Source: a virus. From it: DNA of 31,596 nucleotides. A program made the position numbers and the translations under genes. The stretch covers positions 1 through 31,596 of IMG/VR virus record IMGVR_UViG_3300008740_000380; one strand, 5' to 3'. Position 1 is the first letter of the stretch. Each line of letters starts with the position of its first letter. The notes under the pieces were generated by a model that saw only the letters and a program-made list of their open reading frames with translations, did not search any database and was not told the origin of the DNA. Below, one piece after another: positions 1-31,596 of this stretch.

Positions 1-74
1 CAAAGAAGGCTGCAAAGAAAACTGCCAAGAAAGTAACCAGTGTTTTTAAAAAGAAAAAAAAGAAGAAAAGATAA
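1..74 (+). CDS. C-terminal end of an upstream gene, lysine-rich tail (partial)
   Basis: An open frame enters from the left edge (first full codon at position 3) and stops with TAA at 72-74. It encodes about 23 residues, mostly Lys and Ala, ending in a run of lysines and one arginine. Such tails occur in histone-H1-like and other DNA- or RNA-binding proteins, but the body of the protein lies outside the window and no function can be given. The next gene starts 12 nt after the stop, with a GAAGGA ribosome binding site in the gap, so the two are probably co-transcribed. Confidence 0.55.
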   Translation, partial: KKAAKKTAKKVTSVFKKKKKKKR

Positions 75-86
75 TGAAGGATATTA

Positions 87-713
87 ATGAGTTTGAGTGG
101 CTATGAATATCAGTGGCGAGATGATGGACAAGGAAATAGAGTACATGAAACAGCAATAGTAAATTGGAATAGAGTAAGAATAGGTTCTGGAAATGAGATC
201 GGTCCTGGTGCATGTATCGGTACAGATGCACAACATCGGAATGAAGAATCTGTCGGAATGATTTATATTGGTGATAATAATGTTATTAGAGAATTTACAA
301 CAATACATTTACCTACTAGATGGTCTGGAAAAACTATTATAGGGAATAATAATTATTTAATGGTTCTTTCACATATCGCGCATGACTGTGTTCTAGAAGA
401 TGATATTACATTTTCAAATAACGTGACATTAGGTGGACATGTTTATATAATGAAAGGGAGCCAATTCGGATTCGGTACTATTATACATCAACATCAAGTT
501 ATTGGTTCTCATTGTATGTTCGGGATGGGAACAATTATAACAAGTAAATCATTAGTAGGCCCAGGTGGATTATGGTATGGTAATCCAGGTAGATCTGATA
601 GAAAGAATGTAATTGGGTTAGAGAGAAATGAGATCGATGATAAGGAATTAAAATTAGAGCTTGTCAGACAGGAATTTATCAGGCAAGAAAGATCTAAATA
701 TAAGTATGAATGA
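87..713 (+). CDS. LpxA-like left-handed beta-helix acyltransferase
   Basis: A 208-aa protein made mostly of hexapeptide repeats (IGSGNEIGPGACIG, IGDNNVI and similar), the signature of left-handed beta-helix acyltransferases. It closely resembles UDP-GlcNAc O-acyltransferase LpxA, the first enzyme of lipid A synthesis. The SHIAHDC segment at residues 95-101 matches the E. coli LpxA active-site region, with H96 and H99 aligning to H122 and the catalytic H125. The GGHV segment and the HQH at 134-136 follow in the same order. The protein is shorter than bacterial LpxA (about 260 aa) and lacks most of the C-terminal helical domain. The start is supported by GAAGGA at 76-81. The gene heads an accessory block of modification enzymes, so it may acylate a sugar nucleotide for a phage or host glycan. 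Family assignment is firm; the substrate is unknown. Confidence 0.85.
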   Translation: MSLSGYEYQWRDDGQGNRVHETAIVNWNRVRIGSGNEIGPGACIGTDAQHRNEESVGMIYIGDNNVIREFTTIHLPTRWSGKTIIGNNNYLMVLSHIAHDCVLEDDITFSNNVTLGGHVYIMKGSQFGFGTIIHQHQVIGSHCMFGMGTIITSKSLVGPGGLWYGNPGRSDRKNVIGLERNEIDDKELKLELVRQEFIRQERSKYKYE

Positions 714-942
714 AGCATTCCTCACTATTGTCGACGATAAATTATGTGTGGATAGGACTGTGTTTGAATTAGATGACCTTCGAGGTGTGAGACAATACTT
801 TCAAGAGAACGGTTATACGTCTTCTCAATTTTATCCTGAAGGTGAAAACGATATAGATAAGTTACATAAAATAATTGAAAAGATGGGTGAACTTTCCCCT
901 GAATGTCGCGAAGGCGATATGGATAGCTATTATTTGAATTAG
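706..942 (+). CDS. small protein of unknown function (78 aa)
   Basis: I do not recognise this 78-aa acidic protein. The frame also offers an upstream TTG at 661, but the ATG at 706 overlaps the end of the LpxA-like gene by 8 nt, the usual coupling spacing here, and avoids a 50-nt overlap. The sequence looks globular: a beta-rich start (AFLTIVDDKLCVD), a helix rich in charged residues around IDKLHKIIEKMGELS, and an acidic end. No membrane segment, signal peptide or known motif is visible. It probably belongs to the same transcription unit as its two neighbours. Confidence 0.6.
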   Translation: MNEAFLTIVDDKLCVDRTVFELDDLRGVRQYFQENGYTSSQFYPEGENDIDKLHKIIEKMGELSPECREGDMDSYYLN

Positions 943-951
943 GAGAATTAA

Positions 952-1689
952 ATGGAAATTTTTGTCAACGGGCCAGGTGTATCTATAGTAGCCCAAGAAA
1001 TAGATCAAGCGACCTATTCATATTGGAAAAATCGTGGACTAAAAGATCTATGGGATTATTCTTGGAATATACCAGATTTACGAGAAGACACTGTATTTGA
1101 TGAAGATCATCCCAGTCGCGTTAGTATGGCAGTTAACCGCGAAGCAGATTTCTTAGGAGATAAATCTTGGCAAGAACCTACGTTTGGAAAGTGGACTATA
1201 GCTGCTGCAGATTATGAAACAGCAACTGTATATGTAGAAGATAATGGAGTAATCGAAAAGTATCGACCACATGATATACCTCACGTAAAACATATTCTAA
1301 AACCGTTTGATGTGGAAGATGAAAATAATCGAACTATCGATTATTTTTATACAGGATTTTCAACTGAAATAGGTAATTGGCAACATAAGCAATATAGTAC
1401 TTCAGTTCCTCTTGGAAAATTTAGATTACAAATAATGGAGGTATCTCGTAGAAGATGGATTATAGGTTTGGAGACATCTCAAGAAGTTGATTATGATATG
1501 TACGAAGAAACACATTTAGATTGGAGTTATAGACTTCACGTTAGAAATCGTATATTCTTAGAAGATTGGATGAAAGCAACAGGCTTGGAATTAGAGTATG
1601 ATATGTTTACGGGTAATCATGAAAGAGATTGTTCTAATTTTTTAATTCACGAACCTGATAGTAGAGAATACCCAAAAGACCCTGCTTAA
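952..1689 (+). CDS. hypothetical protein (245 aa)
   Basis: I do not recognise this 245-aa protein. It is acidic, rich in Trp, Tyr and Asp, and has no membrane segment or signal peptide. A GGAG at 942-945 sits at good distance from the ATG at 952. The middle part (around residues 110-190) alternates charged and aromatic residues in a way that suggests a mostly beta fold. It lies between the small protein at 706 and a GDS-motif protein, in a block of probable modification enzymes, but nothing in its own sequence indicates catalysis. Confidence 0.65.
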   Translation: MEIFVNGPGVSIVAQEIDQATYSYWKNRGLKDLWDYSWNIPDLREDTVFDEDHPSRVSMAVNREADFLGDKSWQEPTFGKWTIAAADYETATVYVEDNGVIEKYRPHDIPHVKHILKPFDVEDENNRTIDYFYTGFSTEIGNWQHKQYSTSVPLGKFRLQIMEVSRRRWIIGLETSQEVDYDMYEETHLDWSYRLHVRNRIFLEDWMKATGLELEYDMFTGNHERDCSNFLIHEPDSREYPKDPA

Positions 1690-1698
1690 AATTATATT

Positions 1699-2376
1699 AT
1701 GATAAGTATTTTTGGGGATAGTTATGTTGATCCCTGTAGTGGTGATTTAGATCAAAGTAAAAGATGGTATAATAATCTTGGCGAACCAACTTTCGTTTAC
1801 GGATTAGCAGGATCAAGTATAGATTGGTCCTTAGATATTTTTATTAGTGGTCATGTGGAAAGATCCGGCAAAATAATTTTTATAGAATCCATACCGCGTC
1901 GATTTCATTTTGAATTTTTAAGAACACCTAAACATGACGCTGCTGTAATGTGGGAGAATGATTGGGAAAATGATAAGTGGCTTTCAGAACCTGGAATGGA
2001 ATATGTTCATCGTCATAAAAGGTTCGTTGAGTATTTTCATAAAAATTATAAAGACTATCATAAAGCAACAAAAGCAAGATGCGTATTAAAAGCGTTATCC
2101 GATCAATATGAAAAAGTATTATATTTTTCAACCTCTCGAAATGATAATCTTTATAGATCTCCTCACATACAATCAAATAATAATTTTGAAATAGCTGATG
2201 TAATGTTAATGGATATTTCCAGAGGTGAAATTAAAAGCGACTATGATCCAGAGTTTAGAGATTCAAGATCGAATCATTTTAGTGAAACAAATCATATAAT
2301 TTTTTCTTCATATATAAAGAGAAAGTTTAATAATGAAAGTACTGAAGATATAATATTTGAAAAAAATTTGATATGA
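1699..2376 (+). CDS. SGNH/GDSL-hydrolase-like protein
   Basis: A 225-aa protein starting with a beta strand and a GDS motif (ISIFGDSYVD, residues 2-11), as in block I of SGNH/GDSL esterases and lipases. A C-terminal DSRSNHFSETNH segment could supply the catalytic Asp/His pair of block V (DxxH). If active it would hydrolyse an ester, for example an acetyl group on a sugar. The family is inferred from these short motifs and the general alternation of strands and helices; the middle region is divergent. The ATG has no Shine-Dalgarno sequence. Its stop overlaps the start of the carbamoyltransferase by 4 nt, indicating translational coupling and a possibly shared substrate. Confidence 0.5.
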   Translation: MISIFGDSYVDPCSGDLDQSKRWYNNLGEPTFVYGLAGSSIDWSLDIFISGHVERSGKIIFIESIPRRFHFEFLRTPKHDAAVMWENDWENDKWLSEPGMEYVHRHKRFVEYFHKNYKDYHKATKARCVLKALSDQYEKVLYFSTSRNDNLYRSPHIQSNNNFEIADVMLMDISRGEIKSDYDPEFRDSRSNHFSETNHIIFSSYIKRKFNNESTEDIIFEKNLI

Positions 2377-3830
2377 TTTATTGGGGGATAACTTGCGGTT
2401 CGCATGATGGTGCTGTATCGGTATTTAATAATAGTGATTTATTATTTGCAACCGATGCAGAAAGATTTTCTAGAAAAAAGAACGATCCAGAAATTCCCGA
2501 AAATCTTTTTAGTTATATTTTTGAAGAATATGGAAAACCATCTAAAATTTATTTTTATGAAAATCCATATGTGAAGATGTCTCGACGTTGGTACGCGGGA
2601 CAAAAGCCAGCCTGGAAACCACCTAAGCTTCCCCATTTTTATTCTGGAAGAGATTTTAAAGTTCATGATTATAAATTGCATTATACATCTCATCATTTAT
2701 CACATGCGGCTTATGGATATTATACTTCACCGTTTGATAATGCTATGGTTTTGGTTATCGATGCAATTGGGGAATGGGAAACCTTAACTGTATGGAAAGC
2801 TAAAGGTAAAAAGTTAAAGAAGTTATGGAATTGGAAATATCCTAAATCTTTAGGTTTAATGTATTCCGCATTAACACAATATGCTGGATGGAAACCTAAT
2901 GAAGAAGAATATATTATGATGGGTGCGGCAGCTCGCCAGACACATCCATATGAACCAGTTTATAATAGAATATTGAATATTTGGGAAGAAGGAACATCCT
3001 GGCATAAAGGTTTAAATAAAGTATTAGCCTGGAAAGAAAGACCAGAAGTTCATCCTGAAGATGTCCCTACTGCAGCTCAAGCAGCATATGAAAAACTTTT
3101 TAAAGAGATAGTAATAAATGTTAGTAAACATAAAGCTAATGAATCCGGTAACATTGTTTTTGTTGGAGGCTGTGCGTTAAATGTTAGTGCCAATAGATTT
3201 CTCAGCGATAGTTTTACTCGCGTCCATATTCCTCCTAATCCAGGCGACTCTGGTTCTGCTGTGGGATGCATTCTTGCAAGGACAAGAAGGCATATTGATC
3301 CTACTCCTTATCTTGGTTATGACATACAAGGACCATTTCCGTTCCAAGAAGTAATAGATGAATTAATGATTAAAAGAATAGCAGGGGTTGCTAATGGTAG
3401 ATGTGAATTTGGACCGAGAGCATTAGGCAATAGAACTTTGTTTGGAGATCCTAGAGATCCCAAAATAAAAGATAAAATTAATCAAGTAAAGGGTAGAGAA
3501 CCGTTTAGGCCATTTGCCCCAATGATATTAGAAGAAGATGTTTCAAAATATTTTAATGGTGGGTTCTTTTCACCATATATGAGTTGCGCGCTTCAAGCAA
3601 CACAAGAATTTAGAAATAATTATCCAGGTGTTGTTCATTTAGATGGAACTTCCAGATTACAAGTTGTTAAAGAAGATCCGCATAGAACATTATTACAAAT
3701 TTGGAAAGATATTACAAAATGTCCAGTGTTATTAAATACATCTTTAAATGTTAAAGGAGAACCGATTGTCAACACCAGAAAAGATGCCGAAGCTTTCACT
3801 GCGAAAACGGGTGTCAACGTATATTCTTAA
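2373..3830 (+). CDS. Carbamoyltransferase, NodU/CmcH/TobZ family
   Basis: A 485-aa protein with both domains of O-carbamoyltransferases. The N-terminal Kae1-like ASKHA domain has GITCGSHDGA (H11, D12), the metal-binding HHLSH at 107-111, VIDAIGEWET near 128-137, and GGCALN. The C-terminal YrdC-like domain has the typical CEFGPRALGNR segment and a PFRPFAP motif. These enzymes move a carbamoyl group from carbamoyl phosphate through carbamoyl-AMP onto a hydroxyl, such as a sugar in Nod factors, antibiotics or O-antigens. In some phages they act on hydroxymethylated DNA bases. Length is normal for phage forms and the C-terminus looks intact. No Shine-Dalgarno sequence is visible; the start overlaps the preceding SGNH-like gene by 4 nt. 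A glycan or a modified nucleotide are both possible substrates. Confidence 0.9.
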   Translation: MIYWGITCGSHDGAVSVFNNSDLLFATDAERFSRKKNDPEIPENLFSYIFEEYGKPSKIYFYENPYVKMSRRWYAGQKPAWKPPKLPHFYSGRDFKVHDYKLHYTSHHLSHAAYGYYTSPFDNAMVLVIDAIGEWETLTVWKAKGKKLKKLWNWKYPKSLGLMYSALTQYAGWKPNEEEYIMMGAAARQTHPYEPVYNRILNIWEEGTSWHKGLNKVLAWKERPEVHPEDVPTAAQAAYEKLFKEIVINVSKHKANESGNIVFVGGCALNVSANRFLSDSFTRVHIPPNPGDSGSAVGCILARTRRHIDPTPYLGYDIQGPFPFQEVIDELMIKRIAGVANGRCEFGPRALGNRTLFGDPRDPKIKDKINQVKGREPFRPFAPMILEEDVSKYFNGGFFSPYMSCALQATQEFRNNYPGVVHLDGTSRLQVVKEDPHRTLLQIWKDITKCPVLLNTSLNVKGEPIVNTRKDAEAFTAKTGVNVYS

Positions 3831-3895
3831 ATATTATTTAAGGATTAAAGAAAAGATTTTTGGAAAAGATAAACAAGATTTAGACCCATTTATAT

Positions 3896-4414
3896 ATGAG
3901 TGAACTACCTCTCTCAATGATACATGATTCAATACCACACGTATTGATAGCACCTAAAAATAAATTACTTGATTTTCCCAGCCATGTAAATATTTTTGAT
4001 GATCAAGGTTTCGGTTTTGATTATCAAGAACATTTAATTCGAAAGGTTTATAATGAAATGGGTTCCAACATATATCTTTATTTGATATATGAGGATTTTA
4101 AAAAGAGTGCTGGTTTTGCCGAGACAAAAATATATCCAAGAGATTCGGCAGAAGGATTAAAGACAAAGACGATTATATCCACAGATAAAATGAGTAAACA
4201 TCAAAGAAAGAAGAAAGGTTTAAAACCTGGATCTGGAGGATCTGTTTATAGAAATTGTCATTGGGATCCTTTCTTAGAATTTTATTGTAAGAATAAATTT
4301 TGGAAAATAGAATATGAAAAATTTATTAAAACTTTAGAACATTATAAAAAAGCTTTTTATAGTTTTACTTATTATCATATACAAGATCAAGAACTGGTTA
4401 GAAACTTATTATAA
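3896..4414 (+). CDS. hypothetical protein (172 aa)
   Basis: I do not recognise this 172-aa protein. The N-terminal third contains an IPHVLIAPKNKLLDFPSHV segment, possibly the start of an alpha/beta fold. The centre (about residues 100-120) is very basic, with KMSKHQRKKKGLKPGSGGS, and could be a nucleic-acid-binding or flexible loop. The C-terminus is aromatic and helical. No Shine-Dalgarno sequence precedes the ATG. A 65-nt AT-rich gap separates it from the carbamoyltransferase and shows no clear promoter or terminator. The last base of its stop is the first base of the next start (TAATG), so it is coupled to the 2OG oxygenase gene. Confidence 0.6.
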   Translation: MSELPLSMIHDSIPHVLIAPKNKLLDFPSHVNIFDDQGFGFDYQEHLIRKVYNEMGSNIYLYLIYEDFKKSAGFAETKIYPRDSAEGLKTKTIISTDKMSKHQRKKKGLKPGSGGSVYRNCHWDPFLEFYCKNKFWKIEYEKFIKTLEHYKKAFYSFTYYHIQDQELVRNLL

Positions 4415-4860
4415 TGTATTCTATTCAAAATTTTTTAGATAAAGAGCACATCAATATTTTAAAAAGTTTTTGGAAAAGAAATACTGAAGATATTAAACGG
4501 AAAGATAGTCATTATAATTTACATAATATACAAATTTTGTATGGTAGAAAGTCAGATGAAGAATATAATAAAGTACTTAAAGTTTTTGATGACATTGCTG
4601 GCCGCGAAGCAGATAAACATTATTTTTTAAATTATGTTGAAGAATCATTTGCAAGAATTCATAATGATGCAACGGGTAATCAAACATTTGTTACATTAAT
4701 TGAACAAAGTAATGTTTTACTAGGTGGTCAAACGTTAACGGGTGATCAACAATATATCGATTTGAAAGTTGGTCAGACGTTAGTATATGATCATGATTTC
4801 AAACATGGTGTCGCCAGAGTATCCCGAGGCAATCGAAAAGTTTTTATAGTTTGGTATTAA
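4414..4860 (+). CDS. 2-oxoglutarate/Fe(II)-dependent oxygenase, prolyl-4-hydroxylase-like
   Basis: A 148-aa protein with the metal and co-substrate residues of 2OG-Fe(II) dioxygenases. There is an HxD pair in ARIHNDA (H83, D85), a GGQTL turn, then a distal VGQTLVYDHDFKHGV segment with H131, and a basic residue R141 ten positions later to bind 2-oxoglutarate. The pattern is typical of small P4H-type oxygenases common in marine T4-like phages. Such enzymes hydroxylate proteins, nucleic acids or small molecules; the substrate here is not evident. The product of hydroxylation could be what the nearby carbamoyltransferase acts on, but that is only inferred from proximity. It abuts the next gene with no gap and lacks a clear Shine-Dalgarno sequence. 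Confidence 0.8.
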   Translation: MYSIQNFLDKEHINILKSFWKRNTEDIKRKDSHYNLHNIQILYGRKSDEEYNKVLKVFDDIAGREADKHYFLNYVEESFARIHNDATGNQTFVTLIEQSNVLLGGQTLTGDQQYIDLKVGQTLVYDHDFKHGVARVSRGNRKVFIVWY

Positions 4861-5796
4861 ATGAAAATTGGAATAATAGGATGTAGTCATAGTGCAGGTG
4901 TTTCTGAAAGTGGACTATTAAAGAAGTCTGGTGGATTTAATGCTTGGAGGGGCTGGCCAAGAGAATTGGCGAAAGCCTATCCAGATCACGAAGTTCATTT
5001 ATTTGCTTCTCCTGGTGGAGGACAGAATAATATGGAATCTGCTTTGAGGACATGTCTCATTGAAGATATTGATATGGTGCTTCTTCAATTTACAACACAG
5101 CGACAATTATATCCAACCCAAATAGATCGATTTTCGAAAAAGAGCGATGGGTCTTTAGATTCATGGTATACCACACAACGAAAAAATAATTTTGTTTTAC
5201 GGCAACAAAAAATGAGATCTCTTTCGATAAAGAATTATGTAGTAGAACGTAAATGCGTTATGGTGGGCAACCATTTTGACGCAAGGAATCGAATACAAGA
5301 ATTAAAAGATGTTGGTGTTAATGGATATGAATTACCACAAGTCTTATTAGAGATATTCATCGATAATGAATACTTTAATGAAATGGCTGAAACATTCTAT
5401 GGCTGTAATAAGTTATATAAAAAATTATTTAAACATTTTTATTCTATGTTATGGGTTCCAACACATAGTTATGGACCGAGCCACGGAGATCAATCTGTTG
5501 TAGAGATAAAAGATAAAGTGCCTCTTTTTATGTCTGAATTTCTAACAGGAAAGAATCTTGATAACAAAGTTGATTGGCCTAAAACAATATATGATTGGTT
5601 AGTTGAACATTGGACCGAAACTCGTGGCTTGAGTTCAGAGGACGCGAAAAGGATGGTCTTTCATGAATATAAAAAATACAAAGGTCATTTAGGAGAAGAA
5701 TCACAACAAGAAGTATTATTCAATTATATTTTAAAACATAGACGATTAAGGGAGGCTTTAGATTATGATAAAAAAGAAGGACCGGAAATTATATGA
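4861..5796 (+). CDS. hypothetical protein with SGNH-like N-terminus (311 aa)
   Basis: A 311-aa protein that begins MKIGIIGCSHSAG, a strand followed by a GxSHS turn, similar to block I of SGNH hydrolases. It is followed by a WPRELAKAYPDHEVHLFASPGGGQNN segment that resembles block II, where a conserved Gly helps form the oxyanion hole, and then by IDMVLLQFTTQRQ. I could not locate a convincing catalytic DxxH at the C-terminus, which is helical and charged. The first base follows directly after the stop of the oxygenase. It may be an esterase acting on the same polymer as the neighbouring enzymes, or a non-catalytic relative. Confidence 0.5.
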   Translation: MKIGIIGCSHSAGVSESGLLKKSGGFNAWRGWPRELAKAYPDHEVHLFASPGGGQNNMESALRTCLIEDIDMVLLQFTTQRQLYPTQIDRFSKKSDGSLDSWYTTQRKNNFVLRQQKMRSLSIKNYVVERKCVMVGNHFDARNRIQELKDVGVNGYELPQVLLEIFIDNEYFNEMAETFYGCNKLYKKLFKHFYSMLWVPTHSYGPSHGDQSVVEIKDKVPLFMSEFLTGKNLDNKVDWPKTIYDWLVEHWTETRGLSSEDAKRMVFHEYKKYKGHLGEESQQEVLFNYILKHRRLREALDYDKKEGPEII

Positions 5797-5824
5797 TACT
5801 TGGAAATATAAAAAAGGAGGTATG

Positions 5825-6262
5825 ATGGAATTTAATAACCCAGTGTTTCAGACAATATTAGGATTAGTGATATTTTATATTGGTCTTAAAATGTTTTCTG
5901 GTGGAATGAAGTCAATGGGAAAATTAGAACATTTAGAATATTTTATACATAATCCCTATTGGATGTTTTTTGGAGCAATTGGTTGTACTCTTCTTTGGCA
6001 ATCAAGTTCTCTCTCAACAACCGCGATAATCGGATTAGTTGCTTCAGGTGCTTTACCACTACCTTCTGCAATCGCAGCAGTGCTCGGTGCAAATATAGGA
6101 ACAACAGGAACTATATGGTTAGCTGGTATAATGGTTTCTGATGGTATGCCACAGGGAATAACGAAACAAATAGCACTAGTGCATACAGGAGTAAATGCAG
6201 CAATGGCAATTGCTTTACTTCCATTTTGTCAAGTCATAGCAAGGTTTGTGTCAAAATTTTAA
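5825..6262 (+). CDS. Na/Pi-cotransporter-like membrane protein, single repeat
   Basis: A 145-aa membrane protein with one PNaS-type repeat (Na/phosphate cotransporter family, as in NptA and YjbB). It has the QSSS motif at residues 59-62 and GANIGTT at 88-94, with hydrophobic segments at about 9-26, 47-70, 78-103 and 117-140. Full-length members have two inverted copies of this unit and are at least twice as long, so a functional transporter would need to dimerise or pair with a host subunit. The start at 5825 is chosen because AAGGAGG at 5814-5820 lies 4 nt upstream; the ATG at 5822 is too close, and the longer frame from 5765 overlaps the previous gene. It would sit in the host inner membrane and could raise phosphate uptake during infection. 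It faces the convergent tRNA gene. Confidence 0.75.
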   Translation: MEFNNPVFQTILGLVIFYIGLKMFSGGMKSMGKLEHLEYFIHNPYWMFFGAIGCTLLWQSSSLSTTAIIGLVASGALPLPSAIAAVLGANIGTTGTIWLAGIMVSDGMPQGITKQIALVHTGVNAAMAIALLPFCQVIARFVSKF

Positions 6263-6286
6263 ATTTATAAATATAAGTTTACAAAA

Positions 6287-6396
6287 TGGCTCTGGGGGTT
6301 GGATTCGAACCAACACATCTTTGATCTAGATTTGATCGATCAATCAAAGATAATACGCAAACAACGTACCGCGTCTTCCTGTTTCGCCACCCCAGA
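6287..6396 (-). tRNA. Unusual class II-shaped tRNA with GUU (Asn) anticodon and long variable arm
   Basis: Read on the minus strand, the gene folds as a cloverleaf of 110 nt with an encoded CCA (6289-6287). The acceptor stem is TCTGGGG/CCCCAGA with discriminator G. The D-arm has a 3-bp GCG/CGC stem and loop AAACAGGAAGA, which looks like tRNA-Leu. The anticodon stem is GTACG/CGTAT with loop TTGTTTG and anticodon GTT at 6362-6360. The T-arm is GTTGG/CCAAC with loop TTCGAAT. The 38-nt variable region (6352-6315) contains a perfect 9-bp stem, ATCTTTGAT/ATCAAAGAT, with a 17-nt loop. U1-A72 and G73 match what I remember of bacterial tRNA-Asn, but a long variable arm is not found in tRNA-Asn, and position 37 is U where a purine is expected. 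It lies 18 nt downstream of the synthetase-like gene on the same strand. Confidence 0.85.
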
Positions 6397-6414
6397 GTAA
6401 ATCCATCCCTCTGT

Positions 6415-7263
6415 TTAATTGTTCAATGCACTGATGAGTCTGGTTAGTCCTATTCCACCACCGTATCTTGGAAAAAAATCTAAATTTAAAAATTCTTCCA
6501 ATTCTTTTTCTACTCTCTCTTCGCCAAATAATTTAAATAATAATTTAGCATATCCTCCGTCAGAAATAGTGTAGAATAGTTCTCTCATTTCCTCTACATC
6601 GGCAGATCTTTCTGCAGATCCAATTGTTTCCATTCCTCCTATAATAACATCACATTTGTTAGCTACATTGCCTTCTTTTTTCATATTCCAAAAGGGGGAT
6701 GTGGAATAAGGAAATCGAGTTATAAATCCTACTCCGGTGGGATGTGAATCAGATATCATCTGTTCGTGCTCGTGGTCTAATTCTTCGCAATTAAATTCTG
6801 AACACCACTGGCGATAATCCTTTTCAGGAAACGGTCCAGCAATGCCCCCGACTTCTCCTATCAAACCCAAATGCTTAATCAGATCTCTTTCCATTTGTAA
6901 CAAGTCTCGAAAATTACCTGGTGCTTCAAATTCAAACATAGGAAAGATGACTTCGTGTCTTCCTTCAACTATATTTGGTTCTTGTCTATAAGATGTTGAA
7001 ACACAGAAACAACCCGGTAGATCTGGATTGTTGAGTAATTCATATTCGAGCCACATCTGACCAGTTTGAGGAAGTGGCCATATGATATCATTATATGTGT
7101 ACGTTGCGACGGTTGTGGGATCTTCGCAAGCAGCTAATATGGATAATCTGTTTTGGGTATGAACTTCGAGAAAACCTCGGGAATGAAAAAAATCACGGAG
7201 ACTAACGACGACATTGTCAAAATCAGTCGGTGTGATTAGACTAGTCAGGTTGCTCCTTTCCAT
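6415..7263 (-). CDS. Class II aminoacyl-tRNA-synthetase-like protein (AsnRS/AspRS catalytic core only)
   Basis: A 282-aa protein covering only the catalytic core of the AspRS/AsnRS/LysRS group. LPQTGQM at 64-70 corresponds to the PQSPQ segment. Motif 2 is SYRQEP with R93, followed by GRHEVIFPMFEFE. An AsnRS-like METIGSAERS stretch lies at 211-220, and motif 3 is GGGIGLTRL with R275. Both ATP-binding arginines are present, so amino acid adenylation is likely. The N-terminal OB-fold that reads the anticodon in AsnRS (about 100 residues) is absent. Archaeal AsnRS-related asparagine synthetases have a similar size, so a metabolic role is the main alternative. The immediately downstream tRNA on the same strand favours an aminoacylation role. 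The ATG at 7263 has no clear Shine-Dalgarno sequence; an AGGAG inside the first codons leaves a later start conceivable. Confidence 0.8.
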   Translation of the reverse strand: MERSNLTSLITPTDFDNVVVSLRDFFHSRGFLEVHTQNRLSILAACEDPTTVATYTYNDIIWPLPQTGQMWLEYELLNNPDLPGCFCVSTSYRQEPNIVEGRHEVIFPMFEFEAPGNFRDLLQMERDLIKHLGLIGEVGGIAGPFPEKDYRQWCSEFNCEELDHEHEQMISDSHPTGVGFITRFPYSTSPFWNMKKEGNVANKCDVIIGGMETIGSAERSADVEEMRELFYTISDGGYAKLLFKLFGEERVEKELEEFLNLDFFPRYGGGIGLTRLISALNN

Positions 7264-7295
7264 GAAAAAGTGTTAAGTATTTTCCACAATTGGTT

Positions 7296-7303
7296 TATTT
7301 ATA
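7296..7303 (-). promoter_or_regulatory. T4-type late promoter octamer for the synthetase-like/tRNA unit
   Basis: The plus strand reads TATTTATA, so the minus strand carries a perfect TATAAATA, the T4 late promoter -10 element recognised by gp55-type sigma with gp33/gp45. It ends 33 nt before the ATG at 7263, a normal distance for a short leader. No sigma70 -35 element is evident at the right spacing. This would place the synthetase-like gene and the tRNA under late control. An 8-bp match in AT-rich DNA can occur by chance, but the position and strand fit. Confidence 0.55.
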
Positions 7304-7345
7304 AAAAAAGATCCCTAATGATTTGAGCGCTCTACCTGTATCTCA

Positions 7346-7384
7346 TTGAAATCATTGATAATCTTTTTTCAGCAATGATTTCAA
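7346..7384. repeat. Inverted repeat of the TTGAAATCATTG box (hairpin or operator)
   Basis: A perfect 12-bp inverted repeat: TTGAAATCATTG at 7346-7357 and CAATGATTTCAA at 7373-7384, with a 15-nt spacer containing a T run. The same box recurs directly at 7403-7414 next to the promoter of the 55-aa gene, and again at 10283-10294 and, shortened, at 10255-10265. It sits between the divergent synthetase-like unit and the plus-strand promoter. Recurrence at two promoters favours a protein-binding site over a simple terminator. Confidence 0.6.
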
Positions 7385-7402
7385 CACGATATATGTAACT
7401 CC

Positions 7403-7456
7403 TTGAAATCATTGATAAACAAAAGTGTTGACATTTTGGGCTAGTTGTTATATAAT
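7403..7456 (+). promoter_or_regulatory. Strong sigma70-type promoter with upstream TTGAAATCATTGAT box
   Basis: A consensus -35 TTGACA at 7428-7433 and -10 TATAAT at 7451-7456 are separated by 17 nt. The box TTGAAATCATTGATAAAC (7403-7420) lies just upstream. Transcription would start near 7463, giving a leader of about 40 nt before the 55-aa gene at 7505, which carries a GAGAGAG ribosome binding site. The promoter is nearly identical to the one at 10283-10336. Perfect sigma70 elements indicate early expression by unmodified host RNA polymerase. Confidence 0.85.
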
Positions 7457-7504
7457 ATATATAAAGAATGAGAGAATTTTCGCCAACCTTCAACGAGAGA
7501 GATT

Positions 7505-7672
7505 ATGTGTAAATTGTATGTATATTATGAAAGTTGCTTCGAGGACAAGAAGCTGTGTTGCACAGAGATCATCGTTCCATATGATGAACAGATCCAGGAT
7601 GCCATCAAACATTATAAGACAGGTGGTAGAATTGTGATCACAGAACCCGTAACCGAATTATTGAGTGTATAA
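7505..7672 (+). CDS. small protein of unknown function (55 aa) preceding the VWA gene
   Basis: A 55-aa reading frame starting MCKLYVYYESCFEDKK and ending VTELLSV. It is preceded by GAGAGAG with good spacing, the same type of site used by the AAA+ gene at 10376 (GAGAGAGG), and is the first frame after the strong promoter. Its stop TAA shares one base with the ATG of the large VWA gene (TAATG), a coupling arrangement. It has three Cys in the first 20 residues, including a CC pair, and no membrane segment. A competing frame from 7425 begins inside the promoter and has no ribosome binding site, so it was discarded. The role is unknown; it may regulate or partner the VWA/MoxR pair. Confidence 0.65.
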   Translation: MCKLYVYYESCFEDKKLCCTEIIVPYDEQIQDAIKHYKTGGRIVITEPVTELLSV

Positions 7673-10236
7673 TGTACGATCAACTGAAAGAACAAAAAAG
7701 TATTTTAGCAAGACTAATGGCATCGGAGAACATTTCTGTTCGCCACGCTAAAGTTCCTACCGCAGGATTCAATCCAACAACCAGAACATTGGTTTTACCA
7801 ATTCTCAAAGAGATGGAAGGTGATGTCTATGACTTATTCGTTTGTCACGAAGTAGGACATGCTTTATATACACCATCTCAAGGTTGGCATAGCGTCATCG
7901 AGAAGAAAGGTCCTAACTATAAAGGATTTTTGAATATCGTAGAAGATGCGAGGATTGAAAAATTAATCAAAAGAAAATTCGCAGGCGCTGCAAAAGCAAT
8001 GCACAAGGGATATAAAATATTGGTTCACGATAGAGATTTTTTCGGACTCAAGCAATATAATATTGATATCGATTCTGCATCGCTCATCGATAAACTTAAT
8101 ATCCATTTCAAAGGCGGACCTTTGGAGAATGTTAAATTCACTGAAGATGAAAAACCATTTATTGAGAAAATGGAAAAGCTGGAAACATGGGAAGATGTTG
8201 AAGAGCTGACTGAAGAACTTTGGAAATATGCTGAAGAGAACGAAGAAGATCAAATGACATGTACCGACGATATGTCAATGGAAGAATCGATCGAATATGA
8301 AGATGATGACGATGACGATGAAGAAGAGTGGGAAGATTTTCAAGATTCATATGATCGAGAATCCGATAATGATTGTGATGCTCCGGTTGATAAATGTGAT
8401 AATTCAGATCAACCAGAAAATAATACAGATGGAAATGATGAAGGTGGTTCATCTGAAGAAGAACAAGAAAAAGAGAATAGCGAAGGTGAAACAAAAGCTG
8501 AAGATTCTTCTGAGGGAAAAGAAGAAGAAAGTAAATCTGAAGGAGGTACAAGTTCAGGTGGAGGATATGATCAATGGTATGAAGATAATGCTTGGAAATC
8601 CGGCAGAGAACCAAGATCGATAACCGATCAACACTTTCGTGAAAAAGAAGAAGAGTTAGTTCACGAAGACGCACTGGATTTAAAATATTATAATTCTCCG
8701 AAAATTAATTTGAAACATGTAGGACCAGACGGCAGACCTTTAATCATAGGTTACAAAGAGCTTTTGAAAAGAACACAGAGTGCCTTAGATGCGCGCGAAA
8801 AACACTTAGTAGAAAGTAAGTTGACTTCCTTAGATTGGGAGAGAGAAAGTTCTGTTATGTTCGGATATGCGAAAGAATATTTGAAATATGTTGATAAAGA
8901 AAATAAGCCAGTTGTTAATTATCTCGTTAAAGAATTTGAGATGAAAAAGAAAGCGGCTGAATATAAAAGATCTGCGACAGCAAATTCAGGTGTTATATCA
9001 CTTTCAGATATTCACAAGTACAAATATTCTGATAATATATTTAAAAAGATTACTATTGTTCCCGAAGGAAAAAATCACGGACTTTATTTTTTGATGGATT
9101 GGTCAGGTTCAATGAGTGAAAAAATAATGCCGACCTTAGTTCAGTTATTTCAATTAATAGATTTTTGTAGGAAGTGTAACATTTCTCATGAAGCATATGC
9201 TTTCGTTGATTATAGTTATGATGAACAGGGACATTCATTAACTGAAGAAGGGACCTTCGGTTTTCCTTTCAAACCAGAAGCTAATTCATTAGCAGTAGGA
9301 GATATTGCAACACAATTGGTTGAAATATTTTCACATAAAATGACTGCAAAGGAATTTAATGCTCAACGTGAATATCTTCTTTTATCGATCTTACGATGCG
9401 ATAGAGATTTCACTGGTGCGCCTTGGTTAGATGAGAAAAAAGAAAGAGCTCATTGGAGAAACCAAATGAATGGTAACACCAGAGCTAGAGTTCCAAAAGA
9501 TACAATTCCATATTTAATTTATAAATCTTGGGGTCAAGAGAAGAAGTGTCAAACTAATTGGGAATGGAATTCAATAGGACGATTTGTTAAGTTCCCATTA
9601 GAAAGACTTTGTGGAACTCCTTTGAATGATGCGATCTTGGTCAGCACAGAAAATGTTAAAAGATTTAAAAGAGAAAATAATCTTGACATAGTTAATACAA
9701 TTATTCTTTCAGATGGAGAATCAAATTCATCTCATAGATTTTATTCTGAAGAGAAAATGGCTGAAGCAGAAAAGACCGGTAACATGAAGGACATCACTGA
9801 AATGATAAGTTCAAGAGAATGTAAAATCAAATTAGTGGACAGAGAAACAAAGGATGTTTTTGAATGGACTGCTGTTCATGGAATGAGACAGACAAAAAAC
9901 TTTCTTGATTATTTTAAAGCAAAAACAGGTTCGAATGTTATAGGATTCTTCCTTACATCTTCAGCTGATGACGCTGGACGAGTTGTCGGTTGGCATGATT
10001 GGTCTACTGCAAAAGCAGAATATAATAGACTTGGTTATTTGATTAGGCAAGATCATGGTTACGATGAGCTCTATGTGATCAAATCTCATAGTTCTGTTCC
10101 TCTGGAAGATGAGATCAAAGTGGATACTGATAAGAAAAATACAACCGCGACGTTAGCAAAGGCATTCAAGAATTTCCAAAAAGGCAAATTGGAAAAGAGA
10201 ATAATGTTGCAAAGCTTCGCAGAAAAGGTTGCATAA
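7672..10236 (+). CDS. CobT-like VWA-domain protein with N-terminal HExxH metallopeptidase-like region
   Basis: An 854-aa protein in three parts. The N-terminus has FVCHEVGHAL (H59, E60, H63), a zinc HExxH motif, with GFLNIVEDARIEKL about 30 residues later supplying a likely glutamate ligand. Residues about 195-300 are a highly acidic, low-complexity linker of Asp, Glu, Ser and Gly. The C-terminal half is a von Willebrand factor A domain whose MIDAS motif is DWSGSMS (D476, S478, S480). This organisation resembles the CobT subunit of cobaltochelatase and the VWA partners of MoxR AAA+ ATPases. With the CobS-like ATPase encoded downstream it probably forms a metal-dependent remodelling or proteolytic machine. 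No cobalamin genes are present, so a chelatase role is not assumed. A sigma70 promoter upstream implies early expression. Confidence 0.8.
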   Translation: MYDQLKEQKSILARLMASENISVRHAKVPTAGFNPTTRTLVLPILKEMEGDVYDLFVCHEVGHALYTPSQGWHSVIEKKGPNYKGFLNIVEDARIEKLIKRKFAGAAKAMHKGYKILVHDRDFFGLKQYNIDIDSASLIDKLNIHFKGGPLENVKFTEDEKPFIEKMEKLETWEDVEELTEELWKYAEENEEDQMTCTDDMSMEESIEYEDDDDDDEEEWEDFQDSYDRESDNDCDAPVDKCDNSDQPENNTDGNDEGGSSEEEQEKENSEGETKAEDSSEGKEEESKSEGGTSSGGGYDQWYEDNAWKSGREPRSITDQHFREKEEELVHEDALDLKYYNSPKINLKHVGPDGRPLIIGYKELLKRTQSALDAREKHLVESKLTSLDWERESSVMFGYAKEYLKYVDKENKPVVNYLVKEFEMKKKAAEYKRSATANSGVISLSDIHKYKYSDNIFKKITIVPEGKNHGLYFLMDWSGSMSEKIMPTLVQLFQLIDFCRKCNISHEAYAFVDYSYDEQGHSLTEEGTFGFPFKPEANSLAVGDIATQLVEIFSHKMTAKEFNAQREYLLLSILRCDRDFTGAPWLDEKKERAHWRNQMNGNTRARVPKDTIPYLIYKSWGQEKKCQTNWEWNSIGRFVKFPLERLCGTPLNDAILVSTENVKRFKRENNLDIVNTIILSDGESNSSHRFYSEEKMAEAEKTGNMKDITEMISSRECKIKLVDRETKDVFEWTAVHGMRQTKNFLDYFKAKTGSNVIGFFLTSSADDAGRVVGWHDWSTAKAEYNRLGYLIRQDHGYDELYVIKSHSSVPLEDEIKVDTDKKNTTATLAKAFKNFQKGKLEKRIMLQSFAEKVA

Positions 10237-10254
10237 ATGCATTTTTGTTTTACA

Positions 10255-10336
10255 TTGAAATCAATAGGTTATAAGGAACTCGTTGAAATCATTGATAAAC
10301 AAAAGTGTTGACATTTTGGACTAGATCAGTTATAAT
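10255..10336 (+). promoter_or_regulatory. Second copy of the sigma70-type promoter with TTGAAATC boxes
   Basis: The -35 TTGACA (10308-10313) and -10 TATAAT (10331-10336) have a 17-nt spacer. TTGAAATCATTGATAAAC at 10283-10300 lies upstream, with a shortened box TTGAAATCAAT at 10255-10265. Positions 10277-10324 repeat 7397-7444 with only two mismatches. It drives the AAA+ gene at 10376, which has a GAGAGAGG ribosome binding site. The duplicated control region would give the ATPase and its VWA partner the same timing. Confidence 0.85.
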
Positions 10337-10375
10337 ATATACATATTAAATAATAACATAAGCGAGAGAGGTTAT

Positions 10376-11557
10376 ATGATGGCAAATCGAGAAAAACTAT
10401 TAGAAGCTTGGAAATCTGTACACGGTGAGAACACAGTGTTAGATCGTTCTCAGGTGAATGCAATGGCGGCAGCCAGTGATTTACCAGAACCAAATCAAAA
10501 TTTCCTAGGTAAACTTAGAGTAGGACGAAATCAATTTTCAATTACAAATTACGGAACAAATATGGCAACACCAGCTGCAAAATGGGGTGACAAATTTCGT
10601 AAACCTAAAGCATTAAAAGATGTGAAGGTTGTCCAACACGAAACCACAATTAAGAAAGTAGACGAAGCGATCTCTTTCGTACCGGATAAAGATCCCAATT
10701 ATATTAAAGCTGGATATTTTAAAGAGTTGGTTCAGATATTCAAGTCTGGAATGTTTGTACCATCCTTTATTACAGGTTTATCTGGAATGGGAAAAACCAA
10801 AGAAGTTTTCGAAGCAGCCGCAGCTACAAAGCGCGAATTGATTCGAGTTAATATTACCATCGAAACAGATGAAGATGATCTTCTCGGTCACTATGTTTTG
10901 AAAGACGGAGAAACTATCTGGGAAGACGGACCAGTCATTGTTGCGATGGAACGTGGTGCTATATTGCTTTTAGATGAGATTGATTTAGCATCAAATAAGA
11001 TCATGTGTCTCCAACCCGTACTCGAAGGCGGAAATATCTTTTTGAAGAAGATTAATCGTCTCGTAAAACCCGCACCAGGATTTAACATCGTTGCAACTGC
11101 CAATACAAAAGGTAAAGGTAATGATGACGGAAGATTCATAGGAGCAAATATTCTTAATGAAGCTTTCCTTGATCGTTTTCCAATAACGTTCGAACAAGAT
11201 TATCCACCAGCAACCATCGAAAAGAAAATCGTTTCCAGGATTCTTGAGAATGCAGGAATCAATGATTCAGATTTTGTTAATCATCTTACTCAATGGACAG
11301 ATGTTATTCGTAGAACATTTGCTGATGGTGGAATTGATGAAATAATTTCCACACGTCGTTTGATTAACATCGCTACGTCTTATATGATCTTCGGAAACAA
11401 AGAAAAAGCGATCGAATATTCGATCAATCGTTTCGATGAAGATACCAAAACAGGCTTCATGGATCTTTGGACAAAAGTAGATCCTAGCGCCGCACCAGAT
11501 GAAGAAGTACAAGGTGAGGGTGAACCTGAAGAATCAAAAGAAGAAAAACTTTACTAA
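10376..11557 (+). CDS. cobS: CobS-like AAA+ ATPase, MoxR family
   Basis: A 393-aa AAA+ ATPase. The Walker A motif is GLSGMGKT (134-141). Walker B is LLLDEID around residue 200, followed by sensor and arginine-finger segments (NIVATANTKG, NEAFLDRFP). An N-terminal region of about 100 residues is specific to this family. The sequence fits the CobS/MoxR group widespread in T4-like marine phages, where it is usually annotated as a cobaltochelatase subunit. With the VWA protein encoded just upstream it is the typical MoxR-VWA pair: the ATPase ring remodels a client bound by the MIDAS domain. The C-terminus is acidic. It has its own early promoter; the start could be either of two adjacent ATG codons (10376 or 10379). 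Confidence 0.85.
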   Translation: MMANREKLLEAWKSVHGENTVLDRSQVNAMAAASDLPEPNQNFLGKLRVGRNQFSITNYGTNMATPAAKWGDKFRKPKALKDVKVVQHETTIKKVDEAISFVPDKDPNYIKAGYFKELVQIFKSGMFVPSFITGLSGMGKTKEVFEAAAATKRELIRVNITIETDEDDLLGHYVLKDGETIWEDGPVIVAMERGAILLLDEIDLASNKIMCLQPVLEGGNIFLKKINRLVKPAPGFNIVATANTKGKGNDDGRFIGANILNEAFLDRFPITFEQDYPPATIEKKIVSRILENAGINDSDFVNHLTQWTDVIRRTFADGGIDEIISTRRLINIATSYMIFGNKEKAIEYSINRFDEDTKTGFMDLWTKVDPSAAPDEEVQGEGEPEESKEEKLY

Positions 11558-11565
11558 TTTAATCC

Positions 11566-11620
11566 TTGACATTATATACATTATCAGCTATAATTACAAC
11601 AATTAGTTGATAATGTATAT
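11566..11620 (+). promoter_or_regulatory. Sigma70-type promoter straddled by a 13-bp inverted repeat (operator-like)
   Basis: The -35 TTGACA at 11566-11571 and -10 TATAAT at 11589-11594 are 17 nt apart. ATATACATTATCA at 11574-11586 lies between them, and its exact inverse TGATAATGTATAT is at 11608-11620, around or just after the start point. The left arm would not be in the transcript, so the repeat can act only as DNA, probably as two sites for a dimeric repressor or activator. The promoter serves the glycosyltransferase gene at 11647 and possibly the clamp genes beyond. Confidence 0.75.
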
Positions 11621-11646
11621 TTGTTGTTAATGAGAAAAAGGAATGT

Positions 11647-12660
11647 ATGCAAATTGAAGTACCTATATCTGATTTGAGAAAGAAAAAGATATTTGTTGCA
11701 ACACCTATGTATGGAGGACAGTGTTCCGGAATGTATACAAAGGCTTGTTGTGATTTAGCAACTACTGCTACCAAATATCAAATTGATCTAAAATATTTTT
11801 ATCTGTTTAATGAATCTTTAATAACCAGAGCTCGAAATTATTGTGTAGATGAATTCTTGAGATCAGGTTATACTCACCTCATGTTTATAGATAGCGATAT
11901 TTGTTTCGATCCTAATTACGTTCTTACATTAGCAGCGTTATGCGATGAAACAAAACCAATCGTTGGAGGTATATATCCTAAGAAGTGTATTGCTTGGGAA
12001 AAGGTACGTAATGCAGTTGACAAAGGTCTGGCAGATGAAAATCCAATGCTTCTTGAAAAGTTCACTGGAGACTTTGTGTTTAATCCAACTGGCGGAACAC
12101 AAACAATATCATTATCAGAACCTGTTGAAGCTTTGGAAATAGGAACAGGCTTTATGATGATTCGAAGAGAAGCATTAGAAGAATTTGCAAAAGCTTATCC
12201 TAAATTTCGATATAAACCCGATCATAATCGATCAGATCATTTTGATGGTTCTCGATATATTCATGCTTTCTTTGATACCATTATTGATAACGATCAATGG
12301 ATGGGTGAGGGCAAATCGGAAGGGTCTGATCGATATCTTTCTGAAGATTATATGTTTTGTCAATTGTGTCAGAAGATAGGTATCAAAACTTATCTATGTC
12401 CTTGGATGAAATTACAGCATATTGGAACATATGTGTTTAATGGTAACTTACCGGATATGGGTGCATTGGAATATGCAGCACATGGATATGATACTGAGAG
12501 TAGACCTTTCTTGGAAGACCGGAAAGCAAAGTTAGCATCAAAGGGAATGAGCAGGAAAGATAGACGAGCTCTTGCTAAAGAAAAGCGAAAAGAGTCTAAA
12601 AAGAAACTTAAACAACCTGAAGAAAATTCAGAGGAACATAAGAGTCCTAACCACCTATAG
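11647..12660 (+). CDS. GT-A fold glycosyltransferase-like protein
   Basis: A 337-aa protein with the N-terminal pattern of GT-A glycosyltransferases: KIFVATPMYGG, then ESLITRARNYCVDEFL, then HLMFIDSDICFDPNYV, whose DSD at 82-84 is the metal and sugar-nucleotide binding DxD motif. A later SEDYMFCQLCQKIG segment resembles the acidic catalytic-base region (E/D-D) of family 2 type enzymes. The last 50 residues are a lysine-rich tail. Similar genes occur next to the replication genes of marine T4-like phages. It may glycosylate DNA, protein or a surface polymer; the sequence does not tell which. It has its own promoter with an operator-like repeat, and sits 7 nt before the sliding clamp gene. Confidence 0.75.
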   Translation: MQIEVPISDLRKKKIFVATPMYGGQCSGMYTKACCDLATTATKYQIDLKYFYLFNESLITRARNYCVDEFLRSGYTHLMFIDSDICFDPNYVLTLAALCDETKPIVGGIYPKKCIAWEKVRNAVDKGLADENPMLLEKFTGDFVFNPTGGTQTISLSEPVEALEIGTGFMMIRREALEEFAKAYPKFRYKPDHNRSDHFDGSRYIHAFFDTIIDNDQWMGEGKSEGSDRYLSEDYMFCQLCQKIGIKTYLCPWMKLQHIGTYVFNGNLPDMGALEYAAHGYDTESRPFLEDRKAKLASKGMSRKDRRALAKEKRKESKKKLKQPEENSEEHKSPNHL

Positions 12661-12667
12661 AGATAAA

Positions 12668-13351
12668 ATGATTATACATAATGAGACCATTGAGTATTTA
12701 AAAAACTTTGCTGAAATCAATCAAAGCTTGGTCATTGAAAAAGGCGATGTAATCAAAACAATTAGTGAACAGACAAACGTAATGGCAAGGGCTGGTTTGA
12801 AACAAGACTTTCCACAAGACTTTGCGATTTACGATCTTAATAAGTTCTTAGGTGTTCTGTCTTTATTCGCTGAACCTGAATTTAAATTTAGAGAAAAATC
12901 TATAACAATTCAATCAAGTGTTGATGCAAATAATTTTACAGCCGGTGATTCTGTGGCTGAATATCAATTTGCGAATATGTCTTTATTTGAAAATGAAAGA
13001 AAGATCCTAGCAAAGGATATTGAGTTACCTTCTGAAGATGCTTCGTTTAAATTAGAAGAAAAATATCTTATATCTATTATGAGGGCAGCGTCAGTTATGA
13101 GTCTCCCTGAGATCGCAGTTGTAGCATCTGAAGGAAAGATTAAATTACAAGCAATCGATTCTAAAACATCTGTTGATAGTTACGCAGTTGAATTAGGACA
13201 AACAGATTCTAATTTTAAAATGATTTTTAAGATAGAAAATCTTAAAATGATGAAAGGATCTTATGATGTAAAAATATCAAATAAAGGTCTAGGACATTTT
13301 AGAAATTGTGAGAAAGATCTTCAATATTGGATAGCAACTGAACAGGCGTAA
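12668..13351 (+). CDS. 45: Sliding clamp (T4 gp45)
   Basis: A 227-aa protein, the same length as T4 gp45 (228 aa), which forms the trimeric ring that tethers DNA polymerase and also activates late transcription. The segment DFAIYDLNKFLGVLSLF matches the conserved T4 DVAIYDLNGFLGILSLV. MIIHNETIEYLKNFAEINQS matches the T4 start LSKDTTALLKNFATINS. The frame is open further upstream into the glycosyltransferase gene, but alignment with T4 sets the start at 12668. Its stop overlaps the gp44 start by one base (TAATG). It begins the clamp, clamp loader, RegA operon found in T4. Confidence 0.93.
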   Translation: MIIHNETIEYLKNFAEINQSLVIEKGDVIKTISEQTNVMARAGLKQDFPQDFAIYDLNKFLGVLSLFAEPEFKFREKSITIQSSVDANNFTAGDSVAEYQFANMSLFENERKILAKDIELPSEDASFKLEEKYLISIMRAASVMSLPEIAVVASEGKIKLQAIDSKTSVDSYAVELGQTDSNFKMIFKIENLKMMKGSYDVKISNKGLGHFRNCEKDLQYWIATEQA

Positions 13352-14289
13352 TGACAGATAATATATTATGGGTTGAAAAATACAGACCACAAAAAGTTTC
13401 AGAATGTATTCTACCAGATCATTTAAAAGAACCATTTGAATCTTATGTAGCTTCAGGCAACATACCGAATCTTCTTTTATGTGGAGGTCCTGGTATGGGG
13501 AAGACTACAATTGCGAAAGCAATGTGTAAAGAGATTGGTTTAGACTATTTGGTTATTAACGGTTCTCAAGAATCTGGTATTGATTTATTAAGAGTAAAGT
13601 TAGAAAATTATTGTAGTAGTGTTTCACTGATTGGTGGTCGTAAGGTTGTTATTATAGATGAGGCTGATTATTTAAATCCTCAATCTACGCAGCCAGCAAT
13701 GAGAGGGTTTATTGAGCGATTCGCTGATAATTGTAGTTTCATTTTTACATGTAATTATCTTAATAGAATTATCGATCCTATTCATTCTCGATGTTCGGTA
13801 GTTGAATTTAAAGTAGATAAGAAAGAATCTCCTAAAATAGCTCAACAGTTATTAGAAAGAATTATTGTAATTCTTAATGAGAATAAAGTCGAGTTCAATG
13901 AGAAAGTCATTGTTGAACTCATTATGAAATATTATCCAGATTTTAGAAGAACATTAAATGAATTACAACGTTATAGTAGTAGTGGACAGATTGATAGTGG
14001 TATTCTCAGTCTACTCTCAGATAGCGATTTTAATGCGCTTATAAACGCGTTAAAAGAAAAGAACTTTACAAAGGTTCGTAAATGGGTTGTTGATACAAGC
14101 CATACAGATGCTAGGACGATATATAGAAAATTATACGATAATTTACACGAACATTTAACACAGAATGCATTACCGCCAATTATTTTACTATTGGCTGATT
14201 ATCAATATAAAAGTGCATTTGCAGCAGATCAAGATATAAATCTTACAGCATGTTTAATTGAGATCATGATAGAAGGACAATGGCAATGA
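13351..14289 (+). CDS. 44: Clamp loader ATPase subunit (T4 gp44)
   Basis: A 312-aa AAA+ ATPase (T4 gp44 is 319 aa). It starts with WVEKYRP, typical of RFC-type clamp loaders. Walker A is GGPGMGKT at 45-52, Walker B is IIDEAD at 101-106, and the SRC arginine-finger motif is at 146-148. Four copies combine with one gp62 to open gp45 and load it at primer ends using ATP. The start overlaps the gp45 stop by 1 nt and its end overlaps gp62, as expected for a coupled operon. Confidence 0.95.
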   Translation: MTDNILWVEKYRPQKVSECILPDHLKEPFESYVASGNIPNLLLCGGPGMGKTTIAKAMCKEIGLDYLVINGSQESGIDLLRVKLENYCSSVSLIGGRKVVIIDEADYLNPQSTQPAMRGFIERFADNCSFIFTCNYLNRIIDPIHSRCSVVEFKVDKKESPKIAQQLLERIIVILNENKVEFNEKVIVELIMKYYPDFRRTLNELQRYSSSGQIDSGILSLLSDSDFNALINALKEKNFTKVRKWVVDTSHTDARTIYRKLYDNLHEHLTQNALPPIILLLADYQYKSAFAADQDINLTACLIEIMIEGQWQ

Positions 14290-14705
14290 ATCCATTCGAT
14301 TTTGTAAATGATATTAATTATAAGAAGAAAGATTTATTGAAAGACGATATAGATAATCAAAAAGAAAGCGATTATAAACCATTTCTTGTTAATCGATCTT
14401 TAAGTTTTAATTTTGATACTATCCTTCAATCTAATGAAATGAACATTAGAACACACCTAGATAATAAGCTTCAATACCACTATTTGCTAAATATTATCAG
14501 ACCCAAGAATAGATTTGGTCGATGGTTAAAAGCTGAGAAGTATGAAGCCATAGATCTTATTGTTGAATATTATGGATACAGCCTTCAGAAAGCGAGAGAG
14601 GTTGTTGATATTTTCAGTGATGAGGATTTGAATACTCTTAGGCAAGAATTATTTACAGGTGGTTTGAAGGAGAACAATGAGCGTAGAGATAGATTCTCTC
14701 GTTGA
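14286..14705 (+). CDS. 62: Clamp loader small subunit (T4 gp62)
   Basis: A 139-aa protein beginning MNPFDFVNDINYKKKDL, located between gp44 and RegA exactly as T4 gene 62. Motifs such as YKPFLVNRSLSF and ADK-like helical segments fit the small clamp-loader subunit, which bridges the gp44 tetramer. It is shorter than T4 gp62 (187 aa). The ATG at 14286 is chosen because AGAAGGA at 14270-14276 is 9 nt upstream; ATG 14280 is closer (3 nt) and also possible. It overlaps gp44 by 4 nt and RegA by 29 nt. Confidence 0.85.
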   Translation: MNPFDFVNDINYKKKDLLKDDIDNQKESDYKPFLVNRSLSFNFDTILQSNEMNIRTHLDNKLQYHYLLNIIRPKNRFGRWLKAEKYEAIDLIVEYYGYSLQKAREVVDIFSDEDLNTLRQELFTGGLKENNERRDRFSR

Positions 14706-15105
14706 AATCAAGTTAAAACAACCCGATGATTTTTTAAAAGTAAAGGAAACATTAACAAGGATAGGTGTAGCTTCAAAGAAAGATAAGATATTATATCAAT
14801 CTTGTCATATTCTCCATAAGCAAGCCAGGTACTATATTGTTCATTTTAAAGAATTGTTTATGTTGGATGGAAAGCCTTCCAACTTTTCGGATAACGATGC
14901 AGCGAGAAGAAATACTATAGTTAATTTATTAGCTGAATGGGATTTAATTGAAAAGGTCGATAATGCTAAAATCGATGATGATAATGTGGTTCCTATTAAT
15001 CAATTAAAGATTATATCTTTCAAAAAGAAAGATGAGTGGGAACTTGTGGCGAAATATAATATAGGTAATAAAAAGAATGACGATGCTAAAATTGAGGGCT
15101 CATAA
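14677..15105 (+). CDS. regA: RegA translational repressor
   Basis: A 142-aa homologue of T4 RegA (122 aa), an RNA-binding protein that represses translation of many early phage mRNAs by binding around their start codons. Similarity is very high: FLKVKETLTRIGVASKKDK, ILYQSCHILHKQARYYIVHF and the C-terminal IISFKKKDEWELVAKYNIGN all match T4 with few changes. There is a short N-terminal extension and about 12 extra C-terminal residues. The ATG follows AAGGAGAAC, a strong ribosome binding site inside the end of gp62. The dUTPase gene starts inside its last codons. Confidence 0.95.
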   Translation: MSVEIDSLVEIKLKQPDDFLKVKETLTRIGVASKKDKILYQSCHILHKQARYYIVHFKELFMLDGKPSNFSDNDAARRNTIVNLLAEWDLIEKVDNAKIDDDNVVPINQLKIISFKKKDEWELVAKYNIGNKKNDDAKIEGS

Positions 15106-15586
15106 GTTATATTCTGATGTAAAGCTTCCAACATTTTCAACCCGCGGTTCTGCATGTTTTGATATATGTGCATATTATACACCTGAATTGGGTTATGATA
15201 TTTGGAATGACGCCAGAAAAGATTTTGTTAAAAGACACGACCCTAATATAACAATACATCCTTTTCAAAGAGTCCTAGTACCAACGGGATTAATTTTAGA
15301 TATCCCCGCAGGACACTCGGTAAGAATACATCCGAGATCTGGTAATGCAATTAAAAAAGGTTTAAGTTTTATTAATTGTGAAGGAATAGTTGATTCTGAT
15401 TATATCGATCCGTTAATGGTTCCGGTAATAAATTTATCAGATGTTCAGACAATTGTTATAAATAATAATGATCGAATTGCACAGGGTGAATTAATTAAAG
15501 ATTTAAGTTATAATATAGAAGAAATTAGTTCACCTCCCGAACAAAAAACCGACCGTGAAGGTGGTTTTGGGAGTACTGGCGCATGA
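15077..15586 (+). CDS. dut: Deoxyuridine 5'-triphosphate nucleotidohydrolase (dUTPase)
   Basis: A 169-aa trimeric-type dUTPase that splits dUTP to dUMP and pyrophosphate, keeping uracil out of phage DNA and supplying dTMP synthesis. All five motifs are present in order: RGSACFDICA, HPRSG, GIVDSDY, RIAQGEL and the C-terminal REGGFGSTG. There is an extra segment of about 20 residues between motifs 1 and 2 (around 36-56). The start overlaps RegA by 29 nt; ATG 15083 is an alternative. The stop overlaps the next start by 4 nt (ATGA). Confidence 0.93.
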   Translation: MTMLKLRAHKLYSDVKLPTFSTRGSACFDICAYYTPELGYDIWNDARKDFVKRHDPNITIHPFQRVLVPTGLILDIPAGHSVRIHPRSGNAIKKGLSFINCEGIVDSDYIDPLMVPVINLSDVQTIVINNNDRIAQGELIKDLSYNIEEISSPPEQKTDREGGFGSTGA

Positions 15587-15777
15587 GTAAATTTAAAGTT
15601 GTCGGGCACAGTTTCGACTTAGAAGTATATAACGAAGTTTTAACTGATCCCGAAAAAGGCACTACAGAGTTCGACGAGGTCGGAGTATATAGTGCCAATT
15701 CCATAATGCATTTATTATGGATTGTGTTCAAACATAGGTTTGAACATTTTTTAGCAGGAGAAGGTTGGAGAGATTGA
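15583..15777 (+). CDS. hypothetical protein (64 aa)
   Basis: I do not recognise this 64-aa protein (MSKFKVVGHSFDLEVYNEV...). It overlaps the dUTPase stop by 4 nt, which supports real translation. It has mixed strand and helix character with an aromatic C-terminal helix (MHLLWIVFKHRFEHFL) and no obvious signal peptide. It is the last gene before a hairpin at 15795, so it probably ends the gp45-dUTPase operon. Confidence 0.6.
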   Translation: MSKFKVVGHSFDLEVYNEVLTDPEKGTTEFDEVGVYSANSIMHLLWIVFKHRFEHFLAGEGWRD

Positions 15778-15794
15778 TCTTCCCCTTAACATAC

Positions 15795-15827
15795 CATTAA
15801 GAATTGCTTGCGTAAGGGTTCTTAATG
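15795..15827 (+). terminator. Hairpin after the replication operon, probable terminator
   Basis: CATTAAGAA (15795-15803) pairs perfectly with TTCTTAATG (15819-15827). An inner CTT/AAG pairing at 15807-15816 closes a GCGT loop. The 3' side is followed by TTTCTTATT, a modest U-rich tract. It lies in the 86-nt gap before the Hsp20 gene. Confidence 0.6.
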
Positions 15828-15863
15828 TTTCTTATTAACGTCTTTGCTTAAAGAAGGAGGACT

Positions 15864-16307
15864 ATGTTAACAACTAACGCACTTTCCATGTTTCCCACCC
15901 AAAAACAGTTAGAACAAGCATTTGGTCGATCAGTAGGGTTTGATACTCTATTTGATAGATTTTTTGAAGTTAATTCAGCACAACAAAATTCGGGATATCC
16001 ACCTTATAATCTCAAAAAGGATGGAGAGCATTATACTCTTGAACTTGCTGTTGCGGGATTATCCGAAAAGGATCTTTCGGTGCATGTGGAAGATGGGACT
16101 TTGACTGTCTCCAGTCAAACAGATAAATCTGAAGAAGAATTTCTTCATCAGGGAATCGCCAGGCGCTCTTTTAAAAGGTCTTGGACACTCGCTGATGACA
16201 TGATAGTTAATGACGCTAAATTAGAAAGCGGAATGTTATCAATTTCCTTAGAAAAAATTGTTCCTGAGGAAAAGAAAGCGAAACAGATTCCTATTGTTAC
16301 GAAGTAG
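15864..16307 (+). CDS. hsp20: Small heat shock protein, Hsp20/IbpA family
   Basis: A 147-aa protein with an alpha-crystallin domain (about residues 48-140). It begins YPPYNLKKDGEHYTLELAVAGLSEKDL and contains a RSFKRSWTLADD segment typical of bacterial IbpA. The N-terminus (FGRSVGFDTLFDRFF) is also IbpA-like. These chaperones hold unfolding proteins in a refoldable state; phage copies are common in T4-like marine phages and probably help assembly or protect host proteins. The ATG follows a very strong AAGGAGG at 15853-15859. Hairpins flank the gene on both sides, so it may be a separate transcription unit. Confidence 0.9.
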   Translation: MLTTNALSMFPTQKQLEQAFGRSVGFDTLFDRFFEVNSAQQNSGYPPYNLKKDGEHYTLELAVAGLSEKDLSVHVEDGTLTVSSQTDKSEEEFLHQGIARRSFKRSWTLADDMIVNDAKLESGMLSISLEKIVPEEKKAKQIPIVTK

Positions 16308-16329
16308 TTTCGTAAACCCTTTAGAGGGT
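16297..16329 (+). repeat. Tandem hairpins at the end of hsp20
   Basis: TTACGAA/TTCGTAA (16297-16303 and 16309-16315, loop of 5 nt, spanning the hsp20 stop codon) is followed at once by ACCCT/AGGGT (16316-16320 and 16325-16329, loop TTAG). No clear U-run follows, so they may protect the 3' end of the hsp20 transcript or act as a weak terminator. A late promoter octamer begins 5 nt later. Confidence 0.5.
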
Positions 16330-16333
16330 GCGT

Positions 16334-16341
16334 TATAAATA
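16334..16341 (+). promoter_or_regulatory. T4-type late promoter octamer
   Basis: A perfect TATAAATA, 40 nt before the start of the M15 peptidase gene at 16382. A lysis enzyme is expected to be expressed late, so position and function agree. There is no TTGACA at the right spacing. Confidence 0.7.
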
Positions 16342-16381
16342 TGATATTAAAATATGTTAACAAACCCTCTTTAGGATTATT

Positions 16382-16879
16382 ATGATAGATTTATTAAATA
16401 CAGATGAAGATATTAGAGTAGCACAAAATTTTACTCTACCTGAACTTGTGAAGAGTTCGACCGCGGATAGATTAGGAATAAGTAATATGCCTGCCAATGC
16501 GCAGATATTAGTTAATCTCGTAAACACTGCAAATCATATTTTACAACCAGTAAGAGATCAATTCGGACCAATTCGAGTTAATAGTGGATATAGGGGACCG
16601 GCTTTGAATAAAGCAGTTGGAGGGTCTAAGACCAGTCAACATTGTAAAGGAGAGGCCGCAGACTTTGAAAGTTCCAGAATAGGCAATTATAAATTAGCCT
16701 GCTGGGTTAAAGATAATTTAGAATTTGACCAATTAATTTTAGAATTTTATACACAAGGCGAGCCGAGTAGTGGATGGGTTCATTGTTCTTATAGAACAGA
16801 TGGACAAAATCGAGGAAAGATAAACACTGCTTTAAGAATAAAAGGAAAAACAGTATATAAGGACGGATTAATTCAATGA
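16382..16879 (+). CDS. M15 family D-Ala-D-Ala-carboxypeptidase-like peptidase (probable endolysin)
   Basis: A 165-aa protein of the peptidase M15 family. RVNSGYRGPALNKAVGG leads to SQHCKGEAADFE, the SxHxxGxAxD zinc site, and the second zinc histidine lies in GWVHCSY near residue 140. These enzymes cut peptide bonds in peptidoglycan stem peptides or cross-links, and phage forms serve as endolysins. The sequence shows no signal peptide, so it would need a holin to reach the wall. A late promoter lies 40 nt upstream, and the stop overlaps the start of a 53-aa membrane protein by 4 nt. Confidence 0.85.
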   Translation: MIDLLNTDEDIRVAQNFTLPELVKSSTADRLGISNMPANAQILVNLVNTANHILQPVRDQFGPIRVNSGYRGPALNKAVGGSKTSQHCKGEAADFESSRIGNYKLACWVKDNLEFDQLILEFYTQGEPSSGWVHCSYRTDGQNRGKINTALRIKGKTVYKDGLIQ

Positions 16880-17037
16880 AACAATTTAAGATATTTCCAA
16901 TGTTATTATATCTTCAATTTTTATATTTTATCGGTGCATTCATGGCCAGGAGTTGGGTTGATGATCAAATATTATGGGTCTATGGGAAATTGGATTCTTG
17001 GGGACATAAGGTACATTACAATCATTTGGATAAATGA
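16876..17037 (+). CDS. small membrane protein (53 aa), possible lysis accessory protein
   Basis: A 53-aa frame starting MKQFKIFPMLLYLQFLYFIGAF. It has one strongly hydrophobic segment at about residues 6-23 after a short basic start, then an amphipathic, aromatic tail ending HYNHLDK. ATGA overlaps on both sides (with the M15 peptidase and with DNA polymerase) support translation. One membrane span next to a probable endolysin suggests a holin or holin-like accessory role, but this is inference. Alternatively it is a membrane anchor of unrelated function. Confidence 0.65.
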   Translation: MKQFKIFPMLLYLQFLYFIGAFMARSWVDDQILWVYGKLDSWGHKVHYNHLDK

Positions 17038-19538
17038 AATTTTATACGAACGTTCATCAAATAGGTGATCATGTTTTAGTAAGGGGATATGAAAACGGTC
17101 AACGCTTTGATGATCGTATTGAGTATCATCCTACAGTTTATATTCCTACCAAAGATAAATCAAAATATAAATCTATTGATGGAAAATCTCTGGCTCCTGT
17201 TAAACCAGGGACTATTAAAGAGACAAGAGAGTTTATTCGAAAATATGATGGAGTAGAAAATTTCCAAATCTACGGAATGACTGCTTGGAGGTATGGTTAT
17301 ATTTACGAAAATTATCCCAAAGATAGAGGAATAGATTATGACTATTCTCAATTGTGTGTTGCAAGTATTGATATAGAGGTTGCATCAGAACATGGGTTTC
17401 CCGATCCAATTTCTGCTTCAGAAGAAATTCAAGCCATAACCGTTGGAGCAAATAAAAAATATTATGTATTTGGATGTGGTGAATATAATAATACAAATCC
17501 AGAAGTTGAATATTTTCAATGTGCAGATGAGAATCATTTAGTTCAAGAGTTTCTTTCTTTTTGGGAAAAGTTAGCACCAGATATTATTACAGGCTGGAAT
17601 ATTCAAGGATTTGATATTCCTTATTTGGTTAATAGAATTTCCAGATTGTTCGATAAAAAGATGGTTAAAAGATTATCTCCTTGGAGATTGGTTAATGAGA
17701 GATCAACAACCTTCAGGGGAAGAGAAACAATCTTTCATGATATTATCGGAATGTCTGTGATCGATTATATCGATGTATACAGAAGAAATTCACCACCAGC
17801 TGAAAGTTATAGGTTAGATTATATTGCATCTGTTGAATTGGGTGAAAAGAAATTATCCTTTGAAGAATATGGAAACCTTCATACTTTGTATAAAGAAAAT
17901 TATCAATTGTTTATTGATTATAATATTAAGGATGCTCAGCTCGTAGATCGATTAGAAGAAAAGAAAAAATTGATAGAGATGGTAGTTGCTTTGGCTTATG
18001 AAGCAAAAGTAAATTATCAAGATACATTTGGAATGGTTATGATGTGGGAGGTTATTCTCGCGAACGATCTCATGAATAGAAACATCATTGTCCCACCTAA
18101 AAAAGACAATACAAAAAATGCTGCATATACCGGAGCCTATGTAAAAGAAGTTCAAGCAGGGTTGCATAATTGGGTTGTTAGCTTTGATTTAAATAGTCTA
18201 TATCCTCACTTAATCATGCAATACAATGTTAGCCCTGATACAATTTTAACAGGTGTTACAGAGCAATGTCGAGTCGATTCTTTATTGAATAAGCAAGTTG
18301 ATTTACAGAAATATTATGATAAAGATATTGTTATTGCACCTAATGGTCAGGGATTCAGAAAAGATATTCAAGGATTCTTACCTAGGTTAATGCAGGAGAA
18401 ATATGATAATCGAGTTATCTTCAAAAAGAAGATGATTGATGCTAAAAAGAAATTAGAGAAAGCAACTGATCCAGATGAGATAGAAAGATTAAAGAAAGAA
18501 GCAGATTCGTTTGGTAATAAACAGACTGCTATGAAGTTAATGCTTAATAGTGTTTATGGAGCATTTGGGAATCCATATTTTAGATTTTATGATCTAAGAA
18601 TTTCTGAGGCTATTACATTAGGAGGGCAGCTCAGTATTCGCTGGGCAGAAACTGTGGTCAATAATTATCTTAATCAAGTTATGGAGACAGAAGAAGAAGA
18701 TTATGTTCTTGCATCGGATACTGACTCCCTCTATATTACTTTAGAAAAATTAGTAACCAAAGTGTTTCCAGAAAAACCAGATGTTGATAAAGTTATTAAT
18801 TTTTTAGATAAGGCATGTGAAGATAAGCTTCAAGAAGTAATCGATAATGGATATTCAGACTTAGCGAAATATATGAATGCATATGATCAGAAGATGTTTA
18901 TGAAAAGAGAATGTCTTGCTGATAAAGGTATTTGGACAGGCAAGAAACATTATATTCTCAATGTTCATGATAATGAGGGAGTAAGGTATACTAATCCACG
19001 ACTCAAAGTTATGGGCATTGAATCTGTTAAATCTTCAACACCAACATCTTGTAGGGACAAGTTGAAAAAATCTTTTGATATTATTATCAATAAAGATGAA
19101 TCTGCCATACAAGAATTTATTGCAGATTTTAGAGAACAGTTTGAAAAAGAACCTATCGAGAATATTGCCTTTCCTAGATCTGTTAAAGGAATTGAGAAAT
19201 ATAACGGAGGTACAACTTTATATGCCAAGGGAACACCGGTGCATGTAAAAGCAACTCGTTTATATAATCATTATCTAAAAGAAAAGAAATTACATAATAA
19301 ACATCCTTTTATTCAAGAGGGTGAGAAAATCAAATTTGTTTATTTAAAACAACCAAATCCTATCAGGGATAGCGTTATAGCTATGATGGAAGGTCTACCT
19401 GAAGAATTCGGATTACATGATTACATTGATTATGATAAACAATTTGAAAAGTCATTCAGGGGACCTTTGAATGAAATATTGAAAGTAATTGGATGGTCTC
19501 CGGAGAAGAAAAGCTCTTTGGAAGCCTTTTTTATATGA
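17034..19538 (+). CDS. 43: Family B DNA polymerase (T4 gp43)
   Basis: An 834-aa replicative DNA polymerase with 3'-5' proofreading exonuclease (T4 gp43 is 898 aa). Exo I is SIDIEVASE (D113, E115), Exo II is GWNIQGFDIPYL (D194), and Exo III is in YNIKDAQLV. The polymerase motifs are FDLNSLYPHL (D385), KLMLNSVYGAFGNPY, and ASDTDSLYI (D562 and D564, the metal ligands). The C-terminus ends GPLNEILKVIGWSPEKKSSLEAFF, matching the clamp-interacting tail of T4 gp43. It overlaps the upstream 53-aa gene by 4 nt. Separation of the gene from RegA by the Hsp20/lysin insertion differs from T4, where 43 directly follows 62 and regA. Confidence 0.97.
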   Translation: MKFYTNVHQIGDHVLVRGYENGQRFDDRIEYHPTVYIPTKDKSKYKSIDGKSLAPVKPGTIKETREFIRKYDGVENFQIYGMTAWRYGYIYENYPKDRGIDYDYSQLCVASIDIEVASEHGFPDPISASEEIQAITVGANKKYYVFGCGEYNNTNPEVEYFQCADENHLVQEFLSFWEKLAPDIITGWNIQGFDIPYLVNRISRLFDKKMVKRLSPWRLVNERSTTFRGRETIFHDIIGMSVIDYIDVYRRNSPPAESYRLDYIASVELGEKKLSFEEYGNLHTLYKENYQLFIDYNIKDAQLVDRLEEKKKLIEMVVALAYEAKVNYQDTFGMVMMWEVILANDLMNRNIIVPPKKDNTKNAAYTGAYVKEVQAGLHNWVVSFDLNSLYPHLIMQYNVSPDTILTGVTEQCRVDSLLNKQVDLQKYYDKDIVIAPNGQGFRKDIQGFLPRLMQEKYDNRVIFKKKMIDAKKKLEKATDPDEIERLKKEADSFGNKQTAMKLMLNSVYGAFGNPYFRFYDLRISEAITLGGQLSIRWAETVVNNYLNQVMETEEEDYVLASDTDSLYITLEKLVTKVFPEKPDVDKVINFLDKACEDKLQEVIDNGYSDLAKYMNAYDQKMFMKRECLADKGIWTGKKHYILNVHDNEGVRYTNPRLKVMGIESVKSSTPTSCRDKLKKSFDIIINKDESAIQEFIADFREQFEKEPIENIAFPRSVKGIEKYNGGTTLYAKGTPVHVKATRLYNHYLKEKKLHNKHPFIQEGEKIKFVYLKQPNPIRDSVIAMMEGLPEEFGLHDYIDYDKQFEKSFRGPLNEILKVIGWSPEKKSSLEAFFI

Positions 19539-19544
19539 TAAATA
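19537..19544 (+). promoter_or_regulatory. Late promoter-like octamer GATAAATA
   Basis: GATAAATA, one mismatch from the T4 late consensus, overlaps the end of the polymerase gene and lies 19 nt before the phosphoribosyltransferase start at 19564. Marine T4-like phages accept a variable first base in this element. Weak evidence alone. Confidence 0.35.
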
Positions 19545-19563
19545 TGTAATAAGGTTATTCGTT

Positions 19564-20049
19564 ATGAAAGATATGAAAAAATTATGGTATAGCTGGCAGG
19601 ATATGTGTTCGGATGTAAATCAACTCTGTCGTGATATTGTATTGGATAATTTTAAGCCCGATGTAATTGTCGGTCTTTCCCGTGGCGGGTTAACGCCCGG
19701 TGTTATGATGTCTCATTGGTTGAAGAAACCATTTAAGCCTGTGAAAAGCGCTCTCCGTGATTTTCCTGAATGGGAAGACTATTTGCCACGGAAGACAGAT
19801 AAGAGAGTGTTAATACTAGATGATATATGTGACAGTGGTGAAACATTTGAACGTATATCAGAACATATCAAAAGGCCTCGAGAGAACATGCCTTTACAAC
19901 TTCAGTGTGACGTAAGATTTGCATCACTCTGGTGGAACAATGAGGTAAAATTTAAACCTCATTATTACGTTAGGGAAGAAGCCAAAGATGCTAATAATCT
20001 TTGGGTAGTTTTTCCATGGGAATCATGGTGGAACGCTCCTAACAATTAA
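19564..20049 (+). CDS. Phosphoribosyltransferase-like protein
   Basis: A 161-aa protein with a type I phosphoribosyltransferase fold. VIVGLSRGGLTPGVMMSHWL forms the first loop, and the PRPP-binding motif is VLILDDICDSGETF at about residues 83-96, with the usual two acidic residues and the TGxT-like loop. It resembles bacterial xanthine/hypoxanthine phosphoribosyltransferases, which join a purine base to PRPP, and related phage proteins. The C-terminal half is aromatic (SLWWNNEVKF, WVVFPWESWW). The frame extends upstream into gp43, but the ATG at 19564 is the first start outside it, after AAGG. It may salvage purines during infection. Confidence 0.8.
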   Translation: MKDMKKLWYSWQDMCSDVNQLCRDIVLDNFKPDVIVGLSRGGLTPGVMMSHWLKKPFKPVKSALRDFPEWEDYLPRKTDKRVLILDDICDSGETFERISEHIKRPRENMPLQLQCDVRFASLWWNNEVKFKPHYYVREEAKDANNLWVVFPWESWWNAPNN

Positions 20050-20079
20050 TCAAGTATAACCATACTAACGAGGAGTTAA

Positions 20080-20298
20080 ATGTTAGATACCGTACTTGGA
20101 TGGATTAAATCCGTCACAGAACTTGGTTTAGCAGTTATTGCCCTTGGCGTGGTTCTTCAGATCATTTTTGGAGCAGCAGTACCATTCATCGGAATTGATA
20201 TCGTGGGTTCAGTTGTTACACTCGTAAAATCACTAGGAAGTGAAGGACTAGTTGGACTAGTCGCAATATGGGTGCTCTGGGGAATTTATTCCAAGTAA
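20080..20298 (+). CDS. small membrane protein with two hydrophobic segments (72 aa)
   Basis: A 72-aa protein with two likely membrane helices, about residues 12-36 (LGLAVIALGVVLQIIFGAAVPFIG) and 52-70 (LGSEGLVGLVAIWVLWGIY), and an N-terminal amphipathic helix. GAGGAG at 20070-20075 precedes the ATG with good spacing. It is followed by a strong terminator. The size and layout fit a class II holin or another small inner-membrane protein of T4-like marine phages; the sequence does not decide. Confidence 0.7.
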   Translation: MLDTVLGWIKSVTELGLAVIALGVVLQIIFGAAVPFIGIDIVGSVVTLVKSLGSEGLVGLVAIWVLWGIYSK

Positions 20299-20310
20299 CT
20301 TAACCATGTA

Positions 20311-20338
20311 AAGGGAGTTCTTTAAGGACTCCCTTTTT
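20311..20338 (+). terminator. Rho-independent terminator
   Basis: AAGGGAGT (20311-20318) pairs with ACTCCCTT (20328-20335), extended inwards by a G-U, C-G and T-A pair, and is followed by a run of T residues to 20338. It ends the unit containing the phosphoribosyltransferase and the small membrane protein. Confidence 0.88.
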
Positions 20339-20367
20339 ACTATTTAAATATTGAATTAAGGAATATT

Positions 20368-20679
20368 ATGGGCCCATTAGCAATTGGATTATTTAATGTC
20401 CTAACTGGATTAGTAGTTGACAAAGCCACAGACTTAGCGAAAGAACATGTGGAAAAGATGATAGATGATGTCCTACCAAAAGATACAAAAAAACAATTAG
20501 ATGAAATTATAAAAAAAGATCCCGCGCATACATTTAAAAACGCGAAAGATGCACTTAAAGGTGCAGTAGAAGGCAAATTACCTATTATTAAAGCAGACGG
20601 TTCAATTTTGCCAATAGAGTTTACAGTAAAAGTTTCATATGATCCGGCCACAGGTAAAATTGACGTTAAAAAGTCTTGA
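20368..20679 (+). CDS. hypothetical protein (103 aa)
   Basis: I do not recognise this 103-aa protein. The first 17 residues (MGPLAIGLFNVLTGLVV) are hydrophobic and could be a signal anchor or a membrane-associating helix. A charged helical region follows (residues 20-70, rich in Lys and Asp), then a beta-type end (IEFTVKVSYDPATGKIDVKKS). AAGGAAT precedes the ATG at 20368. It lies between the terminator and the uvsX promoter, so it is probably transcribed alone or by read-through. Confidence 0.65.
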   Translation: MGPLAIGLFNVLTGLVVDKATDLAKEHVEKMIDDVLPKDTKKQLDEIIKKDPAHTFKNAKDALKGAVEGKLPIIKADGSILPIEFTVKVSYDPATGKIDVKKS

Positions 20680-20704
20680 TTATTTTATTTGTTTATATTA
20701 TAAT
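20676..20704 (+). promoter_or_regulatory. Sigma70-type promoter for uvsX
   Basis: TTGATT (20676-20681) as -35 and TATAAT (20699-20704) as -10 with a 17-nt spacer, 34 nt upstream of the uvsX start. The -35 has two mismatches to consensus. It overlaps the last codons of the preceding gene and lacks the TTGAAATC box. Confidence 0.65.
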
Positions 20705-20737
20705 ATATTTTTATGATGATAAATTGAAAAGGTGATG

Positions 20738-21790
20738 ATGAGTGATTATTTTGGAGAAATGTTACAGGTAACCAAAAATGAATTTGGTTCAAAAGTAAGT
20801 GATGGTGTTGAGGCTGGAGATGTAGAAAGTTTTATTGATACTGGTTCTTATATTTTAAACGGATTATTATCTGGAAGCATCTACGGTGGATTGCCTTCAA
20901 ATAAAATTACCGCATTTGCCGGTGAAAGTTCTACGGGTAAAACTTTTTTCGTTTTGGGTTGTGTTAGACAGTTTCTTTCAGATAATCCTACTGGCGGTGT
21001 TATATACTTTGAGTCTGAATCAGCTTTAACAAAAGAGATGATCGAATCAAGAGGGATAGATTCTACGAGAATGATTATTCTTCCTGTAGCTACCGTTCAA
21101 GAATTTAGAACACAGGCAACAAAAGTTTTAGAAAAACATTTAGAAGAACCTGAAAAGGGCAGACCACCAATGATGATATGTTTAGATTCATTAGGTAATC
21201 TTTCTACTTCTAAAGAGATGGAAGATGTTAGTGATGGTAAAGATACCAGAGATATGACCAGAGCTCAAATGGTTAAAGGAACATTTAGAGTTCTTACTTT
21301 ATTAGGAGGAAAAGCAAAAGTTCCCCTTGTTGTTACTAATCACACATATGATCAAATAGGTACATTGTTTCCTCAAAAGATTATGGGTGGTGGAACTGGT
21401 CTTCATTATGCTGCGTCTAGCATTGTATTCCTGTCTAAGAAGAAAGAAAAAGATGGGACGGAAGTAATTGGTAATATAGTACATTGTAGAAATTATAAAT
21501 CTCGTCTCACTAAGGAGAATAAGATGGTCGATGTCCTTCTTACGTATAAAGAAGGATTAAATCGATATTATGGTTTAGCAGAGCTAGCTGAAAAATATGG
21601 TATATTTAAAAAAGTTTCTACCAGATTAGAAATGCCAGATGGAGAAAAAGTTTTTCTAAAATCTATTCTCAAAAATCCGGATAAGTATTTCACTAAAGAA
21701 ATTTTAGATAAGATAGACGAAGTCGCTCATAAAGAGTTTCTTTACGGTCAGGTTGGTATTGAGGATGAAGCAACAGAAGAAGAAGTCTGA
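20738..21790 (+). CDS. uvsX: UvsX RecA-like recombinase
   Basis: A 350-aa RecA-family strand-exchange protein (T4 UvsX is 391 aa). It drives homologous pairing for recombination-dependent replication and repair. Walker A is GESSTGKT at 62-69, followed by [10 protein letters not shown] with a catalytic-type glutamate, and [10 protein letters not shown] as Walker B. The L2-like region with [10 protein letters not shown] and a GGGTGL glycine turn follows. The start is taken as ATG 20738, 5 nt after GAAAAGG; GTG 20732 and ATG 20735 are in frame but too near. It has its own promoter and overlaps the next small gene. Confidence 0.93.
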
Positions 21791-21965
21791 AGATTTAATA
21801 ATACAAAAAGTTAAGATAGTGGAATTAACATTAGAAGATGGTTCAAAATTTCTTTGCCGAGCAGGAGAAGCGGCTGTAGCGAGAGCATGGAAAAATTATC
21901 CAGTTGTTTCTGCTGAGTATACAGGAAAAGAAGAAATAATGCAATATTGGGATCCGAATGAGTAA
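21765..21965 (+). CDS. hypothetical protein (66 aa) after uvsX
   Basis: I do not recognise this 66-aa protein. It starts at an ATG right after TTGAGG inside the end of uvsX (overlap 26 nt). The N-terminus is lysine-rich ([11 protein letters not shown]), followed by [27 protein letters not shown] cut into a strand-turn-strand-helix pattern. The last codons overlap the next gene. Small genes between uvsX and 41 are usual in T4 relatives. Confidence 0.6.
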
Positions 21966-22374
21966 TGAATTAACGAAAGAAGATTATGATAGGATTGATG
22001 GATATTATTCTTTAGTACCTCATCCTGAACATCCTGAGGATGTTTCACAAATGTGTGTGCAAATAAACACTGGCCCTTTTGAAGGAACTGTTATAAAATA
22101 TGGAAAGTTTCAAATTGCACCTCCGGATTATGAAGGAGAAAGTACTGCAAAATATGAATACGATATTGTTACAGTTCCACCAGAATTAAAAGATGTGGAA
22201 CATTCCGATGAAGAAGGAGAAAAATTTGAATTTATGATTGGAGAAATTTTAATTAAATTATTATGGGACAGACATATCGAAACCTTAAAAGAAGAGCAGA
22301 AGGAGATCAAAACTAATGACGGCATCATTGGAGAGGATAGAGAGACTGATATTATCACATTTAATACACAATGA
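21958..22374 (+). CDS. hypothetical protein (138 aa) between uvsX and gp41
   Basis: I do not recognise this acidic 138-aa protein by family name, although similar small acidic proteins lie at this position in T4-like marine phages. A beta-rich first half (INTGPFEGTVIKYGKFQIAP, YEYDIVTVPPEL) is followed by a helical, glutamate-rich part. It overlaps the preceding gene by 8 nt and gp41 by 59 nt, so it is part of a tightly packed early or middle operon. Confidence 0.65.
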   Translation: MSNELTKEDYDRIDGYYSLVPHPEHPEDVSQMCVQINTGPFEGTVIKYGKFQIAPPDYEGESTAKYEYDIVTVPPELKDVEHSDEEGEKFEFMIGEILIKLLWDRHIETLKEEQKEIKTNDGIIGEDRETDIITFNTQ

Positions 22375-23731
22375 AAATTTTTCACGTAAAGTTGTCCCCT
22401 ACGTAAAAGCTGAATATTTTGAAGACTCATCTGAAAAGTTGGTTTTTAAATTAATTCAAGAATATATTTTAAAACATAACGACTTACCTACCAAACAAAG
22501 TTTAGCGATAGATTTAGATCAATTAGATGGCATTCATGAAAATGAATATTCCAAATCAAGTCAAATAATTGATTCTTTAGATAAGCCTGAAAGCACAGAT
22601 ATCACACCTTGGCTTTTAGAACAATCAGAAACATTTTGTCAGGATAAAGCAATATATAACGCAGTTGTTGATGCGATTGCTATTTTAGAAGGTAATGATA
22701 AGAAAACTCATTTATCTAAAGGAGCAATTCCAACTGTCTTATCAGATGCCTTAGCCGTTTCTTTTGATCCACACATTGGTCACGATTTTATTGAAGACGC
22801 AGAAAACAGATTTGACTTTTATCATAGAATAGAAGAAAAGCTTGAATTTGATTTAGAGATGTTTAATAAAATTACGAAAGGTGGTTTACCAAAGAAAACT
22901 TTAAATATATGTCTAGCGGGCACTGGAGTAGGTAAATCATTATTCATGTGTCATCAAGCGGCTGCAGCACTTTCTGTTAATAAAAATGTATTATATGTTA
23001 CATTAGAGATGGCTGAAGAAAGGATCGCTGAAAGAATAGATGCAAATCTTTTAGATATTCCCATTAGTCAATTAGAAGAAATTCCCAGAGACATGTATAA
23101 AAAGAAAATTGATAAACTCAAAGGGAAAACTAAAGGAAAAATAATTATTAAAGAATATCCCACAGCATCTGCAAGTGCAATGCATTTTAAAAATTTATTA
23201 GGCGAATTAAAGTTGAAACGTAACTTTTCTCCTGATATAATATTCATAGATTATTTAAACATATGTACTTCTTCAAGGATAAGAGCAGGAGCAAATGTTA
23301 ATTCATATACCTATATTAAATCCATTGCGGAAGAATTAAGAGGACTAGCAGTTGAATATGATGTTCCAATTGTTTCCGCAACACAAACAACAAGAACAGG
23401 ATTTACAAGTACGGATATTGGATTAGAAGATACTTCTGAGAGTTTTGGTTTACCGGCAACAGCTGATTTTATGTTTGCACTTATATCTTCTGAAGAAATG
23501 GAAGAATTAAATCAAATGCTTGTAAAACAATTAAAAAACAGATATAATGATCCTACATCATATAGAAAGTTTATTGTTGGAGTAGATAGAAGTAAAATGA
23601 GACTTTATGATGTAGAACAAAAAGCTCAAGAGGATATAGCAGATAGTGGACAAGATGAACCATTGTTTGATGTATCAACTGGTAATAGAATGCGAAATAA
23701 AGCCGACTTCGGTACTTTTCAATATGAATGA
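22316..23731 (+). CDS. 41: Replicative DNA helicase (T4 gp41, DnaB-like)
   Basis: A 471-aa hexameric 5'-3' helicase (T4 gp41 is 475 aa). An N-terminal helical domain (about 1-150) precedes the RecA-like core. Walker A is GTGVGKS at 202-208, then LYVTLEMAEERIAERIDANLL (DnaB motif with the catalytic Glu), Walker B in DIIFIDYLNIC, and VSATQTTRTGF as the H3 motif. It unwinds the fork and works with primase gp61, which is not in this window. AGAAGGAGATC gives a strong ribosome binding site within the previous gene. It overlaps the protease-like gene by 8 nt. Confidence 0.95.
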   Translation: MTASLERIERLILSHLIHNENFSRKVVPYVKAEYFEDSSEKLVFKLIQEYILKHNDLPTKQSLAIDLDQLDGIHENEYSKSSQIIDSLDKPESTDITPWLLEQSETFCQDKAIYNAVVDAIAILEGNDKKTHLSKGAIPTVLSDALAVSFDPHIGHDFIEDAENRFDFYHRIEEKLEFDLEMFNKITKGGLPKKTLNICLAGTGVGKSLFMCHQAAAALSVNKNVLYVTLEMAEERIAERIDANLLDIPISQLEEIPRDMYKKKIDKLKGKTKGKIIIKEYPTASASAMHFKNLLGELKLKRNFSPDIIFIDYLNICTSSRIRAGANVNSYTYIKSIAEELRGLAVEYDVPIVSATQTTRTGFTSTDIGLEDTSESFGLPATADFMFALISSEEMEELNQMLVKQLKNRYNDPTSYRKFIVGVDRSKMRLYDVEQKAQEDIADSGQDEPLFDVSTGNRMRNKADFGTFQYE

Positions 23732-24341
23732 TTTAGATTTTGTTAAAAATTCATTAGGATGTATAAACGAAGCCTTTAGAGATTTTAAAGATTCTTATAA
23801 TACATTAAAATTCGGCTTCAGGAAACCCATATCTCATTGGCATGCATGCGCCAACAGAATGGAAGAAATATTAGAAGAAGAATTAGGATTTTCATGTTAT
23901 GTTAATGTACGGAAAGATAGAAGCCATGCTTTATATGAAGTGACTTTTGATGGGGCGGCAAATGTTCCTGAAGAACATATCGCAGAGTCTGAATTAGAAA
24001 TTACAATTAATATATCACCTGAATTTTATACACAACAATTATATATACCAGATGAAACCTGGGAACAATATAAAGAACAACTCACCCTCACATTTATTCA
24101 TGAATTAACACATTCTTTACAATTAGATGATGGTCGCAAGACTAAATATGATGATTATTTTTCAAACCCATTTGAAATAGATGCGTATAGTTCGGAACTC
24201 GCCTTTGATATGTTTCTTTATAATAAAGCAGAAAAAACTTGCGAATCGTACGCAAGGTATGCTACAATAGATAACAAGATACAAAAACAGATGATTTCTT
24301 TAGCAAGAAAGAAATACAGTTATCTTAAAAACAATAAATAA
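23724..24341 (+). CDS. Zinc metallopeptidase-like protein (HExxH)
   Basis: A 205-aa protein with IHELTHSLQ (H126, E127, H130), the HExxH zinc-binding motif, and PFEIDAYSSELA at 149-160, which can give the third ligand as in gluzincin-type peptidases. The N-terminal 120 residues are mixed helix and strand. No signal peptide is present, so it would act in the cytoplasm or virion. The start at 23724 overlaps the gp41 stop by 8 nt; the longer frame from 23646 would overlap by 86 nt. A proteolytic role is probable from the motif; the target is unknown. Confidence 0.7.
   Translation: MNDLDFVKNSLGCINEAFRDFKDSYNTLKFGFRKPISHWHACANRMEEILEEELGFSCYVNVRKDRSHALYEVTFDGAANVPEEHIAESELEITINISPEFYTQQLYIPDETWEQYKEQLTLTFIHELTHSLQLDDGRKTKYDDYFSNPFEIDAYSSELAFDMFLYNKAEKTCESYARYATIDNKIQKQMISLARKKYSYLKNNK
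24333..24340 (+). promoter_or_regulatory. Late promoter-like octamer AATAAATA
   Basis: AATAAATA lies 29 nt before the start of the 87-aa gene that opens the 24.4-31.6 kb operon. It differs from the T4 consensus only in the first base. The downstream genes look like virion proteins, which fits late expression. Confidence 0.5.
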
Positions 24342-24369
24342 GATTATAAAACTATTTTGAGGGGTAACT

Positions 24370-24633
24370 ATGCAAAAAGTTCATGATCTACACGAATCGG
24401 CTAAGGAAGTTTTAGAAAGAGTCGTGATAAGCAAATTAGCCGTGATGAAGATGGAAGAAGTAGCTAAACGCGCAAATCAAATTGCGAAATGGGCCCGAAA
24501 GAATGCTGAAATGAATAGCGATTCTGCTCAAGCAGTTAAAGATTTAGCTAAAGAAATTCACCAAGTTATGGATACATACACAAAGGGTTCTAAGAATCCT
24601 GATTTAACTAATAACCCAATGAAGAAACTGTAA
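24370..24633 (+). CDS. hypothetical helical protein (87 aa)
   Basis: I do not recognise this 87-aa protein. It is almost wholly helical, with charged heptad-like spacing (AKEVLERVVISKLAVMKMEE, AQAVKDLAKEIHQVMDTY), and may be a coiled coil. A GAGGGG site precedes the ATG, and the next gene starts directly after the stop with no gap. It is the first gene behind the late-type octamer at 24333, so it is probably a virion or assembly protein. Confidence 0.6.
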   Translation: MQKVHDLHESAKEVLERVVISKLAVMKMEEVAKRANQIAKWARKNAEMNSDSAQAVKDLAKEIHQVMDTYTKGSKNPDLTNNPMKKL

Positions 24634-26142
24634 ATGAAAACATACAGATCTTTTATGGCGCCTGGTTATACTAGGAGCGAAATTCATACTCTTTTAGAAA
24701 AAGTTTCACCAGATCTCAAAAAACAAGTTCTTGATCAAATCGAGTTGGTTGATACGGACGAGGTGTTAAAGAATGTTTTGGAAGCGATTCAAAAAGATGT
24801 AATGGCGCGGATGCTAAAAGAAAAAGCAGATGATGCTAAAATTACAATGAATCAAGATTTGTTTATAGATTCTATGATATCTATAATTAATAAAACACAA
24901 GAGAGTGCCGAAGATCAAGTTAATTTCCTTACGGACTTACTTAATGGTAAGGTGATTGATTGTATTAAATTGGTTAAAGATAGTGTAAATAAAGTAGTAA
25001 AAATGGATTCTTATGTTAAGACAAAGAGTCCGTTATGGGGAAAAGTTAAAGACAAGTTGACTGCCCTAGATATAAAAATAGATAATCAAAACATTGGACC
25101 TGGTGAAATTCTTTATATTGTATCAACTCCTGGAGCTAAAAAAGGAGATGAAGAAAATAAAGGTGATGCTTGGTTAGCACAAGGTGTTAATGTTGAACTA
25201 AAGAAAGATGGTGGAACTTTTTCAAAGCCAACAAAATTTGCAGATGCTCGATTAGAATGGATTAATGCATTTAAAGCTTTAGGTAGAGATTTATCCGGAG
25301 AAGAAACAGATACTATGGGCCTTGGTGGAACCAGCGTATACGGAGAATCAAATAGAGGTGGTGGTATAGCTAATGCATTGTCAATAGGAAGTAAAGAATA
25401 TACAGCATTATATATGGCAAAGAACGAACGAGCTAGTCAAAGAGTAGCAGATAAAGAATGTGAAAAATTATATCAAAAGGTTTGCCAGATAGCAATGCCT
25501 AATAATGGAGTTATTCCATATAATTTTAGTGGTACAGTAAAGAATGGTTTAACAGATCCTAACGAATTTATAAGACAATGGAATGCTAATGCTCTTCATG
25601 ATTATAAATCACACGGTTGGGATTATTTGACCTTATTTAATTCTGATTCCGGCGATACAATTTCATTTACAAATGCCCAGGATTTATATAAGTCAAAACA
25701 ATGGAATGTTGGTACTGAATGGATGTTGAGATGGACCGGCGGTGGAGGTTTTGGTGGTACTGGATCATCAACAAGAGTATATGCCGGGACATTTAAAAAT
25801 GTCGCAACATTCGATCCAGGTGATACCGAATTTGAGAAGAAATTACAAACTCAAAATGATTTGAGAAAAATTTTAATGCATACCTTCGGACAATTACAAA
25901 AAGGTAAAGTAACCACAAAGATTAAAGATGCTTTTGCATCAGCAAAGAAATTAAAAGGTCCGGTAAATGATGTAACTCAAAATAATGATCCAAAAGATTT
26001 GAAACCTGTAGTTAGAGATATTGGTACAAAAATACAAGACTATTTTAAAGCGAAAAAAGATCTCGGATTCGGAACAGATAAAGCCGATAGAGAAATCGGA
26101 ATGAGTTATAAAGCCATGAAACAAAAATTGGGTATTAGATGA
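24634..26142 (+). CDS. hypothetical protein (502 aa), probable virion protein with MKTY-type N-terminus
   Basis: I do not recognise this 502-aa protein. It begins MKTYRSFMAPG, like the capsid-targeting peptide of T4 internal proteins (MKTYQEFIAE) for the first four residues, but without the cleavage glutamate. The first 130 residues are helical. The middle contains a glycine-rich region (GGTSVYGESNRGGG, WTGGGGFGGTG) that resembles structural or polymer-binding proteins. The C-terminus is charged. It overlaps the next gene by 4 nt (ATGA). A head or tail protein is likely from context. Confidence 0.6.
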   Translation: MKTYRSFMAPGYTRSEIHTLLEKVSPDLKKQVLDQIELVDTDEVLKNVLEAIQKDVMARMLKEKADDAKITMNQDLFIDSMISIINKTQESAEDQVNFLTDLLNGKVIDCIKLVKDSVNKVVKMDSYVKTKSPLWGKVKDKLTALDIKIDNQNIGPGEILYIVSTPGAKKGDEENKGDAWLAQGVNVELKKDGGTFSKPTKFADARLEWINAFKALGRDLSGEETDTMGLGGTSVYGESNRGGGIANALSIGSKEYTALYMAKNERASQRVADKECEKLYQKVCQIAMPNNGVIPYNFSGTVKNGLTDPNEFIRQWNANALHDYKSHGWDYLTLFNSDSGDTISFTNAQDLYKSKQWNVGTEWMLRWTGGGGFGGTGSSTRVYAGTFKNVATFDPGDTEFEKKLQTQNDLRKILMHTFGQLQKGKVTTKIKDAFASAKKLKGPVNDVTQNNDPKDLKPVVRDIGTKIQDYFKAKKDLGFGTDKADREIGMSYKAMKQKLGIR

Positions 26143-27371
26143 AATCTTATAAACAGTTTCTAACAGAAGCATCAGGTAAGAATCTTCATATGGAACATCT
26201 CGAAGATGAGGTGTTAAATGGAGGGGTTAATGGTACTAGAGGTGCTATTAATTTTTTAAGATCTCTTAGAGATATGTTAGCGGGTAATAATAAAGAAGCC
26301 GTTAATGTTACAGTAAAATGGGACGGCGCTCCAGCTATATGTGCTGGCATACATCCTAATGGAAAATTCTTTGTTGATTATAAATCAATGAGACGACCAT
26401 GTTTTACTCAATCAGATGTAGATGAACATTTCAGTGGTGGCCCTCTTCATTCTAAAATGAGTGCTTTGTTAGAACATTTACCTAAGTTAAAGATTCCAGG
26501 TAATATTTTTCAAGGCGATGTTCTTTGGACGGAAAATAAAGATAAAAAAATTAAAACAATAGATGATGAAAAGAGTATTACGTTTACACCTAATACTATA
26601 ACTTATGCAGTTCCGTTAAATACCGAACTGGCTAAAAAAATTATTGAAGCTCAAGTTGGGATTGTTTTTCATACAACATATAGAACATCCGGTGCGGAAG
26701 ACCTTACCGATCTTAAAGCTGAATTTGGTGCCGATATAAATTTATGGTCTTCTCATAAAGATGTATGGGCTGTAAATGCTGATTTCACCGATTTAAGTGG
26801 TTCAGCAACATTTACTAAAGCAGATACTACTAAAGTAACCAGAATGCTTTCTGAGTTAGGAAAAGATTTTAATAAGGTCAATGGAAGATTCCTTGATAAT
26901 ATATCAAAAGATAATATTATTAGAACACATATTAAAACCTTTATGAATACAAAAGTTAGAGAAGGTGAATTTGTTGATAATTATAAAAGGTCGGCTAAAG
27001 AATGTGTTAAATGGATTGAAAATAAAATGCAAAAAGAAGTTGCGAAATTAAAGTCTGAAAGAGGAAGACAAAGAAAACAAATGACTGTTGATGGATATAT
27101 GAAAACTTTAAATGGTTCTATGGATCAAATAGAGATCATATTTCGATTAATGTCATTAATAAACAATATAAAACTTTTTATAGTTGAGAAGTTGGAAGAA
27201 GTCAAAGGTATAACAAACACCTTTATAAGAACACCAAGTGGATATAAAGTAACTAAACCAGAAGGTTTTGTTGCTATTGATACTTTTGATAATCAAAAAG
27301 GTTTAAAACTAGTTAACAGAATGGAATTTAGTAGAATAAATTTCACCGCAGAAAAGGAGTGGGACCAATGA
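26139..27371 (+). CDS. RNA/DNA-ligase-like nucleotidyltransferase with capsid-targeting-like peptide
   Basis: A 410-aa protein that shows the motif order of covalent nucleotidyltransferases (DNA/RNA ligases and capping enzymes). Motif I is VKWDGAPA with candidate nucleotide-binding K60, motif III is NIFQGDVLW around 122-130, motif IV is PEGFVAID at 374-381, and motif V is LKLVNRMEFS at 389-398. If active it would form a Lys-AMP and join or adenylate nucleic acid ends. The N-terminus MKSYKQFLTE/AS resembles the T4 capsid-targeting peptide with a gp21-type LxE site, so the protein may be packaged in the head. Start by ATGA overlap with the previous gene. Motif reading is by eye; the ligase fold is likely but not certain. 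Confidence 0.65.
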   Translation: MKSYKQFLTEASGKNLHMEHLEDEVLNGGVNGTRGAINFLRSLRDMLAGNNKEAVNVTVKWDGAPAICAGIHPNGKFFVDYKSMRRPCFTQSDVDEHFSGGPLHSKMSALLEHLPKLKIPGNIFQGDVLWTENKDKKIKTIDDEKSITFTPNTITYAVPLNTELAKKIIEAQVGIVFHTTYRTSGAEDLTDLKAEFGADINLWSSHKDVWAVNADFTDLSGSATFTKADTTKVTRMLSELGKDFNKVNGRFLDNISKDNIIRTHIKTFMNTKVREGEFVDNYKRSAKECVKWIENKMQKEVAKLKSERGRQRKQMTVDGYMKTLNGSMDQIEIIFRLMSLINNIKLFIVEKLEEVKGITNTFIRTPSGYKVTKPEGFVAIDTFDNQKGLKLVNRMEFSRINFTAEKEWDQ

Positions 27372-27634
27372 GACCTATTTTCATGAATGAAAAAGAAAAT
27401 TTACACGAATCTAAGTATTCTGATAAACTAATTGATGCACTACGTGATTGTATTGATGCGGCCCCTTCGCGAAACAAAGATAAATTGGCTCAGATTTATG
27501 AAGACTATGTACATAAGTTTATGAGAAGGCCACAGAAATTACCATATATGTTACAAGGGTTTTTAGATGCAATAGAAGAAGCTTCCGATGCAAGAATAGA
27601 ATGGAAAGGCGCCGGAGATAGGGAAGACTGGTGA
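27368..27634 (+). CDS. hypothetical protein (88 aa)
   Basis: I do not recognise this 88-aa protein. It is predominantly helical (KLIDALRDCIDAAPSRNKDK, FLDAIEEASDARIEW). The ATG at 27368 lies 8 nt after AAAAGGAG and overlaps the preceding stop by 4 nt; the GTG at 27359 falls within the ribosome binding site and is less likely. Its own stop overlaps the next GTG start. Confidence 0.6.
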   Translation: MRPIFMNEKENLHESKYSDKLIDALRDCIDAAPSRNKDKLAQIYEDYVHKFMRRPQKLPYMLQGFLDAIEEASDARIEWKGAGDREDW

Positions 27635-27879
27635 AAACATTTAAAGAATGGAGTTTAGATGATAAACTCGACAAATATGTCAGTAACGAAATCAAAAAGA
27701 GGAGACTCGCTAGATTTCCGGTAAATGCTACTGATGACTATAAGATGAAAAAAGGTAAACCAGCTTTTACCTTCCCTTCACCAACTGGCGAAATGGTTAT
27801 TCATGTTTGGTTAAGGCCTATGGCAAAGCCAGCAAAAAGTCATACAAAAGCTTTTAACTATGAGTTAGACGATAAATGA
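27631..27879 (+). CDS. hypothetical protein (82 aa) with MKTF-type N-terminus
   Basis: I do not recognise this 82-aa basic protein. It starts with GTG (MKTFKEWSLDDKL), again like the capsid-targeting peptide of T4 internal proteins but with Asp instead of Glu at the cleavage position. The rest is Lys-rich with a FTFPSPTGEMVIHVWLRP segment. It overlaps the next gene by 4 nt. A small internal head protein is a reasonable guess from its size, charge and N-terminus. Confidence 0.55.
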   Translation: MKTFKEWSLDDKLDKYVSNEIKKRRLARFPVNATDDYKMKKGKPAFTFPSPTGEMVIHVWLRPMAKPAKSHTKAFNYELDDK

Positions 27880-28484
27880 AATCCTTTTTACAATATCTAG
27901 AAGAGGCGGCCAATAAAGGGTTGACAATTTTTGATATTGATGATACTCTTTTTCATACACAAGCAAAAGTGTATGTAAAGAAAGACGGTAAAGTTGTACA
28001 AACATTAAACAACCAAGAGTTTAATACATATAAACTCAAGGATGGTGAAGAGTTTGATTTTGGAGAGTTTAGATCAGCAAAGCTATTCCAACAAACATCA
28101 ACACCTATTGGAAAAATGATTAAAAGGGCCAAGGCTATAATTAAAAAAGCTATTCCGAGAGGCTCTAAGGTTATCATGGCTACTGCGAGAGCAGATTTTG
28201 ACGATAGAGATACGTTTTTAGATACTTTCAAATCACATGGAATTGATGTTGATAAAATTTATATTGAAAGAGCAGGAAATTTAGATTTAGGATCTTCTGC
28301 AAAAAACAAGAGATATATATTCCATAAGTATTTAAGATCGGGACTTTATAAAAGAATTAGATTATTTGATGATTCTAAAGAAAATTTAAACACCTTTATG
28401 TCACTCGCAAAAAAATATCCAGATGTTGATTTCGAGGCATATTTGGTAAAAAATAACGGAAACGTTTCGGGTTTTAAAATATAA
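27876..28484 (+). CDS. HAD-superfamily phosphatase with capsid-targeting-like peptide
   Basis: A 202-aa haloacid-dehalogenase-like hydrolase. Motif I is FDIDDTLFHT (nucleophile D20, D22), motif II is the Thr in VIMATARADF, and motif IV is RLFDDSKENL near residues 165-175. Layout and length resemble the 3'-phosphatase domain of polynucleotide kinases and phage nucleotidases. The first ten residues, MKSFLQYLEE, followed by Ala, fit the T4 capsid-targeting peptide with an LxE cleavage site. The start of motif I falls directly behind it. It could dephosphorylate nucleic acid ends or a nucleotide; the substrate is not known. Confidence 0.75.
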   Translation: MKSFLQYLEEAANKGLTIFDIDDTLFHTQAKVYVKKDGKVVQTLNNQEFNTYKLKDGEEFDFGEFRSAKLFQQTSTPIGKMIKRAKAIIKKAIPRGSKVIMATARADFDDRDTFLDTFKSHGIDVDKIYIERAGNLDLGSSAKNKRYIFHKYLRSGLYKRIRLFDDSKENLNTFMSLAKKYPDVDFEAYLVKNNGNVSGFKI

Positions 28485-28496
28485 AGGAAAATAACA

Positions 28497-28739
28497 ATGG
28501 CATCAATGTGGGAAAAGTTTAAAGCATGGGTTTCGGGGTGGCCTATAAGTGATTCAGCAGGTGATATGGATGAACCTGAATTGATTGAATGGGCGGAAGA
28601 AGAATCTAATGATCCCCCTAAGTTAGAATCCATGACCAAAAAAGAATTAGAAGCCTATGGTAGGACTATTGGTATAGAACTAGATAGGCGAAAATCCAAA
28701 GCAAAGTTAATTGCAGAACTAGGAGAACATAGTGGCTGA
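28497..28739 (+). CDS. small protein with SAP/HeH-like C-terminus (80 aa)
   Basis: An 80-aa protein with an acidic first half (DMDEPELIEWAEEESND) and a C-terminal helix-extension-helix pattern, SMTKKELEAYGRTIGIELD followed by RRKSKAKLIAELGE, as in SAP and HeH DNA/RNA-binding motifs. Such modules are frequent in phage structural and packaging proteins. AAAGGAAA precedes the ATG. It overlaps the next gene by 8 nt. Confidence 0.6.
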   Translation: MASMWEKFKAWVSGWPISDSAGDMDEPELIEWAEEESNDPPKLESMTKKELEAYGRTIGIELDRRKSKAKLIAELGEHSG

Positions 28740-28962
28740 TAAAAAAAATGAATATTTCGGTGGTGGCCCCTTTTCAAGAGATTATGATGATTTAGCACAA
28801 TCTGTAAAAAGAATTGCAGATAAAAAAGCTAAAGGATTCATGGCCGGATGGACTCAAGAACAAGTTACTGATGTATCGGAACAAATGGCAAATAAATCTG
28901 TTCAAGATACTTATATGGAAAAAATTATTAATCCAGCTCGAGAGCTTGAAGAGGATAAATGA
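28732..28962 (+). CDS. hypothetical protein (76 aa), GTG start
   Basis: I do not recognise this 76-aa protein. It starts with GTG, preceded by AGGAG at 28721-28725. A glycine-rich N-terminus (EYFGGGPFSRDYDD) is followed by a helical, charged region. The stop overlaps the next start by 4 nt (ATGA). It has no membrane segment or known motif. Confidence 0.6.
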   Translation: MADKKNEYFGGGPFSRDYDDLAQSVKRIADKKAKGFMAGWTQEQVTDVSEQMANKSVQDTYMEKIINPARELEEDK

Positions 28963-30368
28963 CATCATTTTCTGAATTACGTGAAGGAAATATAAAGACT
29001 GCTGTTTTTACATTTGGGAGATTTAATCCCCCGACAATAGGACACGAAGTTTTAGTTGATAAAATTGAAACTGTAGCTAGCCGAAATCGAGCAGACGCCT
29101 TTGTTTTTGTAAGTTCATCACAAGATTCAAAAAAGAATCCATTAGATTATAGAGATAAAATCAAATGGATGAAAAAAATGTTTAAAGTAAGAGGCCAAAA
29201 TATTTTCAAATATTCTAAAGATAAACCTGAAAATATTATGAAGATCGCTTCATTATTACATGATAAAGGATATGAGCAAATTATTATGGTTGTTGGAAGT
29301 GATAGGATAAATGAATTTAAAAAGCTCTTAACTCAATATAATGGTGTCGAAGATAAGCCACATGGCTTTTATAATTTTAAAAATATAGATATAGAAAGTG
29401 CCGGAGAACGCGATCCAGATGCAGATGATGCTACTGGTATGTCAGCATCTAAATTAAGATCTCTTGCTGTAGACGGTGATTTCGAGACATTTAAAACCGG
29501 ATTACCTGATGCTTTAAGTGAAAGAGATCAAAGAAGCCTATATCAATTGCTGAGGAAACAAATGAAACTTAGTGTGATGGAAAAGCAAAGGACAAATAAA
29601 CTTACGGAAATTGGAAAATTGCCTCCATATAAGAAGAAAACAATAAAAAGCCCATCTAAGGATCAACAGAAAAAAAGTACTGATGATTTCATTAGTAATA
29701 TGACGCCAGATCATAAGCCAGCCAAATATGACGATGATGAGACGGCACTTAAAAAAGCTAAGGCTTCCATCGGATATGAACCAACTGTTAAAGAGTGTTT
29801 ATATATGGAAAAAATTGAATTTGAAGGAGATTCTTACGATATAGATTCAAGAGCAGTGAAAATATTTGAATATATAAAAACATTACCTTATAATTCAACT
29901 GAAATTGCTTATATTAAGGGATGCCTAAAAGAATGCGAAGGATTTTTTAACGAATATACATTAATAACTAAAAAAGTTAGACTTTGGGAAATTTCAAAAT
30001 TAAGAGGTTTTATTAAAAAGACAAATGATTATATTATGGTATTGGATGAAAACTCCGGAATGATTGATTTTGATAAAACAGATTTTACATATTTACATGA
30101 AATGGTTGACGATCTTCCTAAAGATGAAAGTAATTTACAAGATCCTGTTAGTAATAAATTACAAAATCTTCTTGGATTAAAAGAATGGAGCAAAGATCGC
30201 GCTGGAGAAGGTCGTCAGTTAGAATTCGGAACCGATAAATATAGACAGTATACTGTAGATTTAACTCCTGAAGAAGAGTTTAACCAAGAACAGGATAAAA
30301 AAAGATTTCAACAATCAGAAAGATATAATAAGATTCTTTCGAAAATACTTGCAAGTAGGAGCAAATAA
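28959..30368 (+). CDS. Nucleotidylyltransferase-like protein (NMN/cytidylyl type) with long C-terminal region
   Basis: A 469-aa protein. After a short N-terminus MTSFSELREG comes AVFTFGRFNPPTIGHEVLV, where T26, G28 and H29 form the (H/T)xGH nucleotide-binding motif. IIMVVGSDR and GMSASKLRSL follow, the latter corresponding to the ISSTxxR motif. This is the nucleotidylyltransferase alpha/beta phosphodiesterase fold of NMN adenylyltransferases, PPAT and cytidylyltransferases, which transfer AMP or CMP onto a phosphate. The LRE/G at 7-10 resembles a prohead-protease LxE site. Residues about 210-469 are a helical extension of unknown role. The substrate could be NMN, but this is not shown. Confidence 0.75.
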   Translation: MTSFSELREGNIKTAVFTFGRFNPPTIGHEVLVDKIETVASRNRADAFVFVSSSQDSKKNPLDYRDKIKWMKKMFKVRGQNIFKYSKDKPENIMKIASLLHDKGYEQIIMVVGSDRINEFKKLLTQYNGVEDKPHGFYNFKNIDIESAGERDPDADDATGMSASKLRSLAVDGDFETFKTGLPDALSERDQRSLYQLLRKQMKLSVMEKQRTNKLTEIGKLPPYKKKTIKSPSKDQQKKSTDDFISNMTPDHKPAKYDDDETALKKAKASIGYEPTVKECLYMEKIEFEGDSYDIDSRAVKIFEYIKTLPYNSTEIAYIKGCLKECEGFFNEYTLITKKVRLWEISKLRGFIKKTNDYIMVLDENSGMIDFDKTDFTYLHEMVDDLPKDESNLQDPVSNKLQNLLGLKEWSKDRAGEGRQLEFGTDKYRQYTVDLTPEEEFNQEQDKKRFQQSERYNKILSKILASRSK

Positions 30369-31596
30369 TGGACTGGTCAAAATATTATCCCGCAAATTAC
30401 ACTGCGATTACCGCCGACGATGTTAAGATGATTCAAGAATTGAAACGGGCCCAGGCTGAAGATAACACCAATGATAAGTCAGATGATGGTGAAGGATTGG
30501 ATAAAGTCCAGCCAAAGGCTCTGAAAAAGAAATTTGATAAACGTAAAGATACAGATATCGACAATGACGGAGATACTGACGATTCTGATGAGTTTATTCA
30601 TACTAAAAGAAAAGCCATTAGTAAGGCCATTGATGATGAAGAAGAGGAAGAAGAGGAAGAAGAGTCTAAAAAAGAAGCCGTAGTCAAAGAAAAGAAAAAG
30701 AAAAAAGAAGACAAATGGCAAGAGACTGATTTTTCAAAAAGCCAAGATACAGTAACGAATATGGAAATGGCTAAAAACATAATTCACAAATATCATAAAA
30801 TAGATGAACATTGTGGATGGTGTGAGCAAGGAATAACAAGTGAAAAAGAAGCCTTACAAGAATTATCTACATCAAAAGATATAGCCAAGCAAATTAAAGA
30901 ATTAGCTAAAGCCGTTCGAGGAAAAGATAGAATTTCCTTAGAAGGCGCTTCAAAATTTGTAGAGAAAAAACAATATGAAAAATTAGCTGCTTATCTAGAT
31001 AGCATGGCCGAAGAAGCCCGCCAAAGTGTTTTGATGGTTCTAATGAATGATCAAAAAATTGCTAATATGGTAATGAAGAAAATGAAAACAGAAGAATATG
31101 ATACTTGTGAAATCCCTTCTCATAAGTTTATTCTTAGTGAAATGCATAAAAAATATCAAGGTCTAACATGGGGAGAAATTGGTGAAAGGTTAATTAAAAA
31201 TACAGAGCGCAGATTAGTTTCTCTTGCTTATGCTACTAAATTAGGAACAATCGATGCCCCTTCACCTGAAGTTCAAAAATTAGCCGATGAGTGTGAATTA
31301 GAAGATTTGGAAAATGCTTCGAAACAATTCATTGAAGATGATTCTGATTTAAAAGAAGATGCTGCCAGTGTAGCTTCAGGAATTGGTGGTGCTATAAAAT
31401 CGGCTGCAGGTTATTTAACGAAACAAGGTAGGACACAAAAAGCCCTTGATAGAACTAAGGCAAAAGCGGATAAGATACAAAAGCATAAAGATAACTTAGG
31501 AGCTCTTAGTAAAGAAAAAACACGATTAAAAAAATTACAACAAACAAAAAATACACCTTCAAGGCCCAGAACCGCAAAACCGGATGCGCCGGCAAC
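30368..31596 (+). CDS. Probable virion protein with Asp-rich calcium-type motif (partial, runs off the window)
   Basis: The frame starts at ATG 30368, sharing one base with the preceding stop (TAATG), and stays open to the end of the window (409 residues seen). Residues 61-76 (DTDIDNDGDTDDSDEF) are an EF-hand or dockerin-type calcium-binding pattern, followed by HTKRKAISKAID and a run of nine Glu. A Cys-containing patch (HCGWCEQG) lies near 144-151. The remainder is helical and Lys-rich, with a GIGGAIKSAAGY segment and a basic Pro/Ala tail. I do not recognise the family, but Asp-rich motifs followed by a basic helix occur in structural proteins of marine T4-like phages. The C-terminus is missing. 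Confidence 0.65.
   Translation, partial: MDWSKYYPANYTAITADDVKMIQELKRAQAEDNTNDKSDDGEGLDKVQPKALKKKFDKRKDTDIDNDGDTDDSDEFIHTKRKAISKAIDDEEEEEEEEESKKEAVVKEKKKKKEDKWQETDFSKSQDTVTNMEMAKNIIHKYHKIDEHCGWCEQGITSEKEALQELSTSKDIAKQIKELAKAVRGKDRISLEGASKFVEKKQYEKLAAYLDSMAEEARQSVLMVLMNDQKIANMVMKKMKTEEYDTCEIPSHKFILSEMHKKYQGLTWGEIGERLIKNTERRLVSLAYATKLGTIDAPSPEVQKLADECELEDLENASKQFIEDDSDLKEDAASVASGIGGAIKSAAGYLTKQGRTQKALDRTKAKADKIQKHKDNLGALSKEKTRLKKLQQTKNTPSRPRTAKPDAPA

Follow-up and report, generated by a model that had tools for sequence, protein, structure and literature searches.

Several described systems share features with the gene pair considered here. In the PylRS/tRNA-Pyl system, a synthetase gene is linked to an odd tRNA that decodes UAG on the ribosome, and a precedent for tRNA in metabolism is provided by glutamyl-tRNA in tetrapyrrole synthesis. 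Archaeal asparagine synthetase A (AS-AR; 3p8t/3rex) consists of an AsnRS core of about 290 aa without the anticodon domain. The de novo pyrimidine route via carbamoyl phosphate and carbamoyl-aspartate (CarAB-PyrB-PyrC) is regarded as near-universal. In the cultured phages P-SSM2, P-SSM5, and P-SSM7, a 'tRNA ligase' (T4-GC 194) is encoded with a tRNA-Asn directly downstream; the name is an annotation only, and the excerpted text of PMC3037559 gives no function for the protein. Among the matches listed for open-licence PMC literature, no paper describes such a pair or an aaRS-like pyrimidine enzyme, and none reports an assay of a family enzyme.

The DNA analysed here (the window) is an IMG/VR virus record of 31.6 kb (31,596 nt) from a marine phage, for which the closest DNA polymerases that the phage collection contains belong to Synechococcus phages (about 50% identity). 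A preliminary description proposed that a truncated synthetase and an odd tRNA on the minus strand may form a self-contained aminoacylation module, and the ORF list agrees that the synthetase-like gene and the tRNA (Table 1) are the sole minus-strand genes. The intergenic region upstream of both divergent genes contains a perfect match to a sigma-70 promoter (TTGACA-17-TATAAT, 12/12; window 7428–7456, plus strand). Two 45-nt direct repeats (80%; 7317–7361 and 7374–7418), which also form inverted repeats, lie between the divergent genes as well; the upstream regions of six relatives were compared by eye only. At window 2373–3830 (plus strand) is a carbamoyltransferase-like protein, presumably of the NodU/TobZ type. 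In 6 viral loci, relatives of this protein are encoded within 4 kb of the pair.

Table 1. Positions of the synthetase-like gene, the paired tRNA, and their elements in the window.
Feature	Position	Strand	Basis
AsnRS-like catalytic-core protein, 282 aa, without anticodon-binding domain	6415..7263	-	ORF call, Pfam, PHROG 29758, AlphaFold model
Motif 2 arginine R93	6985..6987	-	Invariant in alignment A3; aligned to AsnRS
Motif 3 arginine R275, context GGGIGLTRL	6439..6441	-	Invariant in alignment A3
Spacer from stop codon to tRNA, 18 nt	6397..6414	-	Read from sequence
Paired tRNA-Asn-like RNA, 110 nt	6287..6396	-	Rfam, covariance model R1, covariation in relatives
tRNA body	6290-6396	-	Rfam RF00005 match
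Anticodon GUU	6360..6362	-	tRNA parse
tRNA position 37 (U)	6359	-	tRNA parse
Long variable region, 38 nt	6315..6352	-	tRNA parse
A72 and discriminator G73; A72 pairs with U1 at 6396	6290..6291	-	Kept in relatives
Encoded CCA	6287-6289	-	Adjoins 3' end of tRNA body

The 282-aa protein was found to match tRNA-synt_2 in Pfam (PF00152; E = 6.2e-17) and PHROG 29758, a family of unknown function, and to reach none of the NCBIfam cut-offs. The best structural match of its AlphaFold model (pLDDT 91) is AsnRS 8h53 (Z 26.2, rmsd 2.2 over 250 residues, 25% identity), and the N-terminal OB-fold anticodon-binding domain is absent from both the protein and the model, in agreement with its earlier description as an AsnRS/AspRS-type core. 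The class II catalytic core has both the motif 2 and motif 3 arginines: R93 and R275, which had been pointed out as retained, are invariant across the 53 sequences of alignment A3, as are the active-site residues across its phage and cellular members. On the computed alignment, the residue roles that we take to be shared with AsnRS are those of the motif residues, of the flipping-loop Glu, and of a Leu (L72) at what is presumably the substrate-lysine position of AspRS. The 'tRNA ligases' of P-SSM2, P-SSM5, and P-SSM7 belong to the same family (60–61% identity).

The catalytic-core fold is thus that of the class IIb enzyme AsnRS; unlike AsnRS, the family has no OB-fold, lies far below the curated asnS cut-off (27.5 versus 342.6 bits for the window protein), and in bacteria is often encoded near pyrD/E/F. 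The architecture of AS-AR is also similar, but its identity in the structure alignment is 20–21%, and the window protein falls far under the curated cut-off for asparagine synthetase A (19.0 versus 389 bits). Profile matches prefer AsnRS to AsnA (best E 7e-14 versus 1.2e-5); when asparagine synthetase A models were compared with alignment A2 (31 members, namely 29 genome-contig and 2 viral), weak matches were obtained in 15 members, with a best E of 2.7e-8.

No tRNA was called by ARAGORN in the window, probably because of the long variable region, and an Rfam search of the whole window at the gathering threshold reported nothing. With laxer filters on a short stretch, RF00005 matched at 38.3 bits, the gathering score being 29. 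A covariance model (R1), built from 29 tRNA relatives including the window sequence itself, scores the window tRNA at 86.7 bits, and its fold z is −2.56. Among the 29 relatives, 17 of 20 stem pairs changed on both sides, and paired cells amounted to 99.5%, versus 75.3% in shuffles, which argues that the tRNA is more than a chance fold. The 110-nt RNA with a GUU anticodon, U1-A72, G73, and a long variable arm, located 18 nt downstream of the gene, is thus upheld as a tRNA by the Rfam score and by covariation.

Bacterial Asn identity resides in the anticodon and G73, U1-A72 directs GatCAB, and yeast tRNA-Asn is protected from AspRS by t6A37, as far as the excerpted texts of PMC9976931 and PMC4206432 go. 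In the two viral sets described below, the parse reached the 3' end in 113 of 119 tRNA hits, the 6 with odd or cut T arms being excluded; G73 was found in 113/113 and U1-A72 in 112/113, with CCA encoded in 83. The anticodon is equally constant: of 122 paired tRNAs, 87 are unique as judged on the first 75 nt, and these carry GUU in 86 cases and GUC in one. For ANN-decoding tRNAs, A37 is the expectation. Among the 87 unique tRNAs, 71 have U at position 37, 8 have G, 7 have A, and 1 has C; 21 have a base other than U at position 33, and only four combine U33 with A37. The window tRNA has U33, but U37. As a control, 65 other tRNAs called by ARAGORN at the same loci have U33 in all 65 cases and a purine at position 37 in 63, both exceptions being, by their position, misparsed paired tRNAs; ARAGORN may favour U33, but it still called 16 Asn tRNAs without it. 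Compared with an ordinary decoding tRNA-Asn, GUU and G73 are present, and the combination of U33 and A37 is not. Thus, the paired tRNA keeps its Asn-charging identity, mostly without decoding features, and the suggestion that it recodes Asn codons finds no support. The long variable arm, which had been put forward as a possible recognition element, must likewise be rejected as such, since the variable region ranges from 6 to 39 nt in the 86 paired tRNAs measured.

In phages, the gene and the tRNA are tightly linked. A scan of viral records matched at least 599 stretches with at least 593 relatives, of which the best 80 were kept (set 1); a tRNA lies within 400 nt downstream in 70 of these loci, 6 are without one, and 4 contigs end too soon. 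A search seeded with a bacterial member provided 57 further viral contigs (set 2), drawn from 80 kept after omission of 8 already included and 15 on set 1 contigs; in 48, the tRNA adjoins the gene, and it is missing from this position in 9, including one with a tRNA 1053 nt away. Both sets together give an adjacent tRNA in 118 of 137 viral contigs, 15 without, and 4 undecidable. The median distance to the tRNA, counted from where the tblastn match to the gene ends, is 45 nt in one set and 19 nt in the other. In the reverse direction, one tRNA subtype was searched by exact pattern (a first pass used 80 of the 88 loci), and the gene was found directly upstream in 79 of 88, the other 9 being undecidable because fewer than 120 nt of the contig precede the tRNA. 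The preliminary interpretation is supported in part, namely in that the two genes form a conserved linked pair in phages. The tRNA is present in all three of P-SSM2, P-SSM5, and P-SSM7, and in none of the four fetched loci (L084, L085, L167, and L168), which belong to the 735- and 484-kb phage records and to two relatives of these; L085, used as a query for distant relatives, matched 30 stretches, none a relative. The tRNA-Asn annotated in P-SSM2 (AY939844.2) at 164094–164179 disagrees with the tRNA found here, at about 162083–162168 (L082 8814–8899), immediately after the 'tRNA ligase' gene.

Outside viral records, a genome scan gave 125 relatives, of which 80 were kept as genome-contig loci, mostly on MAG contigs; they include Patescibacteria, Dependentiae, Chlamydia, Rickettsiales, Aureispira, Flavobacteriia, Myxococcota, and Pasteurella atlantica. 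A paired-type tRNA occurs in only four (L087, L109, L112, and L113), and in the other 76, the fetched stretch, which covers less than 330 nt downstream in four, contains none. Because the genes of L109 and L112, which bear the tRNA, and of L088, which does not, are identical to those of viral loci, some of the 80 loci are phage. The preliminary description had held that homologues without the tRNA, aligning with asparagine synthetases, would speak against aminoacylation: homologues without the tRNA do exist, but AsnA models match them weakly. Many of them instead lie near pyrD/E/F, in genomes mostly without carB, pyrB, and pyrC over cut-off. Indeed, Pfam-checked pyrD/pyrE/pyrF-type neighbours (relatives of OMPDC, PRTase, or DHODH) were found in the fetched flanks of 27/80 genome-contig loci, a raw count without a background rate in which two loci bear the tRNA and five supplied queries; the flanks of the remaining 53 contain none. 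In viral loci, OMPDC lies within 2.8 kb of the gene in 6/246, and nearly all, including the window, have no OMPDC or DHODH near the gene, the contigs being fragments. The PRTase of the window (19567–20046), at most a candidate OPRT, is far from the pair. In the phage collection, the phage PRTase has no relatives and the phage OMPDC has relatives in 5 records (about 27–30% identity). Under the standard code, an in-frame stop interrupts the homologue of a candidate division SR1 locus (L099), which is open under code 25 (TGA = Gly).

In a quick tree with a midpoint root, a single 75-row group (aLRT 96) takes in all 59 tRNA-bearing virus rows, together with 9 virus rows without the tRNA, 3 tRNA-bearing MAG rows, and 4 cell rows. 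The tRNA thus probably arose a single time, in phages, and disappeared again from those cells. Two of the cell rows, Pasteurella atlantica and a Rhodospirillaceae MAG, form a pair within this phage group (98), inside a 52-row branch (89), and in both, pyrF and a PRTase gene adjoin the gene. In P. atlantica NVI-9100 (positions 5959–7889 of locus L165), the phage-group gene is followed by pyrF and a PRTase gene; with no CarB, PyrB, or PyrC over cut-off in this genome, the locus suggests that pyrimidine synthesis was gained from a phage.

A special tRNA partner in cells was also sought and rejected. R1 was run on 33 of 34 carrier genomes (G011 left out); ARAGORN reads 28 of the best 30 R1 loci as tRNA-Leu and 1 as tRNA-Ser, the remaining locus being a GUC element. 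A pattern for tRNAs with a GUY anticodon and a Leu-type D arm matched exactly in 3/37 carriers. The GUC tRNA-like element (G012:C259:8760-8874, that is, L333; L358–L360; and other genomes of the Aureispira order) has a Leu-type D arm, a long variable region, U1-A72, and G73, with U or G at position 37 (three loci), and forms runs of 2–5 copies in several genomes. It resembles the phage tRNA and is not tied to the gene: in the Aureispira order, the same pattern matches with 0–1 mismatch in 75/148 genomes, not all being true elements, and its presence in many non-carriers means that it is not specific to carriers.

The genomes that carry the gene differ from controls in their pyrimidine genes. 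Over the curated cut-offs, 34 carrier genomes, often reduced or incomplete MAGs with possible contamination and with related genomes counted as independent, contain PyrB in 2, CarB in 3, and PyrC in 1, versus 14, 14, and 11 of 14 control genomes. Stated as losses, carB is missing at these cut-offs in 31/34 carriers, pyrB in 32/34, and pyrC in 33/34, the exceptions being G005 and G027 (PyrB), G007, G027, and G034 (CarB), and G027 (PyrC); weaker PyrB matches occur in G001 (P. atlantica), G007, and G034. At E 1e-3, any match was found for CarB in 24 carriers, PyrB in 5, and PyrC in 11. The sub-cut-off CarB matches, all at 82 bits or less, are best read as other ATP-grasp enzymes. Seven of the 11 PyrC carriers have best matches of 198–301 bits, near the 279-bit cut-off, and the others have 88 bits or less; since PyrC of 3/14 controls also falls under the cut-off, its loss is less clear than that of PyrB. 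The distribution is thus complementary to PyrB, CarB, and PyrC, apart from G005, G007, G027, and G034, and most weakly so for PyrC. Simple genome reduction is no explanation, since the carriers without CarB and PyrB include genomes as large as 7.4 Mb (G003) and 6.9 Mb (G012).

Within the Aureispira order (148 genomes, completeness filter 90), the gene scores over 450 bits in five genomes; at E 1e-3, 13 genomes match, 8 of them only partially (about 20–24 bits, in long ORFs). A PyrB match is missing in 10/148 genomes, comprising all five carriers and 5/143 non-carriers (Fisher p 4.6e-7, which ignores relatedness and is optimistic if the five carriers are kin). Full AsnRS is over cut-off in 15/34 carriers, which leads us to reject AsnRS replacement as a general role in cells, and replacement of asparagine synthetase is a weak candidate, with AsnB over cut-off in 19/34 carriers and AsnA in 3/34.

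Comparative genomics makes a role of the family in the pyrimidine pathway probable. These stand-alone AsnRS-derived cores would act in UMP synthesis, supplying dihydroorotate or its direct precursor instead of CarAB, PyrB, and PyrC, the reaction and the substrate being our proposal. Given the AsnRS-like substrate site, Asn-AMP is a likely intermediate: the core would bind Asn and ATP to form Asn-AMP, which would react with CO2 or bicarbonate to give the Asn N-carboxyanhydride, and attack of the side-chain amide nitrogen on the C2 carbonyl of the latter would close the six-membered dihydroorotate ring and free the alpha-carboxylate. One enzyme would thereby convert Asn + HCO3- + ATP to dihydroorotate + AMP + PPi. 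According to the excerpted text of PMC6462974, an N-carboxyanhydride route from amino-acid phosphate mixed anhydrides must be considered when CO2 is present. The proposed end product is that of the CarAB-PyrB-PyrC route, to which the family is linked by its pyrD/E/F neighbours and complementary distribution; unlike that route, however, the proteins are unrelated, and the proposed substrates are Asn and bicarbonate, with no carbamoyl phosphate.

If the family has such a role, the most probable function of the phage tRNA would be that of an Asn carrier, a proposal that we consider plausible at slightly less than even chances. The gene of the phage clade would have gained a dedicated tRNA that retains what AsnRS, or ND-AspRS with GatCAB, needs for Asn loading (GUU, G73, and U1-A72) and has mostly shed what decoding needs (A37 and partly U33). 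From the constant GUU and the absence of an anticodon domain in the phage protein, we infer that a host synthetase reads the tRNA; host enzymes would load it with Asn, the phage core would use the acceptor end, and the tRNA, which lacks the usual decoding features, would stay out of translation, unlike tRNA-Pyl. It may hand over Asn as an ester, provide free Asn in cases where GatCAB synthesises Asn on tRNA, or act otherwise. The aminoacyl-tRNA-dependent process named as one option in the preliminary description is close to this carrier role. A tRNA-dependent pyrimidine synthesis, in which the core converts Asn, on or released from the host-loaded non-decoding tRNA, with bicarbonate to dihydroorotate, is rather unlikely, and so, to the same degree, is its corollary that the phages make UMP without carbamoyl phosphate, PyrB, and PyrC, and many bacteria likewise with ordinary Asn or Asn-tRNA. 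Because cells use the enzyme without a linked special tRNA, the tRNA would be dispensable for the basic reaction; the 15 of 137 viral contigs and the four large-phage-type loci without an adjacent tRNA count against the preferred reading. As a whole, this reading, namely an AsnRS-derived dihydroorotate-making enzyme that bypasses CarAB-PyrB-PyrC with the phage tRNA as its dedicated Asn carrier, is about as likely to be right as wrong.

Two other enzymatic explanations are each improbable. A minimal AsnRS that charges its own tRNA with Asn, for phage translation or another tRNA-dependent step, would agree with the AsnRS-like fold, the intact motif residues, the tight pairing, and the Asn-type acceptor end. 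However, a tRNA mostly without A37 and often without U33 is a poor decoder, the retention of GUU is odd for a protein without an anticodon-binding domain, and most cellular homologues have no linked tRNA, 15/34 such genomes having a full AsnRS over cut-off; the pyrD/E/F neighbours and missing carB/pyrB would also go unexplained. The loss of decoding features and the bacterial pyrimidine context thus point away from the picture of a truncated synthetase that charges a tRNA for translation. A stand-alone asparagine synthetase like archaeal AsnA (Asp + NH3 + ATP -> Asn), whose product would be used by the phage tRNA-Asn, is slightly less improbable: it has the same truncated architecture and a near fold match (3rex, Z 23.4), only 3/34 carriers have AsnA, and the logic of Asn plus tRNA-Asn is simple. 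Against it, profiles prefer AsnRS, the window protein is far under the asparagine synthetase A cut-offs, 19/34 carriers already have AsnB over cut-off, and the absence of carB/pyrB/pyrC with pyrD/E/F retained would again be left aside.

Explanations centred on the anticodon are less probable still. If it acted as a decoy or sponge that draws off an anticodon nuclease or host AsnRS, with the enzyme merely co-inherited, the tRNA could keep its anticodon triplet and lose its decoding features, but a decoy, which we regard as quite improbable, would not explain why the searched subtype adjoins the gene in every decidable locus (79/88, with 9 undecidable). A GluQRS-like modifier, which would load an amino acid onto queuosine of the GUU anticodon rather than onto the 3' end, is presumably analogous in its truncated core without an anticodon domain and its Q-type anticodon. 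Yet tRNA-guanine transglycosylase needs U33, which is missing in 21/87 paired tRNAs, and the pyrimidine neighbours would have no place, making this explanation very improbable.

If the preferred dihydroorotate-making enzyme with its Asn-carrier tRNA is correct, it would explain how UMP is synthesised in genomes that have pyrD/E/F but no carAB, pyrB, or pyrC. Descendants of a tRNA synthetase would then replace the first three steps of pyrimidine synthesis, a synthetase having turned into a nucleotide enzyme, and the phage tRNA, with its charging identity but no decoding, would be a rare case of a dedicated metabolic tRNA.
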